This document shows, one piece after another, positions 1 through 64,000 of a stretch of 64,000 nucleotides of DNA. Made by a program: the position numbers and the translations under genes. The stretch spans positions 1 through 64,000 of the forward strand of contig NZ_JACRTC010000005.1 of assembly GCF_014385095.1 (NCBI RefSeq), given 5' to 3'. The notes under the pieces are model-generated. The model worked only from the letters and a program-made list of their open reading frames with translations. It ran no database searches and was not told the DNA's origin. Source of the DNA: Zongyangia hominis. GTDB lineage: Bacteria; Bacillota; Clostridia; Oscillospirales; Ruminococcaceae. The first letter of the stretch is position 1. Each line of letters opens with the position of its first letter.

Positions 1-115
<115 letters not shown>

Positions 116-124
116 TTCTCATAT

Positions 125-200
125 TCCTCCTTAGCTCAGTCGGTAGAGCATGCGGCTGTTAACCGCAGGGTCGTCTGTTCGAGCCAGACAGGGGGAGCCA
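125..200 (+). tRNA. tRNA-Asn(GTT)
   Basis: Full cloverleaf: acceptor TCCTCCT pairs with AGGGGGA, anticodon loop CTGTTAA reads GTT, and CCA is encoded at 198-200. First tRNA after the 5S gene. Confidence 0.96.
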
Positions 201-255
201 GAAATGTGGTTGCCATCAGCCACGTGGCTGATGGCAGTCGCATGATGTTGGATGT

Positions 256-332
256 GGGCCTTTAGCTCAGTTGGTCAGAGCAACCGGCTCATAACCGGTC
301 GGTCCCGGGTTCGAATCCCTGAAGGCCCACCA
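256..332 (+). tRNA. tRNA-Met(CAT), elongator or Ile2 type
   Basis: Acceptor GGGCCTT pairs with AAGGCCC, anticodon loop CTCATAA reads CAT, and CCA is encoded. It lacks the initiator hallmark of three G:C pairs in the anticodon stem. Whether it is elongator Met or a lysidine-modified Ile tRNA cannot be settled by eye. Confidence 0.9.
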
Positions 333-363
333 TTATTATTGTGTCGATTGTTTTGCGTATCTT

Positions 364-439
364 AGGGGCATAGCTCAGTTGGTAGAGCAGCGGTCTCCAA
401 AACCGCGTGCCGAGGGTTCGAGCCCTTCTGCCCCTGCCA
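364..439 (+). tRNA. tRNA-Trp(CCA)
   Basis: Acceptor AGGGGCA pairs with TGCCCCT, anticodon loop CTCCAAA reads CCA, discriminator G, encoded CCA tail at 437-439. Confidence 0.96.
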
Positions 440-443
440 TATT

Positions 444-520
444 GGCCCGGTAGTTCAGCTGGTTAGAACGCTAGCCTGTCACGCTAGAGGTCGTGGGTTC
501 GATCCCCATCCGGGTCGCCA
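444..520 (+). tRNA. tRNA-Asp(GTC)
   Basis: Acceptor GGCCCGG pairs with CCGGGTC, anticodon loop CTGTCAC reads GTC, discriminator G, encoded CCA. It starts five bases after tRNA-Trp, as expected in a processed tRNA array. Confidence 0.96.
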
Positions 521-523
521 TAT

Positions 524-599
<76 letters not shown>

Positions 600-601
600 G
601 A

Positions 602-633
602 AAAAGCCGTTCAACGCAAGTTGAACGGCTTTT
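602..633. terminator. Bidirectional terminator after the tRNA cluster
   Basis: Perfect 14-bp stem (AAAAGCCGTTCAAC with GTTGAACGGCTTTT) around a GCAA tetraloop, with T-runs on both strands. It can end the rRNA/tRNA transcript on plus and the sugar operon on minus. Confidence 0.9.
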
Positions 634-652
634 CTCTTTTTTGTGGACAAGC

Positions 653-696
653 AGAGAGGGCGGCAAGTAGAAACACTTGCCACCCTCTCTATTTTT
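653..696 (+). terminator. Second hairpin terminator
   Basis: Stem AGAGAGGG-GGCAAGT pairs with ACTTGCC-CCCTCTCT (one bulged base on each side) and is followed by ATTTTT on plus. It is a likely back-up terminator for the rRNA/tRNA transcript. Confidence 0.7.
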
Positions 697-746
697 GCGT
701 GGGGAAAGAAAATGGAAGAGGAAAATAATAAAAAGAAGGAGGATTC

Positions 747-1427
747 TCAGTGGGGTGTGGCCAGGTGGGCCCGCAGTTTTTCCATATTTTCCACCACGCC
801 GCTGTCCGGGCGGTAGATGCTGGCCGTGCCCAGCACATAGACGTTGGCCCCGCATCGCTGAGCGGTCTTGGCGTTTTGAAAGGAGATATTGCCGTCGACC
901 TCAAGCATGGCGTCCGTCCGTCCGGCCCTGTCGAGGAGGGCGCGGCCCCGGCGGATTTTGTCCGCCATCTGGGCGTCAATGTCCTGCTTTGGGCCATGTC
1001 CAGCGTTGCAGGTGAGGAGAAGCAGCATGTCCAAGAGCGGCGCCACCTCCTCAATCATACATAGCGGCGTCCCGGGATTGAGCGCCACGGAGGGGTGCCC
1101 GCCGGCAGTTTTGACGGCTTTCAATAGGTTTTGAATCTCCTTGGTCACCTCCACATGAAAGCTTACATAGGCGTCTTTGCACAGCGGCAGCAGGGTATCG
1201 ATAAACCGCTCCGGCCGGTCCACCATCACATGCACATCCACTGGAATACGGGTGGCTTTCTGGATGGCGGGAATCAGGCTGGGGGGCAGCATGGTGGTCT
1301 TAGTAAAGGTGGTGTCCATGATATCAAAGTGGATGAGGTCCGCCTTGCCCTCCTCATAGATCGCAATTTCCCGCTCCAAATTGAGCAGGTTGCCGCACAT
1401 AATGGATGGCGCTAATAAATCTTTCAT
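747..1427 (-). CDS. Ribulose-/allulose-phosphate 3-epimerase family protein (AlsE-like)
   Basis: Probable sugar-phosphate 3-epimerase with a TIM-barrel fold, 226 residues. The metal and acid-base residues of the family are visible: HFDIMD (His33, Asp35), DVHVMVD (His66) and LEVDGNIS near residue 178. The usual GHF after DIMD is replaced by TTF, and the segment matching the MTVDPGF loop is altered (LTCNAGHG), so substrate choice may differ from Rpe. As the last gene of an operon with an allose-type kinase and transporter, a D-allulose-6-phosphate to fructose-6-phosphate role is the best inference; ordinary Rpe is the alternative. Two adjacent ATG codons exist; the second is chosen because it lies 5 nt after GGAGG, against 2 nt for the first. 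Confidence 0.8.
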   Translation of the reverse strand: MKDLLAPSIMCGNLLNLEREIAIYEEGKADLIHFDIMDTTFTKTTMLPPSLIPAIQKATRIPVDVHVMVDRPERFIDTLLPLCKDAYVSFHVEVTKEIQNLLKAVKTAGGHPSVALNPGTPLCMIEEVAPLLDMLLLLTCNAGHGPKQDIDAQMADKIRRGRALLDRAGRTDAMLEVDGNISFQNAKTAQRCGANVYVLGTASIYRPDSGVVENMEKLRAHLATPH

Positions 1428-1457
1428 CATGTCCTCCTATGTTGACAAATATTTTCT

Positions 1458-2372
1458 CTATGCCCCGCGTCTTAAAAAGGCATAGAGCCCCGCCCCCAGC
1501 ACGCCGCTCTCCCTGCTGTGCCGGGTGAAGATGAGGCGCGCGGTTTCGGCGGGCAGGGGATGGCGCATGTGCTCCCTGGCCGCTTTGTCCAGCAGCTCCC
1601 AGGGAAAGCCCGGCATATCGGTGACCCCGCCGGCGATGAAGATCAGATCCGGGTCCAGGATATTGGCCACCTGGGTGATGGGAATGGCCATATCCTTGAC
1701 AAACTGTCGGATGCGGGGCTCGTCTATTTTTTTAAGGAAAATTTCATGGAGGGGGATGCCGGGAAAGTCTTCCGCGATCACCCGTTCCAGATATTTCCCC
1801 CCGCAGCGCAGTCCCGCGCAGCCAGTGTTGCCGCAGACGTCCCGCTCCGTGAGTCCGTAGAGGGGATTGTGGCCGATCTCCCCGGCGACACCGCTGGCCC
1901 CGTCGTAGAAATTGCCGTGGATAAAGAAGGCGTTGGCCACAGCGGAACCGAAATAGAGGCCCACCATCATCTCCATGTGGGACATATCAATTTCGCTTTG
2001 ATAGCGGTGCATATCGCTGTAAAGGAGGAAATTGGCGTCCCGGTCCAGAAAGACCGGCAGGCCAAGGCCCTCCTCCAGCTTCGCTTTCAGATCGAAGCCC
2101 GCAAAACCGGAGAGATAGGGGGCGCTGAAGACCTGGCGCTTCTCCTTGCTCACCGTGCCGGGGATGCCGACGGCTACGGCCTCCACCTGTTCAGTCAGGG
2201 CGTGGCGGTCGAGATAAGCCCGCACCGCTTCCACGAGGTGGGAAGGGCCGTCGCCCTCCCGCAGACGTTGGCTGGATGTCCGCTCAAAGTGGAGCACCTC
2301 GCCTTCTGGCGTCACCGCGCCCATGCGCAGATGGGTGCCGCCGATGTCGATGCCGATGGTCAGGGGTTTCAT
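1458..2372 (-). CDS. alsK: ROK-family sugar kinase, D-allose kinase type
   Basis: Predicted cytosolic ATP-dependent sugar kinase of the ROK family, 304 residues. It has the N-terminal phosphate-binding motif IGIDIGGTHLRMG, the catalytic region FLDRDAN, a GEIGH element, and a cysteine cluster CGNTGCAGLRCGG that matches the ROK zinc site. Segments such as the IAGGVTDMPGFP stretch near the C-terminus recall E. coli AlsK (GGGVMDMPAFP), which supports allose as a substrate over glucose or N-acetylmannosamine. An upstream in-frame ATG at 2390 overlaps the Shine-Dalgarno GGGAGGAGG, so the start at 2372 is preferred. It lies 20 nt behind the hexuloisomerase gene in the same operon. Confidence 0.85.
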   Translation of the reverse strand: MKPLTIGIDIGGTHLRMGAVTPEGEVLHFERTSSQRLREGDGPSHLVEAVRAYLDRHALTEQVEAVAVGIPGTVSKEKRQVFSAPYLSGFAGFDLKAKLEEGLGLPVFLDRDANFLLYSDMHRYQSEIDMSHMEMMVGLYFGSAVANAFFIHGNFYDGASGVAGEIGHNPLYGLTERDVCGNTGCAGLRCGGKYLERVIAEDFPGIPLHEIFLKKIDEPRIRQFVKDMAIPITQVANILDPDLIFIAGGVTDMPGFPWELLDKAAREHMRHPLPAETARLIFTRHSRESGVLGAGLYAFLRRGA

Positions 2373-2392
2373 AGGATAGCCTCCTCCCATGC

Positions 2393-2962
2393 TTATTCCA
2401 GATTGGCGTGACGGCTCATGATGGAGGCGTCGTTTAACTGCATGCCCGCCCGATCGGCCAGGCAGATGACCAGGGCGTCCCCGAAGAGGAGCATGCTCTG
2501 CTCAAACATGTTCCCGCCCGGCTGGACGGATACGATGCCGCTGTCTTTTTCGCTTTTCCCCGTGGTGCCCGGAATCCGCAGGACGATGTCCGCCAGATTT
2601 CCCAGGGTGGAGTCGGGGTAGATCGTAATGAGGGCAATTTTGACCCCCAGCTTTTTGGCCTTTTGGGCCATAGTGACAAGGGAGCCTGTCTCCCCCGAGC
2701 CGGACCCGATGATCAGCAGATCCCCCGGCGCGACGGCGGGGGTGACGGTCTCACCCACCACATAGGAAGTGAGGCCCAAGTGCATCAGCCGCATGGCGAG
2801 GCCCCGGATCATGAGCAGGGAGCGGCCGCACCCGGCGGAAAAGACCCGTTTGGCGGATAAAATGGCGTCGATCAGCGCATCGGCGGCGCCGGTATCAATC
2901 CGGGCCAGGTTCTCTGCCAGTTCGTTGGCGATGGCGACGCTTGTTTGGATGACATCTTTCAT
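2393..2962 (-). CDS. hxlB: 6-phospho-3-hexuloisomerase (SIS domain)
   Basis: Single SIS-domain isomerase, 189 residues, predicted to interconvert D-arabino-3-hexulose-6-phosphate and fructose-6-phosphate. Recognisable elements are SAGCGRSLL (phosphosugar binding), the YVVGETVTPA loop, GSGSGETGS, and the C-terminal PGGNMFEQSMLLFGDA stretch typical of HxlB. Its ATG overlaps the stop codon of the synthase gene by four bases (ATGA), so the two are translationally coupled, as in ribulose monophosphate modules. In a sugar-uptake operon it may feed hexulose phosphates into glycolysis, or run in reverse to make ribulose-5-phosphate. Confidence 0.9.
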   Translation of the reverse strand: MKDVIQTSVAIANELAENLARIDTGAADALIDAILSAKRVFSAGCGRSLLMIRGLAMRLMHLGLTSYVVGETVTPAVAPGDLLIIGSGSGETGSLVTMAQKAKKLGVKIALITIYPDSTLGNLADIVLRIPGTTGKSEKDSGIVSVQPGGNMFEQSMLLFGDALVICLADRAGMQLNDASIMSRHANLE

Positions 2963-3597
2963 TTTGTCTCCCCCTTGATAACGGCCTGGTAACTTTCCAC
3001 CGCCCGGCGCAGATCGGGGGCCTTGGTCAAAGCGCTCCCCACGATGCCCACGTCGGCGCCCAGGGCCTTGACCTTGCCGATGGTGTCCAGGTTGATGCCG
3101 CCGGCGGCGGCCACCTTGGCGTTTTTGACGACCTTGGCGATCTGCTCGAGCTCTTCATAGGGGGTCCGGCCCAGGGACTGGACGTCCGACGCCGTGTGGA
3201 CGCCGATGTAGTCCACCCCCATGGCGTCGAGCTCCTTGGCGCGGGCGACCACGTCGGGCACGCTGAGCATGTCCACATAGATTTCCTTACCCGCCTGATG
3301 GGCCGCGTCCCGAGCGCCCTGGATGGTCGGATCGGAAGCGATGGCCAGGACGGTGACGATGTCCGCCCCCGCGTCCACGGCGTAGCCCGACTCGATGAAG
3401 CCGCCGTCGGCGATCTTCACGTCGGCCAGCACCGTCACCTGGGGGAAGCGCTCCTTCATGGCGCGCACCGCCGCCACGCCGTCCTTGACGATCATGGGGG
3501 TGCCCACCTCTACAATGTCGATGATGTCCGCGATCTTCTCCACCATGGCAAGGGCGGTATCCACATCCACCAAGTCGAGTGCAATCTGTAATTTCAC
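2959..3597 (-). CDS. hxlA: 3-hexulose-6-phosphate synthase-type aldolase
   Basis: OMP-decarboxylase-superfamily (beta/alpha)8 enzyme, 212 residues. The superfamily metal motif appears as LADVKIADGG, followed by the HTASDVQSLGRTP segment and the phosphate-binding AAAGGIN and GIVGSAL loops. The spacing and HTxxD motif match hexulose-6-phosphate synthase (formaldehyde plus ribulose-5-phosphate) better than 3-keto-L-gulonate-6-phosphate decarboxylase. Coupling to hxlB supports this. The start codon is GTG at 3597, behind GGGAGG at a spacing of 8. The DVKIAD sequence differs from the usual HPS DLKTMD, so a related aldolase or decarboxylase activity remains possible. Confidence 0.85.
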   Translation of the reverse strand: MKLQIALDLVDVDTALAMVEKIADIIDIVEVGTPMIVKDGVAAVRAMKERFPQVTVLADVKIADGGFIESGYAVDAGADIVTVLAIASDPTIQGARDAAHQAGKEIYVDMLSVPDVVARAKELDAMGVDYIGVHTASDVQSLGRTPYEELEQIAKVVKNAKVAAAGGINLDTIGKVKALGADVGIVGSALTKAPDLRRAVESYQAVIKGETK

Positions 3598-3615
3598 AGA
3601 AATTTCCTCCCTTTC

Positions 3616-4416
3616 TTATTCATAGAGTGCCGCCAAGATTTGGTCGCACTGTCCGGGATGTCCTAAGTACGCAAAGGTATCCGGCCGCCGGACAAACGCC
3701 GCATAAAGGGGCGTGTCAAAGGAGATGCCAAGCTCCGGGCACTCCTTGGGACGGGCCACCTCCAAAAGGGGCAGATCCCGGTAACGGGGGTTTGGGACAA
3801 AGGCCAGCTGTCCCTGTATTCTCAGCAGGTACATGCCGAAGCCGTGCATCCGGGCGATGGGCTCGTAGTGGAGGGGACAGGGGACGGCCAGGTTGCCGAA
3901 GGCCATGGGGCCCTTCCCCACATTGACCACACAGTGGGCGGTAAAAGGGGGGATGACCAGCTTTTCGCCCTCGGTGAGGAAGAAGGCCCGCAGCCGCTCC
4001 ACCTGCAGGGGGCCGCTTTCCTCAAGGAAGCTGTGGGACTGCTGCAGGAAGAAGACCGCCCGGCCGCTGAGCACCTCGTAGACCTCGGGCAGGGTGGAGG
4101 CGCGGCCTTCCGCCATGCCGTGGTAATGGCCGGAATTTTTGTGACATTCATATCCCATGAGCCCGGGCATCAGCACCGTGATGCCGTTGGTGATCCGGTG
4201 CTTTGCAAAGAGGGGGGCGTCCTGCTCCTTCCAGATATCCTGGTAGAAGGTGTAGCAGTGTTCGCCGTCCTGTGCCTCCTCCGGGTCGTAGGCCAGATTT
4301 TTAATTTCTCCAAAGCATTTTGCCTTGACCCCGGCGCAGAGGACCCCTTCGCCGAACTTAAGTTCCCCCGTCTCTTCCTCCATCTGGACGGGCAGGCCGT
4401 AATTGAGCGCTTTCAT
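3616..4416 (-). CDS. Cupin-type glucose-6-phosphate isomerase
   Basis: Cupin-fold phosphoglucose isomerase of the archaeal type, 266 residues, longer than the roughly 190-residue archaeal form. The metal-binding cupin motif is visible: GHYHG near residue 117, then LPEVYEVLSG, and a second motif VIPPFTAHCVVNVG with the final His. Such enzymes use iron or manganese to convert fructose-6-phosphate and glucose-6-phosphate. It lies between the transporter and hxlA, so it may replace the RpiB-type isomerase of the E. coli allose pathway or simply link fructose-6-phosphate to glucose-6-phosphate. Shine-Dalgarno AAGGAA lies 6 nt upstream of the ATG. Confidence 0.82.
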   Translation of the reverse strand: MKALNYGLPVQMEEETGELKFGEGVLCAGVKAKCFGEIKNLAYDPEEAQDGEHCYTFYQDIWKEQDAPLFAKHRITNGITVLMPGLMGYECHKNSGHYHGMAEGRASTLPEVYEVLSGRAVFFLQQSHSFLEESGPLQVERLRAFFLTEGEKLVIPPFTAHCVVNVGKGPMAFGNLAVPCPLHYEPIARMHGFGMYLLRIQGQLAFVPNPRYRDLPLLEVARPKECPELGISFDTPLYAAFVRRPDTFAYLGHPGQCDQILAALYE

Positions 4417-4443
4417 CTCATTCCTTCTTTCTTCTTCTCGGGG

Positions 4444-5409
4444 CTATTTGGCGGATTTGCCTTTGAACAGACGGTCCACGGTGACGGCGACAATGATGAG
4501 CGCGCCGGTGACGATCTGCTGATAATAGGAGCTGACCCCCAGCATGTTGAGCCCGTTGCTGATGGTGCCGATGATGAGGCCGCCGACGACCACGGTGGGA
4601 ATCTTGCCCCGGCCGCCGAAGAAGCTGGTGCCGCCGATGATGGCGGAGGCGATGGCGAAGGTCTCATAGCCCTGGCCGGCCAGGGGTTCGGCCGAGCCGA
4701 TGCGAGCGGTGTAGACGATGCCCGCCAGGCCGAAGCAGACGCCGCACAGGGTGTGGACTAACAGGGTATAGAGCTTGGTGTGGATGCCGGAGAACCAGGC
4801 GGCCTCTTTGTTGCCGCCCAGGGCGAAGATGTTGCGGCCCATGACGGTCTTAGACGAGAAAAACCACAAAATCGCCGCCAATAACAGCGCGATGACCACG
4901 GCGCTGGGGATGACCCCGCCCAGCCATCCGCCCATGGCGTCCTTGAACGTCTGGGGGAAGCCGTAGACCGAGGTGGCGTCCGAAATAATCAGGGTGACGC
5001 CGCGGAAGATGGACTGGGTGCCCAGGGTAATGACGAAGGGATGCAGTCCCGTGACGTTGATGAGCAGCCCGTTAAAGAGGCCGCACAGCGCGCCGGACAG
5101 GATGCCCAGCAGCACCGCCACATACCAGGGCATGATGTCCAACACGATGAGCTTGGCGGTGACCATGCCCACCAGTCCCATCACCGAGCCCACCGACAGG
5201 TCGATGCCGGCGATGAGGATGGCGAAGAATTCGCCGCAGGCAATGATGATGGTGATGGAGCTTTGAATGGCGATCTGCAACAGGTTTCCCGGCGCGATGA
5301 ACTGGGGCGGGCCGAAGATGGCCATGAAGCAGACGAGTAAAATCAAGATGACCAGGGTGCCGAATTTATCCCAGTAAAGCGAAAGCCTTTTCTGCAAATT
5401 ATGATTCAT
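4444..5409 (-). CDS. alsC: Ribose/allose ABC transporter permease
   Basis: Inner-membrane permease of the CUT2 (RbsC/AlsC) family, 321 residues with about ten hydrophobic segments. Visible signatures are the EFFAILIAGIDLSVGSVMGL motif, the NGxxIxxxxLHPFVITLGT segment and the SFFGGRGK cytoplasmic loop that contacts the ATPase. It sits directly after the ATPase gene and before the cupin isomerase. The sugar is not fixed by sequence; allose is suggested by the kinase and epimerase, while ribose or another pentose or hexose is possible. Confidence 0.88.
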   Translation of the reverse strand: MNHNLQKRLSLYWDKFGTLVILILLVCFMAIFGPPQFIAPGNLLQIAIQSSITIIIACGEFFAILIAGIDLSVGSVMGLVGMVTAKLIVLDIMPWYVAVLLGILSGALCGLFNGLLINVTGLHPFVITLGTQSIFRGVTLIISDATSVYGFPQTFKDAMGGWLGGVIPSAVVIALLLAAILWFFSSKTVMGRNIFALGGNKEAAWFSGIHTKLYTLLVHTLCGVCFGLAGIVYTARIGSAEPLAGQGYETFAIASAIIGGTSFFGGRGKIPTVVVGGLIIGTISNGLNMLGVSSYYQQIVTGALIIVAVTVDRLFKGKSAK

Positions 5410-5435
5410 AATCGTTCACCTGTTTTCTTTTCCTT

Positions 5436-6959
5436 CTAGGAGGCGGCGACGGCCATAATTGCTTCCTCCGTCGCTTCTTCGCCGTCGAAAATCGCGGCGA
5501 TTTCCCCCTTGTTAAATACCACAATCCGGTCGCAGAGCGTGATGAGCTCGGGCAGCTCGGAGGACACCATGATGATGCCCTTGCCCTCGTCGGCCAGGCC
5601 CCGCATGATGTGATAGATCTCGCTCTTGGCGCCGATATCGATGCCGCGGGTGGGCTCGTCGAAGATCATCAGGTTGGCCTTAGACGCCAGCCACTTGCCC
5701 ACGATGACCTTTTGCTGGTTGCCGCCCGAGAGGGACGCCACCATCTGGTCGATGCCGGTGCAGCGGATGGACAGGTCCTCCTTCTGCTTCGCGGCGATTT
5801 CCCGCTCCTTTTTGGGATGGATGAGCCCGGAGAGGCCTTTACAGGAGGTGCGTTTGATGTTATAGACCGCCGCGATGTTTTTGCAGATATTGAAGTTATC
5901 GAAGAATCCCGTCTCCCTCCGGCTCTCGGTGATGAAGGCCATGCCCTTTTTCACCGCCTCGTAGGGGGAGTGGACGTGGATTTCCTTACCGTCGAGCCAA
6001 ACCTTGCCCGTCTTCATCCGCTCGGCGCCGAAGATGGTGTTCATCAGCTCCGTCCGCCCTGAGCCGACCAGACCCGCAAAGCCCAGGATTTCGCCGTGGT
6101 GGAGTTCAAAGCTGACATTTTTGACCTTTTCGTCCACCCGGGTGACGTTTTCCACCTTGAGCGCCACCTTTTTGGGCGCCGCGCCCTCTTCCTTGGGGCG
6201 GCGCAGGGACTGCTGGGAGAGCTCCCGGCCCACCATCAGGGAGATGATCTGCTTTTCGTCTTTAACGTCCTTCATGTCCAGGGTGGCCACCTGCATCCCG
6301 TCCTTGAGGACGGTGACCCGGTCGCCGATCTCCTTCATCTCGCTCATTTTATGGGAGATGTAGAAGATGCCCACCCCCTTGGCCTTGAGTTTTCGGATGA
6401 TGGTGAAAAGCTGTTCGGTCTCCTCCCCGCTGAGGGAGGAGGTGGGCTCGTCCATGACGAGGACCCGGGCGTCGCTGGCCAGGGCCTTGGCGATTTCCAC
6501 CTGCTGCTTTTCGCTGATGGACAGCTCGCTGACCGAGGTCAGCGGATCGCGGTGAAAGCCCACCATGGCCAGCAGCTCCTTGGCCCGCGCGGCCATCTCT
6601 TTGCGGTCGACCACCCGGAAGATGCCCGCCGCCTTTTTGACCGGCAGCTTGCCGATAAACAGGTTTTCCGCGATGGTCAGCTCGTTGATCACGCTCAGCT
6701 CCTGGTAGATGATGGCGATCTTATTTTCCTGGGACAGATGGGGCGTCAGGCTGGTGTACTCCTTTTCTCCCACCTTGATGATGCCCTCGGTGGGGGTATA
6801 GACGCCGCTGAGAATCTTCATCAGCGTGGATTTCCCCGCGCCGTTTTCGCCCAAGAGCAGATGGACTTCCCCGGGGCGCAGGTCTAAGTTGATATTGCTC
6901 AGTGCCTTGACGCCTGGAAACAGCTTGGTGATTCCCTTCATTTCCACGAGATTTTCCAT
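5436..6959 (-). CDS. alsA: Sugar ABC transporter ATPase, two nucleotide-binding domains
   Basis: CUT2-type ATPase of 507 residues with two fused ABC domains. The first has Walker A GENGAGKST near residue 38, signature SISEKQQVEIAKAL and Walker B VLVMDEPT. The second has a degenerate Walker A (GLVGSGRTE), signature SGGNQQKV and LMIFDEPTRGID, as in RbsA and AlsA. It energises uptake through the permease encoded next. It is separated from the binding-protein gene by a strong stem-loop that may lower its expression relative to the binding protein. Confidence 0.9.
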   Translation of the reverse strand: MENLVEMKGITKLFPGVKALSNINLDLRPGEVHLLLGENGAGKSTLMKILSGVYTPTEGIIKVGEKEYTSLTPHLSQENKIAIIYQELSVINELTIAENLFIGKLPVKKAAGIFRVVDRKEMAARAKELLAMVGFHRDPLTSVSELSISEKQQVEIAKALASDARVLVMDEPTSSLSGEETEQLFTIIRKLKAKGVGIFYISHKMSEMKEIGDRVTVLKDGMQVATLDMKDVKDEKQIISLMVGRELSQQSLRRPKEEGAAPKKVALKVENVTRVDEKVKNVSFELHHGEILGFAGLVGSGRTELMNTIFGAERMKTGKVWLDGKEIHVHSPYEAVKKGMAFITESRRETGFFDNFNICKNIAAVYNIKRTSCKGLSGLIHPKKEREIAAKQKEDLSIRCTGIDQMVASLSGGNQQKVIVGKWLASKANLMIFDEPTRGIDIGAKSEIYHIMRGLADEGKGIIMVSSELPELITLCDRIVVFNKGEIAAIFDGEEATEEAIMAVAAS

Positions 6960-6981
6960 ACGTCTTCTCCCTTTCTAGGAA

Positions 6982-7017
6982 GTGCCTCCTTCTGGTTGGC
7001 AGTCCAAAAGGAGGCAC
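6982..7017 (-). other. Stem-loop between binding-protein and ATPase genes
   Basis: A perfect 10-bp inverted repeat (GTGCCTCCTT and AAGGAGGCAC) with a 16-nt loop lies between the two genes. It has no T-tract, so it is more likely an mRNA processing or stability hairpin than a terminator. In many ABC operons such a hairpin raises binding-protein output relative to the membrane components. Confidence 0.6.
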
Positions 7018-7041
7018 CCTCGATGATATCCTTAGCTTCCG

Positions 7042-8076
7042 TTACTTTTTCTGATGTTCCGCCACGTTGTCCGGGGAGATGATGTAGGAGTCGAGGAGGA
7101 CGTTTTCCATCTCGTAGTCCATGCCGCCCTCTTTGCCGCTGCGGATAAATTCTACCAGCATTTCCAGGCAGGTTTCGCCGATGACGTCCGGCTTCTGGGC
7201 CGCGGTGCCCGCCATATGGCCGTTGGCGATGGATTCGATGGCCTCGGAGTTGCCGTCGGTGCCCACGACGAAGACCTTGTCGCCCAGGTTCAGGTTGTCC
7301 ACCGCCTGCTGCGCGCCCAGGGCCATGGTGTCGTTGCAGCAGTAGATGCCGGTGACGTCGGGATGGACGCTTAAGAGGTTGGTGGTGGCGTCCATGGCCT
7401 TCTGACGGTCCCAGTCGCAGGGCTGGGAGGCGACGACCTCGATGCCCGCCTTGGTCAGCACCTCGTTGCAGCCGGTTTTCCGGGATTCGCTGGAGAGGTT
7501 GCCGGCCATGCCTTCGATGATGATGGCCTTGCCCTTGTTGCCCATTTTGCCGGCCAGGTATTCGCCCGCCTGCCGGCCGGTCACCACATAGTCGGTGGTG
7601 CAGTAGCCCACCAACCAGCCGCCGGCGGCTTTGAGCTCATCCTCATTGAAGCCCTGGTCCAAGTCCACCACCGGGATGCCCTTGGAACAGGCCTTGGCAA
7701 CGCCGTTGATGAGGTTGGTGTCGGTGATCGGCGCCACGCCGATGCCGTCGTAATCGCCGGAAACCATGTCTTCCAGCATCTGGAGCTGGTTGCCGGTGTC
7801 GCTTTCGGAGGCGGCCGCCATGATTTCCACGTCGACGCCCAGTTCCTCCGCCTTGGCCTTGATGCCGTCGGCCATGGCCACCCAGTATTCACTGGCTAAT
7901 GTCTTGAGGACGATGCCGATTTTTAACCGCTCTTCTCCGGAACCCGCCGGGGAAGAGGAGGACGAAGAGTTCCCATCCGTGGACTGAGACGGATCCGATC
8001 CCGGGCTGCCGCCGCATCCGGCGAGACAGCCGATGAGTAACGCGATGACGAGTAAAACTGACAGTGCCTTTTTCAT
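7042..8076 (-). CDS. alsB: Sugar ABC transporter substrate-binding lipoprotein
   Basis: Periplasmic-binding-protein type I lipoprotein, 344 residues, which captures the sugar for the adjacent ATPase and permease. It has a lipoprotein signal peptide (hydrophobic core LLVIALLIG, lipobox LAGC at residues 18-21), then a Ser/Gly-rich linker. The mature domain opens with LKIGIVLKTLASEYW and contains TGIYCCNDTMALGA, both typical of ribose/allose-binding proteins (RbsB/AlsB). It follows the DeoR gene by 80 nt. Confidence 0.88.
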   Translation of the reverse strand: MKKALSVLLVIALLIGCLAGCGGSPGSDPSQSTDGNSSSSSSPAGSGEERLKIGIVLKTLASEYWVAMADGIKAKAEELGVDVEIMAAASESDTGNQLQMLEDMVSGDYDGIGVAPITDTNLINGVAKACSKGIPVVDLDQGFNEDELKAAGGWLVGYCTTDYVVTGRQAGEYLAGKMGNKGKAIIIEGMAGNLSSESRKTGCNEVLTKAGIEVVASQPCDWDRQKAMDATTNLLSVHPDVTGIYCCNDTMALGAQQAVDNLNLGDKVFVVGTDGNSEAIESIANGHMAGTAAQKPDVIGETCLEMLVEFIRSGKEGGMDYEMENVLLDSYIISPDNVAEHQKK

Positions 8077-8156
8077 GATGCTCCCTTTCCCTTTCTCACT
8101 CTTTTGATGCTTCTGACGACGTTTGTGTAGACGGTGCTTTTTTCTTTGCTGTGTTC

Positions 8157-8930
8157 CTACTTTACCTCCCCTCTGCCCGTAGTATCGACTTTATTCACAA
8201 TCACTTTGTGCTCTTTCAGATAGCTCTCCACATCCTCGGGAATCTTGGTGTCGGTGTAGACGGCGTAGACGTCGTCCGCCGGGAACTGGGCCAGGGTGCC
8301 CTGGCGGGAAAACTTGTTGGACTCGGTGAGGATGATGGTCTTCTTGGCCTGCTGGGACATCACCCGGATGGTCTCCACCCGCATGATGTCCTTGCCGGTG
8401 AAGTGTCCGTTGGGGGTAAAGCCGTCGGTGCCGGTGTAGAACTTGTCCACATAGAAGTTGACGGCCGCCTGGCACATAATCGGCCCCACGGTGACCATGG
8501 GTTCCATCAAGAGGGAACCGCCCAGCAGCACCACCTGGTTGGAAGTGGCGGGCCGGATATAGTTGGCGATATAGACGGAATTGGTGATGATGGTGACGTC
8601 CTTGCGCTTTTTGGCAATCTGCTCGGCCAGCAGGGTACAGCAGGAGCCGGACTCGATCATGATGACTTCGCCGTTGTGGATCATCTCCACCGCCTGGGCC
8701 GCGATGAGGGATTTTTCGTAATAGTGGTAGGCCAAGCGGTTGGTGATGTCGTCCTCCGCGTCGATCTCCGCCGTGCCGTGCTGGCGGCGGATGAGGCCCT
8801 TGCTTTCCAGGTAATCCAAGTCCTTGCGGATGGTGACCTGGGTCACGTTCATCAGCTCCGCAAGCCGCATGACCTCCACCTTCCGCTCCTCCGATATGAT
8901 GTTGAGAATCTGTGTCTGCCGGTCCGTCAT
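8157..8930 (-). CDS. DeoR/GlpR-family transcriptional repressor
   Basis: DeoR-family regulator of 257 residues: an N-terminal winged helix-turn-helix (QILNIISEERKVEVMRLAEL ... TIRKDL) and a sugar-phosphate-sensing DeoRC domain with IESGSCCTLLAEQI, LLGGSL and KFYTGTDGF motifs. It is the first gene of the minus-strand sugar operon and sits behind a consensus promoter at 9026-9054. Local control of the operon by a phosphorylated intermediate is the obvious inference. The nearby inverted repeat TTCGAAAC...GTTTGAA is a candidate operator. Confidence 0.88.
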   Translation of the reverse strand: MTDRQTQILNIISEERKVEVMRLAELMNVTQVTIRKDLDYLESKGLIRRQHGTAEIDAEDDITNRLAYHYYEKSLIAAQAVEMIHNGEVIMIESGSCCTLLAEQIAKKRKDVTIITNSVYIANYIRPATSNQVVLLGGSLLMEPMVTVGPIMCQAAVNFYVDKFYTGTDGFTPNGHFTGKDIMRVETIRVMSQQAKKTIILTESNKFSRQGTLAQFPADDVYAVYTDTKIPEDVESYLKEHKVIVNKVDTTGRGEVK

Positions 8931-8966
8931 AGAATCTCCTCCGTATTTGTTTTCTTGTAAAAAATC

Positions 8967-8994
8967 TTCGAAACAAATTATACTTTCGTTTGAA
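8967..8994. promoter_or_regulatory. Candidate DeoR operator
   Basis: Imperfect dyad TTCGAAAC - 13 nt - GTTTGAA, just downstream of the sugar operon promoter and ahead of the DeoR gene. Position and TTTCG/CGAAA content fit DeoR-family sites. No binding data. Confidence 0.4.
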
Positions 8995-9025
8995 ATTAAA
9001 TTACTTTCTTTTTCTTTACGTCATC

Positions 9026-9054
9026 ATTATATTTGCGCCAATAAACGCTGTCAA
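9026..9054 (-). promoter_or_regulatory. Sigma-70 promoter of the sugar operon
   Basis: On the minus strand TTGACA and TATAAT are separated by exactly 17 nt, a perfect consensus. It reads into the DeoR gene and the transporter/kinase operon. Confidence 0.88.
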
Positions 9055-9152
9055 TAGAAGAATCACATTTTTGTACATCTGCTGTTATTTTGTCGTTGTG
9101 TTTGTGCAATTAGCTAAAGCACCCGCCTATTTCCAGCCTGTTTTCCCCAACG

Positions 9153-9196
9153 AAAAGGACCCCGGGAGCCGTAGAAACGGCTCCCGGGGTCCTTTT
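9153..9196. terminator. Bidirectional terminator behind the GntR gene
   Basis: Perfect 20-bp stem including AAAAGGACCCCGGGAGCCGT with an AGAA loop, with T-runs on both sides. It insulates the GntR gene from the DeoR promoter. Confidence 0.93.
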
Positions 9197-9219
9197 AGAA
9201 GAAGTCAAACAATTTTAGG

Positions 9220-9849
9220 TCATTTGAGACCAAATTCATTCATATCGTTATAGAGACAGGCTATGGCCTTTTCCTTGTCTCCATTTTTGATGTATTCCAC
9301 AATCATTTTGTGTTGGGTGTTTTCCAACACGAAGTTGGTTTTGCGCCACCGGTCCCAATAAAACTGGGCGAAGGCACGGGTGAGGGTAGTGATGGCGGTT
9401 TTGAGCATGTCGTAGATATAGCGGTTGTTGCAGCAGGAGACCAGCGCCAGATGGAAGGCGGAGTTATTCTCCCATTGAAGCAGGGCGCTCAGTTCGCAAT
9501 TTTCCGGGAAGGAGTGGGCCACCACCTCCAGCTTTTTAATCTGTTCGGGGGTAAAGGTGCCCCAATAGCGGTCCAGGCAGGCGCATTCCAGCATCTGGCG
9601 AAACTCCAGAATGTTGCGCACATCCTGGTCGGTGAGGCTGACCACCTCATAGCCGTAGCGGGGAATGCTCCGCAAAACATGTTCGTTACACAGCTCGATG
9701 AGGGCCTCCCGTACCGGGGATTTACTCACGTTATATTTTTCTACCAGCGTTTTCTCCCGCAGGATGTCGCCGGGCTTGTAGACGCCGCCAATAATATCTT
9801 GGAACAGTGAAGTGTAGATTTGATCTTTTAGACTTTTTTTGTCTTGCAT
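9220..9849 (-). CDS. GntR-family regulator, FCD subfamily
   Basis: Predicted DNA-binding regulator of 209 residues. The N-terminal winged helix contains IGGVYKPGDILRE and KYNVSKSPVREALIEL, the GntR signature. The C-terminal half is an all-helical FCD ligand domain (LEFRQMLECACLDR ... NNSAFHLALVSCC ... LENTQHKMIVEYI). Two in-frame ATGs exist; 9849 is 7 nt from AAGGGAG, whereas 9855 touches it. It is divergent from the thiazoline/cysteine operon at 10080 and may regulate that operon, itself, or the downstream hydantoinase cluster. Confidence 0.88.
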   Translation of the reverse strand: MQDKKSLKDQIYTSLFQDIIGGVYKPGDILREKTLVEKYNVSKSPVREALIELCNEHVLRSIPRYGYEVVSLTDQDVRNILEFRQMLECACLDRYWGTFTPEQIKKLEVVAHSFPENCELSALLQWENNSAFHLALVSCCNNRYIYDMLKTAITTLTRAFAQFYWDRWRKTNFVLENTQHKMIVEYIKNGDKEKAIACLYNDMNEFGLK

Positions 9850-9891
9850 TTCCATTCTCCCTTGCCCGAAGGGCGTACATTTCTTTTTTTA

Positions 9892-9920
9892 AATATACCA
9901 GATATGTGGGGAAGGGTCAA
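9892..9920 (-). promoter_or_regulatory. Promoter of the GntR gene
   Basis: Minus-strand TTGACC - 17 nt - TATATT, about 45 nt before the GntR start codon. Confidence 0.7.
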
Positions 9921-10001
9921 GCTGGATTTAGAAGAAGTTTTAAAATATTGCACAAAAAAATAAATTAAATTTGAAAATTATAATAAACTTTGAAAAAAAT
10001 A

Positions 10002-10030
10002 TTGAAGAAATTAGGGTGCTGTGATATGAT
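10002..10030 (+). promoter_or_regulatory. Promoter of the thiazoline/cysteine operon
   Basis: TTGAAG - 17 nt - TATGAT, about 50 nt before the first gene and divergent from the GntR promoter. A strong Shine-Dalgarno (GGAGGG) follows at 10068-10073. Confidence 0.65.
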
Positions 10031-10079
10031 CAATGTAATCTTATAAAGATGTTAATACCAATTGATGGAGGGATGAATT

Positions 10080-10571
10080 ATGTCGAAAATCAAAAACGAA
10101 GTCTCACTGCACGAAGAGAAGGTAGACATCAACCGCAGCGCCATTGAGCACCGCGCCACTTGGATGGGGCTGATCTATGACGAGGCGAAAAAAGCGGGCG
10201 CCGATGCCGAGGCCATCTGCCGGGCGGCTGTCAAACGCTGCGGGCTCTTCCACGGGGCCGGTTATAAGGAAAGATGCGAAGGCTCCTTGGACTGCCGGGT
10301 CTTTAAAGGCATCTTCCTGCCCGAGCTTGCCACCAAGACCTTCGAGATGGAGACCGAGCAGGACGAAAATAACGTCTTTGTCACCTTCCATTACTGCCCG
10401 CTGGTCAGCGCCTGGCAGAAGCTGGGATTTGACGACGAGACCTGCCAGATTCTGTGCGACATCGCCATGGACGGCGACCGGGGCATTGCCGAGGCCAACG
10501 GCCTGCATTTCGATCTGAGCGACACCATCGCGGCCGGCTGCCCGACCTGCAAGCTCCATCTGAGCAGATAG
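10080..10571 (+). CDS. L-2-amino-thiazoline-4-carboxylic acid hydrolase family protein
   Basis: Small protein of 163 residues recognised as the ATC-hydrolase family (named for a Pseudomonas enzyme that opens 2-aminothiazoline-4-carboxylate to N-carbamoylcysteine). Family features are the conserved FHYCPLVSAWQKLG segment, the ICDIAMDGD-like acidic stretch (here LCDIAMDGDRG) and a terminal GCPTCKL motif with two cysteines. Many clostridial members are of unproven substrate. It is followed 67 nt later by a cysteine desulfidase, so a route from a thiazoline or carbamoyl-cysteine to cysteine and then sulfide is plausible, though the family name may overstate the match. Confidence 0.75.
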   Translation: MSKIKNEVSLHEEKVDINRSAIEHRATWMGLIYDEAKKAGADAEAICRAAVKRCGLFHGAGYKERCEGSLDCRVFKGIFLPELATKTFEMETEQDENNVFVTFHYCPLVSAWQKLGFDDETCQILCDIAMDGDRGIAEANGLHFDLSDTIAAGCPTCKLHLSR

Positions 10572-10638
10572 CCGATTCGCCCATGGGCCGGACGGGACAC
10601 GAAACAACACCGTCATATTGTAACTAGGAAGGTTGGAT

Positions 10639-11910
10639 ATGGACGTTCCGTTTTACGAAGCATACATAAAAATACTGAAAAAAGAGCTGGTGCCGGCGCT
10701 GGGCTGTACGGAACCCATCGCCATCGCCTACGCCGCCGCCAAGGCCCGCCAGACGCTGGGGTATCTGCCCCGGCGGATGGAGGTGGAGTGCAGCGGCAAC
10801 ATCATCAAAAATGTCAAGGGCGTCACCGTTCCCAATTCCGGCGGCCTTAAGGGCATTGAGGTGGCCGCCACCCTGGGGGCCGTGGGCGGCGACGCCGACG
10901 CCCAGCTCAATGTGCTCCAATCTGTCACCGAAGAGGACAGGGAGAAGACCAAGCGCCTTGTCTCTGCGGGCTTTTGCCACTGCACCCTCAAAGAGGGGGT
11001 GGAAAACCTCTACATCCTCGCCACCGTATGGGGGGAAGGGGAAGATTACGCTAAGGTCGAAATCAAGAATAAGCACACCTTTATCACCCTGATTGAGAAA
11101 AACGGCCAGGTGCTGCTCACCCAGGAGGAAGAGGAGGAGCTCGACCCGCCGGTCGACATGTCCTGCTTGAATGTCAAAGACATCCTGGACTTTGCCGACC
11201 ATGTGGACATCGCGCGCGTCAAAGAGGTGCTGGATAACCAGATCGAGATGAACTCCGCCATCTCCGACGAGGGGCTGCGCCACCACTACGGCGCGGACGT
11301 GGGCAAAACCATTTTGCGCAACTACGGCGCCGATATCAAGACCCGCGCCAGAGCCCGGGCCGCCGCCGGTTCCGACGCCAGGATGAGCGGCTGCGCCATG
11401 CCGGTGGTCATCAACTCCGGCAGCGGCAACCAGGGCATTACCGTCTCCATGCCGGTCATCGAGTACGCCAGGGAGTACGGCATGCCCAAAGAAAAGCTCT
11501 ACCGGGCGCTGTTGGTGGCCAACCTGGTCTCCCTGCACCAGAAGCGGTACATCGGCAGCCTTTCGGCCTACTGCGGCGCCACCAGCGCCGGATGCGGCGC
11601 GGCCTGCGGCATCGCCTATCTGATGGGGGCCAGCTATGAAGAAATCTGCCGCACCATCGTCAACACCATCTGCAACATCGGCGGCATGGTCTGCGACGGG
11701 GCCAAGCCCTCCTGCGCGGCCAAGATCGCCTCGGCGGTGGACGCCGGGATCAACGCCTACCTCATGGCCAAGGAGGGGTTGAGCTTCTCCGACGGCGAGG
11801 GCCTGGCGGAGGACGACATCGAAAAGACCATCCAGAATTTGGGCCGGGTGGGGAAGGACGGCATGAAGGAGACGGACATCGAAATCCTCAAGATCATGCT
11901 GGGCCAATAA
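10639..11910 (+). CDS. cyuA: L-cysteine desulfidase (CyuA / UPF0597 family)
   Basis: Iron-sulfur enzyme of 423 residues related to the serine dehydratase alpha chain, predicted to break L-cysteine into pyruvate, ammonia and sulfide. It starts with LKKELVPALGCTEPIAIAYA, the family signature with the first cluster cysteine. The second half carries the other cysteines in SAYCGATSAGCGAACG and CNIGGMVCDGAKPSCA. A TTG six bases upstream abuts the Shine-Dalgarno AGGAAGG, so the ATG at 10639 is the better start. It forms an operon with the preceding hydrolase and ends at a strong terminator. Confidence 0.9.
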   Translation: MDVPFYEAYIKILKKELVPALGCTEPIAIAYAAAKARQTLGYLPRRMEVECSGNIIKNVKGVTVPNSGGLKGIEVAATLGAVGGDADAQLNVLQSVTEEDREKTKRLVSAGFCHCTLKEGVENLYILATVWGEGEDYAKVEIKNKHTFITLIEKNGQVLLTQEEEEELDPPVDMSCLNVKDILDFADHVDIARVKEVLDNQIEMNSAISDEGLRHHYGADVGKTILRNYGADIKTRARARAAAGSDARMSGCAMPVVINSGSGNQGITVSMPVIEYAREYGMPKEKLYRALLVANLVSLHQKRYIGSLSAYCGATSAGCGAACGIAYLMGASYEEICRTIVNTICNIGGMVCDGAKPSCAAKIASAVDAGINAYLMAKEGLSFSDGEGLAEDDIEKTIQNLGRVGKDGMKETDIEILKIMLGQ

Positions 11911-11921
11911 GGCATAAAAAG

Positions 11922-11955
11922 AAAGCGGACAAAACGATCCGTTTTGTCCGCTTTT
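11922..11955. terminator. Bidirectional terminator between convergent genes
   Basis: Stem AAAGCGGACAAAAC / GTTTTGTCCGCTTT with a 5-nt loop and T/A tracts on both sides, between cyuA and the M24 enzyme gene. Confidence 0.92.
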
Positions 11956-11972
11956 ATCAAACACAGGATGCT

Positions 11973-13049
11973 TTAGGGGATGATCTGCATTTGCTTGGTG
12001 TAGTGGTTGAGGTTCTCGCTTCCCTCCGGTGTGACCAGCATCAGGTCTTCAATTCTCACGCCGCCCACGCCGGGCTTGTAGATGCCGGGCTCGATGGAAA
12101 AAATCATGCCGGGAAGCAGCTTCATGGCATTGCCGCCCACCACATAGGGCGGTTCATGGACATCCAGGCCGATGCCGTGTCCCACCCGGTGGGGCAGGTA
12201 TTCGCCATAGCCCGCCCGCTCGATGATCTCCCGGGCCGCCCGGTCGATTTCGCTAAAGCGCACCCCCGGACGCACCGCGTCCACGGCGGCCAGCTGGGCC
12301 TCCAAAACGATCTCGTAGATCTTCCCAAGCTCCGGCGACACCTGCCGGTAGAAGACCGTCCGGGTCATGTCCGAGCGGTAGCCGTGATAGCCGAACCCGA
12401 AGTCCATGACGATGTTGTCGCCGGGATGAAGGGCTGTGGCATCGGCCGCGTGATGGGCGTCGACGGCGTTCTCCCCATAGGAGATGATGGCGCCGCCCGC
12501 GTACCCGTCGGTGCCGGCCTGACGGCTGAGGTCATAGAGATGGTCGGCCAGCTCCCGCTCACTGAGGTCCCCGCGGATGGAGCGGATAAGCCCGTCCATG
12601 CACTGGTCGTTGGCCCGAGAGGACAGGCGCATGAGCGCGATCTCCTCCGGCTCCTTGATCATGCGGACCTCATCGATGGCGCCCGAGCCGGGGACTAAGC
12701 GCACCTGCGGTTTTTTCCCCGCAAGAGCAAGGGCAAAACCGGAGGCAAAATTGTGATCGAGCCCCACCGTCTCCCCGTCTGAAAGGGTGGAGGCGAGGAC
12801 GCCGACGCAGTCGTCCCAGTCGGAATACCAGACGATTTCCACGCCGCAATCTTCGGAAAGCGGGAAGAGGCGGTTGGCCACGAAGCGGGCCTCGCCGCTT
12901 CGCCTAATGTTCAGGGTCAGCAGCCGCTCCCCGCCGGAGAGCGACAGCCCGGTCAGGTATTTGATGTGGGTGGGATGGGAAAGGATCAGCTGATCCAACC
13001 CCTTTCCTTCCATTTTGGCGCAGAGTCTTGCGAGTCGTTGGGTGTTCAT
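11973..13049 (-). CDS. M24 family metalloenzyme (Xaa-Pro dipeptidase/creatinase type)
   Basis: Cytosolic pita-bread-fold enzyme of 358 residues. The N-terminal creatinase-like domain covers about 1-125; the M24 domain follows with all five metal ligands readable: IVMDFGF, YRSDMTRT, GHGIGLDVHEPP, SIEPGIY and VRIEDL. This fits a manganese or cobalt aminopeptidase P/prolidase, but the same fold includes creatinase, which is metal-free in known forms. A longer frame starts at 13112 but overlaps the operator; GGAGG at a 7-nt spacing selects 13049. Its promoter carries the same palindrome as the divergent hydantoinase operon, so the two are probably co-regulated. Confidence 0.85.
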   Translation of the reverse strand: MNTQRLARLCAKMEGKGLDQLILSHPTHIKYLTGLSLSGGERLLTLNIRRSGEARFVANRLFPLSEDCGVEIVWYSDWDDCVGVLASTLSDGETVGLDHNFASGFALALAGKKPQVRLVPGSGAIDEVRMIKEPEEIALMRLSSRANDQCMDGLIRSIRGDLSERELADHLYDLSRQAGTDGYAGGAIISYGENAVDAHHAADATALHPGDNIVMDFGFGYHGYRSDMTRTVFYRQVSPELGKIYEIVLEAQLAAVDAVRPGVRFSEIDRAAREIIERAGYGEYLPHRVGHGIGLDVHEPPYVVGGNAMKLLPGMIFSIEPGIYKPGVGGVRIEDLMLVTPEGSENLNHYTKQMQIIP

Positions 13050-13096
13050 AGGACGGCCTCCAGTCGTTAAAGTCATAGCGGAAAATCCATCATATT

Positions 13097-13112
13097 TTGA
13101 TTGATTTGTCAA
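13097..13112. promoter_or_regulatory. Operator copy 1 (M24 gene)
   Basis: TTGATTGATTTGTCAA, two mismatches from the perfect copy at 13262-13277. It lies directly downstream of the minus-strand -10 box of the M24 gene, a classic repressor position. Confidence 0.7.
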
Positions 13113-13123
13113 TCTATGCCTTT

Positions 13124-13151
13124 ATTATAGCGGCAATTTCAAAAAATGCAA
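13124..13151 (-). promoter_or_regulatory. Promoter of the M24 gene
   Basis: Minus-strand TTGCAT - 16 nt - TATAAT, reading toward the M24 gene with the operator between it and the start codon. Confidence 0.7.
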
Positions 13152-13212
13152 TGAAATTTTCACAGAGGCGCGGGGAGAAACTTCGACAAATTCCCTAAAA
13201 ATTTTAAAAAGA

Positions 13213-13241
13213 TTGACTTTATCCTGTTAAAAAGATATAAT
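13213..13241 (+). promoter_or_regulatory. Promoter of the hydantoinase operon
   Basis: TTGACT - 17 nt - TATAAT, a near-perfect consensus. Transcription would start near 13248, leaving a leader of about 130 nt that includes the operator. Confidence 0.85.
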
Positions 13242-13261
13242 GATAGCAAAAGAAGTATTGA

Positions 13262-13277
13262 TTGATTGATCTATCAA
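13262..13277. promoter_or_regulatory. Operator copy 2 (hydantoinase operon)
   Basis: TTGATTGATCTATCAA, of form TTGATNGATCNATCAA with only two non-symmetric positions. It starts about 20 nt after the -10 box. The exact reverse complement recurs at 20655-20670. Confidence 0.75.
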
Positions 13278-13375
13278 TTCAGTGGCTGACAACAGGCGAG
13301 CAGGTGAGAAAAGGCCGCGATGATAGACCGAACAACTCAGTATAAACGAAAATTCATCCAAAGGAGGAAAGTGTT

Positions 13376-15394
13376 ATGTCCTATCGTCTGTCTGCCGACA
13401 TTGGCGGTACCTTTACCGACGTGGTTTGTATTAACGACGCTACCGGTGAATATACCACCACCAAGGTCCTCACCACTCCGGAAAAACTCACCAACGGTAT
13501 CATGAAGGGTTTTGACGAGGTGATCGAGGACAGGTATAAGCAAGTACAGAACATTGTACACGGCACCACATCCGGACTCAACGCGGTCATCGAGAGAAAA
13601 GGCGCCAAATGCGCGGTCATCACCACCCGCGGATTCGGCGACGTGCTGGAAATCGGACGCGGCAACCGCCCCGACATGTACAATAACCGCTACCAGCGTC
13701 CCCGGCCCCTGGTGCCCCGCAAAGACATCTACGAAGTGGATGAGAGAACCTCCGCCGACGGTTCCGTCAAGCTGCCGCTGCAGACGGCTTCCTTGGAAGC
13801 GATTGCGGGCAAGCTCAAGGACGGCGGCTATGAATCCATCGCCATCTGTCTGATCAACAGCTACTTAAACCCGGAAAATGAAGAGAAGGCGGCGGCCTGG
13901 CTCAAAGATTACCTGGGCGAGGGCGTCATGGTCATCACTTCCTCCGAGACGGCGAGGGAGTGGCGGGAGTATGAGCGCACCAGCACCACGGTGCTCAACG
14001 CCTATGTTTCCCCCATCACCAAGAGCCACCTGGTGGCCCTCAACACGGAGCTGAAAACCAGAGACTTCGAGGGCAACCTCTATATCATGCAGTCCAACGG
14101 CGGCGTCATGAAGGATGAAATTGCGGTGGATAAAGCTGTGCAGATCCTCATGTCCGGCCCGGTGGGCGGCGCCATCGGCGGCACGGTCTGCGGCCGGAAA
14201 AACGTCATCGGCGTGGACATGGGCGGCACCAGCTTCGACGTGAGCCTCATCGTCGACGGCCAGACCGAGATCACCGTCGAGTCCAACGTTGAGGGCTTCC
14301 CGGCGCTGGTTCCCACAGTCAATATCTTCAGCATCGGCGCCGGCGGCGGCTCCATCGCCTGGGAAGAGGGCGGCGGCATGCGCGTCGGTCCCCAGAGCGC
14401 GGGCGCGAAGCCCGGCCCGGCCTGCTACGGCCAGGGCGGCACCCAGCCCACCATCACCGACGCGAACCTGGTCCTCGGTCGCATCGACCCCGACCACTTC
14501 CTGGACGGGCGGATGAAGCTGGACATCGACGCGGCCAAGAAGGCCGTCAGCAACTTCGCCGATAAATTCGGCATGGATATCCCCACGGCGGCCGAGGGCA
14601 TTTTGGCCATTGCCAACCACAAGATGGCCGACGCCATCCGTGAGATCACCGTCCGCCGGGGCATCGACCCGAGAGAGTTTACTCTCCTTGCCTTCGGCGG
14701 CGCCGGACCCATGCACGCGGCCCACATCGCTGAAGAGCTCGGCATCGAGGAAGTCATGATCCCCGCGGTGCCCGGCGGCTTCTCCGCCTGGGGCATGCTG
14801 CAGGCCGACATCCGCCACGACGCGGTCCGCACCCAGATGGCCCCCATCGACGAGGTGGATAGCGCCACCATCGACGGCATCTTCGATGTGCTCTATGAGG
14901 AGCTGTGCGGCGTGCTCGCCAAGGAAGGCATCTCTCCGGACAACGCGGTCTTCCACAAGGCCATGGACCTGCGCTATGTGGGCCAGGAGTTCACCATCAA
15001 CCTGCCGGTGGACGACGCCTCCGCAGGCGCGTTTGACAAAGAGGTCGCCAAGAAGAATTTCCACAGCCTCCACGAGCGGCTGTATGGACATTCCGCACCC
15101 GGCGATCCGGTGGAGATGGTCAACGTACGACTGAGCGTTATGGCCGCCTCCAACAAGGTGCCCGCCTCTCCCGTGGAGGGAGTTTCCGGCGAGCCCAAGG
15201 CCATCCGTGAGTTCCCCGGCGTCTTTGACTTTAAGGAGCAGCCTGTCAAGGTGTACAACCGCTCCGATATCGGCATGGACAGCAAGGTCAAGGGCCCGGC
15301 TGTCATCGTCGAATTGACGGCGACCACGGTGGTGCCTCCCGCATGGACGCTTACTGTCAACGAAATGGGCAGTATGGTCATGGTAAAGGAATAG
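13376..15394 (+). CDS. hyuA: Hydantoinase/oxoprolinase subunit A (HyuA type)
   Basis: ATP-dependent amidohydrolase subunit of the HyuA/acetophenone-carboxylase family, 672 residues (usual 670-720). It shows the actin-like N-terminal motif ADIGGTFTDVV, the phosphate motifs VHGTTSGLNAVIERKGAKCA and VDMGGTSFDVS, and the SIGAGGGSIAW loop. These enzymes open cyclic imides such as N-methylhydantoin or 5-oxoproline with ATP and need a HyuB partner, encoded three genes on. The substrate is not readable from sequence. Shine-Dalgarno AAAGGAGG lies upstream. Confidence 0.9.
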   Translation: MSYRLSADIGGTFTDVVCINDATGEYTTTKVLTTPEKLTNGIMKGFDEVIEDRYKQVQNIVHGTTSGLNAVIERKGAKCAVITTRGFGDVLEIGRGNRPDMYNNRYQRPRPLVPRKDIYEVDERTSADGSVKLPLQTASLEAIAGKLKDGGYESIAICLINSYLNPENEEKAAAWLKDYLGEGVMVITSSETAREWREYERTSTTVLNAYVSPITKSHLVALNTELKTRDFEGNLYIMQSNGGVMKDEIAVDKAVQILMSGPVGGAIGGTVCGRKNVIGVDMGGTSFDVSLIVDGQTEITVESNVEGFPALVPTVNIFSIGAGGGSIAWEEGGGMRVGPQSAGAKPGPACYGQGGTQPTITDANLVLGRIDPDHFLDGRMKLDIDAAKKAVSNFADKFGMDIPTAAEGILAIANHKMADAIREITVRRGIDPREFTLLAFGGAGPMHAAHIAEELGIEEVMIPAVPGGFSAWGMLQADIRHDAVRTQMAPIDEVDSATIDGIFDVLYEELCGVLAKEGISPDNAVFHKAMDLRYVGQEFTINLPVDDASAGAFDKEVAKKNFHSLHERLYGHSAPGDPVEMVNVRLSVMAASNKVPASPVEGVSGEPKAIREFPGVFDFKEQPVKVYNRSDIGMDSKVKGPAVIVELTATTVVPPAWTLTVNEMGSMVMVKE

Positions 15395-15437
15395 AAAGAA
15401 GACACGTCTGCGACCGAAAGATAAAGGAGGAACATCC

Positions 15438-16988
15438 ATGGTAGAAACCGCGAAAAAAGCGTCTTCCAGCGTAACGGCATCAGAAGACATGACATTGGAC
15501 GTTATCCCCGCGAACAAGCGAACAAAATGGACCAACGCGGCTGCAGTCTTCGCCGGCTGTGACCTCAATATCCCGATTATCTTCGTCGGCGCCACCCTGG
15601 CCCAGGGGCTTAAATTTGTCACCGCCTTTGTGGTCATGCTGGTGGGCCTGACCTTAGCGCAGATCTACTCCGCCATCAACGCCGCGGTCGGCGCGGACAC
15701 CGGACGCCCCAGCGCCCAGCTCACCCGCTGCGCCTTTGGCTCGGTGACCTCCCGGACGCTCATTTCCTTCCTGCTGCTCTATATGAACATGGGTTGGTAC
15801 GGCTCCCACGTGGCTGTCGCGGCCAGCGCCGGATTGCAGGCGTTTAAGGTCGACCACACCGACCCGCAGAATTTCTGGATTTATGCCATCGTCATGGTCT
15901 TTATCGGCCTGATCTTCGTCATTCCGGCCCTCAAAGGCCAGCGGCTCATCGCCAAGATCAGCAAAGTCCTGGTGCCGCTTGTGCTCATCGTCTTTGCTTA
16001 CGCGATCTTCCGCGTCTTCCAGAACCTGGGCGGCTTCGGCCCCGGCCTCAAAGCCCTGGTCGAAAGCGAACCCACCAGTCCCATGTCGATTACCTCGGCC
16101 ATCGTTTTGCTCTTAGGATGCTCGGCCTGTCAGTGGCTAATGTTCTCCGATTACTCCAGAAGCAATCCCCGGATTATGCCCGACAGCGTTCTGTCCCCCT
16201 TCATCGGCAACATCCCGGTGTGCTTTTGCATCTACGGTATCGGCATCATCCTGTCCGCCACCTCCGGCACCTGGGACATCGTCTCCATTATGTCCAATGA
16301 GCTCCATATGGGCACCCTTTCCCTGCTGTGCGTGCTCATCGCCCAGATGACCACCATGGTGGTCGCGGCTTACTCCTGCGGCCTGGCTGTTGCCAATATG
16401 TTTAACATCAAATCCGCCAAGGGCAAGATGTGGGCCACCATCGCGGCGGCCGCCATCGGCACCATCCTGGCGCTTACCGGCATCCTGACCTGGCTGGACA
16501 CCTTCCTGCAGTCCATCGCCATCCTGTTTGCCCCCATCGGCATCATCCTGGCCCTCGACCACTACCTCATCCGCAGCAGAAAGTGGGAGGACCACACCGG
16601 CGTCAACTGGATTGCGCTGGCGGCTATGGTCATCGCCTGTGTGGCGGCCGCCTTCATTCCCATCGGCTATTCCGCGTTTACCTCCATGTTTATCGCGGGA
16701 CTGCTCTACTATGTGGGCATGGTCATCCAGGCGAAGGTCAAACCGGGCAAATATACGCCGGAAGAGTGGAAAGACGGCAAAATCATTCTCGACAAAGAGC
16801 AGAAGATTTTCCTCATCGGCGTGCTCGGCGGCGTATTCGTCAGCTTTATTTCCCCGTTCATCCTCCCGTCCCCGGCCTGTGACGTGGTCGCTGTCATCGG
16901 CGGCGTTATCACCCTCGTCGGCTTCATCCTGGCGGTGAAGAGCCACGCCATCCTGGGCGGCAGAAAGGACGCGGAACCCGCGGCATAA
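15438..16988 (+). CDS. NCS1-family transporter (cytosine/hydantoin permease type)
   Basis: Twelve-helix NCS1 transporter of 516 residues, the family of CodB, allantoin permeases and the hydantoin transporter Mhp1. The start of helix 1 (WTNAAAVFAGCDLNIPIIFVG) and the long hydrophobic blocks are typical. Its place between hyuA and the PLP enzyme implies that it imports the cyclic substrate of the operon, perhaps a hydantoin, creatinine-like or purine-like ring. AAGGAGG precedes the ATG by 7 nt. Confidence 0.88.
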   Translation: MVETAKKASSSVTASEDMTLDVIPANKRTKWTNAAAVFAGCDLNIPIIFVGATLAQGLKFVTAFVVMLVGLTLAQIYSAINAAVGADTGRPSAQLTRCAFGSVTSRTLISFLLLYMNMGWYGSHVAVAASAGLQAFKVDHTDPQNFWIYAIVMVFIGLIFVIPALKGQRLIAKISKVLVPLVLIVFAYAIFRVFQNLGGFGPGLKALVESEPTSPMSITSAIVLLLGCSACQWLMFSDYSRSNPRIMPDSVLSPFIGNIPVCFCIYGIGIILSATSGTWDIVSIMSNELHMGTLSLLCVLIAQMTTMVVAAYSCGLAVANMFNIKSAKGKMWATIAAAAIGTILALTGILTWLDTFLQSIAILFAPIGIILALDHYLIRSRKWEDHTGVNWIALAAMVIACVAAAFIPIGYSAFTSMFIAGLLYYVGMVIQAKVKPGKYTPEEWKDGKIILDKEQKIFLIGVLGGVFVSFISPFILPSPACDVVAVIGGVITLVGFILAVKSHAILGGRKDAEPAA

Positions 16989-17228
16989 ATAACTGTCGGG
17001 TCAGCTTTAAGAAATCCTCGTGGACGCGGGGCCTCCCGTTTTGATGGGAGTGCCCACAAAGGACAATGGCCGCGGCAGACAAAGGCGCGGAGGGCGTCTT
17101 GTTCGTCCCGAGGCTACCCGCATCATCTCCCGGCAGGGAAGGGGAGGGCCGGTAAGCGCCCTCCCGCCCGCCGGAACAGGATAGAAATCCCCCCTCTGTC
17201 GGCAGGGCGGGGACAACAGAGGCATGCT
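16989..17228 (+). other. 240-nt GC-rich intergenic leader within the operon
   Basis: No convincing gene. It contains a compound hairpin near 17022-17063 (inner stem CTCCC/GGGAG, outer GGGGC/GCCC) without a T-tract, and no promoter that I can recognise. It is unusually long for an intra-operon gap and may hold a regulatory RNA structure. Confidence 0.4.
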
Positions 17229-18458
17229 ATGAATCTACAAAAGCTTAGAAGCGACACCCCCTGCGAAAACGTCTATCTCAACCATGTTTCCACCTCCGTG
17301 CCTCCCAAGCAGGTGCTTGAGGCGATGAACGAATACTTTTCCATCGCCGTTCAGTACGGCTCCACCAGCGCCAAGGCCCAGGAGATGACCGCCGAGCGCT
17401 TTAACCGGGCGAGCCACAGTATAGCTTCCCTCATCGGCGCCCATGACGACGAAATCCTCTTTGTTCCCAACGGTAGCCAGGCCATCGGCATGGTGGTTGC
17501 GGGACTGCGGGTCGCCCCCGGCGACAACGTGGTGGTGGATGAGATGAGCTTCATCAGCAATGTGGCCCCCTTCCTGCGCCTCAAAGAGCTTTACGGGTTG
17601 GAAGTCCGCTTTGCCCCGGCCAAACTGCCGGGTCTTGTGGACCTGGACGCCATGGAAAACCTCATCGACGGCCGCACCAAGATGGTGGCGCTGTGCCACA
17701 TGGCCAATAACCTTGGCATGGTCCAGCCGGCGGCGGCCGTGGGAAAGCTCGCCCGGGCGGCGGGGACCCTCTACCTGCTCGACGCGGCCAACACAGCAGG
17801 CATCGTCCCCATCGACGTGGACGAAATCGGCTGCGATTTCCTGGCCGTATCGGGGCGCAAGTACCTCAGAGGCCCGGCGGGCTCGGCGTTTCTCTATGCC
17901 AGATCGTCCAGGGTCGACGAGATCGAGCCGGTCTTTGCCACCTGGAATAACGGTCTCTGGGACTGGCGGGAAAACGACTGGGACTGGAGTAAAAACCGCT
18001 TCACCCCCCACAAGGGTATCGACCGGCTCAACTTTGGAGAAGTCAATTTCCCGGCGGCCTTTGGATTGGGCCGGGCGGTGGAGTACATCGAAGAAATCGG
18101 CGGCGTGCCCGCCATCAAGGAACGGGTGGATCTGCTGTTAGACCGCATGATCGCCGGGATGCGAAAGCTCCCCGATGTGGAAGTCTACGGTTCCCCCGAC
18201 GCCTCCCAGCACGGCGGCATGATCGGGTTCAATGTAAAGGGCATCCCCTTTGACGCGCTGGGACGCTATATCAACGCGAACAACGTGGGCATCATGGCGC
18301 ACAGCTTTTACAGCCCCGGAGTGCTCAAACTCTTTGGCATCCAGGGCGTCGCCAGATACTGTGTCCACTGTTGGAACACGGAAGAGGAAATCGACTACGC
18401 CGTATCCCTTCTGGAACCGGAGAAGCTCGCCCGCCTGCGCGGGGAGTCCGGTCAATGA
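17229..18458 (+). CDS. Class V aminotransferase-fold PLP enzyme
   Basis: PLP-dependent enzyme of 409 residues in the cysteine desulfurase / isopenicillin-N-epimerase group. The pyridine-binding aspartate is in YLLDAANTAG (Asp185) and the Schiff-base lysine in SGRKYLRGP (Lys211). The residue before the lysine is Arg where NifS/SufS proteins have His, and no desulfurase active-site Cys loop is evident. It is therefore unlikely to be a housekeeping cysteine desulfurase. Between an NCS1 transporter and HyuB it probably acts on the amino acid released from the ring. The ATG follows AGAGG at a short spacing. Confidence 0.82.
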   Translation: MNLQKLRSDTPCENVYLNHVSTSVPPKQVLEAMNEYFSIAVQYGSTSAKAQEMTAERFNRASHSIASLIGAHDDEILFVPNGSQAIGMVVAGLRVAPGDNVVVDEMSFISNVAPFLRLKELYGLEVRFAPAKLPGLVDLDAMENLIDGRTKMVALCHMANNLGMVQPAAAVGKLARAAGTLYLLDAANTAGIVPIDVDEIGCDFLAVSGRKYLRGPAGSAFLYARSSRVDEIEPVFATWNNGLWDWRENDWDWSKNRFTPHKGIDRLNFGEVNFPAAFGLGRAVEYIEEIGGVPAIKERVDLLLDRMIAGMRKLPDVEVYGSPDASQHGGMIGFNVKGIPFDALGRYINANNVGIMAHSFYSPGVLKLFGIQGVARYCVHCWNTEEEIDYAVSLLEPEKLARLRGESGQ

Positions 18459-18482
18459 TATGAGAGAAGGAGCGAAAAGAAA

Positions 18483-20159
18483 ATGAGCAATAAAGTCAGT
18501 CCGATTGTTGTCGAGATTGTGCGCAATGCACTCAACTCGGCGGCGCACGAGATGAACAACAGTCTGGCACGCAGCGCCTTCAGCCCCCTCATCTATGAGA
18601 TGAAGGACTGCTCTGTGGGCATCTTCGACATCGACGGCCAGATGCTGGGCCAGTCGGCGGGCCTGCCCATCTTCCTGGGCAACCTGGACATCTGCATCAA
18701 AATCCTCAACGATACCGTGGGGATCGAGTCCCACAAAGAGGGCGACCTGTATATCATGAACGACTCCTACATGCAGGGCACCCACGTGGGCGACTTCACC
18801 ACCGTTTCTCCCATCTTCTACAAAGGGGAGCTGGTGGGCTTCACCGCCACCCGTGCCGCCATGCTGGACGTGGGCGCCAAGGTGCCCGGGGCCTGCATCG
18901 ACTCCACCGATATCTACCAGGAGGGCATCCGTATGCCGCCGGTCAAGCTCATCGACCAGGGGGTTCTGCGGGAGGATGTGCTCAATCTGATCTCCCTCAA
19001 CAGCCGTTTCCACGCGGCCATGAAGGGCGACATCGGCGCTCAGATCGCCGCCAGCCGCACCGGTGAGAAACGCTTTGTGGAGATTCTTGACCGCTTCGGC
19101 CTGGACGTGGTCCGCGAGGCCACTAAAGAGATCTTCCGGCAGGCCGAGCAGCTGGACCGGGAATTTGTCAAAACCCTGCCCGACGGCACCTACTATGCGG
19201 AAGGGTGCCTGGACAACGATAACTACGACCTGGAGCACCATGTCAAAGTGTGCTGCAAGGTGGTCGTGGACGGCGACAACATGGTCATCGACCTGACCGG
19301 GTCCAACCCGGCCACCAAGGGCGCCGTCAACTGCGGCTTCGCCCAGACCATCGCGGCGGCCCGCGTGGCCTTCAAGGAGCTCGTGAATCCCGATGCCCCC
19401 ATCTGCGGCGGCAACTTCCGCAACCTGGACGTCATCGTGCCTCCCGGCTCCATCTTCGCGGCCGAGGAACCGGCCCCCTGCCAGTGGTACTTCTCCTCCC
19501 TGGGCCTTCTCATCGACCTGGTGGTCAAGGCGCTGGCGGAAGTGGTTCCCGACAAGGCGGCGGGCGCCCACTACGGCGACTCCATGGTCATCTTCTTCTA
19601 CGGCACCAACCCCCGCCGCGGGAATGAGTTCTTCACCTCCTGCGAAGCGACGGTCGGCGGCTGGGGCGGCTTTGACGGCGGCGACGGCGAGTCGGCCCTC
19701 ATCAACATGGTCAACGGCGACTTTAAGAATCTGCCGGTGGAATTTGTGGAACACACCTATCCGGTGGAAGTGCAGTGCTATAAAATCCGTCAGGATTCCG
19801 AGGGCGCGGGCAAGTACCGCGGCGGCTGCGGCGTCATCCGCCAGTATAAGGTGGAGACCGACGACTGCGCCATCGGCACCTGGTTCGAGCGCTCGGTCAC
19901 CCCGGCCTGGGGGCTCCTGGGCGGCGGGGACGCCACGCCTCCCTACGTGGTCATCGAGCCTGATACCCCCGACGAGAAGCGCTTCCTCAAAGGCGCCGAC
20001 CTGCGGCTCAAACGCGGCTCGGTGGTCCGGCTCTACACCGGTGGCGGAGGCGGTTACGGCGATCCCAAGGAGAGATGCCGCGACGCTGTCAAGCGCGACA
20101 TCGAAAACGGCTATATCTCGGTGGAGCGGGCCCGCGCCGTCTACGGCTGGGACCAGTAA
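18483..20159 (+). CDS. hyuB: Hydantoinase/oxoprolinase subunit B (HyuB type)
   Basis: HyuB-family subunit, 558 residues (usual 510-600), the partner of HyuA in ATP-dependent ring opening or carboxylation. Family features include an N-terminal NALNSAAHEMNNSLARSAFS stretch, the IMNDSYMQGTHVGDFT motif and a glycine-rich C-terminus (YTGGGGGYGDP). It starts 24 nt after the PLP enzyme behind GAAGGAG and ends just before a strong terminator, closing the hyuA-transporter-PLP-hyuB operon. Confidence 0.9.
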   Translation: MSNKVSPIVVEIVRNALNSAAHEMNNSLARSAFSPLIYEMKDCSVGIFDIDGQMLGQSAGLPIFLGNLDICIKILNDTVGIESHKEGDLYIMNDSYMQGTHVGDFTTVSPIFYKGELVGFTATRAAMLDVGAKVPGACIDSTDIYQEGIRMPPVKLIDQGVLREDVLNLISLNSRFHAAMKGDIGAQIAASRTGEKRFVEILDRFGLDVVREATKEIFRQAEQLDREFVKTLPDGTYYAEGCLDNDNYDLEHHVKVCCKVVVDGDNMVIDLTGSNPATKGAVNCGFAQTIAAARVAFKELVNPDAPICGGNFRNLDVIVPPGSIFAAEEPAPCQWYFSSLGLLIDLVVKALAEVVPDKAAGAHYGDSMVIFFYGTNPRRGNEFFTSCEATVGGWGGFDGGDGESALINMVNGDFKNLPVEFVEHTYPVEVQCYKIRQDSEGAGKYRGGCGVIRQYKVETDDCAIGTWFERSVTPAWGLLGGGDATPPYVVIEPDTPDEKRFLKGADLRLKRGSVVRLYTGGGGGYGDPKERCRDAVKRDIENGYISVERARAVYGWDQ

Positions 20160-20183
20160 GCACCCAATAGACGAATATGTACG

Positions 20184-20214
20184 AAAAACAGCCGCCTTTT
20201 AGGCGGCTGTTTTT
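20184..20214 (+). terminator. Terminator of the hydantoinase operon
   Basis: Stem AAAAACAGCCGCC / GGCGGCTGTTTTT with a four-nucleotide loop, 25 nt after hyuB. Confidence 0.92.
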
Positions 20215-20220
20215 GCGCAA

Positions 20221-20256
20221 GAAGGGCGGAGCGCAAGGCGCGGATGCCCTGCGCAT
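20221..20256 (+). repeat. Dispersed intergenic repeat, copy a
   Basis: GGGCGGAGCGCAAGGCGCGG followed by ATGCCCTGCGCATCA. The GCGCAA(G/A)GCGCGGATGCCCTGCG part recurs inverted at 29036-29070 and in diverged form at 25273-25307, always between genes and next to terminators. Confidence 0.55.
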
Positions 20257-20258
20257 CA

Positions 20259-20302
20259 TATCGCCGATAGGCGATATGCCGCCTTTTAGGCGGCTGTTTT
20301 TT
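20259..20302 (+). terminator. Double hairpin with second terminator-like stem
   Basis: ATATCGCC/GGCGATAT hairpin directly followed by GCCGCC-TTTTA-GGCGGC and TGTTTTTT. The second stem repeats the hyuB terminator almost exactly, which suggests local duplication. Confidence 0.65.
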
Positions 20303-20358
20303 ATGGAAGGGGAGGAGCGCGTAAAACTCCCACGCGTCGGTTCATAGTGTGGTGATGA

Positions 20359-20386
20359 AACCGGCCGCCTTTTCTGGCGGCCGGTT
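20359..20386. other. GC-rich hairpin upstream of the riboswitch
   Basis: Perfect 11-bp stem AACCGGCCGCC / GGCGGCCGGTT with a 6-nt loop and only a weak T-tract. Third stem of the GCCGCC type in 200 nt. Confidence 0.5.
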
Positions 20387-20420
20387 CAGCAAAGGGAGCG
20401 GGGGAGCGCCCCCCAGCACA

Positions 20421-20576
20421 TCGGTTTCTTTGGTGCGACTCTGAAGGCACATGGAAAGTCGGGCGCATGGTTCGCCGGCGCGTCCCGAACTGTAGACCGG
20501 AGAGGCGGGGAGGCCCTGTGTTTGGCCCCGATGCAGGGTGAAAACGCCCTCGAAAAAAGCACCAAGGGACATGCCG
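20421..20576 (+). promoter_or_regulatory. Cobalamin-type riboswitch (orphan)
   Basis: The stretch has the layout of the cobalamin aptamer. A 5' segment TTGGTGC (20430-20436) pairs with GCACCAA (20559-20565). TGGAA is followed by a GGCG/CGCC hairpin and by CGCGTCCCGAACTGTAGACC, which matches the conserved GCGGTCCCGCAACTGTAACC core. The 3' end CACCAAGGGACATGCC matches the B12 box (consensus CAGGAGACCTGCC) at 10 of 13 positions. The internal CCACTG/GGGAAGG part is poorly conserved. No terminator or anti-SD platform is visible, and a separate promoter lies between it and the next gene. Confidence 0.6.
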
Positions 20577-20618
20577 TATTCTTGTGAAAAACCACGGGAG
20601 CTTTTTGCCTGGAAATCC

Positions 20619-20647
20619 TTGCTTTTTGGCTGGGCCGCGGCTATAAT
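20619..20647 (+). promoter_or_regulatory. Promoter of the CD0519-type membrane protein gene
   Basis: TTGCTT - 17 nt - TATAAT, followed 8 nt later by the shared palindrome. Confidence 0.75.
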
Positions 20648-20654
20648 AAGTTTA

Positions 20655-20670
20655 TTGATAGATCAATCAA
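20655..20670. promoter_or_regulatory. Operator copy 3 (CD0519-type gene)
   Basis: TTGATAGATCAATCAA, the exact reverse complement of copy 2 (13262-13277). It is again placed at the expected transcription start. Confidence 0.78.
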
Positions 20671-20691
20671 CTCTGAGAGAAGGGCTGCTCG

Positions 20692-21858
20692 GTGAAGCGA
20701 AAAAAGGCTGTCACCGCCGAGACGTTTATCTGCCTCGCGGTCATCTTCCTATTCTTCGGCTATGTGGCCACGGTCATGGGATTTGGTGCCATGTTCAGCA
20801 CCATCATGAACACCGCTTACAACCTGCTGCTGGAAACGGTGTTTTATCTGATGGCCGTCTCGGTCATTGCGGGGGCCATCTCCTCGCTCTTCACCGAGTT
20901 TGGCGTGGTGGCGCTCATCAATAAGCTCATCTCCCCCGCCATGCGCTTTCTCTACGGACTGCCGGGAGCGGCGGCCTTGGGCATTGTCACCACCTTTGTC
21001 TCCGACAACCCCGCCATCCTCACCCTGACAGAGAACAAAAACTACGTCAAATACTTTAAAAACTACCAGCTGCCCACCCTGTGCAACCTGGGAACCTCCT
21101 TCGGCATGGGGCTCATCCTGGCCACCTATATGCTGGGGCTGGGGAAGGGCGCGGAATATGTGGCCCCGGTGCTCATCGGCATCCTGGGCGCGGCCATCGG
21201 CAGCATTGTCAGCGTCAAGCTGATGATGCGCTGTACCAAGCGGGAATACGGCATCACCCGGGCCCAGTATAAGCAGGACATTCGGGGGGCCAAAACCGCG
21301 GTGGTGGAAGACGTGGAGGTGGAAGACTCCGTCTTTCGCCGGGTGATGAACAGCCTCCTTTCCGGCGGAAAAACCGGCGTGCAGATGGGGATGGAGATTA
21401 TCCCCGGGGTGTTAGTTATCTGCACCTTCGTCATGCTCCTCTCCTACGGGGCGGGTGTCGGCGCGGACGGTGCGTCCGCCTACACGGGGGCCGCCTACGA
21501 GGGCGTGGCGCTGTTGCCCAAGCTGGGGGAGCTCATCTCCCCAGTGGCGAAGTTCCTTTTCGGATTCCAGGACCCGGGCAACATCGCCGTGCCGCTGACC
21601 TCCTTAGGGTCCACGGGGGCGGCCATGGCGCTCATTCCCAACATGTTAAAAAACGGCGCGGCGGGCCCCAACCAGATCGCGGTCTTCACCGCCATCGGCA
21701 TGTGCTGGAGCGGGTACCTGAGCACCCATGTGTCCATGATGGACGTCATCCACTGCCGCAAATTTATCCCCGCGGCCATCGGCTCCCACACCATCGGCGG
21801 GCTGTGCGCGGGCATCGCGGCCAACTACCTCTATCAGCTGGCGGCCCTGATCTTATAG
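20692..21858 (+). CDS. CD0519/CD1768-family membrane protein (nucleoside-recognition/Gate type)
   Basis: Integral membrane protein of 388 residues with about nine hydrophobic helices, recognised as the clostridial CD0519/CD1768 family, related to nucleoside-recognition Gate domains. It contains TTFVSDNPAILTLTENKNY and the pseudo-repeat FQDPGNIAVPLTSLGSTGAA. The transported or sensed molecule is unknown. It starts with GTG behind GAGAGAAGGG. Its promoter shares an operator with the hydantoinase and M24 genes, so it may import or export a metabolite of that pathway. A cobalamin-type aptamer lies further upstream. Confidence 0.8.
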   Translation: MKRKKAVTAETFICLAVIFLFFGYVATVMGFGAMFSTIMNTAYNLLLETVFYLMAVSVIAGAISSLFTEFGVVALINKLISPAMRFLYGLPGAAALGIVTTFVSDNPAILTLTENKNYVKYFKNYQLPTLCNLGTSFGMGLILATYMLGLGKGAEYVAPVLIGILGAAIGSIVSVKLMMRCTKREYGITRAQYKQDIRGAKTAVVEDVEVEDSVFRRVMNSLLSGGKTGVQMGMEIIPGVLVICTFVMLLSYGAGVGADGASAYTGAAYEGVALLPKLGELISPVAKFLFGFQDPGNIAVPLTSLGSTGAAMALIPNMLKNGAAGPNQIAVFTAIGMCWSGYLSTHVSMMDVIHCRKFIPAAIGSHTIGGLCAGIAANYLYQLAALIL

Positions 21859-21922
21859 CCAAAGCCTCTACGATTTGTTGCCAGTCCCCATTGCGGCGGC
21901 CCTTTGCACTGCCGCAAATGAG

Positions 21923-21958
21923 AAGATCGCACACTCCCCCACAGAGTGTGCGATCTTT
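21923..21958. terminator. Bidirectional terminator
   Basis: Stem AAGATCGCACACTC / GAGTGTGCGATCTT with loop CCCCACA and T-tract, between the convergent membrane-protein and TetR genes. Confidence 0.93.
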
Positions 21959-21971
21959 TATTTTGTTCGTA

Positions 21972-22565
21972 TTATTTTGCCGGTACAAAACTTACGCTGG
22001 TCAAAAAGACGTCCTCCTGCTTTTGGAGGAAGGCGGCGAGCTGTCCCTCGTCGGGGATGAGGCCCCGGTAACTGAGGATGCCGTCGGCCATGCACAGCAG
22101 CGTCCGGGCGGACAGGAGGAGGTCGTCGGTGGAGATGATGCCGAGGGCCGCGTACTCCCGGAGTTTTTGGCAGACCGTTTCGGTGATGATGCCGGTCAGC
22201 TCAATGAACTTCTGCTTGACATAGGCGTTGCGCTCCGAGAGATAGATGAGCCCGGAATAGATGACCGGGTCAAAATAAGACCGCCGGTATTCATGGACAT
22301 TGAGGGTGTGGCGGACAAAGAGGAGAAATTCCTGCCGCTTGTCCTCAAGTTTGGGCTCGTGGCGGTAGGACTCTTTACAGATGTCCGCAATATAGTCGGT
22401 GAGCGTCTCGATGAGCGCGTCCTTATTTTTAAAATAGTGGAAGACCAGGCTCTGGGGGATGCCCATCCGGGCGGCCACACTGTTAAGGGACGCCTTTTCG
22501 ATGCCCTTTTCCACAATCAGCTGAATGTAGGTGTCGATGATTTCCTGCTTTTTGTTGTTTGCCAT
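21972..22565 (-). CDS. TetR-family transcriptional regulator
   Basis: Regulator of 197 residues with an N-terminal TetR helix-turn-helix (IIDTYIQLIVEKGIEKASLN ... MGIPQSLVFHYFKNKDALIE) and a helical ligand domain. GGAGG 5 nt before the ATG at 22565 decides the start over a frame that opens at 22601. It is the only regulator next to the operator-bearing cluster, so it is one candidate reader of the TTGATNGATCNATCAA palindrome. Its own upstream region has no copy, which leaves this open; the GntR protein at 9220 is an alternative. Confidence 0.88.
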   Translation of the reverse strand: MANNKKQEIIDTYIQLIVEKGIEKASLNSVAARMGIPQSLVFHYFKNKDALIETLTDYIADICKESYRHEPKLEDKRQEFLLFVRHTLNVHEYRRSYFDPVIYSGLIYLSERNAYVKQKFIELTGIITETVCQKLREYAALGIISTDDLLLSARTLLCMADGILSYRGLIPDEGQLAAFLQKQEDVFLTSVSFVPAK

Positions 22566-22671
22566 AACGTCCTCCGCACACGCGCCTGTATTCTCCCCCA
22601 AAGCGCCTCATTTCCGATGTCCGCTGGGGAGAAAGCGGTCCCGGGACAGGCGTCTTTGTGCCATTTTCATT

Positions 22672-22700
22672 ATCATACCCCATTTTCCCCGGCCGCGCAA
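22672..22700 (-). promoter_or_regulatory. Promoter of the TetR gene
   Basis: Minus-strand TTGCGC - 17 nt - TATGAT, about 100 nt before the TetR start codon. The remaining 22701-22840 has no gene I can support. Confidence 0.5.
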
Positions 22701-22840
22701 GCGCAAGAAACGGGCAAAGAGCTTTAGCCGGTGGGAAGCGCCTATTCAAGCCGCTGGTACAAAATAGACGGGCCTGTGGGAACAGCTCAGGCCGGTTTGA
22801 AATCGATCGCTTAGAAAGCCGGCACAGTCAAGGCGGGCAT

Positions 22841-23812
22841 TCAGTCCAAGATGTCCCGGGCGGCGGGGAGGCCGTAGGCGGAGGTCGCTTCCAGCACCGC
22901 GTTTTTGATGGCGCGGGCCATGACGGTGGCGCTCAGCGTCCCCACCACATCCAAATCGGCGGAGACGTCCCCCACCGACAGGCCGTAAATGCTGTCTCCG
23001 TCCGCCGTGGTGTGCACCGGACGGATGGCCCGGGCGTAGCCGTTGTGGGCCATGGAGGCGATCTTTTGCATCTGCACCTTATCAAAGCGGCCGTTGGTGA
23101 TCACTGCGCCAATGGTGGTGTTGCCGGTAAAGACGTTCCGAAGCCCCGCATAGGCTTTCAAAAAAGCGTCTTCCGTCCCGGCAAAGCCCTTGTGGTCGGG
23201 GGTGAGAAGCCCGGCCAGCTGCCGCCCGGTATCACAGTCAAAGACGTCCCCCAAGGCGTTGACCGCCACCATGGCGCCCACTTTGAGGTCACCCACCTGG
23301 ACGGCGTAGCATCCAAAGCCCGACTTCATCATGGTGTCGGGACCCAGATACTTGCCCACTGTTGCGCCGGTGCCAGCGCCCACATTGCCCATGCCTTCCC
23401 GGCGAGTTTGGGCGTCCTCACAGGCAAGGCGGGCCATGGCGGCGTCGGGGCGCACTGCGGAGGAGACAAGATTGAGATCAAACAGGCAGGAGGCGCAAAC
23501 GAGCGGCACCACTGTACTGCCCACCGGGAAGCCCACACCCCGCTGTTCCAAATACTGCATGACGCCGCCCGCCGCGTCCAGTCCGTAGGCGCTGCCACCG
23601 CTGAGCAGGAGGGCATGGATGCCCTGGCAGCTGGCTGTGGGACGCAGTAACTCCGTCTCCCGGGAGGCGGGCCCGCCGCCTCGAACATCCACCCCGGCGG
23701 GCGCGCCCCGCTCGCAGAGGAGGACGGTGCATCCGGTGGCGTGCTCCATGTCCTGGGCGTGTCCAATTTTAATGTTCTCAATGTCCCAGAGGGAAATTTC
23801 TTGCAATTTCAT
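22841..23812 (-). CDS. P1 family peptidase (DmpA/S58 type)
   Basis: N-terminal-nucleophile aminopeptidase of the DmpA/BapA family, 323 residues. Family elements are GHAQDMEHATGCTVLLCE, the LLSGGSAYGLDAAGGV motif, VGNVGAGTGATVGK-like (here GNVGAGTGATVGKY) and the autocleavage region GNTTIGAVITN before the predicted beta chain. Such enzymes release N-terminal D- or beta-amino acids; the substrate here is unknown. AAAGGAGGT lies 6 nt before the ATG. It is upstream of the TetR gene on the same strand, but with its own 275-nt gap. Confidence 0.87.
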   Translation of the reverse strand: MKLQEISLWDIENIKIGHAQDMEHATGCTVLLCERGAPAGVDVRGGGPASRETELLRPTASCQGIHALLLSGGSAYGLDAAGGVMQYLEQRGVGFPVGSTVVPLVCASCLFDLNLVSSAVRPDAAMARLACEDAQTRREGMGNVGAGTGATVGKYLGPDTMMKSGFGCYAVQVGDLKVGAMVAVNALGDVFDCDTGRQLAGLLTPDHKGFAGTEDAFLKAYAGLRNVFTGNTTIGAVITNGRFDKVQMQKIASMAHNGYARAIRPVHTTADGDSIYGLSVGDVSADLDVVGTLSATVMARAIKNAVLEATSAYGLPAARDILD

Positions 23813-23976
23813 GGGGGACCTCCTTTGGGCCCAATGGGCCGGAATCTCTCACTTTAGTATACGTCGATGGGGAGGGGGAAGCAAGGAAAGTTTTTCCGCC
23901 GTATAAATATGACTTCCTGTTGTCATATAGCCTGTGGTACAATCAGGACATACCAAAGGAAAGCGGGGGAGGACAG

Positions 23977-24390
23977 ATGACGCTGGACGATCAAAAGGAC
24001 TTGGCTCCTTGCGGCGTCTTTTGCGGGGCCTGTTATGCCCATCTGCGAAAGCGAAAGCCCTGCGGCGGCTGCCGGGGCCGGGCGGAGGAAAAGGCCGCCG
24101 CTTGTCGAAAATGTAGGATAGCCGAGTGTGCCAGGGAGCGGAAGGTCATCTATTGCGGGGAGTGCGGCGCTTTCCCCTGTCCGCCCCTGCGGGCCCTTGA
24201 TCGCAATTACCGCAGGCGCTATGGCCTGAGCCCCCTTGACACCGGGGTGCTGGCGGGAGAGCGGGGAGCCCGCTTCGTCCTGGAAATGGAGCGGCGGCGC
24301 TGGACATGCCCCGACTGCGGCGGGGTCATCTGTCTGCACGACCGGACCTGTTCCCTGTGCGGCTATCATCTGCCGGCGGAAGAAGAGTAG
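23977..24390 (+). CDS. DUF3795 cysteine-rich protein
   Basis: Cysteine-rich protein of 137 residues. The first half matches DUF3795 (LAPCGVFCGACYAHLRKRK and a CxxC-rich GCRGR region); the C-terminus adds a CPDCGG...CSLCGYH zinc ribbon. Function unknown; zinc or iron-sulfur binding is likely from the paired cysteines. The frame opens at 23920, but GGGGAGGA at 23966-23973 sets the start at 23977. It is 15 nt upstream of the Fpg-like gene and probably co-transcribed. Confidence 0.75.
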   Translation: MTLDDQKDLAPCGVFCGACYAHLRKRKPCGGCRGRAEEKAAACRKCRIAECARERKVIYCGECGAFPCPPLRALDRNYRRRYGLSPLDTGVLAGERGARFVLEMERRRWTCPDCGGVICLHDRTCSLCGYHLPAEEE

Positions 24391-24405
24391 AAAGGAAGAC
24401 GCGAC

Positions 24406-25236
24406 ATGCTGGAACTACCAGAAAGCTATACCATCGCCCGTCAGTTGCAGGAGACGGTGGGAGGAAAACGGATACAAAACGTCATCGCCGCCCATTCGCC
24501 CCATGGTTTTGCCTTTTATTACGGGGACCCGCAGGAGTATCAAGGCCTCCTCTCCGGACGGCAGGTGGAGGGGGTAGAACCCAGCGCTGGCCTCGTCGAG
24601 ATGCGCCTGGGGGACGCCCGGCTCGTTTTGGGGGATGGGGTCAACATCCGCTTTGTTGGCCCGGGGGAGAAGCGGCCGCCGAGGCACCAGCTCCTTTTAG
24701 AGTTTGACGATTTTTCCGCCGTCGTCTGCACTGTGCAGATGTACGGCGGGCTTTGGGCCTTCCGGGAGGGGGAGAACGACAACTTCTACTACCTGGTGAC
24801 CAAGGAAAAGCCCACCCCCTTTTCCGACGCCTTTGATGAAAGCTATTATAACGCCCTGTGGGAAAAGGAGAAACCCACCCTGACCGCCAAAGCATTCCTA
24901 GCCACAGAACAGCGGATTCCGGGCCTTGGAAACGGCGTGCTACACGACATCCTGTTCCGGGCGGGCATCCATCCCAAGAGCCATCTGGGCGCTTTGTCCG
25001 GGGAGGAGAAACATCGCCTCTTTGAGAGCGTCAAGGGGACGCTCCTTGCCATGGCGGGCCAGGGGGGCAGGGACACGGAGAAGGACCTGTTCGGCTGTAC
25101 AGGCGGGTATCAAACCCTGCTTTCCAGCAAGACCTGGAAGCGCCCCTGCCCCCAGTGCGGCGGCGAGATTCTCCGCCAGGCTTATCTGGGCGGCAACGTC
25201 TATTTTTGCCCTCACTGCCAGGAGCTTAAAAAATAG
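24406..25236 (+). CDS. Fpg/Nei-family DNA-glycosylase-like protein lacking the catalytic N-terminal proline
   Basis: Fpg/endonuclease-VIII fold protein of 276 residues. It keeps the N-terminal LELPE block with Glu3, the helix-two-turn-helix QRIPGLGNGVLHDILFRAGIHP and the C-terminal zinc finger CPQC...CPHC. The residue after the initiator Met is Leu, where active Fpg and Nei have the Pro nucleophile (MPELPE), so classical beta/delta-lyase chemistry cannot occur. A clostridial subfamily with MLELPE or MIELPE starts exists. It may bind damaged bases, act as a monofunctional glycosylase or work on another nucleic acid. Confidence 0.85.
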   Translation: MLELPESYTIARQLQETVGGKRIQNVIAAHSPHGFAFYYGDPQEYQGLLSGRQVEGVEPSAGLVEMRLGDARLVLGDGVNIRFVGPGEKRPPRHQLLLEFDDFSAVVCTVQMYGGLWAFREGENDNFYYLVTKEKPTPFSDAFDESYYNALWEKEKPTLTAKAFLATEQRIPGLGNGVLHDILFRAGIHPKSHLGALSGEEKHRLFESVKGTLLAMAGQGGRDTEKDLFGCTGGYQTLLSSKTWKRPCPQCGGEILRQAYLGGNVYFCPHCQELKK

Positions 25237-25272
25237 CCGGCCGCATTGGCGGGCTACCTTTTTGGACGTGAG

Positions 25273-25307
25273 GGGCGGAACACAACACGCGGAAGCCCTG
25301 CACATGA
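25273..25307 (+). repeat. Dispersed intergenic repeat, copy b (diverged)
   Basis: GGGCGGAACACAACACGCGG then AAGCCCTGCACATGAA aligns with copy a at 20221. A shorter relative, GGGCGGAACACAACGCATAAG, begins at 25341. Confidence 0.4.
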
Positions 25308-25379
25308 ATAAATCACACAGCGGGGCCATAGCCCCGTGGAGGGCGGAACACAACGCATAAGCCAGAACCTAACGATAAA

Positions 25380-25412
25380 AAAGAAGCAGCCGCTTTAAAC
25401 GGCTGCTTCTTT
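25380..25412. terminator. Bidirectional terminator
   Basis: Stem AAAGAAGCAGCCG / CGGCTGCTTCTTT with a 7-nt loop, between the convergent Fpg-like gene and the 106-residue protein gene. Confidence 0.9.
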
Positions 25413-25435
25413 GCGCCCGATGGGCGGATACTGCT

Positions 25436-25756
25436 TTACCGGTGGCTGAAGAAATAGCCGAGCAGGGTGAGGATGACGATAAACAGGAGGCAATAGAGCA
25501 TGATTTTGAGGACGGACTGGTTCTTTCGGTCCCATTTGGGGAAAAGGCCCCCCAGAGGGGAAACCGCTTTCATCTCTTCCTCGGTGGGTTGTTGCATTTC
25601 CTCACCGGCCGTGTCGGATGCCGGCGCGTTATCTTCTGCTTTCGCACTGTTGCCGGAATCCGCCGTGGCGTCCGGCTCCTTTTGGGCGGTATTCTCATGC
25701 GCCCCTGTTATATTGGTTCCGGAGAGATCCTCCGGCTGACGAATGGGTTCTTCCAT
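25436..25756 (-). CDS. Hypothetical protein, acidic with C-terminal membrane anchor
   Basis: Protein of 106 residues that I do not recognise. Residues 1-65 are polar and rich in Glu, Asp, Ala and Thr, probably disordered; residues about 83-103 form one hydrophobic segment (VLKIMLYCLLFIVILTLLG) ending in SHR. That predicts a tail-anchored membrane protein facing the cytoplasm. It follows the Gfo/Idh gene by 19 nt behind AAAGGA and may be co-transcribed with it. Confidence 0.6.
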   Translation of the reverse strand: MEEPIRQPEDLSGTNITGAHENTAQKEPDATADSGNSAKAEDNAPASDTAGEEMQQPTEEEMKAVSPLGGLFPKWDRKNQSVLKIMLYCLLFIVILTLLGYFFSHR

Positions 25757-25775
25757 GCATTGTTCCTTTCTCCGC

Positions 25776-26759
25776 TTATTCCTGGGGGTACTGAAGCCCC
25801 CACTGCTCCCGGCAGCGGTCGAGCAATTCCATTATCTGGAGGGTGTGGCTCCAGGGCAGGATGTCGCTTTCCACTTTTCCCTGGCGCAGACAGTCCATGA
25901 CCTCCATGGCCTCATACTCGTATCCGTTTTTCATGAAGGGCAGATGAATTTCATAGGGCTGTCCTTCCTTGGGGAACACATAAGCGGTTTCCGCGTGCCA
26001 AAACTCCGGGATGTCCACCCGGGCTTTGGTGGCGATGATCTGGGCGTCGTTGGGGATATCGGCGGTGACGGCGCTTTGCAGACAGCCGATGCCGCCGGAG
26101 GGATACTGGGTGAGGATGGCGTTTTGTTCGTCCACGCCGGTGTCCCCGATGCGGGCGACACTGGTCAGGGAGGACGGCGCCTCCCCAAAGATCATGCCGG
26201 CATAGGAGAGGGTGTAGATGCCCACGTCCAGCAGTGCCCCACCGGCCAGGTTTTTGTTGAGGAGCCTCCCCTGGGGGCCCAATTCCTCCTCAAAGCCGAA
26301 GGCCGCACTGACCGAGCGGACCGCGCCGAACTCGCCGCTGGAAAGGCGGCTCAACAGCTCCGTGGCCAGGGGCTGGAAGCGGGTCCAAAAGGCCTCCATA
26401 ACAAAGAGGTTTTTCTGCCGGGCCAGGTCGAAGACCTTTTCCGCCTGGGCGGCGTTTAGGGCAAAGGGCTTTTCGCACAGCACGGGCTTGTTGTGGCTCA
26501 GACACAGCAGGGCGTTTTCCATGTGGAAGGTGTGGGGGGTGGCAATATAGATAACGTCCACTTCCGGGTCGCTCGCCAACGCCTCGTAGCTCCCATAGGC
26601 TTTGGAAATGGCAAACCGGCGGGCAAAGCGGTCGGCGGACGCCTGGGTGCGGGAGCCGACGGCGTAAATTTGAGCGTCCTGGAGGGCGCACAGGCCGGTA
26701 CAAAACTTGGTGGCGATGGTGCCGGTGCCCAGGATGCCCCATTTGATCATTTTTTTCAT
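25776..26759 (-). CDS. Gfo/Idh/MocA-family oxidoreductase
   Basis: NAD(P)-dependent oxidoreductase of 327 residues. The Rossmann motif is IKWGILGTGTIATKFCTGL; CEKPFALNAAQAEKVF carries the catalytic lysine of the family; AGGALLDVGIYTLSYAGMIFG is the substrate-domain signature. It resembles dihydrodiol- or glucose-fructose-oxidoreductase-like members that act on sugars. It is closely similar to the next gene upstream (26791) across its full length, so the pair arose by tandem duplication. Confidence 0.88.
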   Translation of the reverse strand: MKKMIKWGILGTGTIATKFCTGLCALQDAQIYAVGSRTQASADRFARRFAISKAYGSYEALASDPEVDVIYIATPHTFHMENALLCLSHNKPVLCEKPFALNAAQAEKVFDLARQKNLFVMEAFWTRFQPLATELLSRLSSGEFGAVRSVSAAFGFEEELGPQGRLLNKNLAGGALLDVGIYTLSYAGMIFGEAPSSLTSVARIGDTGVDEQNAILTQYPSGGIGCLQSAVTADIPNDAQIIATKARVDIPEFWHAETAYVFPKEGQPYEIHLPFMKNGYEYEAMEVMDCLRQGKVESDILPWSHTLQIMELLDRCREQWGLQYPQE

Positions 26760-26790
26760 GGTATCACTCCTCAGGGTTTGAGTGCGGGTA

Positions 26791-27786
26791 TCAGTCCTCG
26801 AAGGGATATTTGAAGTTCCAGGAGGCCCGGCAGGCGTCCATAATTTCCATGAGCTTCACGGTCTCGTCCAGCGGCATGATCTCGCTTTGTTTTTTGCCGT
26901 CTCTGAGGCACTGCATGACTTCCATAGCCTCGTACTCGTAGCCGTTTTCGATAAAGGGCATGTCCAGATGGATGGGCTCTCCGCCTTCGGGGTAGATGGT
27001 GGCCTCAGTGGCGCCCCAGAAGTGGGGCACGTGGACATAGCCCTTGGAACCGTAGATATAGGCGTCGTCACAGCCTTTGGTCCGCAGCGCGGCGGCCAGG
27101 ACGGCGATGGCGTTGTCCGGGTATTTCATGACGATAGCGGTTTGATCGTCCACACCGGTGTGACCGATACTGCCCACCGAGTGGAACTCGCAGGGGTCGG
27201 GGCCCAGGAACCGGGCGGTGTAGGACAGGACATAGATGCCCAGGTCCAGCATGGTACCGCCGGCCAGGTTGATGTTATAAATGCGGTGCTCGTCGGGCCA
27301 GTCCTCCACCTTGACAAAGTCCACCTTCATCATCTTGATGTCGCCGATGAGGTTTTCCTCCTTGATGAGCCGGTAAAGCTCCCGGTTGACCGGCTGGAAG
27401 CGGGGCCAGAAGGCCTCCATGACAAAGAGGTCCTTCTCCTTAGCGAGTTCCTGGATTTCTCTAGCCTGCTTGGCGTTGACGGTGAAAGCCTTCTCGTTGA
27501 GGACCGCCTTGCCGTGGTTTAGGCAAAGCAGGGCGTTTTCATAGTGGAGGCGGTGGGGGGTGGCGATATAGACCACATCCACCTCGGGATCGCTCACCAG
27601 CGCCTCATAGGTGGGGTAGGCCTTGGGAATGCCGTACTGCTTGGCGAATTTGTCCGCGGACTCCTGGGTGCGGGAGCCGACGGCATAGACTTCAGCGTCC
27701 TCACAGGCGTGCAGCGCCGTGCAGAACTTGTCGGCGATCCAGCCGGTGCCCATGATGCCCCATTTGATTTTTTTATCAGTGCTCAT
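26791..27786 (-). CDS. Gfo/Idh/MocA-family oxidoreductase (paralogue)
   Basis: NAD(P)-dependent oxidoreductase of 331 residues with Rossmann start IKWGIMGTGWIADKFCTAL, lysine motif NEKAFTVNAKQAREIQ (Asn in place of the usual Cys before Glu-Lys) and AGGTMLDLGIYVLSY. The frame runs up to a GTG at 27843, but that lies on the predicted transcription start (-10 TATAAT at 27848-27853), so 27786 behind AAAGG is preferred; 27807 is also possible. It is first in a probable three-gene operon with its paralogue and the membrane-anchored protein. Confidence 0.87.
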   Translation of the reverse strand: MSTDKKIKWGIMGTGWIADKFCTALHACEDAEVYAVGSRTQESADKFAKQYGIPKAYPTYEALVSDPEVDVVYIATPHRLHYENALLCLNHGKAVLNEKAFTVNAKQAREIQELAKEKDLFVMEAFWPRFQPVNRELYRLIKEENLIGDIKMMKVDFVKVEDWPDEHRIYNINLAGGTMLDLGIYVLSYTARFLGPDPCEFHSVGSIGHTGVDDQTAIVMKYPDNAIAVLAAALRTKGCDDAYIYGSKGYVHVPHFWGATEATIYPEGGEPIHLDMPFIENGYEYEAMEVMQCLRDGKKQSEIMPLDETVKLMEIMDACRASWNFKYPFED

Positions 27787-28139
27787 CTTTTTTACGACCT
27801 TTCTCATTGAATCGTGTCCGTCCGGTTGGCCCATGATATACACCCCTATTATAACACAGATACCAGCGGCTGTATTTTCATAGAACCACTAAAAAATGAG
27901 TGAAAAATTCGGGCGTTTTTTTGGCTGTCGGCCGTACCGCCTCTGTTTTCCTTGTGTTTGGGATTTCCCCAAGGATGGATCTAACGCAAAAATGACAAGA
28001 AAACTTCATAAAGATTTAAGGAGTTTTACCTTGTAATAGGAAACCCTTTCCCCTATACTAAATAAGAAAAGCGGGGATTTTTTACCCCTTCTCCGCAGAC
28101 GCCGGCCATGCGGCCGGCTTAGAAAAAGGAGTACATTTG
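27787..28139. other. Divergent intergenic region
   Basis: No gene. It holds a minus-strand TATAAT at 27848-27853 for the Gfo/Idh operon (no good -35), and the plus-strand promoter of the LiaF-like gene at 28031-28059. A short GCCGGCC-type hairpin lies at 28100-28119. Confidence 0.6.
28031..28059 (+). promoter_or_regulatory. Promoter of the LiaF-like gene
   Basis: TTGTAA - 17 nt - TATACT, about 80 nt before the start codon. Confidence 0.7.
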
Positions 28140-28988
28140 ATGAGAAGGAACTTTGGCGCAATCACTGTGGGCATATTGCTCGTTATCTTTGGCTTTGGCT
28201 GGCTGGGCAACGCCTTCGACCTGTGGCGGTTCAGCATCTTTGATGGCTGGTGGACGCTCTTGCTCATCCTGCCCGGAACGGCCATGCTCTTTTGCAAGGG
28301 CCAGCGGCACACCGGCGCGCTGCTGGTGGTGCTGGGCGGCGTGTTCCTCCTGGCGGAATTGGGCGTCATCTATGGACGCTACGTCTGGCCGACCCTGGTT
28401 TCCTGCGGACTGATCTACGCCGGCGGCACCATCATCTATCATGCGGTGGCCCGGCACGGTCAGGAGGACTACTACGACGGCGCTTACCAGTACCAGGGCG
28501 AGCCCTATCACACCGCCCCGGACGCGGAAGGCGCGGCGGAAAGCGGTGAAAATGCCGGAAGCACCGGCAAGACCCCGCCCGACTATACCCAATATCAACA
28601 GGCCCAGCAGGCGCAGTATCAGGCCTACCGCGGCAAGCATCCCAACGCGGTGCAGGACTTCAGCAAATATCCCAGTTACACCGCTGTCTTCAGCGGCCAT
28701 GACACCATTTGTTTGACCGACGACCTAATGGGGCTCTCGGGCGTAGCCATCTTCGGTGGCATCGACACCGACTTAAGCCAGGTGGGCGTCCACAAAAACG
28801 TGGAAATGCGCCTGACCGCCATCTTTGGCGGCATCGACCTGGTGGCGCCCCGGGGCGTCAACATCGTGGCAAACGGCGTGGCCCTTTTAGGCGGATTTGA
28901 GAACCGGGCCTCCTTGCCTTATAACCCCAACTGGCCCACCGTTTACATCCACTATGTCACCATCTTCGGCGGCATCGACATTATCTAA
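28140..28988 (+). CDS. LiaF/LiaI-like membrane protein with C-terminal toastrack-type domain
   Basis: Protein of 282 residues. Residues 1-105 contain four hydrophobic helices (first GAITVGILLVIFGFGWLG), as in DUF5668/LiaI-LiaF regions. A Gln/Tyr-rich linker (about 110-170) follows, and then a beta-rich domain with three FGGID-type repeats (VAIFGGIDTD, TAIFGGIDLV, VTIFGGIDII), typical of the LiaF C-terminus. LiaF-like proteins sense or restrain cell-envelope stress signalling, but no histidine kinase is adjacent here. The ATG at 28140 is chosen over a TTG one codon earlier; AAGGAG is 9 nt upstream. Confidence 0.78.
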   Translation: MRRNFGAITVGILLVIFGFGWLGNAFDLWRFSIFDGWWTLLLILPGTAMLFCKGQRHTGALLVVLGGVFLLAELGVIYGRYVWPTLVSCGLIYAGGTIIYHAVARHGQEDYYDGAYQYQGEPYHTAPDAEGAAESGENAGSTGKTPPDYTQYQQAQQAQYQAYRGKHPNAVQDFSKYPSYTAVFSGHDTICLTDDLMGLSGVAIFGGIDTDLSQVGVHKNVEMRLTAIFGGIDLVAPRGVNIVANGVALLGGFENRASLPYNPNWPTVYIHYVTIFGGIDII

Positions 28989-28998
28989 TCGTACTTAC

Positions 28999-29033
28999 AA
29001 AAAGGGATGGCCCCATCGGGCCATCCCTTTTTT
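28999..29033 (+). terminator. Terminator of the LiaF-like gene
   Basis: Stem AAAAAGGGATGGCCC / GGGCCATCCCTTTTTT around CATC. Confidence 0.93.
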
Positions 29034-29035
29034 AT

Positions 29036-29070
29036 CGCTTCGCAGGGCATCCGCGCTTTGCGCGCCGCTC
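29036..29070 (-). repeat. Dispersed intergenic repeat, copy c (inverted)
   Basis: The minus strand reads GCGCAAAGCGCGGATGCCCT GCG, one base different from copy a at 20221. A shorter relative (GCGGATGCTCTACGAAG) lies on minus at about 29127-29143. Confidence 0.55.
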
Positions 29071-29078
29071 AATGCGCA

Positions 29079-29106
29079 AAAACCAGCCGCCCCCGCAGCT
29101 GGTTTT
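29079..29106 (-). terminator. Terminator of the NSS transporter gene
   Basis: Minus strand AAAACCAGC - 10 nt - GCTGGTTTT followed by further T, about 100 nt after the transporter stop codon. Confidence 0.65.
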
Positions 29107-29198
29107 CTCGCTTCGCCAAAAGCGGCTTCGTAGAGCATCCGCCCCGATGCAAACTAACCTGGCTATGTTTATTCTACCCGCCGGAAAGGGCCGCGCCT

Positions 29199-30590
29199 TT
29201 ACTGGAACCAGGAGAGGATCAGCGGCTTAAACTTGTCGTAATAGCCCTGGAAGAAGACGAAGAGGACGATGATGGGCAGGATATAGGTGACATAAACCCG
29301 GGTCCATTTGGGGAACTTGGGGCCCTTGCCGGTGTCCGCCTCGCCGACGAAATTCTTCCAGCCCCAGCCGTAGCGGGTGGTGCAGAAGAGCAGGTAGACG
29401 ATGGAACCCAGGGGCAGAAGGTTGTTGCTGACGATAAAGTCCTCCAAGTCCATCAGGTTGGTGCCTCCGCCCAGGGGAGTAAAGGAACTGAGCAGATTAA
29501 AGCCCAGGACGCAGGGCAGGGAGAGAAGGATGATGGCGAAAAGGTTGACAATCACCGCCTTTTTCCTGCTCCATCCCCACAGGTCGATGCAGCAGGAGAG
29601 GATGTTCTCGAAGACGCCGATGACGGTGGAGAAGGCGGCGAAGGACATGAAGATAAAGAAGAGGGAACCCCAAATGCGTCCGCCGGTCATAGCGTTAAAG
29701 ATGTTAGGCAGGGTGATGAAGACGAGACTCGGCCCGCTGCCCGGATTGACGCCGAAGGAGAAGCAGGCGGGGAAGATGATGAGCCCCGCCGTCAGCGCCA
29801 CAAAGGTGTCTAAAAGGGTGACGTTGACAGCCTCCCCGGTCAGGGTCCGGTCCTTGCCGATGTAGCTGCCGAAGATGGCCATGGACCCCACGCCGATGCT
29901 CAGGGTGAAGAAGGCCTGTCCCATGGCGGCGAAGATGGTTTCCGGGAGTCCGGCCTCCATCATTTTGCCAAAGTCGGGCATCAGATAAAACCGGAGCCCC
30001 TCGGCGGCGCCGGGCAGGGTGACCGCCCGCGCCACCAGGATGACCATGACGGCCAGCAGGCAGAGCATCATGACCTTGGTGATCTTTTCCACTCCGTTTT
30101 TAAGCCCCTTGGCACAGACTCCCATACAAAGGACCACCACCAGCACCATCCAAAAGGCCATGGTCCAGGGCTGGGCGGTCATCTGTCCGAATTCCTGTTC
30201 CACCCCGGCGGGACCCAGCCCTTCAAAGTGGCCCAGCGCCATCTTGAAAAAGTAGTAGAGCATCCACCCGGCGATGGTGGTATAAAACATCATGAGCAGG
30301 TAGTTGCCCGCCATCCCCACATAGCCGTGGAGGTGCCATTTGGAGCCCTTGGGTTCCAGCTCATGGAAGGAGCGGGCGATGCTCTTCTGGCTGGCGCGGC
30401 CCACGGAAAACTCCATGATCATGACCGGCAGACCCAGGATGAGCAGGAAAAAGAGATAGATGAGCACGAAGGCCGCGCCTCCGTATTTGCCGGTGATAAA
30501 GGGAAAGCGCCAGACGTTGCCCAGACCGATGGCGCACCCCGCCGAAATGAGCACAAAGCCCAGACGGGACCCGAATTTTTCTCGCTGCAT
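29199..30590 (-). CDS. Sodium-dependent neurotransmitter:sodium symporter family transporter
   Basis: NSS-family (LeuT-fold) sodium-coupled amino acid transporter of 463 residues, shorter than 12-helix eukaryotic members as usual in bacteria. Helix 1 has the diagnostic ISAGCAIGLGNVWRFPFITG sodium/substrate site, followed by GGAAFVLIYL and GLPVMIMEFSVGR. Helix 6 unwound region is FFTLSIGVGSMAIFGSY. Transport of tryptophan, tyrosine, leucine or alanine-type amino acids is typical; the substrate is not predictable. The upstream frame opening at 30620 is rejected because GGGGAAG sits 6 nt before the ATG at 30590. Confidence 0.92.
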   Translation of the reverse strand: MQREKFGSRLGFVLISAGCAIGLGNVWRFPFITGKYGGAAFVLIYLFFLLILGLPVMIMEFSVGRASQKSIARSFHELEPKGSKWHLHGYVGMAGNYLLMMFYTTIAGWMLYYFFKMALGHFEGLGPAGVEQEFGQMTAQPWTMAFWMVLVVVLCMGVCAKGLKNGVEKITKVMMLCLLAVMVILVARAVTLPGAAEGLRFYLMPDFGKMMEAGLPETIFAAMGQAFFTLSIGVGSMAIFGSYIGKDRTLTGEAVNVTLLDTFVALTAGLIIFPACFSFGVNPGSGPSLVFITLPNIFNAMTGGRIWGSLFFIFMSFAAFSTVIGVFENILSCCIDLWGWSRKKAVIVNLFAIILLSLPCVLGFNLLSSFTPLGGGTNLMDLEDFIVSNNLLPLGSIVYLLFCTTRYGWGWKNFVGEADTGKGPKFPKWTRVYVTYILPIIVLFVFFQGYYDKFKPLILSWFQ

Positions 30591-30818
30591 ATTGCTTCCC
30601 CATCCTTTCCGCGCGTCCACCCGCGCTCAAAGACCGCCGCCGGATGTTTCTCTCCCGGCTGGCGTCTTCCATCACTCCCCGCAAAACGGCGCGGCGCTTC
30701 CCTCCGCGTCATATTCACAGTTAAATACTAGGATACGGCACTTTTGGCCTCCTGTCAATGCTGAAACGGCGCGGAAACAAAGTAGCTTTCTTCCAAATCA
30801 AAGTGGGGGCGGTTCGTT

Positions 30819-32629
<1,811 letters not shown>

Positions 32630-33019
32630 ACACCTTTATTGGCGCGGCGAGCCCTGGGCTTTTGTCAGGGCACGGTGCAGGATGGACAGGCACTGAGGCC
32701 CGGCCACTTTGCTTTGTAGTTTAGTATTCTCCCGTTTGAGCCCCAACATTCTCCGATAGGACGCTTCTAAAAATTTGATTATCTTCATCACCAGGCGGCT
32801 TGGGGCGTTTTCACCCCTGCGCCGCCCTTGGAAGCGCCGTCAAAGGCGGGCCGCTTGGTAACGCGTCCCGCTTTTGTAAGCTCCTATGCCTATCAGCGCC
32901 GCCCGCCATGTAGAATCGGACGCGCATCGTTGCGCACAGCGCCGCCCTTTACATCAACGCGTCCGTTCCGCGGCGGCACAGTTTGCTCCGCGGCCCGTTT
33001 AGGTGCAGCATCCGGGCGC
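32630..33019. other. Intergenic region with repeats and an unconvincing small ORF
   Basis: A minus-strand 50-codon ORF (32636-32788, start MKIIKFLEASYRRML) lies in frame with the carA remnant but has no Shine-Dalgarno. Between 32812 and 32952 the decamer AGCGCCGCCC (or GCGCCGCCC) occurs three times, related to the dispersed repeats. I see no supportable gene. Confidence 0.4.
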
Positions 33020-33052
33020 AAAAAAACGGACGCGATAAGCGTCCGCTTTTTT
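33020..33052. terminator. Bidirectional terminator
   Basis: Stem CGGACGC-GATAA-GCGTCCG flanked by A- and T-runs; it ends the hypothetical gene at 33065 on minus. Confidence 0.88.
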
Positions 33053-33064
33053 ATGCAGAAATGG

Positions 33065-33544
33065 CTACATAGGCTTGTGGCGCATACCGGAGGCGTTGCC
33101 GGTGCGCCGGGGAGGTGCGGCGTTTTTCAGGGGCCCGCCGCCGGGGAGGGGACGGTTCTGCCCCCAGTTTTCGCGTGGGCTCACGGGGGACGGGCGCACC
33201 GCTTTGTTGATGGCGGAGGCGGCGTTTAAAAACTGGGAGGTGAGAAAGCCCAATTGATCCAAGAGAATCCGGCGCTTTCCCGGATGAGAGACAGCGTTGA
33301 TGGAACTCTTGAGATTGCCCATCAGTTCCATGAAGACGGGAAGGATGGCGCCGGGGTTCACCGTGCTCAAATCCTCCAAATTCAGGCTGTTGATGTGGCC
33401 CAAAAGGCCGTTGAGATTATTTTGTATCTGCATCCGTTTTTGGGAGTTGTCGATCTCCCCGGCGAGTTCCGACATGTGGCGAATGGTCTCCTTGATCGCG
33501 ACGACCATGGGGGCCACCAGAGCTTCCATTGCGTGTTCATTCAT
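33065..33544 (-). CDS. Hypothetical protein
   Basis: Protein of 159 residues that I do not recognise. Residues 1-115 look helical and soluble (ALVAPMVVAIKETIRHMSEL, then two Leu-rich segments); the last 45 are Pro/Arg/Gly-rich and probably disordered (PLPGGGPLKNAAPPRRTG). It has no signal peptide or membrane segment. GGAAGGT precedes the ATG. It lies downstream of the P-loop ATPase gene on the same strand. Helical content recalls small spore or cell-surface helper proteins, but there is no firm basis for a function. Confidence 0.6.
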   Translation of the reverse strand: MNEHAMEALVAPMVVAIKETIRHMSELAGEIDNSQKRMQIQNNLNGLLGHINSLNLEDLSTVNPGAILPVFMELMGNLKSSINAVSHPGKRRILLDQLGFLTSQFLNAASAINKAVRPSPVSPRENWGQNRPLPGGGPLKNAAPPRRTGNASGMRHKPM

Positions 33545-33629
33545 CGTTTGCGACCTTCCTTTGCAGTGATGTCATTTCATTGTATGAGCACGCGCCGCCG
33601 GTTATGCCGGATGCGAGAAAAAGACGGCA

Positions 33630-34736
33630 TCAGCCGCCTTTTTGGATGATCGCTTCCATCTTGGAAAGGGTCTCGGACACCTTGGCGTCTACCTTTTGGT
33701 AGTCCATGCTGGAAATATAGTAGCGCTCGATCTGGTCGTGGATGTTTTTGGACTCCACCAGCAGCTTGATGGCTTCGTTTAGCATCTCCTGGGCCGCCTT
33801 GCGGTTGAAGCTGATGCGCTGCTTGCGGGTTTTGAGTTTGACCATGTCGGTGAAGCGCTTGGCGTGAATGCGGCGGCAGGGCTCCAGGGAGATATTGGAG
33901 AAGCGGTTGGTGGTGACAAACGCCATGCCGATGGAGGGGATGATCAGATGCTCCAATTTCTCATAGGGGGAGAGGGGACAGTAGCAGGTGATGATATCCA
34001 GCCCCGCCGACAGGGCCGCGCTGCGCAAAGCGTTTAAAAGCAGGCGGGAGGAAGCGCCCCACTCGTCGTCGATGAGATAGATCCGGTCGCACATGGTTTT
34101 GACCGAATCGGTGTAGGTGACAAGCCCTTGGGGGGTCACGGTGCTCAAAAAACGCACCGCTTCGGCGCCGTGATCCACGTCGGTGGCGCGAAACTCCTTG
34201 GCCGCCAGACGCCGGGCATACCGGGCAATCTTCTCCGGATCGGTGCACTCCACAGCGATGCGGTAAGTGTCATAGATCAGCGAAGAGGCGGCGGTCAGGA
34301 AGCGGCAGCACCGGTCATGGCAGGTGGAGTTGCGGGTGCAAAGCTCTACAATTTCTTTGCGGTCCCGCTGGAGCTTCTCGTCGTCCCAGCAGTCGGTCAG
34401 GTTGACCACCGTCTCAAAAGCGCCGGGGTATTTGGGTTCGATGACATGGGGAGCAGTGCCGTCTGCGATGGAAATTTTGAATTTATTGCTGATCACCGCG
34501 TCCAAACTATCGGGGTCGGAGGAGCAGTGAATCTGTTCGACGAAGGGGTCCCCCGCGTCCATCAGGCGCTGGGCCACCTTTTTCATCAAGCTGGATTTCC
34601 CCGTCCCCGGTCCGCCCTTGATGACAAATTTGTGCCAACCCTCCAGAGGGGTGCCCAGCTGGTCAAAACGGGAAACAAAACCCTGGGGCGTGTTGGACCC
34701 CAGAAAAAAATGGACAAAGTTGCCGCCGTCTTTCAT
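33630..34736 (-). CDS. P-loop ATPase of the PRK06851 type
   Basis: Protein of 368 residues with one clear Walker A, VIKGGPGTGKSSLMKK, near residue 40, followed by EQIHCSSDPDSLDAVI and ADGTAPHVIEPKYPGAF, the conserved blocks of an uncharacterised Firmicute family (PRK06851). The second half looks like a degenerate copy of the same fold with DRIYLIDDEWGASSRLLLNA. Its function is unknown; the family is common in spore formers. The frame extends upstream to 34892, but AAGGTGG at an 8-nt spacing places the start at 34736. Confidence 0.8.
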   Translation of the reverse strand: MKDGGNFVHFFLGSNTPQGFVSRFDQLGTPLEGWHKFVIKGGPGTGKSSLMKKVAQRLMDAGDPFVEQIHCSSDPDSLDAVISNKFKISIADGTAPHVIEPKYPGAFETVVNLTDCWDDEKLQRDRKEIVELCTRNSTCHDRCCRFLTAASSLIYDTYRIAVECTDPEKIARYARRLAAKEFRATDVDHGAEAVRFLSTVTPQGLVTYTDSVKTMCDRIYLIDDEWGASSRLLLNALRSAALSAGLDIITCYCPLSPYEKLEHLIIPSIGMAFVTTNRFSNISLEPCRRIHAKRFTDMVKLKTRKQRISFNRKAAQEMLNEAIKLLVESKNIHDQIERYYISSMDYQKVDAKVSETLSKMEAIIQKGG

Positions 34737-35171
34737 TGTCAAAACCACCTTTTCTCCGTACAGATTGTGCCGCCGCATGAAACGCCGGGCCAGCCGTTTC
34801 CATTCTGCACGGAAGATGGAAACGGTCCGGTGGATGCGAAATGCGCACGCTATTTTTCCGTGTCGAATTCTATACAACATCATGCTATTCAAATTGCGGC
34901 GTTTTTGACACTGGAATGGCGAAGGAAACGGTGATTTTTCCCCGAAAGGGACAAAGGCAAAAACGCCCGCGGTAAAAGCGGGCGTTTTCAGAGTTCTCCC
35001 CTTGGGGGGCAGCTGTTTTTCTGTTATTAAAGGCGGGCTTTTTTCGAGCCAATGTTGTTACTCCCGGCCCGCAGCTTTGGCGGTACGGTTCCCCAGTCCA
35101 TCAGCCCCGTCTGCGCCGGTTATCGCCGGCCCGCCGCCTTTGGGACGGCAGGCTCCGTAAAGAGAAACCGC
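34737..35171. other. Intergenic region with terminator
   Basis: No gene is supported. A strong hairpin AAAACGCCCGC - 7 nt - GCGGGCGTTTT at 34959-34989 can end the uracil-DNA glycosylase transcript on minus. The stretch 35055-35160 is GC-rich without recognisable signals. Confidence 0.6.
34959..34989. terminator. Hairpin terminator
   Basis: Perfect 11-bp GC-rich stem with A- and T-tracts, 183 nt after the glycosylase stop codon. Confidence 0.85.
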
Positions 35172-35759
35172 TCACGCCTCCTCGGCGGGGTAGGTGTGGG
35201 AGCATATCTCCTGGATTTTGTCCCGCAGGGCGAAAAAATCCTCCATGGCGGCGGGCTTGCTGGCGGGATTGCGCAACAGGGCCGCCGGGTGGAAGGTGCC
35301 CATCATCTGCACGCCGTTTTTCTCAAACCAGACCCCATGCTCACGGGTCACCTTGAAATCGGGCTTTAAAAGCTTTTGCGCGGCGATCCGCCCAAGGCAT
35401 ACGATGATCTTGGGGCGGATGAGGAGCACTTGATTGCGCAGGTAATCGATGCAGGCCTCCTGCTCCTCGGGCAGCGGGTCCCGGTTTTTGGGCGGGCGGC
35501 ATTTGACGATGTTGGCGATGTAGATATTCTCCTTCCGTGACAGGTCCACGGCAAAGAGCATCTTGTCGAGCAGCTGTCCGCCCCGGCCCACAAACGGCTC
35601 GCCGGTCAAGTCCTCCTGTTCCCCCGGCCCCTCGCCGATGAAGAGGATCTCCGCCTGGGGATTCCCCACCCCGAAGACCACCTGGGTCCGTGTCTCGCAT
35701 AGGCCGCATTTGCGGCAGCTCAGACAGTGCTCCCGCAGCGTATTCATATCTTCAAACAT
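35172..35759 (-). CDS. Type-4 (family 4) uracil-DNA glycosylase
   Basis: Iron-sulfur uracil-DNA glycosylase of 195 residues. Cysteines CLSCRKCGLC near the N-terminus supply part of the [4Fe-4S] site; VKCRPPKNRDP and IVCLGRIAAQ add the others. Motif A is GEGPGEQEDLTGEPFVG and motif B is FHPAALLRNP. It removes uracil from DNA in base excision repair. The frame opens at 36032, but AAAGGAG 8 nt before the ATG at 35759 and the family start point fix the shorter form. Divergent from pduL. Confidence 0.9.
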   Translation of the reverse strand: MFEDMNTLREHCLSCRKCGLCETRTQVVFGVGNPQAEILFIGEGPGEQEDLTGEPFVGRGGQLLDKMLFAVDLSRKENIYIANIVKCRPPKNRDPLPEEQEACIDYLRNQVLLIRPKIIVCLGRIAAQKLLKPDFKVTREHGVWFEKNGVQMMGTFHPAALLRNPASKPAAMEDFFALRDKIQEICSHTYPAEEA

Positions 35760-35851
35760 CCTGTGTGCTCCTTTCCTCTGGGTCTTTCCAGTATACCATA
35801 AATCGGGAGCGGAGGATAGGGAGAGAAACATTGTTAAAACTATAACAATTA

Positions 35852-35880
35852 TTGCATTGTGGGGACAAAGAAAGTACAAT
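35852..35880 (+). promoter_or_regulatory. Promoter of pduL
   Basis: TTGCAT - 17 nt - TACAAT, giving a leader of about 145 nt. Confidence 0.7.
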
Positions 35881-35887
35881 AAATAGG

Positions 35888-36031
35888 GAAACAAAGCGCG
35901 CCCGGTCCACCGGGCGGAGGACGCTTTTAGGCGGCCGGGGAAGGCCGTCAACAACTGCACCGGATGAAAAAGCCGGAAGGTCATGCGCGGTCCGTTTCTT
36001 GGGGCCGGCGCGAACAACGGAGGAATGAACA
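35888..36031 (+). other. Structured 5' leader of pduL
   Basis: Contains at least three GC-rich hairpins: GCCCGG-TCCA-CCGGGC near 35901, CGGCC...GGCCG near 35932, and CCGG...CCGG near 35961. There is no terminator or known riboswitch motif that I can name. The Shine-Dalgarno ACGGAGG lies at its end. Confidence 0.4.
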
Positions 36032-36601
36032 ATGAAAATTTTAGTGGAAACCTCTGCCCGTCACATCCACGTGACCCAGCAGGATTTGGAAACCCTTTTC
36101 GGCCCGGGCGCCGAGCTCTCCTTTAAAAAAGCACTGTCCCAGCCGGGACAATTCGCCACCAATGAACGGCTCACCCTGGTAGGCCCGAAGAAGTCCATGC
36201 CCAACGTGTCCATTCTGGGCCCGGTCCGTCCGGCTACCCAGGTGGAGATTTCCCTGACCGACGCCCGTTCCCTGGGCCTGGTGGCTCCGGTGCGGGAGTC
36301 CGGCGACGTGGAGGGCTCCGCCCCCTGTAAACTCGTCGGCCCCTGCGGCGAGGTGGAGGTGTCTCAGGGCGTTATCGCCGCCAAGCGCCACATCCACACC
36401 ACCCCGGAGGACGCGGTTAAGCTGGGCGTCAAGGACAAGGAAGTGGTCAGCGTCAAGATCGACACCCCCGAGAGAAGCCTCATCTTCGGCGACGTGGTGG
36501 TCAGAGTCAGCCCCAAATTTGCTACCGCCATGCACATCGACACCGATGAGTCCAATGCGGCCGGCTGCTCCGGCGAGGTCTACGGCGAGATCGTGCGCTA
36601 G
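36032..36601 (+). CDS. pduL: Phosphate propanoyltransferase/acetyltransferase (PduL type)
   Basis: PduL-type phosphotransacylase of 189 residues, converting acyl-CoA and phosphate to acyl-phosphate and CoA. Zinc-binding histidines are in SARHIHVTQQDL near residue 10 and AKRHIHTTPEDA near residue 115; AMHIDTDESNAAG closes the second barrel. It lacks the N-terminal encapsulation peptide of microcompartment PduL, and no shell genes are near, so it is probably the cytosolic enzyme used instead of Pta to make acetate. Own promoter and terminator: monocistronic. Confidence 0.93.
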   Translation: MKILVETSARHIHVTQQDLETLFGPGAELSFKKALSQPGQFATNERLTLVGPKKSMPNVSILGPVRPATQVEISLTDARSLGLVAPVRESGDVEGSAPCKLVGPCGEVEVSQGVIAAKRHIHTTPEDAVKLGVKDKEVVSVKIDTPERSLIFGDVVVRVSPKFATAMHIDTDESNAAGCSGEVYGEIVR

Positions 36602-36612
36602 TTTTGTTGACT

Positions 36613-36645
36613 AAAGCGCCCCGGATTTTTCCGGGGCGCTTTTTT
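36613..36645 (+). terminator. Terminator of pduL
   Basis: Stem AAAGCGCCCCGG / CCGGGGCGCTTTTTT. Confidence 0.94.
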
Positions 36646-36702
36646 GCGTCCAAAAAGGGCGGCGGTCCTTGAGACCCCCGCCCTTTGATCATACGTGGAA
36701 CA

Positions 36703-37599
36703 TTAGATGTCGATGCCCAAGAACTGCTTGACCAGCAGACCGATGACGAAGGAGAGGACGGCGACGCTCAGGCTGATGCCTGCCATTTCTAAAAACCTCT
36801 TTTTAAAGGAGAGGCCCTTGGCCACTGAGATATAGAAGGTGAAGCCGGAGATAATGAGAACGACGATTACCAGCATGGTGACGAGTGCCCAAAGGTAGTG
36901 GGTGGAGGGGAAGAGGAGATAGGGCAGTACTAACAGCGCCACCGTGATCACATAGGCGATGCCGGTGTAGATGCAGGACTTAAACGCGTCGCTGCGCCCG
37001 TCGCTCTTGGCCGAGAGAAACTCGGAGGAGGCCATGGAAAGGGTGGCGGAGATGCCGGTGATGAGACCGGACAGGGCGATGAGGCTGGTGTTTTGCAGCG
37101 CCAGCGTCAGGCCCGCCAGGGTGCCGGTGAGCTCCACCAGGGCGTCGTTGAGCCCCAGCACCATGGAGCCCACATATTTGAGCCGCTCCTCGTCGAGCAG
37201 CTCGATGAGCTCGTTTTCGTGGCGCTGCTCATCTTCACAGATCTGTTTGGCTGCGGGAATTTCGTCGCAGATTTCGGTATAGATGTCCTGGGCGTTGCCT
37301 TCGCCGTTTTCCATCAGTTTGAGAGCGAAGGTGAAGCCGCAAATCAGGCTGATGAGGGAAAACCACCAGACCTTGAAGGCGTTGGGCTTCTCCTCCTTCC
37401 CGGTGTAGCGCTGCCAGATTTTGCTGTGACGTTCCTCCTCGTCGGCGATGCGCAGAAGGATGGTGCGGTTGTGCTCATCCTTCACCCGTTTGGCGATCTT
37501 CCGGTAAATGTGACATTCCGTAATTTCATTTTTTTGCATGGAGGAGACGATTTCCAGCGTCTTTGTGCTGATAGACTTCTCCTGCTCGCTGTTTGCCAT
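36703..37599 (-). CDS. Erythrin-Vit1 (rubrerythrin-like domain fused to VIT1/CCC1 transporter)
   Basis: Protein of 298 residues. Residues 1-140 form a ferritin-like diiron domain with glutamates in KNEITECHIYRKIA, ADEEERHSKIW and CEDEQRHENEL. Residues 140-298 form the VIT1/CCC1 iron/manganese transporter with five helices and the VLGLNDALVELTGTLAGLT and SMASSEFLSAKS motifs. An additional hydrophobic stretch (WWFSLISLICGFTFALK, residues about 79-95) sits between ferritin helices. Members of this type (MbfA) export iron from the cytosol. A conserved terminator follows on the other side. Confidence 0.9.
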   Translation of the reverse strand: MANSEQEKSISTKTLEIVSSMQKNEITECHIYRKIAKRVKDEHNRTILLRIADEEERHSKIWQRYTGKEEKPNAFKVWWFSLISLICGFTFALKLMENGEGNAQDIYTEICDEIPAAKQICEDEQRHENELIELLDEERLKYVGSMVLGLNDALVELTGTLAGLTLALQNTSLIALSGLITGISATLSMASSEFLSAKSDGRSDAFKSCIYTGIAYVITVALLVLPYLLFPSTHYLWALVTMLVIVVLIISGFTFYISVAKGLSFKKRFLEMAGISLSVAVLSFVIGLLVKQFLGIDI

Positions 37600-37697
37600 G
37601 CAGATTCCCTCCCATTTGTGAGTGGGGCAAATCTGACCCCACGCTGTTTTTGTTTTATTTTAGCACATTTTTGGAAGGAGAAACAGGGGGGAAAAGA

Positions 37698-37732
37698 AAA
37701 AGAGGGGCGGGCTTGAAGCCCGCCCCTCTTTT
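37698..37732. terminator. Bidirectional terminator of the ABC operon
   Basis: Stem AAAGAGGGGCGGGC / GCCCGCCCCTCTTT with a short loop, 13 nt from the stop codon of the permease gene. Confidence 0.94.
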
Positions 37733-37744
37733 ATAGAAGAAGTG

Positions 37745-38554
37745 TTATTCCAGTTCCATGTGCTTGGAGAGAAGGTAGGTGGTAAGGAAATATTTGGCCA
37801 GCGAAAATACCACGGTGATGAGCAGCGCAATGCCGATGATCAAATTGAGATACCCCACAAATTCGGGTATCTGCGCCATGGGGACGCCGTGGGAAAAGCG
37901 CGCGCCCAGATCATTTAACCAGCCGGAACCCATCCAGGTGAGGAGGCTGACGACGCGGCTTTCCACAAAGGAGAAAGCGACCAGGGTCAAGATGCCCGCC
38001 ACAATTTTAAATTTGCGGAAGATGGGCAGGTGGGCCACGGTGGAAGCGCAGTAGAGGGAGAGGACGATGGCAAAGATGCTGACTAAAATAGAGACGAGAA
38101 TCAAAACGATGGTAAGCACCAGGTTGTTTTCCCACAGCGCAGTCCACAAGTCACCCAGCTCGCCGAAGTTCATGTGGTTAAAAATGCCGCCGTGAATTTG
38201 TAACAGCAGGAAGATGGAAATCGTCATGACGATGCCGGTAATCAGGCACCACATAACCGAGACCAGCAGCCGGGAGCAGACCTGCTGATGGGTGCTGGCG
38301 GGCAATGTCATGTTGAGATAGCCCTGACGGCCGAAGATGCGCTTATTAAAGGCATTGAGAATACTGATGAACACAATCACCACAGCCGCCACCATGACGG
38401 CGAAGACACAGATGGAGGCGATATAGCCCACCGTTTCCAACTGGGGCAGCTTCATGGTCCAGGTTAGCAGCACGCTGGCGATCAGGGCGCAGTAGATACC
38501 CAAAAACTCCCGGTAGGTGGATTTGATTTCGTATTTGAGTAGTTTCCCTAGCAT
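37745..38554 (-). CDS. ABC transporter permease (Ytr/ABC-2 type)
   Basis: Membrane protein of 269 residues with six hydrophobic segments, the first after a short MLGKLLKYEIKSTYREFLG lead. It has the layout of ABC-2 type permeases encoded with YtrA-family regulators. Its ATG overlaps the end of the ATPase gene by seven bases, so the two form one transporter. The substrate is unknown; peptide or antibiotic export, or acetoin-type uptake, have been proposed for relatives. Confidence 0.85.
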   Translation of the reverse strand: MLGKLLKYEIKSTYREFLGIYCALIASVLLTWTMKLPQLETVGYIASICVFAVMVAAVVIVFISILNAFNKRIFGRQGYLNMTLPASTHQQVCSRLLVSVMWCLITGIVMTISIFLLLQIHGGIFNHMNFGELGDLWTALWENNLVLTIVLILVSILVSIFAIVLSLYCASTVAHLPIFRKFKIVAGILTLVAFSFVESRVVSLLTWMGSGWLNDLGARFSHGVPMAQIPEFVGYLNLIIGIALLITVVFSLAKYFLTTYLLSKHMELE

Positions 38555-39258
38555 TTGAATACCTCCCTGAAAAGCTGATCGACGGATTTCTGGGTCTTCT
38601 CCCGCAGTGTGTCAATTTCGTCGCAGAGCATGATCTCACCCTGTTTGAGGAAGATCACGGTGTCAAAGATGCGCTCCACGTCGCTGATGAGGTGGGTGGA
38701 GATGATGACCGAGGAATCCTCGCTGTAATTTTTGAGCACCGTGTCCAGGATGAAGTCCCTTGCCGCCGGGTCGACGCCGCCCAGGGGTTCGTCGAGGACG
38801 TAGAGGTGGGCCTCCCGCGACATGACCAGGCACAGCTGGAACTTGTCGATCATACCCTTGGACATGGATTTGATCTTCTGGTTGGCGTTGAGCCCCAGGC
38901 GGTCGATCATCTGGAAAGCCTTGGCTCCGTTAAAGTCGGCGTACATATCGCTGAAGAGGAAGATGGCGTCCCTGGCGCGCATCCAGTCGGCAAAGTAGTT
39001 GCGGTCGGGCAGGTAGGAGATGAGCGCCTTGGTGTCGGCGCCCACCGGGCGCCCCTCCACTAGGACCTCCCCCTGGTAGTTGGTGATAAGTCCCGTCAGG
39101 ATTTTAATGAGCGTTGTTTTGCCGCTGCCGTTGGGGCCCAGCAGTCCGATAATTTTGCCCTTGGGCAGGACGAGGTTGACATCTCTCAGGGCGGTGAACC
39201 CGCCGTAGCTTTTGGTCAGATTTTTGATGACCGCGGACGGTACGTTATTTTCTTTCAT
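38548..39258 (-). CDS. ABC transporter ATP-binding protein
   Basis: ATPase of 236 residues with Walker A GLLGPNGSGKTTLIK near residue 39, a D-loop/Walker B region LYVDEP-like (here LYVLDEPLGGVDPAA) and the switch histidine in VIISTHLISDVE. The signature motif is degenerate (SMSKGMIDKFQLCLVM). It drives the permease encoded next. Its start overlaps the GntR gene by 14 nt behind GGAGG. Confidence 0.92.
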   Translation of the reverse strand: MKENNVPSAVIKNLTKSYGGFTALRDVNLVLPKGKIIGLLGPNGSGKTTLIKILTGLITNYQGEVLVEGRPVGADTKALISYLPDRNYFADWMRARDAIFLFSDMYADFNGAKAFQMIDRLGLNANQKIKSMSKGMIDKFQLCLVMSREAHLYVLDEPLGGVDPAARDFILDTVLKNYSEDSSVIISTHLISDVERIFDTVIFLKQGEIMLCDEIDTLREKTQKSVDQLFREVFKC

Positions 39259-39631
39259 CTTGGCGTTCCTCCTTCTTCAGTTTTTGTTCCAGCTCTTGGA
39301 GCAGCTGTTCGTTAGTAAAACCGAGGCGCTGCATCTCTGTGATAAAATTCTCAATTTGTTCCTTTGCCAGTTCTGTTCTCGTCATTTCAATCAGCCCTCC
39401 ATCGTTGGTAATAAAACGGCCCGCTGTTCGTTCACTGTAAACCAGTCCTTCGCGTTCCAGTTCGGCCAGCGCCCGCTGGGCGGTGTTGGGATTGACTTCA
39501 TAGGTCTGCGCCAAATCCCGCACGGACGGCAACCTTTGCCCTGGGGAAAGCTCCCCCGAGACAATTTTGCGCTTAACGCTTTCGATGAGCTGTAAATAAA
39601 TTGGTATATTGGGATGAAATACTTCTGCCAC
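39245..39631 (-). CDS. GntR-family regulator, YtrA subfamily
   Basis: Small GntR regulator of 128 residues: winged helix (PIYLQLIESVKRKIVSGELS, then RDLAQTYEVNPNTAQRALAEL) followed by a short dimerisation tail, typical of YtrA. It starts at GTG behind GGAGG. YtrA repressors control the adjacent ABC operon and themselves; a 12-bp-arm palindrome right upstream (39655-39690) is the probable operator. Confidence 0.92.
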   Translation of the reverse strand: MAEVFHPNIPIYLQLIESVKRKIVSGELSPGQRLPSVRDLAQTYEVNPNTAQRALAELEREGLVYSERTAGRFITNDGGLIEMTRTELAKEQIENFITEMQRLGFTNEQLLQELEQKLKKEERQDERK

Positions 39632-39654
39632 AAAAGTGACCTCCTTCCATCGTT

Positions 39655-39690
39655 TGTATTATTGTACTAAGTGACTAATACAATAATACA
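39655..39690. promoter_or_regulatory. YtrA-type operator palindrome
   Basis: Perfect inverted repeat TGTATTATTGTA - 12 nt - TACAATAATACA, 24 nt before the GTG of the GntR gene. The left arm read on minus resembles a -10/-35 region, so repressor binding would block the promoter. Confidence 0.75.
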
Positions 39691-39753
39691 TCTTTTCTGA
39701 AATTTGTCAATCCCTTTTTTCAAATTTTTTTGCTAGCTTGTCCCAGACAATAC

Positions 39754-39784
39754 AAAAGCGGCGCCCCGAACTTCGGGGCGCCGG
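39754..39784 (-). terminator. Terminator of sigK
   Basis: Minus strand GGCGCCCCGAA-G-TTCGGGGCGCC followed by GCTTTTGT, 12 nt after the sigK stop codon. Confidence 0.85.
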
Positions 39785-39795
39785 TACCATGCAGA

Positions 39796-40174
39796 TTAGC
39801 CCAAGCTGTCGATAATTTCTTTGCCAAAGCGTTTTTTGAGGACGGTGACCGCCTTCTTTTCGATGCGCGATACATAAGAGCGGGAGATGCCCAGCTTCTT
39901 GGCCACTTCCCGCTGGGTGAGGGGAATCCGGTTGCCCAGGCCGTAGCGCATGACGATGATCTGCTTCTCCCGATCATCCAGGGATTCGCCGATATACTTA
40001 TAGAGCTTCTCCGATTTGAGCTTTAAATCGATGCTGTCAAACACGCTGATGTCGTCGGACACAATGTCCATGAGCGTCAGGCTGTTTCCGTCCTTGTCGG
40101 TGTCGATAGGGTCGGAAATATAGACATCCTGGGCGGACTTCTTTAGGTTGCGAAAGTGCATGAGGATTTCATTT
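39796..40174 (-). CDS. sigK: RNA polymerase sigma-K, C-terminal piece (split gene)
   Basis: Encodes the last 125 residues of sigma-K, from NEILMHFRN onward: the rest of region 2, region 3, and region 4 with ESLDDREKQIIVMRYG and the helix-turn-helix TQREVAKKLGISRSYVSRIEKKA. A stand-alone ORF begins at ATG 40161 (121 residues), as in B. subtilis spoIIIC. The upstream codons GCA-AAT-GAA show that the gene is interrupted at IE|NE, the same codon position as the B. subtilis skin element. It is rejoined to the middle piece (43911-44047) when element 1 is excised in the mother cell. Confidence 0.95.
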
Positions 40175-40186
40175 GCTATCCCCCCT
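40160..40186 (-). other. Attachment site, element 1 / 3' sigK piece
   Basis: Junction with core AAA at 40172-40174. The TGA that ends the recombinase ORF (40169-40171) is sigK sequence. Confidence 0.85.
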
Positions 40187-41794
40187 TGATGGCAACATGC
40201 CCGCCGGAAAGAGGGTGAGCCGCTCGCCGTCCCACTGGGCCCGGGAAAAGAGGGTTTGCATCGCCTCCCGTCTTTCGAGGGGGGAGAGGCGGGCGCCCCA
40301 CCCGGATAAGGAGAGAAGGGGGAAGTGGCTTACGAGGGCTGGAGGGGCAGCGTCCGGTGTCTTGGACTCCCTTTCTCTCCCTGTTGCGCCGGAAGGGCAA
40401 GGACTCTCCCCACGTAGCGGGAGGACGCCGCCAGCTTTGTGCGCCGTGCTGAGGTTGCAGACCCCGCCCGGCGGGGCCAGCGGCGCGCCGGACACCCCAC
40501 GGCCCGGCGGGCCGGGATGAGAAGCGCGGTCCAGCTGGGCCCGGGCCTTGGCCCGGGCGGCCAGCAAGTAGGAAATGAGGGCGGCGGGGTCCTCCGCGAT
40601 TTGCACAACCCGGTGCCAGACCGCCTCGTCCAGGGCCTGGCCCGGCGCGTTTTTGACGGTGCACCCACCCGAACGCTCCTTCTCCCGGCATAGGTAGTAG
40701 AAGACGTCCCGGCCCGCCTGATCCCGCCGTCCCGTTTTTTTGGCACGCAGGGGACTGCCGCACCCGGCGCAGAAGAGGATCCCCGAGAGAAGGGGCGGGG
40801 CGTTCTCACGGCTAGTGGGGCGGCCACGGGGCGGGGCGGAGAGCAGGCGTTGGACGCGCAGCCACATTTCCCCGGGCAGGACGGCGGGATGCTCCCCGGG
40901 GGCAACGATCCATTCCTCACAGGGACGGATCTGCACGCGTCGTCCCTTTTCCTGGCGGGTTTTGTTGTAGACCATGAGTCCCCGAGCGCCGTCATAGTCC
41001 TCCTTTTGGCCGCTGCACTGCGCGCCCCGGGTCTCAAAATAGCGGTAGGTGTTCTCGTCCGCCGCGGCGTAGACAGGATTTACGAGCATTTGGCGCAGGG
41101 CGTCCCGCCGGAGAGGCCGTCCCCGGCGGCTGAGAATACCCTCTCCCCGGAGGCGCTCTTCCAGCAGGGTGATCGAGCCGCACGCGAGAAAGCCACGGTA
41201 AACCCGCCGTACCAGGTCGATTTCCTCCGGCACTGGGGTCAGGCGGCAGAGCCGCCGGGTCTTGCCGTCCTCCCCCTGGTATGCCACCATCTGGGAGGCA
41301 AAGCCGGTGGGTGTCACTCCGCCCAGCCACCTTCCGGTCCGGGAGAGCTCCAGCATGTTGTCCCGGATGCGCTCGGCAATGGTCTCCCGCTCCAATTGGG
41401 AGAAGACCGAGGCGATGTACATCATGGCCCGGCCCAGGGGGGAGGAGGTGTCAAACTGCTCCTTGATGGAGACAAAGGCGATGGAGAGGCTCCCCAGCTC
41501 CTCGATGAGCCGGGCGAAGTCGCCGATGTTTCGGCTGACCCGGTCGAGACGGTAGCAGACAATCACGTCGAAACGTCGGCGGCGGGCGTCCTCCATCATG
41601 GCGAGGAACTGGGGGCGGCGGGTGTTGCCGCCGGAAAAGCCCTCGTCCTCATAGAGAAGCAGGTCTTCCGCCCGCAGCCCCTCGTAGTGGCCGAGGCAGT
41701 ATTTGCGGCACAGCTCAATCTGGTTTTCGATGCTTTCTCCCTGGCCGGTGAAACGGGATTTCCGGGAATAGACGGCGATGATGGGGCACTGCAA
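40169..41794 (-). CDS. spoIVCA: Large serine recombinase of element 1 (SpoIVCA type)
   Basis: Large serine recombinase of 541 residues. The resolvase domain starts IIAVYSRKSRFTGQGESIEN with nucleophile Ser13; VCYRLDRVSRN carries the catalytic arginines. The recombinase domain follows (PVPEEIDLVRRVYRGFLACG), then a zinc ribbon (FCAGCGSPLRAKKTGRR with a later YLCREKERSGGC). The start is TTG at 41794, 8 nt after GGGAGG; the open frame upstream has no SD. The C-terminal part is Pro/Gly-rich. Its stop codon lies on the sigK side of the junction, so in the excised circle the ORF would gain 34 residues. Predicted to excise the element late in sporulation. Confidence 0.9.
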   Translation of the reverse strand: MQCPIIAVYSRKSRFTGQGESIENQIELCRKYCLGHYEGLRAEDLLLYEDEGFSGGNTRRPQFLAMMEDARRRRFDVIVCYRLDRVSRNIGDFARLIEELGSLSIAFVSIKEQFDTSSPLGRAMMYIASVFSQLERETIAERIRDNMLELSRTGRWLGGVTPTGFASQMVAYQGEDGKTRRLCRLTPVPEEIDLVRRVYRGFLACGSITLLEERLRGEGILSRRGRPLRRDALRQMLVNPVYAAADENTYRYFETRGAQCSGQKEDYDGARGLMVYNKTRQEKGRRVQIRPCEEWIVAPGEHPAVLPGEMWLRVQRLLSAPPRGRPTSRENAPPLLSGILFCAGCGSPLRAKKTGRRDQAGRDVFYYLCREKERSGGCTVKNAPGQALDEAVWHRVVQIAEDPAALISYLLAARAKARAQLDRASHPGPPGRGVSGAPLAPPGGVCNLSTAHKAGGVLPLRGESPCPSGATGRERESKTPDAAPPALVSHFPLLSLSGWGARLSPLERREAMQTLFSRAQWDGERLTLFPAGMLPSRGDSK

Positions 41795-41893
41795 GGGGCA
41801 TGCCTCCCTTCGTCTTAAACCTATGCGATATGGCTTGTACGGCATGCCCGCCGCCTGGGACGCATAGGATGAAGGGAAGGGGAGGGGTGCGTC

Positions 41894-42076
41894 TTGGAAA
41901 TTCTCATTTCCGGCTGGGAGGACGAGGAAATCCGCGAGAAACTCAGCCTTGCGGCCGGGCGGCTCCACGGACAGTGGCTGTGCGAGAGGCTCGAAGAGCT
42001 GGAGCCGGAGGAGAGGATGCACCTCATCGACTCCCTGCTCGCGGTCCTGGACGCGGAAAAACCGCCATCCGCATAG
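41894..42076 (+). CDS. Small protein of element 1
   Basis: ORF of 60 residues starting at TTG behind GGGGAGGGG. The product is acidic and helical (start MEILISGWEDEEIREKL, later LCERLEELEPEERMHLID). It is divergent from the recombinase and its stop lies inside a terminator stem. I do not recognise it. Its position next to a serine recombinase makes a recombination directionality factor or a regulator conceivable, but that is inference only. Confidence 0.5.
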   Translation: MEILISGWEDEEIREKLSLAAGRLHGQWLCERLEELEPEERMHLIDSLLAVLDAEKPPSA

Positions 42077-42095
42077 CGCGGACGGCGGTTTTTTT
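42057..42095. terminator. Bidirectional terminator inside element 1
   Basis: Stem AACCGCC-ATCCGC / GCGGAC-GGCGGTT with T-tracts on both strands; serves the small plus-strand gene and sufB on minus. Confidence 0.88.
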
Positions 42096-42100
42096 ACTCG

Positions 42101-43018
42101 TTATTTGAGGAAACCCTCGATGATTTTGGCTTCGGCTTCCTCTTCCGTGAGCCCCAAAGTCATGAGCTTGGTAATTTGCTCACCGGCGATTTTGCCGATG
42201 GCCGCCTCGTGGATAAGGGCGGCGTCCACATGGTTGGCGGTCAATTCCGGGATGGCGCTGACGACGCCATGGTCCATGATGATGGCGTCGCACTCCGAGT
42301 GGCCGGTGCAGGCGCAGTTGCCGTAAATTTTGGAGCGGAAGACCTGATGGGAGCGGCCCTTGGCTACCGAGCGGGAGATGAGATCCACCCCCGAGCCGTC
42401 GCCGTCAAGTTCCACCTCAAAGTCGGTTTCGGCGGTCTGATCGCCGTGGGTCATGATCTTTTCCTTGATGAGAAGCCGGCTCCCCGCGGCCAGCTTGCCC
42501 CGGGTGACCCGGCGGGTGGAATCGACCCCCTTCATCTGGACCGTGTCCATCTCCAGGGAGCCGCCCTCGGCGATCTCGATGTAGGTTTGGGGGTTGATAA
42601 TCCGTTTGCCGGTGCCCTCGCCGATGCCGATGTGTTTTTCCACATACCGCACATGGGCGCCTTTTTGGAGGAAGAAGCGGTGGATGCCGTTGTGCTGGGA
42701 GGATTCCTCCCCCTCGGTGTGGACGCCGCAGCCGGCGATGATGGTGACGTCGGCGTTTTCGCCCACGTAGAAGTCGTTGTACACCAGATCGTCCACATCG
42801 CTGTGGGTGACGCAGGCGGGAATGTAGACGTTTTCCCCCTGGGTGCCGGGTTTAATGAGAATGTCGATGCCGGGCTTACCCATTTTGGGCGTGATCTCGA
42901 TTTGATCGGTAGACTGACGCCCGGCGCACGCGCCGTCTTCCCGGATATTGTAGGCGCCGTCTGGGGCGCCGAAAAGATCGGACACGAGGCCAAGGAGCTG
43001 TTGGGTGATATTTTTCAT
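42101..43018 (-). CDS. sufB: SufB/SufD-family Fe-S assembly protein (minimal SUF type)
   Basis: Scaffold subunit of 305 residues, shorter than E. coli SufB (about 495) and matching the single SufB-like protein of two-gene minimal SUF systems. The C-terminal beta-helix core is recognisable: NGIHRFFLQKGAHVRYVEKH, then VFRSKIYGNCACTGHSECDA, and the conserved HEAAIGKIAGEQITKLMTLG end that contacts SufC. CACTGHSECD contains the probable cluster cysteines. It is three bases behind sufC. Striking because it lies within a sigK-interrupting element. Confidence 0.9.
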   Translation of the reverse strand: MKNITQQLLGLVSDLFGAPDGAYNIREDGACAGRQSTDQIEITPKMGKPGIDILIKPGTQGENVYIPACVTHSDVDDLVYNDFYVGENADVTIIAGCGVHTEGEESSQHNGIHRFFLQKGAHVRYVEKHIGIGEGTGKRIINPQTYIEIAEGGSLEMDTVQMKGVDSTRRVTRGKLAAGSRLLIKEKIMTHGDQTAETDFEVELDGDGSGVDLISRSVAKGRSHQVFRSKIYGNCACTGHSECDAIIMDHGVVSAIPELTANHVDAALIHEAAIGKIAGEQITKLMTLGLTEEEAEAKIIEGFLK

Positions 43019-43021
43019 AGC

Positions 43022-43750
43022 TTACGCCTCCTCCAGTTTCGGGCAGAATTGGCATTTGTCGTCCCCGAGCAGGGTGGGGAGAATTTCGTCCCGGGGGCCG
43101 TGAGCGGTGATGACGCCGCCGGAGAGGACCACGATCTCGTCGGCGATACCCAGAATCCGCTCCTGGTGGGAAATGATGACGATGGAGCCGCGGATTTCCC
43201 GGCGCATGCGCTGGAAGACGTCGATGAGGTTATTAAAGCTCCACAAATCGATGCCCGCCTCCGGCTCGTCGAAGATGGTGAGTCTGGTTTTGCGGGCCAT
43301 GACCATGGCGATTTCAATGCGCTTGATCTCGCCCCCCGAGAGGCTCGCGTTGATCTCCCGGTCAATATAGTCCTTGGCGCACAGCCCCACGTCCCGTAGA
43401 TATCCGCAAAGCTGCTCTTCCTCTATTTTTTCACCGGCGGCCAGCTCCACCATATCCCGTACCGTGATGCCCTTAAAACGCACCGGCTGTTGGAAGGCAA
43501 AGCTGATCCCCAGTTTGGCTCTCTCCGTGATGCCAAGGCCCGTGATGTCCTGGCCGTCAAAGAAAATCTGTCCCTCGGTGGGAGGGTTGATGCCCGCCAC
43601 CACCTTGGCAAGGGTCGACTTACCGCCGCCGTTGGGTCCGGTGATGACCACGAATTTGCCGTCGTCCACCGTGAGATTGACGTTTTTGAGAATCCCCTTT
43701 TCGCCGTCTTCCCCCGCAACGTCCACGGATATATGTTTCAGTTCCAGCAT
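43022..43750 (-). CDS. sufC: Fe-S cluster assembly ATPase SufC
   Basis: ABC-type ATPase of 242 residues, partner of SufB. Walker A is ITGPNGGGKSTLAK, the Q-loop FAFQQPVRFKG, the signature INASLSGGEIKRIEIAMVM, Walker B TIFDEPEAGIDLW and the switch His in VIISHQ. It energises iron-sulfur scaffold assembly. An in-frame ATG at 43765 is less likely because GGGAG lies 8 nt before 43750. A minus-strand -10 TATAAT lies at 43805-43810, inside the element, so the pair is expressed independently of sigK. Confidence 0.95.
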   Translation of the reverse strand: MLELKHISVDVAGEDGEKGILKNVNLTVDDGKFVVITGPNGGGKSTLAKVVAGINPPTEGQIFFDGQDITGLGITERAKLGISFAFQQPVRFKGITVRDMVELAAGEKIEEEQLCGYLRDVGLCAKDYIDREINASLSGGEIKRIEIAMVMARKTRLTIFDEPEAGIDLWSFNNLIDVFQRMRREIRGSIVIISHQERILGIADEIVVLSGGVITAHGPRDEILPTLLGDDKCQFCPKLEEA

Positions 43751-43899
43751 ATTTTTTTCTCCCATTTCTGATCAGAACGTCAGTTTTGTAAATCTTGCCT
43801 TTTTATTATACCACGAAAATACAAAAAACGAAGGTGTAGGCCTCTTTTTTCACAATAAATACACAATATTTGTATACAAGGCAAAATGTGGCGCATTGG

Positions 43900-43922
43900 C
43901 GGGGATTGCTTTTTCAATACAG
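43900..43922 (-). other. Attachment site, element 1 / middle sigK piece
   Basis: Junction within the A-run of TATTGAAAAAGCAATCC on minus (43910-43914). Confidence 0.85.
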
Positions 43923-44047
43923 CGCGCCGCATAGGTGGCAAACCGGGTCCCCTTAGTGTAGTCGAAGGTGGACACGGCCTTGATGAGGCCGATGGTGCCG
44001 ATGGAGATCAGATCGTCCTGGTCCTTGTAGTTGGCGTAATACTTCTT
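43911..44047 (-). CDS. sigK: RNA polymerase sigma-K, middle piece (split gene)
   Basis: Encodes 44 residues of sigma-K region 2, from [20 protein letters not shown] to TYAARCIE. An ORF track through it opens at 44062 with element-derived MLSPL and runs on after RCIE into element-derived codons to 43850, so neither end is native. The core-binding helix [15 protein letters not shown] is intact. This piece is flanked by both elements and cannot be translated as sigma factor until both are removed. Joined to its neighbours it restores regions 2.1-2.4. Confidence 0.92.
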
Positions 44048-44056
44048 TAACGGTGA
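44034..44056 (-). other. Attachment site, element 2 / middle sigK piece
   Basis: Minus strand ACCGTTAAAGAAGTATTACG; the 5-bp core AAGAA (44043-44047) is shared with the other end at 49323-49327. Confidence 0.85.
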
Positions 44057-44170
44057 TAGCAAAAGGAGAAAAAGGCCGAAAAGCCGGGGGACAAGCCTGG
44101 CTCCGGGATTTGAAGCGAAATCACGCTCTTACGCTGATTTTTCTTCCTTCCTCATATGATTTTAGGTGAT

Positions 44171-44219
44171 AAAAGGAAAGGAAGCAATGGGCTGCAATCG
44201 CTCATTGCTTCCTTTCCTT
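44171..44219 (-). terminator. Terminator of the DUF255 gene
   Basis: Sixteen-bp stem AAGGAAAGGAAGCAAT / ATTGCTTCCTTTCCTT with a 15-nt loop, T-run on minus. Confidence 0.85.
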
Positions 44220-44247
44220 GCTCCGGCGGATTTTTTAAGGCGAATCG

Positions 44248-46245
44248 TCAAATTTTCTCCAGCATTGCTTTCACCTGCGCGATGCTGTCCACCGGCTGGG
44301 CGCATGCTCCGTTTTGACAGAGATAATATCGGACGCCCTTTTCCGGAATGGGATAAGATTCCGTAAAAGGGACGAGCTGGCCCAAGGCTTTCGCAGTCTC
44401 CGGCGTTTTTACCAGCACCGTCATTGCAGGGCGGGAAGCCTCCCGCAGAAAGGCGGTCAGTTCAGCGGGCACTTCCTGCGAGGCGCAGACCAGTTCCGCC
44501 GAGGGCCACAACTCTTCTAAGAACGCCAGCATGGCAAAGCCATACCCGGCGGGGTATTCTTGGACAGCGCCCGCCAAATAGGCCAACTGCAAGTCGGCGG
44601 CGGTACGCCAGCGGCTTTCTCCGGTGAGCCGGGCCAGGCGCGAGAGCACCAGCGCCGCCACCGAGTTCCCCGACGGCATAGCACCGTCGTAAGTTTCTTT
44701 CGTCCGGGTAATGAGCTGTTCCCCCTCCGAGGCATAGGGATAAAATCCGCCGTTTTTCTCGTCGAAGAATTGTTCATACATCCGTACCGTCAAACGCCGG
44801 GCCTCCGCTAAATATTGGGTTTGGAATGTTGCATCATAGAGTTTCAGCAGACCCCAAGAGTAGAAGGCATAGTCGTCCAGCTTTCCGGGGTGGGCCGCCT
44901 GCTCCTCCCGCCATCTTGCCAGCAGGCGGCCACTGTTATCGGTGAGTTTCCTTTTTATAAAATCCACCGCCCGCATGGCGGCGTCCAGATACCGAGGTTC
45001 GTCCAACGCCAGTCCCGCATGGGCCATCGCCGCGATCATCAGACCGTTCCAGGCGGTAAGAACCTTGTCGTCCCGATGGAGTTGGGTTCTGCCTAAACGG
45101 TAAGCATACACCTTCTCACGCAAACATTTCATGCGTTCCGGTTCCTGATCGATCTGTTCTTGCGCGATGAGATTGAGGATAGTTTTGCCCTCAAAATTTC
45201 CTGACGGGGTCACGCCGTACCAGCGGCAAAAGATATCCGCGTCCCGTGGCTCGAGCAAATCTTTTAGTTCATCGGGAGTGAACACGTAATATTTTCCCTC
45301 CACACCTTCACTGTCCGCGTCCTGCCCGCAGTAAAAACCACCCTGTGGATCGGTCAGTTCCCGGAGGACGTAGTCCAGAGTGCGGCGCACGATTTCCGCA
45401 TAGAGGGGGCGGCGGGTCTCTTGATAAACTTCGGTATAGGCCAGAGCCAGAAGCGCATTGTCGTAGAGCATCTTTTCAAAATGAGGCGCCAGCCACTTTT
45501 TATCGGTAGAGTACCGGGCAAAGCCGCCGCCCACGTGGTCGAACAGGCCGCCCCGGTACATCGCTTCCAAAGTCTGTTCCGCCATCTCACGGGCGTGGCG
45601 ATCCCCCGTGCGTTGGGCATATCGAAGCAGGAAAATTAAATTGTGGGGCGTGGGGAATTTTGGAGCGCGCCCAAATCCGCCCCAGCGTGCATCAAAGCTC
45701 TGGGCGTAGAGACTGACCGCCTGGCGCACCAGTCCACGGTCGGGAACGCCGCCGCTTGCTTCCTCCGTTCTTTTGAGGTGGGCGGTCAGCTCCGCCCCGG
45801 CGGCAACCAGACTTTCCTTGTCCTCCCGCCACAACTGCGCGGCCTGCGACAGCAACGACAATAGCTGCCGCTTCGGTAAATATGTGCCCGCCCAGAAAGG
45901 ATTTTGTTCCGGAGTGAGCAACACCGTAAGCGGCCAGCCGCCCGAGCCTGTCATGGCGGTGCAGGCGGCCATATAGACCGCGTCCACATCCGGGCGCTCC
46001 TCTCGGTCCACCTTGATGGGGATAAAATCCTGATTGATGGCCTCCGCCACGGTTTGATCCTCAAAGGATTCATGCGCCATGACATGGCACCAGTGGCAGG
46101 TGGAGTAACCGATGCTGAGAAACACCGGCTTATCCGCCTGTCTAGCCGCTTGGAATGCTTCTTCTCCCCAAGGCCGCCAGTCTACGGGGTTTTCCCGGTG
46201 CTGGAGAAGATAAGGGGATTTTTCAAATTGCAGCCAGTTGGGCAT
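44248..46245 (-). CDS. Thioredoxin-domain DUF255 protein (YyaL/SSP411 family)
   Basis: Protein of 665 residues. Residues 1-160 are a thioredoxin-like domain starting [15 protein letters not shown] with the diagnostic [16 protein letters not shown] motif. The rest is an alpha-alpha toroid of the N-acylglucosamine-2-epimerase type ([17 protein letters not shown], then [17 protein letters not shown]). The family is widespread but its role is not settled. It is cargo of element 2 and would be lost from the chromosome of the mother cell on excision. Confidence 0.9.
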
Positions 46246-46275
46246 ATACGTTTCCTCCTATGACCGGGCAGCGCA

Positions 46276-46875
46276 TCACCGCCCGCATTTTTCTATAAAG
46301 CGTTGGACCTTTCCCTCTTCCGTCGCCAGGTTGCTGTGGAGCCGCCCCATCAGATCACAGAGACCCAGTAGGGCAACCTCCTCCACATCGGTGCGCTTCT
46401 TCATACCCTTCACATCTGCGAAGGGCAAATCTCTTACCACAAATAGGATCTGCATATGGTACCGAATGAGCATACACACCCGCTCGATTAGCATCTTGTC
46501 TGTCAAAAAACCGGATAAAAACCGCCGCGCCAGCGACGCGCCCACCTTTTCGTGGTTATAGGAGGTGATTTTCCCCCGTCTGACGCGCGTCGTATCAGGT
46601 TTCCCAATATCATGGAGCAGCGCGGCCCACATCAGCGCCTCGGGATATTTACTCTCTCCCCGCCGTTTCGCCGCCTGGTCTATCACCAGCATCGTGTGAT
46701 TCCAGACATTCCCCTCCGGGTGGTGAACCGGCGACTGCTCTGTGGTTTTCAGGCGCCAAAGCGGTGCAAACTCCGGGGGGAGGGGGCGGTCAAAGAGCTC
46801 TTCCAACGCCTGGCTGGGCTGGACATCCTCCATCAAATGGCGTTCTATCTGCCGAAATATCTCCGTGGACGTCAT
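46276..46875 (-). CDS. HD-domain phosphohydrolase
   Basis: HD-domain protein of 199 residues, related to tRNA nucleotidyltransferase-associated HD proteins. The metal-binding residues are in VWNHTMLVID, LLHDIGKPDT and SYNHEKVGA. It likely hydrolyses a nucleotide or nucleic-acid end; the substrate is unknown. GGAGG 8 nt before the ATG at 46875 decides against the upstream frame from 46971. The ATG overlaps the stop codon of the DUF1801 gene (ATGA), so the two are coupled. Confidence 0.82.
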   Translation of the reverse strand: MTSTEIFRQIERHLMEDVQPSQALEELFDRPLPPEFAPLWRLKTTEQSPVHHPEGNVWNHTMLVIDQAAKRRGESKYPEALMWAALLHDIGKPDTTRVRRGKITSYNHEKVGASLARRFLSGFLTDKMLIERVCMLIRYHMQILFVVRDLPFADVKGMKKRTDVEEVALLGLCDLMGRLHSNLATEEGKVQRFIEKCGR

Positions 46876-47249
46876 ATGGAATTCCTCCAAAAAGTTTTGC
46901 AATCGGCCTTTTCGACACGGTTGCAGACGATGATACGATGTAGCAGCGGGTAGTCCACTTCTTTGTCCCACGGAATGCGAAACAGCATCTTACTCTGCCC
47001 GTAGCCCGCCTGGGTAATTTCCTGTCTGAAATGCTCCATGCCAGCCCGCTCGGGTGAAACGGCCAGGTGCTTGGCGGAAACGCTAAACCCGATGATGAAG
47101 GTGCCATGGTCGGTAAACATGGGCTGGTTCCACGCGATTCTCGGTTCCAGATCAGGGAATGTCAGCCCCACCCAATCCAGCACCTCCGCCGTGCGGTCAC
47201 GGCACTTGGAATTTTCAATTTGCGCCAAATATTCTGCAAAGACGCCCAT
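46872..47249 (-). CDS. DUF1801-family protein (YdhG/frataxin-like fold)
   Basis: Protein of 125 residues of the DUF1801 family: an N-terminal helix (FAEYLAQIENSKCRDRTAEV), then PRIAWNQPMFTDHGTFIIGF and SAKHLAVSPE, typical of YdhG/Fra-like proteins. B. subtilis Fra is a frataxin homologue; many members are unassigned. The start at 47249 follows AAAGGAG; the frame begins at 47288. It is first in a two- or three-gene minus-strand unit within element 2. Confidence 0.82.
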   Translation of the reverse strand: MGVFAEYLAQIENSKCRDRTAEVLDWVGLTFPDLEPRIAWNQPMFTDHGTFIIGFSVSAKHLAVSPERAGMEHFRQEITQAGYGQSKMLFRIPWDKEVDYPLLHRIIVCNRVEKADCKTFWRNSI

Positions 47250-47260
47250 ACCGCCCGCTC

Positions 47261-47311
47261 CTTTCTGGAAATACAAAGGCCTTGACAAATAGTCTTTGCA
47301 TTTCCAGAAAG
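47261..47311. repeat. 18-bp inverted repeat
   Basis: CTTTCTGGAAATACAAAG at 47261-47278 and CTTTGCATTTCCAGAAAG at 47294-47311, 17 of 18 bases complementary, with a 15-nt spacer that contains TTGACA. It covers the ribosome-binding region of the DUF1801 gene. Could be an operator or a remnant insertion end. Confidence 0.55.
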
Positions 47312-47456
47312 ATTATCAGCGGCGATTTCATCCCTCCTACCCGAACAGACGCGTGTGGCCTTTGGATTACAGTCAAGCACAAGCCAATAGCTGGCCTACT
47401 GATGATGAAATTAAAATTTGGAATGAGAAAGATGAGCGCCATGTGTTTATTTAGAT
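47312..47456 (+). pseudogene. Possible C-terminal gene remnant
   Basis: An open plus-strand frame without start ends at TAG 47454-47456 and would encode RRFHPSYPNRRVWPLDY ... DDEIKIWNEKDERHVFI, directly before a terminator. The composition looks coding, but I do not recognise it. It may be the tail of a decayed gene. Confidence 0.3.
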
Positions 47457-47460
47457 AATG

Positions 47461-47490
47461 CCAGACGGCCAAGCCGTCCGGTATTTTTGT
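47461..47490 (+). terminator. Terminator inside element 2
   Basis: Stem CC-GACGGC-CAA-GCCGTC-CGG followed by TATTTTTGTTTT. Confidence 0.75.
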
Positions 47491-47528
47491 TTTCATACCC
47501 TCATATCTTGGAAAAGAGGTGATGCTAT

Positions 47529-47711
47529 TTGGAGAGCGCACAGAGAGAGCTGATGAGCGTCCTGTTAAACCATGTCCACTTGCTTGGACTGATATCGAAA
47601 TCTACCTATTCTCACGCGGAGGATGTGGTGCATTCTATGATAGACTTACCGGAATTTTTCGATTCTTCTGTGTGCTTGACAAAGGAGGGAAGCACGCATG
47701 AATGTACATAG
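47529..47711 (+). CDS. Small protein upstream of recombinase 2
   Basis: ORF of 60 residues starting at TTG after AGAGGTGAT; start MESAQRELMSVLLNHVHLLG, with a predicted helical N-terminal half and C-terminal cysteines. It overlaps the recombinase start by 14 nt, so the two are translationally coupled. It is not similar by eye to the 60-residue protein of element 1. A helper, regulator or directionality factor is conceivable; no family recognised. Confidence 0.5.
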   Translation: MESAQRELMSVLLNHVHLLGLISKSTYSHAEDVVHSMIDLPEFFDSSVCLTKEGSTHECT

Positions 47712-49329
47712 AATACGCAAGGAAATGAGAAACGGGAAGTCCATCTTCGACCTGCCGCTGCGAGTGACCTTCTACGCCAGAGTATCGACAGACAAGGACG
47801 AACAGCGCAACAGCTTGGAAAATCAAGTACAGTATTACACCGAACTGATTCAAAGCAAATTAAACTGGACCTACGTCGAGGGATATATCGACGAGGGGAT
47901 CAGCGGGACAAGTACGAAAAAGCGGGATAGTTTTAATCGGATGATCGCAGACGCCAAAGCGGGACGCTTTGACTTCATCATCACGAAAGAAATATCCCGC
48001 TTTTCCCGTTCTACCCTGGACAGCATCCAGTATACCCAGGAGCTATTGGCGCATGACGTGGGGGTGCTGTTTCAGAACGACAACATCAACACCCTGGACA
48101 GCGACAGCGAATTCCGATTGGTGGTCATGGCCGGCGTGGCCCAAGACGAGGTGAGAAAGCTCTCCGAGCGGCTGAAGTTCGGCTTCCGGCAGGCCATCAA
48201 AAATGGCCATGTGCTGGGCAACGATCAGCTGTGGGGCTACGACAAAAAGGACTGTGTGCTGACCATCAACGAGGAGGAGGCTCGGGTGGTCCGTCGGATC
48301 TTCGATCTCTACGCCAACCAGCAGATGGGCATCCGCCGCATTTCCCAGACCTTGTACGATGAGGGCTTTACCAGTCGAAAGGGCAACGCCTTCAACGTGC
48401 TGACCATCCGGCACATTCTCTGCAATCCCAAATACAAGGGCTGGTATTGCGCCAACAAGTCCCAGACGGTGGACTACCGCAGCAAGCGCAAGATATTCCT
48501 GGACGAGAGCGAGTGGGTTATGTATCCCGATCCTTCCATCCCGGCCATTGTGTCGGAAGACCTTTGGGACCGGGCCCACGCCCTTTACAAGCGCCGCAGC
48601 CGGCAGATGATGTCCCACCAGAGCGCCGCTGAGTTCCACAACCGTTACCCATACAGCGGCAAGATTATCTGCGGGGAGCATGGCGCCAGCTTCCACAGGC
48701 AGGTACTCAAAAGCACCAAGGGGGAAAAGGAGGTCTGGCAGTGCCGGGTGTACCGCAATCGGGGCCGGGCGGCCTGCCCTGCGCCCCAGTTGCGAACCAC
48801 GGAACTGGACCAGATCATGGCTCGAATTTTCGATCAGCTGGCCCAGGATCAACAGGCCATTGTGGACGCGGTGGTAAAGGTCATCCAGTCGGTTCCCGAT
48901 GAGCACGACTATGGCCGGGATGCCTTGCGGATTGAGGAGGACTTGTCCGCCATCCGCGCAAAAAAGGACCGCCTGCTGGAGATGAGTATGGCGCAGGCGC
49001 TCACCATCGAGGAGTTTAAGCGCCGCAACGACAGCTTTAATGAACAGGTGAAAGGGTTGGAGGAACGACTGGAACTTCTAAGATCGGAGGAGCAAAAGGG
49101 GAGGCGCTCTGCTCAACAGCTTCGTAACATCAAAACCGCCCTGGAAGAGGAACTTTCTTTTAAAAACGGGATCAACTCGGCTTTGGTGACCACGATCTTG
49201 GACCACATTGTGGTCAAAAAAGGCAGCACAAAAGAGGAAGTGCGTCTGGAGATCCACCTGAAATTCGGCGGCCCCTTTGGGGTCGTTTTTAACCGGGAAA
49301 ACGCCTCCTTCCGCTTTAACCGTTCTTGA
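47698..49329 (+). CDS. Large serine recombinase of element 2
   Basis: Large serine recombinase of 543 residues. The resolvase domain begins [20 protein letters not shown] with nucleophile Ser30; [15 protein letters not shown] carries catalytic arginines. The recombinase domain ([19 protein letters not shown]) and zinc ribbon (IICGEHG, then [17 protein letters not shown]) follow, then a coiled-coil-rich tail. It belongs to a different branch from recombinase 1. Its stop TGA at 49327-49329 uses two bases of sigK beyond the core; in the excised circle the frame continues for 40 more residues. It is encoded opposite to sigK. Confidence 0.92.
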
Positions 49330-49334
49330 TGATG
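49312..49334 (-). other. Attachment site, element 2 / 5' sigK piece
   Basis: Minus strand CATCATCAAGAACGGTTAAAG; core AAGAA at 49323-49327. Confidence 0.85.
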
Positions 49335-49522
49335 TGGGCTACTAGCCGGAGGTTATGTTCGATGAGTTGGTCCCGGGCCTCTGGATCGCCTTGTGCCATC
49401 CGTTCCAGGCACTCTTGCTCCTCCTTGGCGGAGAGCGGCTTGGGGAAGGTCCCGTTGCCGGTGATGTGCAGCGCGAAGTAGAGCAGATTACAAAGAGCGA
49501 AACAAATGAGCAAGGAATACAT
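49316..49522 (-). CDS. sigK: RNA polymerase sigma-K, N-terminal piece (split gene)
   Basis: Encodes the first 66 residues of sigma-K: a hydrophobic pro-sequence ([20 protein letters not shown]), then [20 protein letters not shown] and the region 1.2/2.1 start [12 protein letters not shown]. The ORF then runs into element DNA (NG, stop). The pro-sequence implies membrane tethering and SpoIVFB-type activation, as in B. subtilis. Shine-Dalgarno AAGGGG lies 9 nt before the ATG. Position 49654-49680 on minus holds GAATATT and CATATGCT, a weak SigE-like promoter. Confidence 0.93.
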
Positions 49523-49887
49523 AACAGAAGACCCCTTTTCCTATCTTTTTCTGCGAAAAGCCGGTACAAAATATCCGGGCGCTGGAAATTTGGGCGGCAA
49601 ACGCCATAAAGTAGCATATGACGAAAGAGAAATATTCGTGCATGTCCGCCAAAAGAGGACAAAATAACAAATGACGGAGAGCGCCAGAGGGTGAAATTAG
49701 CTGTAACTTTAGGATAAGCGGCGCAGGTATTAGTGCGGTCGGAAAAACGGAGACCGGGAAAAAGGGACGGCCAATTTTTGCGCGTTTGTGATTTTTTATA
49801 AAATAACAAAGGAAAAGTTGAAAAAAGTTAGCTTTTATGTTATGGTAGGGGAAATGAACCACACCAGAAAAGGGAGGGGACGGCGCT
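49523..49887. other. Divergent intergenic region between sigK and the dehydrogenase
   Basis: No gene. It should contain the SigE-dependent sigK promoter on minus (no strong match) and the dehydrogenase promoter on plus (49818-49846). Confidence 0.5.
49818..49846 (+). promoter_or_regulatory. Promoter of the zinc alcohol dehydrogenase gene
   Basis: TTGAAA - 17 nt - TATGGT, 41 nt before the start codon. Confidence 0.65.
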
Positions 49888-50931
49888 ATGAAAACAATGA
49901 AAGCGGCCATATTGACAAAACAAAACACCATGGAAATTCAGGAAATTCCCATTCCCGAGTGCGGCGACGACGAGGTGCTCGTCAAGGTGATGGCGGTCGG
50001 CGTTTGCGGCTCGGACGTCCATTTCTTCTCCGAGGGACACATTGGCGACGACTATGTGCAGTATCCCCATATCCTGGGCCACGAGGGCGCCGGTATCGTG
50101 GAAGCTGTTGGCAAAAACGTGACCAAGTTTCAGCCGGGCGACCATGTGGCGGTGGAACCGGGCATCGCTTGCGGATTCTGCCCGGCGTGCAAGGCGGGAA
50201 AATATAACCTGTGCGAAAAGATGCAGTTCATGTCCGGGCCGCCGGTCTGGGGCTGCCTGCGGCAGTATCTCACCATCCGGGAAGACTTCTGCTTCCAAAT
50301 ACCCATGGACATGTCCTTTGAGCGGGGCTCCCTGGTGGAGCCGCTGTCGGTGGCCATCCACGCGGTGCGCCAGGCCAGAGTCAAACCCAACGACCGGGTG
50401 CTGATCGTGGGCGCGGGGCCCATCGGGCTTTCCTGCATCGCGGCGGTCAAGGACTGCGGCGCTGGGGAGGTCATGATCTGCGACACCATTCCTCAGCGTC
50501 TGGAAATGGCGCGGCAGTTCGGGGCCCGGGTCTTTGACGTCTCAAAAGTCCCCATCCAGGAACAGCTGGCCGATGAGATCGCGGCGGATCAAATCGACGT
50601 AGGCATGGAGACTGCCGGCATTGTCAGCGGTTTTGGCACCCTCATCGACTGCGTCAAGCGGGGCGGCAGCATCGTGCTGGTGGGATGTCCCAGCGCCGAC
50701 ACGGCCCCCATCCCCATCGGCAAGCTGGTCACCAAGGAGCTGATGGTCAACGGCCTGTTTAGGTACCGTAACACCTACCCCTATGGCATCCATCTGGCCG
50801 CCAGCGACGTGGCGCCCTTTGATCTGATGTTTACCCAGTCCTTCCCCCTGGCCGATGCCCAAAAGGCCCACGAGATGGCCCGGGACGACAAGGCCAACTG
50901 CATGAAGATCATCATCCACCCCAACGAATAG
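49888..50931 (+). CDS. Zinc-dependent medium-chain alcohol (polyol) dehydrogenase
   Basis: MDR-family dehydrogenase of 347 residues. Catalytic zinc ligands: Cys in VGVCGSDVHFF and the GHEGAG motif; structural-zinc cysteines in CGFCPACKAGKYNLC. The NAD-binding Rossmann motif is VLIVGAGPIGLS. SDVHFF and the VEPLSVAIHA segment resemble sorbitol/L-iditol and xylitol dehydrogenases. It oxidises a polyol to a ketose with NAD in the cytosol. It is monocistronic between its own promoter and a terminator. Confidence 0.9.
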   Translation: MKTMKAAILTKQNTMEIQEIPIPECGDDEVLVKVMAVGVCGSDVHFFSEGHIGDDYVQYPHILGHEGAGIVEAVGKNVTKFQPGDHVAVEPGIACGFCPACKAGKYNLCEKMQFMSGPPVWGCLRQYLTIREDFCFQIPMDMSFERGSLVEPLSVAIHAVRQARVKPNDRVLIVGAGPIGLSCIAAVKDCGAGEVMICDTIPQRLEMARQFGARVFDVSKVPIQEQLADEIAADQIDVGMETAGIVSGFGTLIDCVKRGGSIVLVGCPSADTAPIPIGKLVTKELMVNGLFRYRNTYPYGIHLAASDVAPFDLMFTQSFPLADAQKAHEMARDDKANCMKIIIHPNE

Positions 50932-50988
50932 GGCAGCCGGGCGATACCTGCATCTGTGCGCCTTTACACGGCGATAATGCGACGAAAT

Positions 50989-51019
50989 AAAAAAGGGATC
51001 AGCATTCGCTGATCCCTTT
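50989..51019. terminator. Bidirectional terminator
   Basis: Stem AAAGGGATCAGC-ATTC-GCTGATCCCTTT between the convergent dehydrogenase and 72-residue protein genes. Confidence 0.9.
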
Positions 51020-51029
51020 GCGTTTTCTA

Positions 51030-51248
51030 TTATTTTCCGGCCAGGTAATTCTTGACCTCCTGGTGGGTGGAAAACGAAAAGTTTTCATTAAACAGATAGG
51101 ACAGCGCTTCGTTACACTGGGTCAGGGAGTAACGGGACAAATCCAGCGCGCGCAGTTCTGCAATTGTCCGTGGCAGGTTCTCGGAATATTTTAGCGCAGA
51201 GATAAAACAGCCGCATTGGTCCGCCAAAATATCTAAGATATCCTTCAT
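51030..51248 (-). CDS. Hypothetical small protein
   Basis: Protein of 72 residues, not recognised. It appears all-helical and soluble (ILDILADQCGCFISALKYSE, then LTQCNEALSYLFNENFSF), with a CGC motif and three Cys in total. The start follows a weak GGGGGAAATTTTTC. No operon partner on the same strand. The stretch 51249-51480 upstream holds no other gene that I can support. Confidence 0.5.
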   Translation of the reverse strand: MKDILDILADQCGCFISALKYSENLPRTIAELRALDLSRYSLTQCNEALSYLFNENFSFSTHQEVKNYLAGK

Positions 51249-51492
51249 GAAAAATTTCCCCCATTCTCAAACGGATTCCTCTGTCATGTCCCCTTTGCAC
51301 CCGCCCCATGACGGCCGCCTTTGCGCGGGATAGCACAGACAGCATATCCATCCCGGGGGGTGGATATGTACCAGACTAACTATATCTTATCATATTGGAA
51401 AAATGCGGTCAACTTTTAAGCGACAAAAACTTTGAAAAATCCGCTGAGAGTCGACAGATTTCGTATACACTTTCTTAAAGGGGATGTGTATC

Positions 51493-51816
51493 ATGATTTT
51501 TGACTTCGGCTATCGTCTGCGCGCACTGAGAGAAAGCAAAAACCTGACACAAGCCCAAGTCGCCAGACGTCTCAATCTCTCTAAAACGACCATCAGCGGC
51601 TACGAAAACAACGTGAAAACCCCGTCGCTGGATGTTCTGATGCAGCTTTCCATCCTATACGGCGTATCTTCCGACTATATTCTGGGGCTGGAGGACCGGG
51701 ATATGCTCCTCATCGATGGGTTGACCGACAGGCAACAGGAAATCCTCCGGATTCTCCTGACGGAGTTCCGCACCTCCAATCAGCTTAGGAACATCAATCT
51801 GTCCCTGGTGCCGTGA
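51493..51816 (+). CDS. XRE-family helix-turn-helix regulator
   Basis: Regulator of 107 residues with an N-terminal Cro/CI helix-turn-helix (YRLRALRESKNLTQAQVARR and LSKTTISGYENNVKTPSLDVL). The C-terminal 40 residues probably mediate dimerisation. An ATG at 51484 abuts the SD AAAGGGG, so 51493 at a 9-nt spacing is preferred. Its last 23 bases overlap tail-to-tail with ybaK. Confidence 0.88.
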   Translation: MIFDFGYRLRALRESKNLTQAQVARRLNLSKTTISGYENNVKTPSLDVLMQLSILYGVSSDYILGLEDRDMLLIDGLTDRQQEILRILLTEFRTSNQLRNINLSLVP

Positions 51817-52279
51817 TCGGGGCCGTTTTGGCGCCGGTGAGGGCCATGAGATCGCGGGGGGAGAGCTCGATTTGATACCCAATTTTCCCACCGCTGACAA
51901 TGAGGGTGGGGAGGGCCTCGCAGGCGCTGTCGAGGACGGTGGGATAGGCCCGCTTCATCCCGATGGGAGAGCAGCCGCCCCGGATATAACCGGTGACTTT
52001 GAGAAGGTCGCTGACCGGAATCATCTCCACCGCTTTTTGGCCCACCGCCCGGGCGGCGGCCTTGAGATCCAGCTCCTTGGCCACGGGGATCACAAATACA
52101 TAATAGTCCCGGCCCGTCCCTTTTGTGACCAGTGTTTTGAAAACCTGTTCCAGGGGCTGGCCCATTTTCTGCGCCACGGCGACGCCGTCGATCTTTCCGT
52201 CGCTGTGGTCGTAGGTGTATTCCTTGTGGGAAATATGGGCCTTATCGAGAATGCGCATGACATTGGTCTTGTTGTTTGC
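51794..52279 (-). CDS. ybaK: Cys-tRNA(Pro)/Cys-tRNA(Cys) deacylase YbaK/EbsC
   Basis: Trans-editing deacylase of 161 residues that hydrolyses Cys mischarged on tRNA-Pro. Family features are DGVAVAQKMGQPLEQVFKTL with the conserved lysine, FVIPVAKELDLKAAA and the GYIRGGCSPIGMKR loop. It starts at GTG 52279, 9 nt after AAAGGAGG; the frame opens earlier at 52312. It lies 23 nt after corA on the same strand. Confidence 0.93.
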   Translation of the reverse strand, partial: ANNKTNVMRILDKAHISHKEYTYDHSDGKIDGVAVAQKMGQPLEQVFKTLVTKGTGRDYYVFVIPVAKELDLKAAARAVGQKAVEMIPVSDLLKVTGYIRGGCSPIGMKRAYPTVLDSACEALPTLIVSGGKIGYQIELSPRDLMALTGAKTAPITAPGTD

Positions 52280-52302
52280 CACTGGGGAAAGCCTCCTTTG
52301 GC

Positions 52303-53217
52303 TCAGAGCCATTTTTTCTTTTTAAAGAGCAGGATGCACACCACAACCACCGCGACGCTTACACATATGACGACGGGATAGCCCAGCGCCCAGCGGTACT
52401 CCGGCATGGGGAAGTTCATGCCGTACCACCCGGCGATGAGGCTCAAGGGGAGGAAGATGGTGGTGACTACGGTGAAGAGCTTCATGAGGCTGTTGAGGCT
52501 GATGTCCACCTGGGCCTGGTAAGCCTCCCGGACCTGGGTCACATAATCCCGCAGGCTGCGGACATTGCCGCACAGCCGGTCCGCCCGTCCGGCTAGGAGA
52601 TGGACAAAGCGGAGGGCCTTTTTGTCGAGCAGGCCGTTTGAGTTTTCCTCCATGGCCTCCAACAGGCTGGAGAGCTGCTCGTAATAGCGATGGAGCACCC
52701 GCAGCTTCTTCCTCAGTTCGATGATCTCCCGGATGCAGTTGTCCTTCTTTTTCGTGATGAGGGCGTCTTCCAGGTCTTCAATTTCCTCCTCCAACCCCTC
52801 CAGCGCGGAAAAATCGCCGCCGGTAAGCCGGTCGAAATAGGTCAGCAGCAGGGTGGGGATAGGTCTTTCCCGCCCCTCCTCCTCGGAGAGGATGCCGTCG
52901 AGGAGGGGGTCCTCGCCGCCGGTAAAGACCAAGAGCCCCTTGCGGAAATAGATACTGCTTTGACGGCAGGGGGCGGACAGGTCCTGATGGTCGGGGACGT
53001 TGAGCATTAAAAAGTCAAAGCCGTCGTGGCTTTCCAGCTTGGAGGGGCCGCCCCGGCCGCTCTCCTCGATGACACGGTCAGGGATACCCAGCATGGGCCC
53101 AAACTGGAAAAGTTCCTCCGGGCGCAGCCGGCAGACCACCGGGGCCCCTTCCCCCTCAGACATGGAAAAACCGCCCGCCGCGAGCTGCCGGGCAGTGAGA
53201 ACCATTGGCATAATCAT
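52303..53217 (-). CDS. corA: CorA-family magnesium/divalent metal transporter
   Basis: CorA-type channel of 304 residues: a cytoplasmic alpha/beta domain, a long helix (IIELRKKLRVLHRYYEQLSS and on), and two C-terminal membrane helices with the diagnostic YGMNF motif in the loop, followed by a basic KKKKW tail. It carries magnesium or cobalt/nickel across the membrane as a pentamer. Two further ATGs lie within six codons, so the exact start is uncertain. Confidence 0.93.
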   Translation of the reverse strand: MIMPMVLTARQLAAGGFSMSEGEGAPVVCRLRPEELFQFGPMLGIPDRVIEESGRGGPSKLESHDGFDFLMLNVPDHQDLSAPCRQSSIYFRKGLLVFTGGEDPLLDGILSEEEGRERPIPTLLLTYFDRLTGGDFSALEGLEEEIEDLEDALITKKKDNCIREIIELRKKLRVLHRYYEQLSSLLEAMEENSNGLLDKKALRFVHLLAGRADRLCGNVRSLRDYVTQVREAYQAQVDISLNSLMKLFTVVTTIFLPLSLIAGWYGMNFPMPEYRWALGYPVVICVSVAVVVVCILLFKKKKWL

Positions 53218-53280
53218 ACTACCCCCTTTTTTTAAATTTTAACACGGCGCTCCCCGGCAGACAAGGGGAGAATTCCGCGA

Positions 53281-53315
53281 AAAAAGAGCCTTTAACTGTT
53301 GTTAAAGGCTCTTTT
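53281..53315. terminator. Terminator of the fucO-type gene
   Basis: Stem AAAAAGAGCCTTTAAC-TGTT-GTTAAAGGCTCTTTTT; the minus T-run ends the dehydrogenase transcript. Confidence 0.94.
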
Positions 53316-53332
53316 TATACTCATTGTAGAGA

Positions 53333-54487
53333 TTAAAGGGCGGTTTTGTAGATTTCCGCGATTTCCGCCACCGAGGTGGGACGGGGGTTGCCGCCGGTGC
53401 AGCCGTCGACAAACGCGGCCTCGGACAGACGGGGGATGTCCTCCTCTTTGACGCCGATTTCGCTGAGGGTCTGGGGGATGCCCACATCCTTGGACAGCTG
53501 GATGACAGCGTCCACAGCGGCCTGACGATACTCGTCTTCGCTCATCTCATCGACGCCCTTGACGCCCATGACCCGGGCGATCTCCCGGAATTTTTCACCG
53601 GTGTAGGGGGCGTTATACTTCATGACATAGGGCAGGATGACGGCGTTGGCGATGCCGTGGGGGGTGTCGTAGACGCCGCCGAGCTGATGGGCCATGGAAT
53701 GGACGATGCCCAGTCCGCAGTTGGAGAAGCCCATGCCGGTCAGGTACTGGCCGATGGACATGTCAAAGCGGGCGTCGGTCTCGTTTTCCACCGCTTTACG
53801 CAGGCTTCTGGCGATGAGCTCTATGGCTTTGAGGTTGAGCATGTCGGTCATTTCCCAGGCGCCGTTGGCGGTGTAGCCCTCAATGGCGTGGGTCAGGGCG
53901 TCCATACCGGTGTTGGCCGTCAGGCTCTTGGGCATGGAGGACATCATCTCGGCGTCCACAATGGCGACGACGGGGATATCGTGGGGGTCGACACAGGGGA
54001 ATTTGACCTGTTTTTCTTCGTCGGTGATGACGTAGTTCATGGTCACTTCCGCCGCGGTTCCGGCCGTGGTCGGGATGGCGATGATGGGGACCGCTTTATT
54101 TTTGGTGGGGGATTCGCCCGCCAGGCTCTTGACGTCGGCGAATTCCGGGTTATTGATGATGATGCCGACCGCCTTGGCGGTGTCCATGGAGGAGCCGCCG
54201 CCGATGGCGATGATGAAGTCGGCGCCGCTCTTTTTAAACGCTTCCACACCGCCCTGTACGTTGGCGACGGTGGGGTTTTGCTTAATTTCGCTGTAAATCT
54301 CGTAGGGGAAGTTTTCCTTGCCCAGCAGGGCGGTGACCTTCTGGGTCACACCGAATTTGAGCAGGTCCTTGTCCGAGCAGACGAAAGCCTTTTTGAAGCC
54401 CCGGGATTTGATCTCCCCCGGGAGAACCGAGATGGCGCCGGGTCCAAAATGAGAGGTCTCGTTGAGAATCATTCTGTAAATGGCCAT
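53333..54487 (-). CDS. fucO: Iron-containing alcohol dehydrogenase, lactaldehyde reductase type
   Basis: Group III alcohol dehydrogenase of 384 residues, full length and very close in wording to E. coli FucO (RMILNETSHFGPGAISVL; AIGGGSSMDTAKAVGIIINN). Iron ligands fall in DALTHAIEGY, VHSMAHQLGG and DTPHGIANA. FucO reduces L-lactaldehyde to 1,2-propanediol in fucose or rhamnose fermentation, but broad 1,2-diol and short alcohol activity is common. AAAGGAG 9 nt before the ATG at 54487 sets the start. No fucose genes are nearby. Confidence 0.88.
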   Translation of the reverse strand: MAIYRMILNETSHFGPGAISVLPGEIKSRGFKKAFVCSDKDLLKFGVTQKVTALLGKENFPYEIYSEIKQNPTVANVQGGVEAFKKSGADFIIAIGGGSSMDTAKAVGIIINNPEFADVKSLAGESPTKNKAVPIIAIPTTAGTAAEVTMNYVITDEEKQVKFPCVDPHDIPVVAIVDAEMMSSMPKSLTANTGMDALTHAIEGYTANGAWEMTDMLNLKAIELIARSLRKAVENETDARFDMSIGQYLTGMGFSNCGLGIVHSMAHQLGGVYDTPHGIANAVILPYVMKYNAPYTGEKFREIARVMGVKGVDEMSEDEYRQAAVDAVIQLSKDVGIPQTLSEIGVKEEDIPRLSEAAFVDGCTGGNPRPTSVAEIAEIYKTAL

Positions 54488-54637
54488 GATGCTACACTCC
54501 TTTTGCATTTGTTGGGACAACCTTTGTTCGTAAACCCATTATACATCAAAACTTGTTTGGTTCCTAGGCAAAACTTGTGAAAAGAAAATCAACCTTTTTT
54601 GGTAAATTGGTGAATTTTTTAGGGCGCGGCCCAGGGC

Positions 54638-55918
54638 TCATTCCTTGCGTTCCCCGCCCTTGACCGCCTGCCAATACTGGAAGGCGGCCTGCTCGGTCTT
54701 GTTGTCGCCGAAGGCGTAGTATTTTTTGTCCTTGATGGGATCGGGCAGGTACTGCTGGTCATACCAGTGGTTCTTTTTTACATGGGGATAGACGTAGCCT
54801 TTCGCCCGGCCCATCTTCTGGGCGCCGGCGTAGTGGCCGTCCTTGAGATAGGCGGGGATTTCCCCCACGCCTCCCTTTTTTATGTCGGACATGGCCGCGT
54901 CGATGGCCATGATGGCGGAGTTCGATTTGGGCGCGGTGGCCAGTAAAATGACTGCCTCGGTCAGCGGGATGCGGGCCTCGGGCAGGCCGAGCTGAAGGGC
55001 CGCGTCCACGCAGGCCTTGACGATAGCAATAGCCTGGGGGTATGCAAGGCCGATGTCCTCGGCCGCGGTGACCAGCATCCGGCGGCAGGGGGAGAGCAGG
55101 TCCCCGGCGGTGAGGAGCCTTGCCAGGTAGTGGACCGCTGCGTCGGGGTCGGAGCCCCGGATGGACTTTTGAAAGGCGGAGAGGATGTCGTAGTGCTCGT
55201 CCGCGTCCCGGTCGTAGCGCATGGCGCTGCGCTGGGAGATGGCCTTGGCGTCGTCGAGCGTCACCCTGACACTCCCCTCCGGGCCCTCCCCGGCCGAGAG
55301 GACGCACAGCTCCACCGCGTTGAGGGACTTTCTCACGTCGCCGCCGCAGGAGAGGCAGATGTGCTCGATGACCCCCTCCTCGATGTCCAGCTTGACCCCT
55401 CGTTCCCCTTCCAAAAACGTGAAGGCGCGCTTGACCGCCGCCGCCACGTCTTCGGGGGTGACGGGCTGAAATTCAAAGACGGTGGAACGGGAGAGGATGG
55501 CGTTGTAGACGTAGAAATAGGGGTTCTCGGTGGTGGAGGATATGAGGGTGATGGACCCGTTTTCGATAAATTCCAGCAGGGTCTGCTGCTGTTTTTTATT
55601 GAGATACTGGATCTCGTCGAGGTAGAGCAGGATGCCCCCCAGTCCTCCCAAGGTGTTAGTTTGGGCCACAATATCCTTGATGTCGGCGGTGGAGGCGGTG
55701 GTGCCGTTGAGCTTAAATAGCTGCTTTCCCGCGCTTTGGGCAATGATGCGGGCCACCGTGGTCTTGCCGATGCCGGAGGGGCCGTAGAAGATCATGTTGG
55801 GAATCTGGCCCGACTCCACGATGCGCCGGAGCACCGCGCCTTTGCCGATGAGATGGCGCTGTCCCACCACCTCGTCCAGGGTCTGGGGACGCATGCGGTC
55901 CGCTAATGGTGCGCTCAT
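54638..55918 (-). CDS. rarA: Replication-associated recombination protein A (RarA/MgsA)
   Basis: AAA+ ATPase of 426 residues acting at stalled replication forks. N-terminal PLADRMRPQTLDEVVGQRHL, Walker A GPSGIGKTTVARI, Walker B LYLDEIQ, sensor STTENPYFYV and the C-terminal tetramerisation region with DGHYAGAQKMGRAKGY all match the family. Spans the usual length. Confidence 0.96.
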   Translation of the reverse strand: MSAPLADRMRPQTLDEVVGQRHLIGKGAVLRRIVESGQIPNMIFYGPSGIGKTTVARIIAQSAGKQLFKLNGTTASTADIKDIVAQTNTLGGLGGILLYLDEIQYLNKKQQQTLLEFIENGSITLISSTTENPYFYVYNAILSRSTVFEFQPVTPEDVAAAVKRAFTFLEGERGVKLDIEEGVIEHICLSCGGDVRKSLNAVELCVLSAGEGPEGSVRVTLDDAKAISQRSAMRYDRDADEHYDILSAFQKSIRGSDPDAAVHYLARLLTAGDLLSPCRRMLVTAAEDIGLAYPQAIAIVKACVDAALQLGLPEARIPLTEAVILLATAPKSNSAIMAIDAAMSDIKKGGVGEIPAYLKDGHYAGAQKMGRAKGYVYPHVKKNHWYDQQYLPDPIKDKKYYAFGDNKTEQAAFQYWQAVKGGERKE

Positions 55919-55947
55919 AGTCGTTTCTCCTCTCGCAGGGGATAGAA

Positions 55948-55978
55948 AGAAACGGGAATCCCACGGATTCCCGTTTCT
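55948..55978 (-). terminator. Terminator of the esterase gene
   Basis: Stem AGAAACGGGAATCC / GGATTCCCGTTTCT with a 3-nt loop, 16 nt after the esterase stop. Confidence 0.75.
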
Positions 55979-55993
55979 CTGGTTTTCATTAAT

Positions 55994-56767
55994 TTAGCCG
56001 TTGGGGAACAGGTACTGGAGCGCCTTGTCGATGGAGGTGTCCCAGAAGTCCCAGCCATGGACGCCGGGCCACTCCTCATAGTGGTAGTTGATGCCCAATT
56101 CCTCCATCTTCTTCCTAAATTCCACGTTGTAGGGATAGAGGAAGTCCTCGGTGCCGCAAGAAGCGTAGATGGGCGTTGTTTTGGCCTGGGGGAGTTTCGC
56201 GTACTGTTCCGCGATGGCGTAGAGATCGTCGTCGGGGCCGATTTCGATGTTCTCGCCGTAGACGCCTTTGACGTCGGGGTAGGGGAAGATCTTGGCGATT
56301 TCTTCACTGAGCAAAGAGCGCTTGATGTCCACCGCCGCCGAGAAGACGGCGGCGCCGCCGTAGTTTTCGGGGTTGCGCATGAGCATCTTGAGCGCGCCGT
56401 ATCCGCCCATGGAGCAGCCGGCGATGAAGGTGTCCTTCGGGTCGGCGGAGATGCCGAACATGGCTTTCATCAGCCGGGGCAGCTCGTCGGAAATGAAGGT
56501 GTAGTAGGGAAGACCGTATTTCATGTCGGTGTAGAAGCTGCGCTGGACCGAGGGCATGACCACGCAAAGCTCATACTCCCTGGTATACCGCTCCAGGGCG
56601 GTGTACCTGGACCACTCCAGGAAGTTGCCGGAGAGGCCGTGGAGGAGATAGAGCACCCGGACGGGTTTGCCGGGGCGCTTGCGGATGCGGTCGTGGGGCA
56701 GGATGACGCACAGATCGGTGTCCATATGCAGGACTTCGGATTTGATACAGCCTTTGAGCAGTGCCAT
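55994..56767 (-). CDS. Esterase of the EstA/esterase D family
   Basis: Alpha/beta-hydrolase of 257 residues without a signal peptide. The nucleophile elbow is AGCSMGGYGALK (Ser about 120), the oxyanion region VLYLLHGLSGNFLEWSRYT, and the acid and base lie in CGTEDFLYP and GVHGWDFWD. It resembles tributyrin esterase and S-formylglutathione hydrolase-like enzymes of Firmicutes. The natural ester is unknown. Confidence 0.88.
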   Translation of the reverse strand: MALLKGCIKSEVLHMDTDLCVILPHDRIRKRPGKPVRVLYLLHGLSGNFLEWSRYTALERYTREYELCVVMPSVQRSFYTDMKYGLPYYTFISDELPRLMKAMFGISADPKDTFIAGCSMGGYGALKMLMRNPENYGGAAVFSAAVDIKRSLLSEEIAKIFPYPDVKGVYGENIEIGPDDDLYAIAEQYAKLPQAKTTPIYASCGTEDFLYPYNVEFRKKMEELGINYHYEEWPGVHGWDFWDTSIDKALQYLFPNG

Positions 56768-56800
56768 GCAAAGACCTCCTTATGTAGCTTTGATTCGTGT

Positions 56801-57481
56801 TTATCCGTTGTAGTCGATAATTTCGCCTTCGTATTCCACGTGATATTCCATCTCTCCCGAGCCTCCGGGCTGGGCGAAGTGGAGCACCCCATACAGGATG
56901 CCGTTATGCTCGTAGACGGCCGCGCCCATGTCGCTGAAATAGCTGGCGGTCATGGAGGCGTAGTGTCCGGCGCTGGACTTCCACATGTCGAAGAGCTGCT
57001 GGGCGGTCATGGTGTCCGTCTCGGCGATGTTCTCCCCAAAGTAGAGGAAGCGGTAGCCCGCCGCCAGGGCCGCCGTTTCACCGGTGGTGCCGTCGGGGCG
57101 GGTGTGGGAGAAGGTGCTCACAAGTTCCACGCACCGGGTGTAGGCGCTCTGGCAGAGCGCGCCGCTGTAATTATAGCCCGGCAGTCCCAGACTGGCCCGC
57201 TCGTTGTTGACGAGGGTAAACAGCTGGGAGACGATGTCCGAATCGCTGGAGGCCGGCGCGGCGGCCGGGGCCGTCGTCGTGGTGGCGGGCGGCGGTGTGG
57301 TAGTTGTCACCGGCGGTGTGGTCGTGGTGGTAACCGGGGGCGTGGTGGTCGTCACAGCGGTCGACGTGGTTGTCACGGGAGGGGCGGTGGAATCGCTGGA
57401 GGAAGAGCTTTCCTTTGCCTGGCCGCACCCGGATAACAGCAGGGCGAGAACCAGCACCAGCGCGGGAATGCGAAATTTCAT
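56801..57481 (-). CDS. CAP-domain lipoprotein with Thr/Pro-rich stalk
   Basis: Secreted lipoprotein of 226 residues: signal peptide with lipobox LLSGC (Cys19), then a stalk of about 45 residues made of repeats of the type TTTTPPVTTT, then a CAP/SCP domain (VNNERASLGLPGYNYS, FSHTRPDG, GENIAE, HYASMTASYFSDMGAAVY, like YkwD). CAP proteins in Firmicutes are often spore- or surface-associated with unknown activity. It lies 33 nt before the esterase gene. Confidence 0.88.
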   Translation of the reverse strand: MKFRIPALVLVLALLLSGCGQAKESSSSSDSTAPPVTTTSTAVTTTTPPVTTTTTPPVTTTTPPPATTTTAPAAAPASSDSDIVSQLFTLVNNERASLGLPGYNYSGALCQSAYTRCVELVSTFSHTRPDGTTGETAALAAGYRFLYFGENIAETDTMTAQQLFDMWKSSAGHYASMTASYFSDMGAAVYEHNGILYGVLHFAQPGGSGEMEYHVEYEGEIIDYNG

Positions 57482-57502
57482 GAGGCAAAAACTTCCTTTT
57501 TA

Positions 57503-58759
57503 TTATTCGTAGAGGGGATATTTGGCGCAAAGCGCTTCGACGGTCTGGCGGATGAAGTCCGCCTTGGCGTCAAAGTCGGTGGCCGCCAGATAGATCATCT
57601 CGGCGATGACCGCCATGTCGTCCTCTTTGAGGCCGCGGCTGGTGACGGCAGGGGTGCCGATGCGCACGCCGCTGGTGACGAAGGGGCTCTGGGGGTCGTT
57701 GGGCACCGCGTTTTTGTTGACGGTGATGTACACTTCGTCCAGCCGGTGCTCCAGCTCCTTGCCGGTGATATTCATGTTCTGCAAATCCACCAGCATCAGA
57801 TGGTTGTCGGTGTCGCCGGACACCAGGGTAAAGCCCTTCGCTTTGAGGCCGTCGGCCAGGGCGCGGGCGTTTTTGACAATCTGCTGCTGGTAGGCTTTAA
57901 ACTCGGGTTTGAGCGCCTCGCCGAAGCAGACGGCCTTGGCGGCGATGGTGTGCATGAGCGGTCCGCCCTGGAGTCCCGGGAAGATGGCTTTGTTAATCTT
58001 TTTGGCCAGGTCCTCGTCGTTGGTCAGGATGAGGCCGCCGCGGGGGCCCCGCAGGGTCTTGTGGGTGGTGGTGGTGACTACGTCCGCGTAGGGCACCGGG
58101 GACTGGTGAAGCCCGGCGGCCACCAGGCCCGCGATGTGGGCCATGTCCACCATCAGATAAGCGCCGCACTCCTTGGCGATCTGGGCAAAGCGCTCGAAGT
58201 CGATAAACCGGGGATAGGCGGAAGCGCCGGCCACGATGAGTTTGGGCTTGTGCTCCATGGCCAGGCGGCGGACCTCGTCGTAATCGATCATCTGGGTCTC
58301 GCCGGAGACGCCGTAGGAGACGAATTTATAATATTTACCCGAAATGTTGACAGGAGAACCGTGGGTCAGGTGTCCGCCGTCGGCTAAACTCATGCCGAGA
58401 ACGGTGTCGCCGGGGTTTAAGAGAGCGAAGTAAACCGCCTCGTTGGCCTGGGCGCCGGAATGGGGCTGGACGTTGGCGAAGTTGGCGCCAAAGAGCTTGC
58501 AGGCCCGGTCGATGGCGATGCGCTCCACGTCGTCGACATACTCGCACCCGCCGTAGTAGCGCTTGCCGGGGTAACCTTCGGCGTATTTGTTGGTCAAAAC
58601 GCTGCCCATGGCGGCCATCACCGCCGGGGAAACCAGGTTTTCCGACGCGATGAGCTCCAGGTTGCGGCGCTGGCGCATCAGCTCGTTGGACATGGCCTTG
58701 CCCACTTCCGGGTCACAATTGGATACAAAACCGATGGTATCGATCATACTATTATACAT
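57503..58759 (-). CDS. glyA: Serine hydroxymethyltransferase
   Basis: PLP enzyme of 418 residues converting serine and tetrahydrofolate to glycine and methylene-tetrahydrofolate. Signatures: [35 protein letters not shown], the Schiff-base lysine in [16 protein letters not shown] and the [18 protein letters not shown] end. The frame extends to 59134, but GAGGAG 8 nt before ATG 58759 and the consensus promoter at 58802-58830 fix the start. Together with fhs nearby it serves one-carbon metabolism. Confidence 0.97.
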
Positions 58760-58801
58760 GCTCAGTTCTCCTCTCATTCTTGGGGTTGACAGTCTTGTTT
58801 C

Positions 58802-58830
58802 ATTATAGTATGGATTTTCCGCAAATTCAA
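58802..58830 (-). promoter_or_regulatory. Promoter of glyA
   Basis: Minus-strand TTGAAT - 17 nt - TATAAT, about 40 nt before the start codon. Confidence 0.82.
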
Positions 58831-58845
58831 CAGAGAACCGGACAA

Positions 58846-59274
58846 TCAGGCCGAAAAATTGGCAAAGATTCGGGGAAGAAGGGCCGAGGCGTCGAAGTTC
58901 ATGGGGGTGGTATGGGGGAAATAGAGAACCATCCGCACGGCGTAGACGGCGAGAATGACGCCCACAAAACACCACCACACCCGCTTGTTCCGAAAGAAGC
59001 GGGTGTTCCCCCGCAGGACGCAGAGGACGAAGACGCCGGCGTAGACAGCCGCCAGATAGACACTGGGGTTTGCCTGCCAGGCGCCCGCAAAATCGAGACG
59101 CAGCAGAGCGGCGGCACCCCGGGTGATGCCGCACCCCGGGCAGGGGACGCCGGTGACGGCGTAGAGGGGACAGCGGTAGAAGTGGGGAAGCAGCCAGAAA
59201 AGAAGTCCCACCCCGAGAATGAGTAAGATGAGAAAGAGAAGACGCCGGGAAAAGGGCTGGGTTTCGATTTTCAT
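58846..59274 (-). CDS. DUF2752 membrane protein
   Basis: Small membrane protein of 142 residues with three hydrophobic helices and the family signature [19 protein letters not shown]. Function unknown; relatives are common in Clostridia and Bacteroidetes. AGGAGG 7 nt before the ATG at 59274 sets the start. It precedes glyA, but glyA has its own promoter inside or behind its end. Confidence 0.85.
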
Positions 59275-59350
59275 AAGACCACCTCCTGACAATAAAGATC
59301 GGCGCGGGGAAAGCATCCTCTCACGGGCAGCCGGGCGCGCCGGGAAATAG

Positions 59351-59384
59351 AAAACGCTCCCCCGGCCACAAGCACAGGGGAGCG
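59351..59384 (-). terminator. Terminator of the rodA-type gene
   Basis: Minus strand CGCTCCCC - 12 nt - GGGGAGCG followed by TTTTCTATTT, 7 nt after the stop codon. Confidence 0.75.
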
Positions 59385-59390
59385 CGGGAA

Positions 59391-60515
59391 TCAGTCGAAG
59401 AGCATGGGCTTATTGTGGACCCGCACGCTCAGCGCCATGCCGATGGCCATATAGGTGATGAGCACCGAGGTGCCGCCGTTGGAGAGGAAGGGGAGGGTGA
59501 CGCCGATGACCGGCAGTACATTGAGGCACATGCCGATGTTGAGAACGCACTGGAAGACGATCATGGCGAAGACGCCCACGCAGATAAAGGAGCCCAGGTC
59601 GTCTTTGGAGTAGCGGGAAATCCGCAGCAGCCGCACGCAGATGCCGGTGAAGATGAGAATGACGGCGATGCAGCCGAGGAAGCCCAGCACCTCCCCGATG
59701 AAGGCGAAGATAAAGTCGTTGTGCATCTCGGGAATTTTGCGGTACTCGTCGGCGAAGAGCCCCTTGCCGGTGAGCTGCCCCGAGCCGATGGAAATGCGCC
59801 CCAGATACTGCTGCCAGCCGATATTTTTGATGTAGTCGGGGTTATCGGGATGGAAGAGGTAGAGGATGCGCAGCTTCTGATCATTGTTCATCACATAAAA
59901 CCAGGCCAGCGGCGCGGCGATGAGCACCGCCCCGAAGGCGGCCGCGATGTATTTCCAGGAGAGCCCCGCCGCAAACATCATGGAGACAAAAATGAAGATG
60001 AAGATGAGCGCGGTGCCGTCGTCCCCCTGGAAGTGGATGAGCAGCGCGGGAATCGCGCCGTGAACGCATAAAAGGGCAACGTTGCGCAGGCTGTTGATGT
60101 GGGGGCGCACCAGGGACAGGTGGTAGGAGAACGTCAAAATAAAGGAGAGCTTTAGAAGCTCCGAGGGCTGAAAGCTCATGCCGAAGGGAAGCTGAATCCA
60201 GGCGATGTCGTCGGCGCCCTCCCGCCCGGTGCCGATAAAGAAGACAAGCAATACCAAAAGAATGGCCGCCGGTGCGTGAATTTTCCACATCTTGGCCATA
60301 AAGTGGTAGTCGATTTTGGAGATGATGATGGCGGCGATGAGTCCGAGACCGGTGGCGGCTGTCTGCACCAGCATGCCGCGCAGGGTGCCGTAAAAGGCGT
60401 TATGGAAGGAAGCGAGCACCAAAAGCCCCAGAGCGGAGGCGGCCATACAGAAAAAAAGGAGCAGTTTGTCCGTACTTTTCAGATAGTCCACCACAGCGCC
60501 GAAGATTTTTTTCAT
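59391..60515 (-). CDS. rodA: SEDS peptidoglycan polymerase, RodA/FtsW type
   Basis: SEDS-family glycosyltransferase of 374 residues with about ten membrane helices. Key blocks: PFGMSFQPSELLKLSFIL (Gln-Pro-Ser-Glu), FQGDDGTALIFIFIFVSMMF (where RodA has QPDLGTA, here GDDGTA), and LPFLSNGGTSVLITYMAIGMALSV near the end. It makes glycan strands for cell elongation or spores; RodA is favoured over FtsW/SpoVE by length. AAGGAGGTG 6 nt before ATG 60515 sets the start, although the frame is open to 60698. Confidence 0.88.
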   Translation of the reverse strand: MKKIFGAVVDYLKSTDKLLLFFCMAASALGLLVLASFHNAFYGTLRGMLVQTAATGLGLIAAIIISKIDYHFMAKMWKIHAPAAILLVLLVFFIGTGREGADDIAWIQLPFGMSFQPSELLKLSFILTFSYHLSLVRPHINSLRNVALLCVHGAIPALLIHFQGDDGTALIFIFIFVSMMFAAGLSWKYIAAAFGAVLIAAPLAWFYVMNNDQKLRILYLFHPDNPDYIKNIGWQQYLGRISIGSGQLTGKGLFADEYRKIPEMHNDFIFAFIGEVLGFLGCIAVILIFTGICVRLLRISRYSKDDLGSFICVGVFAMIVFQCVLNIGMCLNVLPVIGVTLPFLSNGGTSVLITYMAIGMALSVRVHNKPMLFD

Positions 60516-60927
60516 TCGCTTCACCTCCTTTTCTTTTTTCATTGTAACGCATCCCGCGGAAAATTTCATGGACAAGTTATGAATTTGGCGGGCGGCCGGC
60601 GATTCGCGCCCATGGATGGACCGTTTAGGGCGTGCGTCGCCCGCGCCGAGGCGTCGGGGACAACGGCGGGAAACGGGGCCGCCGTGAGGCTCGTCCACCC
60701 CGATGCTGGAAAGTGGCAGACCTTATTATAGACGCAAATGGGACCCAATGCAACAAGGAGCGGCCCCCATTTTCGGCAGATTCACGCTTTTCGGCGGCAG
60801 TATCTTATGATATAATACCATTAATTATCGTCTTTACCCCTCGGCGCGGTCATGGGAAAGGAAAGCCGCCGGTGGAGAGGGGGCATTCCGTACAGGAAAA
60901 AATGGAAAGAAGAGGTGGAATAGCACC
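60516..60927. other. Divergent intergenic region rodA/fhs
   Basis: Contains the rodA promoter at 60725-60753 and thus a roughly 200-nt GC-rich rodA leader. On plus, a TATAAT at 60811-60816 precedes fhs with a poor -35. No gene supported. Confidence 0.55.
60725..60753 (-). promoter_or_regulatory. Promoter of the rodA-type gene
   Basis: Minus-strand TTGCAT - 17 nt - TATAAT. Confidence 0.8.
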
Positions 60928-62595
60928 ATGCTGACAGATATTGAGATCGCCCAGGGCTGCCAAATGCAGACCATCGACCAAATTGCCCAGAAGCTGGGCA
61001 TCCGGGAGGAAGAATTGGAGCCCTATGGGCGCTATAAGGCTAAAATTCCCGACGAAGTCATCGAGCGCTTTGCCAATGAACCCGACGGGAAGCTCGTCCT
61101 GGTGACGGCCATCAACCCGACCCCGGCGGGGGAGGGGAAGACCACCACCACCGTGGGTCTCGGGCAGGCCATGGAGAAGATCGGAAAGAAGGCGGTCATC
61201 GCCCTGCGAGAGCCTTCTTTGGGCCCGGTGTTCGGCATCAAGGGCGGCGCGGCCGGCGGCGGTTATGCACAGGTGGTGCCCATGGAGGACATCAATCTCC
61301 ACTTCACCGGCGACATGCACGCCATCACGGCGGCCAACAACCTATTGTGCGCCATCATCGACAACCACATGCAGCAGGGCAACGTCCTCGGCATCGACCC
61401 GCGGCGTATCCTCTTTAAGCGCTGCATGGACATGAACGACCGGGCGCTGCGCAACTGCATCGTGGGGTTGGGCGGAAAGGTCAACGGCGTGCCGCGGGAG
61501 GATCACTTCCAGATCACGGTGGCAAGCGAAATTATGGCCATCCTCTGCCTCTCCACCGATCTCGCCGACCTCAAAAAGCGGCTGGGTAATATCCTGGTGG
61601 CCTACACCTACGACAATCAGCCGGTCTATGCCAGGGACTTGCGGGTGGCCGGTTCCATGGCGGCGCTTTTAAAGGACGCCCTCAAGCCCAACCTGGTCCA
61701 GACGCTGGAAAACACCCCGGCGCTGATGCACGGCGGCCCCTTTGCCAACATCGCCCACGGCTGCAACTCCATCAAAGCCACCAAGCTGGCGCTTAAATTG
61801 GGAGACTACTGCATCACCGAGGCGGGCTTCGGGTCCGACCTGGGCGCGGAAAAATTTTTAGACATCAAGTGCCGCTACGGCGGACTGACTCCCTCCTGCA
61901 TCGTCATTGTGGCCACCATGCGGGCCCTCAAATATAACGCCGGAGTCCCCAAGGCCGACACCGGCATCCCCAATCCGGAGGCCCTCCAGAAGGGCATGGT
62001 CAATTTGGAGGCCCATGTGGCCAACATGAAGAGCTACGGCGTGCCGGTGGTGGTGGCCATCAACCGCTTCCTTACCGACTCTGACGAGGAGATCGCCGTC
62101 CTCTCCGATTTCTGCGAGAAAAACGGGGTGGAGTTCGCCCTGTCCGAGGTCTTTGCCAAGGGCGGCGAGGGCGGTGTGGCCCTGGCCGAAAAAGTGGTGG
62201 CCGCCTGCGAGAAGGAAAATCATTTCCACTTCCTCTATGACACCGCTCTCCCCGTCAAAGAGAAGATCGAAAAGATCGCCAAGAACATCTACGGCGCCGA
62301 CGGCGTCGTCTATACACCCCAGAGCGAAAAGAACATCAAGGAAATCGAGGACCTGGGCTTTGGAAACCTTCCCATCTGCGTGGCCAAGACCCAGTATTCC
62401 CTCTCCGACGACCCGGCCAAGCTGGGGCGGCCCACCGGCTTTACCATCACCGTCAAGGAAGCCAGAGTTTCGGCGGGCGCCGGGTTTATTGTGGTCCTTA
62501 CAGGGGATATTATGACCATGCCGGGCCTTCCCAAAGCACCGGCGGCCTGCAAAATTGATATTTCCGACGACGGGCACATCTCCGGCCTGTTCTAA
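60928..62595 (+). CDS. fhs: Formate-tetrahydrofolate ligase
   Basis: ATP-dependent formyl-tetrahydrofolate synthetase of 555 residues. P-loop [20 protein letters not shown] near residue 65, [35 protein letters not shown] and [14 protein letters not shown] are family hallmarks. It charges formate onto tetrahydrofolate, feeding purine synthesis and, if present, the Wood-Ljungdahl methyl branch. It starts behind GAAGAGGTGG and heads a plus-strand run with tsaE, tsaB and upp. Confidence 0.97.
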
Positions 62596-62613
62596 AAGAA
62601 AGGCAGTACACCC

Positions 62614-63042
62614 ATGAAACACTTTATTTCCCACTCCCCTAAAGAGACCGAGCAGATCGCCGAAGCCATGGCCCGGAAGCTCCGTCCGGGGGATGTGATA
62701 GCCTTCGAGGGGGGCCTGGGCGCGGGGAAGACCGCCTTCACCCGGGGCCTCGTCCGGGGCCTTCAAATCCCGGCGGATGTTTCCAGCCCCACCTTCGCCC
62801 TGGTCAACGAGTACCGGGGGGAGGAGCGAACTCTCTACCACTTCGATATGTACCGGGTGGAGAGCTTTGAGGATCTCTACTCCACCGGTTTTTTCGATTA
62901 CTTGGACGGGGAGAGCATCCTCGCCATCGAGTGGAGCGAGAATATTTTCGGTGCCCTGCCCGACGGGGTCATCACCGTGCAGATTGAGCCCAAGGGGGAG
63001 GACTGCCGGGAAATTACCATCAAAGGAGACGACCGCTTTTGA
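62614..63042 (+). CDS. tsaE: tRNA threonylcarbamoyladenosine biosynthesis ATPase TsaE
   Basis: P-loop ATPase of 142 residues needed for t6A37 modification of ANN-decoding tRNAs. Walker A is FEGGLGAGKTAFTRGL, followed by VSSPTFALVNEY and the YHFDMYRVE motif. Its stop codon overlaps the start of tsaB by four bases, the common tsaE-tsaB arrangement. Confidence 0.95.
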   Translation: MKHFISHSPKETEQIAEAMARKLRPGDVIAFEGGLGAGKTAFTRGLVRGLQIPADVSSPTFALVNEYRGEERTLYHFDMYRVESFEDLYSTGFFDYLDGESILAIEWSENIFGALPDGVITVQIEPKGEDCREITIKGDDRF

Positions 63043-63749
63043 AGATATTAGCCATCGAGTCCTCGGCCTGCTGCGCCTCGGCGGCCATTGTGGAGGAGGG
63101 CAAGGTGTGGGGCGAGTTTTTCGGCAACACTCGACTCACCCACTCCCAGACCCTGCTGCCCATGGTGGAGGCCCTGCTCCAGTGTACGGCCATCCCCCTT
63201 GCCGGCATCGACGCATTCGCCGTGGCGGCGGGCCCCGGCTCCTTTACCGGCCTGCGCATCGGCGTGGCCGCTGTCAAGGGTTTGGCCCGCGCCCAGGATA
63301 AGCCCTGCCTCCCGGTTTCCACACTGGAGGCCATGGCCTGGGGCGAGCCGCTCTGGGACGGGTTGATTTGCGGGGTGATGGACGCCCGGTGCAAGCAGGT
63401 CTACACGGCGCTTTTTTCCGCCGAGGGGCAGAAAATCCAGCGCCTTACCCCCGACGAGGCCATCTCCCTGGACGCGCTGAGGGAGCGGCTCAAAGGGGTC
63501 GAAAAAAGCGTAGTTTTGGTTGGAGACGGGGCAGAGCTGTGCTATAATGAAGTCAAAGAGCTACCCCATGTCGCCCTCGCCGCCCCCCAGAGCCGCTTCC
63601 AGCGGGCCGCCGGGGTGGGAATGTGCGCCTGTGAGCTTTGGAAGCAGGGGGGCGCCGTCTCCGCCCAGGAGCTTTCCGTCAGCTACCTGCGGCTTCCTCA
63701 GGCCGAGCGGGAGCTTAAAAAGAAGCTGAGCAGGGATAGACTTCCCTGA
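63039..63749 (+). CDS. tsaB: tRNA threonylcarbamoyladenosine biosynthesis protein TsaB
   Basis: Actin/HSP70-like scaffold protein of 236 residues that pairs with TsaD. It begins MKILAIESSACCASAAIVEE and has the AVAAGPGSFTGLRIGVAAVKGLA block. The start codon is TTG overlapping the tsaE stop (TTTTGA), with AAAGGAG 10 nt upstream. Confidence 0.94.
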   Translation: MKILAIESSACCASAAIVEEGKVWGEFFGNTRLTHSQTLLPMVEALLQCTAIPLAGIDAFAVAAGPGSFTGLRIGVAAVKGLARAQDKPCLPVSTLEAMAWGEPLWDGLICGVMDARCKQVYTALFSAEGQKIQRLTPDEAISLDALRERLKGVEKSVVLVGDGAELCYNEVKELPHVALAAPQSRFQRAAGVGMCACELWKQGGAVSAQELSVSYLRLPQAERELKKKLSRDRLP

Positions 63750-63779
63750 CAGCGGGACAAAAGAGAAAATCGGAAGTGA

Positions 63780-64000
<221 letters not shown>

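Follow-up and report, generated by a model that had tools for sequence, protein, structure and literature searches.

In Bacillus subtilis the sigma factor gene sigK is interrupted by skin (skinBs), which is described as a single, prophage-like element of 48 kb (PMC10745906, PMC13141910). The element carries the large serine recombinase SpoIVCA and Skr, a directionality factor of 64 aa that overlaps the start of the recombinase by 101 nt according to PMC6957869. The skinCd element of Clostridioides difficile comprises a serine recombinase and a directionality factor and is excised in the mother cell; the same report places it at another site than skinBs and in the opposite orientation, describes C. 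difficile sigma-K as lacking a pro-sequence, and presents skin elements as an exception in clostridia (PMC5025042). Island IV in sigK of Bacillus cereus biovar anthracis and gin in gerE of B. cereus are reported as excisable, non-phage-like elements with serine recombinases (PMC10745906, PMC5595907). More than one element per gene is documented for the heterocyst elements of cyanobacteria, where 10 of 87 interrupted genes contained several and one nifD contained four (PMC4874684). In our literature search single sigK elements were known, while a double sigK element was not found.

Here we analysed a stretch of 64,000 nucleotides (the window) in which sigK is interrupted twice. As in skin of B. 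subtilis, in-frame pieces of sigK lie in order on either side of each element, and each element carries its own large serine recombinase and a crossover direct repeat with inverted-repeat arms inside the element (arms judged by eye in relatives). In place of the one element described for B. subtilis there are two small ones without recognisable phage genes; the Pfam families found were DUF255, HD, DUF1801, SufBD core, ABC ATPase and the recombinases. Prophage-like content of the skinBs kind is thus missing, as it is from gin and island IV. Compared with C. difficile, as described, sigK is interrupted in both, but by one element and without a pro-sequence there and by two elements and with a pro-sequence here. 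Island IV and gin are presented as single elements per gene, in another host group and with other cargo. The heterocyst elements resemble the window in that several recombinase-bearing elements share a gene; as reported they reside in nitrogen-fixation genes of cyanobacteria and belong to another differentiation, whereas the gene here is a sporulation sigma factor of an Oscillospirales-type genome, and the comparison holds only for how the elements work.

Three pieces of sigK and their rejoining

The following pieces were identified with the SigK profile TIGR02846, all on the same strand and in order.

49316-49522, minus strand: N-terminal (N) piece, a 68-aa ORF of which residues 1-66 are used (profile positions 6-66, E 1.8e-19); it starts with a hydrophobic pro-sequence, followed by [10 protein letters not shown]
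43913-44047, minus strand: middle (M) piece, sigma region 2 (profile positions 66-110, E 5.4e-19; Pfam Sigma70_r2), with the protein [10 protein letters not shown]...RCIE
39796-40173, minus strand: C-terminal (C) piece, from NEILMHF... to the stop (profile positions 111-226, E 3.8e-41; Pfam Sigma70_r4)

An earlier note on this DNA had placed three such pieces here, and its positions agreed with the profile matches to within a few bases. The M piece used by us begins at 43913, and the previously given ends 43911 and 40174 sit within a 3-base repeat. When the pieces were joined by script at the repeats AAGAA and AAA, exact in-frame joins resulted in 708 bases, or 235 codons with a single terminal stop, which is the length that had been anticipated for a continuous SigK. 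The rejoined pro-sigma-K scored 309.2 bits against the NCBIfam SigK equivalog cut-off of 298.65, and none of the single pieces reached this cut-off alone. Aligned with an intact SigK (P0241), 176 of 229 residues were identical (77%) with 0 gaps across both junctions, and the expected pro-sequence was recognised by eye in this alignment.

Divergence from relatives was highest at third codon positions in all three pieces (first/second/third positions: N 0.32/0.22/0.61, M 0.23/0.15/0.51, C 0.41/0.33/0.58). A stop codon occurred in 4 of 34 alignments of the C piece with relatives. Upstream of the window sigK a clear sigma-E-type promoter was not found by eye, unlike in most relatives. No rejoined form was seen; the best full-length match among the 120 listed of 8,000 scored was 77% identical. 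The two intervening segments contain different large serine recombinases, and we confirmed that the window holds one sigK divided into three pieces by two different elements. It follows from this anatomy that an intact gene requires two excisions, as the earlier note had argued.

Element 1 at the first junction

44048-49322: element 1, 5,275 bp between the junction-1 repeats (by script), with the same junction in relatives
49323-49327, minus strand: junction-1 repeat AAGAA, N side (attL/attR-like), aligned across relatives
44043-44047, minus strand: junction-1 repeat AAGAA, M side, aligned across relatives
47698-49329, plus strand: recombinase 1, a large serine recombinase of 543 aa (Pfam Resolvase, Recombinase, Zn_ribbon_recom), 91% identical to L001
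47529-47711, plus strand: ORF c1, 60 aa from a TTG start, candidate recombination directionality factor
46872-47288, minus strand: DUF1801 protein (Pfam E 1.2e-12)
46276-46971, minus strand: HD-domain protein (Pfam HD E 3.1e-9)
44248-46245, minus strand: DUF255 (Thioredox_DsbH) protein (Pfam E 1.8e-69)

Element 1 divides the SigK protein at HIIK|KYY. The inverted-repeat arms of junction 1 were significant in the window alone (p 0.0017), and in relatives arms were clear by eye at both junctions, with the crossover repeats at the same codon. The gene of recombinase 1 lies at one end of the element and its 3' end reaches just into the N piece.

The ORF c1 overlaps the start of recombinase 1 by 14 nt, compared with the 101 nt given for Skr. 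Relatives of c1 (E <= 1e-3) were present in 52 of 80 recombinase-1 loci in addition to the window, and no Pfam family matched c1 at its cut-off. Of 53 cases, 52 had CATA, a sporulation-type promoter motif, between -36 and -22 relative to c1 (shuffles: mean 2.1, maximum 9). We regard c1 as probably the directionality factor of element 1, under such a promoter. A DUF255 relative lay within the fetched flank of 8 of the 80 loci.

Element 2 at the second junction

40174-43912: element 2, 3,739 bp between the junction-2 repeats (by script), with the same junction in relatives
43911-43913, minus strand: junction-2 repeat AAA, M side; the next base is off-family (AAAG instead of AATG)
40172-40174, minus strand: junction-2 repeat AAA, C side, from the sequence and relatives
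40169-41797, minus strand: recombinase 2, a large serine recombinase of 541 aa from a TTG start (Pfam Resolvase, Recombinase, Zn_ribbon_recom); P0001 also has 541 aa
43022-43765, minus strand: SufC-like ATPase (TIGR01978 E 1.6e-39, under its curated cut-off)
42101-43018, minus strand: SufB/SufD-like protein (Pfam SUFBD_core E 9.3e-24)

Element 2 divides the protein at CIE|NEIL, a junction that resembles the B. subtilis skin site at what we take to be its core position. Its arms were not significant in the window alone (p 0.15). Recombinase 2, for which the listed ORF extends from 42022 (40169-42022), is encoded at one end of the element; its frame passes through the AAA repeat and ends at a stop codon (40169-40171) that is supplied by sigK.

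Recombinase 2 is without the usual coiled coil and has a Gly/Pro-rich stretch in its place. This was judged by alignment and models, a pattern-based length measure having been dropped for its artefacts (many values of 68). Coiled-coil-short recombinases were also found in P0002, P0008 and P0018. A frameshift behind the odd tail was rejected, as the alignment with relatives stays in a single frame before and after it; the stretch could be decay. Recombinase 2 may excise without a directionality factor. Two ORFs of element 2 were tried for that role, and the fetched loci contained no relative of either; one of them (41894-42076, plus strand) was dropped on this ground. The CATA signal upstream of recombinase 2 relatives was weaker than that of c1 (13 of 31, against a mean of 3.5 and a maximum of 10 in shuffles).

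Recurrence in other genomes

Double interruption of sigK recurs in other genomes and is not unique to the organism of the window. In 74 of 80 loci, collected by recombinase 1 alone, the end of the recombinase 1 gene adjoined a sigK piece, far beyond chance. Junction 2 was split as well in 16 of the 48 such loci with a readable second junction, and this state changed at least 14 times on the recombinase-1 tree. Recombinase 2 relatives adjoined sigK in 26 of 30 loci. In a sample of 394 genomes all 10 recombinase 1 relatives at >= 60% identity adjoined sigK, and 20 relatives fetched at less than 50% identity did not. In two other genomes (L148 and L149) a single contig contained all three pieces in order; L148, also L050, is the cultured isolate Anaeromassilibacillus sp. 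An200. The near relative P0122 had [15 protein letters not shown] as a naturally contiguous stretch together with a split second junction. Each element is a member of a recurrent family, with one family per sigK site; the two families are found at two sigK codons in numerous assemblies of Oscillospirales and often occur together in the same gene.

The genome with the 91% identical recombinase 1 is only 73% identical in CTP synthase, as expected of horizontal transfer. The genomes closest to the window were 75% identical in FTHFS (394 genomes) and 74% in CTP synthase (12 genomes). No phage source of recombinase 1 was identified, the best phage record being 41.6% identical; a plasmid search gave no near match, and exact attP1 or attB1 strings were not found in viral_contigs, which is a weak test.

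Proposed mechanism and alternative explanations

We consider it likely that two skin-type elements were acquired separately by this sigK, occupy two fixed sites in it and are each excised in the mother cell. Each element would be a small site-specific mobile unit that combines a terminal large serine recombinase with short crossover repeats and cargo of a non-phage kind. During sporulation each recombinase would join its own pair of ends in the mother cell and two circles would be released, leaving an intact in-frame pro-sigma-K gene, and the spore chromosome would retain both elements. The activity of sigma-K would then depend on two DNA excisions and on a proteolytic cut, the latter judged from the pro-sequence, so that the excisions form an AND gate at the DNA level. 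Excision of element 1 would be directed by c1, that of element 2 possibly by recombinase 2 without a factor, and we infer that element 1 arrived second. The interpretation of the earlier note as a whole, a double lock on sporulation, is partly supported; independent invasions explain the arrangement without any benefit from such a lock.

A more far-reaching reading, which we offer tentatively and hold to be rather unlikely, is that sigK-specific families, one per site, spread in Oscillospirales and stack repeatedly into an AND gate with two chemistries, a classical recombinase with c1 in element 1 and a factor-free excisionase that has shed its coiled coil in element 2. The latter adaptation would be feasible solely because reintegration of the circle is never required in the mother cell.

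Genomes that have neither element, one of them or both constitute a natural series. With the recurrence at two codons, it becomes testable whether developmental DNA excision represents regulation under selection or a harmless form of parasitism. A split sigK would presumably escape surveys that score sporulation in gut bacteria by the presence of genes, and with a recombinase free of the coiled coil nature provides a test for the model that this structure determines the direction in which serine integrases act.

It is improbable, in our judgement, that a lineage losing sporulation gathered two elements in an unused sigK from which neither is excised. The off-family repeat at junction 2, the Gly/Pro-rich stretch in place of the coiled coil and the lack of a clear sigma-E-type promoter upstream of sigK would fit such a dead gene, but all three pieces have open frames, match SigK without a gap and diverge mainly at third positions. 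Both recombinase frames are also open, frames are kept in relatives with the same double split, and coiled-coil-short recombinases occur in P0002, P0008 and P0018 as well. That the window results from unrelated contigs fused inside sigK is hardly credible: P0001 is carried by only one contig, of 222,074 bases, and the source is probably uncultured, but the same codons and arrangement are found in other assemblies, including the two contigs with all three pieces, and at either end a recombinase frame continues across the repeat into sigK.

Very improbable, too, is a combination of one active skin element (1 or 2) with one dead insertion, sigma-K being made from another copy. The odd repeat and odd recombinase of element 2 would agree with it, and since our analysis covers the window a second sigK copy may lie elsewhere in the genome. 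However, when the SigK profile was run against 24 other genomes, the split ones had as a rule no second full SigK besides a SigE-like match. One of these genomes, G008, contains an intact gene of the SigK-like kind, and its recombinase 1 relative is not at sigK; in G432 joined M and C pieces and separate pieces are both present.

The split sigK gene and its rejoined product

A profile search of the window placed three successive stretches of the SigK profile (positions 6-66, 66-110 and 111-226) on the minus strand at 49522-39796, in the correct order. Singly, the pieces missed the NCBIfam SigK cut-off of 298.65 bits (70.2, 68.6 and 141.1 bits), and only the joined protein passed it, with 309.2 bits. 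Joining the DNA at the crossover repeats AAGAA (junction 1, N|M) and AAA (junction 2, M|C) gave 235 codons and a terminal stop. The joined SigK shared 176 of 229 residues, gap-free through both junctions, with the intact 233-aa protein P0241, the SigK of Youxingia wuxianensis according to its source record. The N, M and C pieces each diverged from relatives most at third codon positions; in this comparison a stop was present in 4 of 34 C alignments and in none of the N or M alignments.

Features of the split sigK region in the window

49316-49522, minus strand, sigK piece N
43913-44047, minus strand, sigK piece M
39796-40173, minus strand, sigK piece C
44048-49322, element 1 (5,275 bp), with recombinase 1, c1, DUF1801, HD-domain and DUF255 genes
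47698-49329, plus strand, recombinase 1
47529-47711, plus strand, small ORF c1 of element 1
40174-43912, element 2 (3,739 bp), with recombinase 2, SufC-like and SufB/D-like genes

The earlier note had described one sigK in three in-order, in-phase pieces, a continuous product of about 235 residues after virtual removal of both segments, and two different intervening elements. All of this was borne out, the elements each having their own recombinase and gene content, and we consider the three-piece, two-element anatomy secure. It follows from this anatomy that two excisions, predicted from the sequence, would be needed for an intact sigK.

The catalytic motif Y-x-R-x-S is present in both recombinases. 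Both genes run out of their element into sigK, ending there at 49316-49329 and 40169-40174, so that excision would alter their last codons. The stop codon of recombinase 2 is supplied by sigK's own AATGA; judged by eye, the gene would be without a stop codon on the excised circle. A C-terminal SK was common to 8 of 11 aligned recombinase-2 relatives (window counted in), which suggests that those relatives too may sit at the same sigK site.

Junction 1 and junction 2 in related genomes

From a scan of genome contigs for recombinase 1, 80 loci were kept out of 368 confirmed; their records were named mostly Oscillospiraceae, Clostridia and relatives. The recombinase end adjoined a sigK piece in 74 of the 80 (M side 42, N side 32), two ended at a contig edge and four (L002, L036, L067, L075) had no adjoining sigK. 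A separate 394-genome sample (at most three candidates scored per genome, 30 loci fetched) had sigK adjoined by 10/10 relatives at 60% identity or more and by 0/20 of the fetched relatives below 50%. The crossover lay at the same codon in the aligned relatives shown, and by eye its inner arms were inverted repeats. Element 1 lay in sigK in either direction, and on a quick 91-row recombinase tree its orientation switched at least 12 times. The recombinase-1 relative at L002 (86%; genome G008) was not beside sigK pieces, and G008 has a full-length SigK-like match (profile positions 2-213), a possible intact-sigK comparator. By SigK profile, G432, the genome of L036, had a joined M+C piece plus separate N, M and C pieces, which would fit either a pair of sigK genes or an assembly of mixed origin.

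Recombinase 2 had matches in 37 of the 394 genomes (E <= 1e-60). Among 30 fetched loci, 25 adjoined the C piece and one (L085) the M piece; at L108, L109, L111 and L112 no sigK piece was found within about 1.5 kb. The state of junction 2 was readable in 48 of the 80 recombinase-1 loci (32 joined, 16 split) and changed at least 14 times on the recombinase tree of 91 rows, which is not a species tree. By eye, its ends in relatives formed the palindrome GTGAGGATAGC-AAAT-GCTATCCTCAC. The window was alone among 19 split M ends shown in having AAAG instead of AATG on the M side, with the central AA retained.

Double splits with all three pieces following one another along a single contig were seen in L148 (Anaeromassilibacillus sp. 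An200) and L149. When whole genomes were searched with the SigK profile (10 in one set, 14 in another), more cases came up in which N, M and C stand apart, the pieces often lying on different contigs, and among the matches listed for 61 genomes of another group both intact SigK and junction-2-only splits were present. Three of 17 retrieved short proteins (P0123, P0124, P0125) looked like M-only frames. The second element of An200 carries an ORF resembling, by eye only, chloramphenicol acetyltransferase (L148 6799-7437, minus strand).

Order of arrival

In the near relative P0122 junction 1 was contiguous and junction 2 split; it has the CIEK variant as in the window, and its M region was 98% identical to the window's. 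Recombinase 1 was 91% identical to that of locus L001, whereas the CTP synthase of that genome reached only 73%; the match to L151 was 94% over 291 residues. Of 148 genomes in the family to which the nearest genome (judged by FTHFS and CTP synthase) belongs, one had recombinase 1 (E <= 1e-150). The state of P0122, the contrast between recombinase 1 and CTP synthase and the rarity in the family together suggest that element 2 was resident first and that element 1 may be a recent arrival by horizontal transfer.

Candidate control of excision

The small ORF c1, a candidate recombination directionality factor, was present in 52 of the 80 recombinase-1 loci plus the window. It overlaps the start of recombinase 1; in B. 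subtilis, too, the factor Skr is encoded by a small ORF whose sequence overlaps the beginning of the recombinase gene (PMC6957869). A Pfam scan assigned c1 to no family at its cut-off. Of 53 sequences upstream of c1, 52 had CATA at -36 to -22, against a mean of 2.1 and a maximum of 9 in 1,000 shuffles; 41 also showed an AT-rich -35 region (shuffles: mean 6.6, maximum 14). CATA is of the sigma-E/sigma-K -10 type. By eye, a similar motif stood upstream of sigK in many relatives, not clearly in the window. Upstream of recombinase-2 relatives the CATA signal was weaker (13/31), and several had sigma-A-like sequences by eye. An acidic 60-aa ORF (41894-42076, plus strand) lies divergent from recombinase 2; it had no relative in the fetched loci and no Pfam family.

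Recombinase 2 aligned with its relatives to about their residue 404 and again at the tail, in a single frame; the intervening Gly/Pro-rich stretch (22% G+P) was the highest of 93 measurable rows. The coiled-coil region was shortened in the nearest relative, P0002 (63%), short in P0008 and P0018, and by eye also in P0050, P0081 and P0093. In the AlphaFold2 model of recombinase 2, residues 426-493 were without structure (pLDDT about 31-39); the control P0003 had two long helices (407-455, 459-490; block means 81-95), and pTM was low for both models (0.45 and 0.41). Coiled-coil deletion inactivated phiC31 integrase and left LI integrase capable of factor-independent attL x attR recombination at 2.2% (PMC10754689). 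Factor-free excision by recombinase 2 is therefore a possibility.

Cargo and sources

The flanks fetched for the 80 recombinase-1 loci contained DUF255 relatives in eight cases. The SufC-like and SufB/D-like pair of element 2 lies at 42101-43765; at L079 a SufC/SufB-like pair (58%/65%; 6123-7771 of that locus) sits next to recombinase 1, so the pair entered sigK elements on at least two occasions. A plasmid search gave no near match, and phage recombinases were at most 41.6% identical to recombinase 1 in the best record among the matches listed. In the literature searched, with subscription journals mostly outside its reach, we found no description of a sigK with two elements; several elements in one gene are known for heterocyst genes (PMC4874684). 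Elsewhere in the window, five tRNA genes for Asn, Met, Trp, Asp and Thr are clustered at 125-599.
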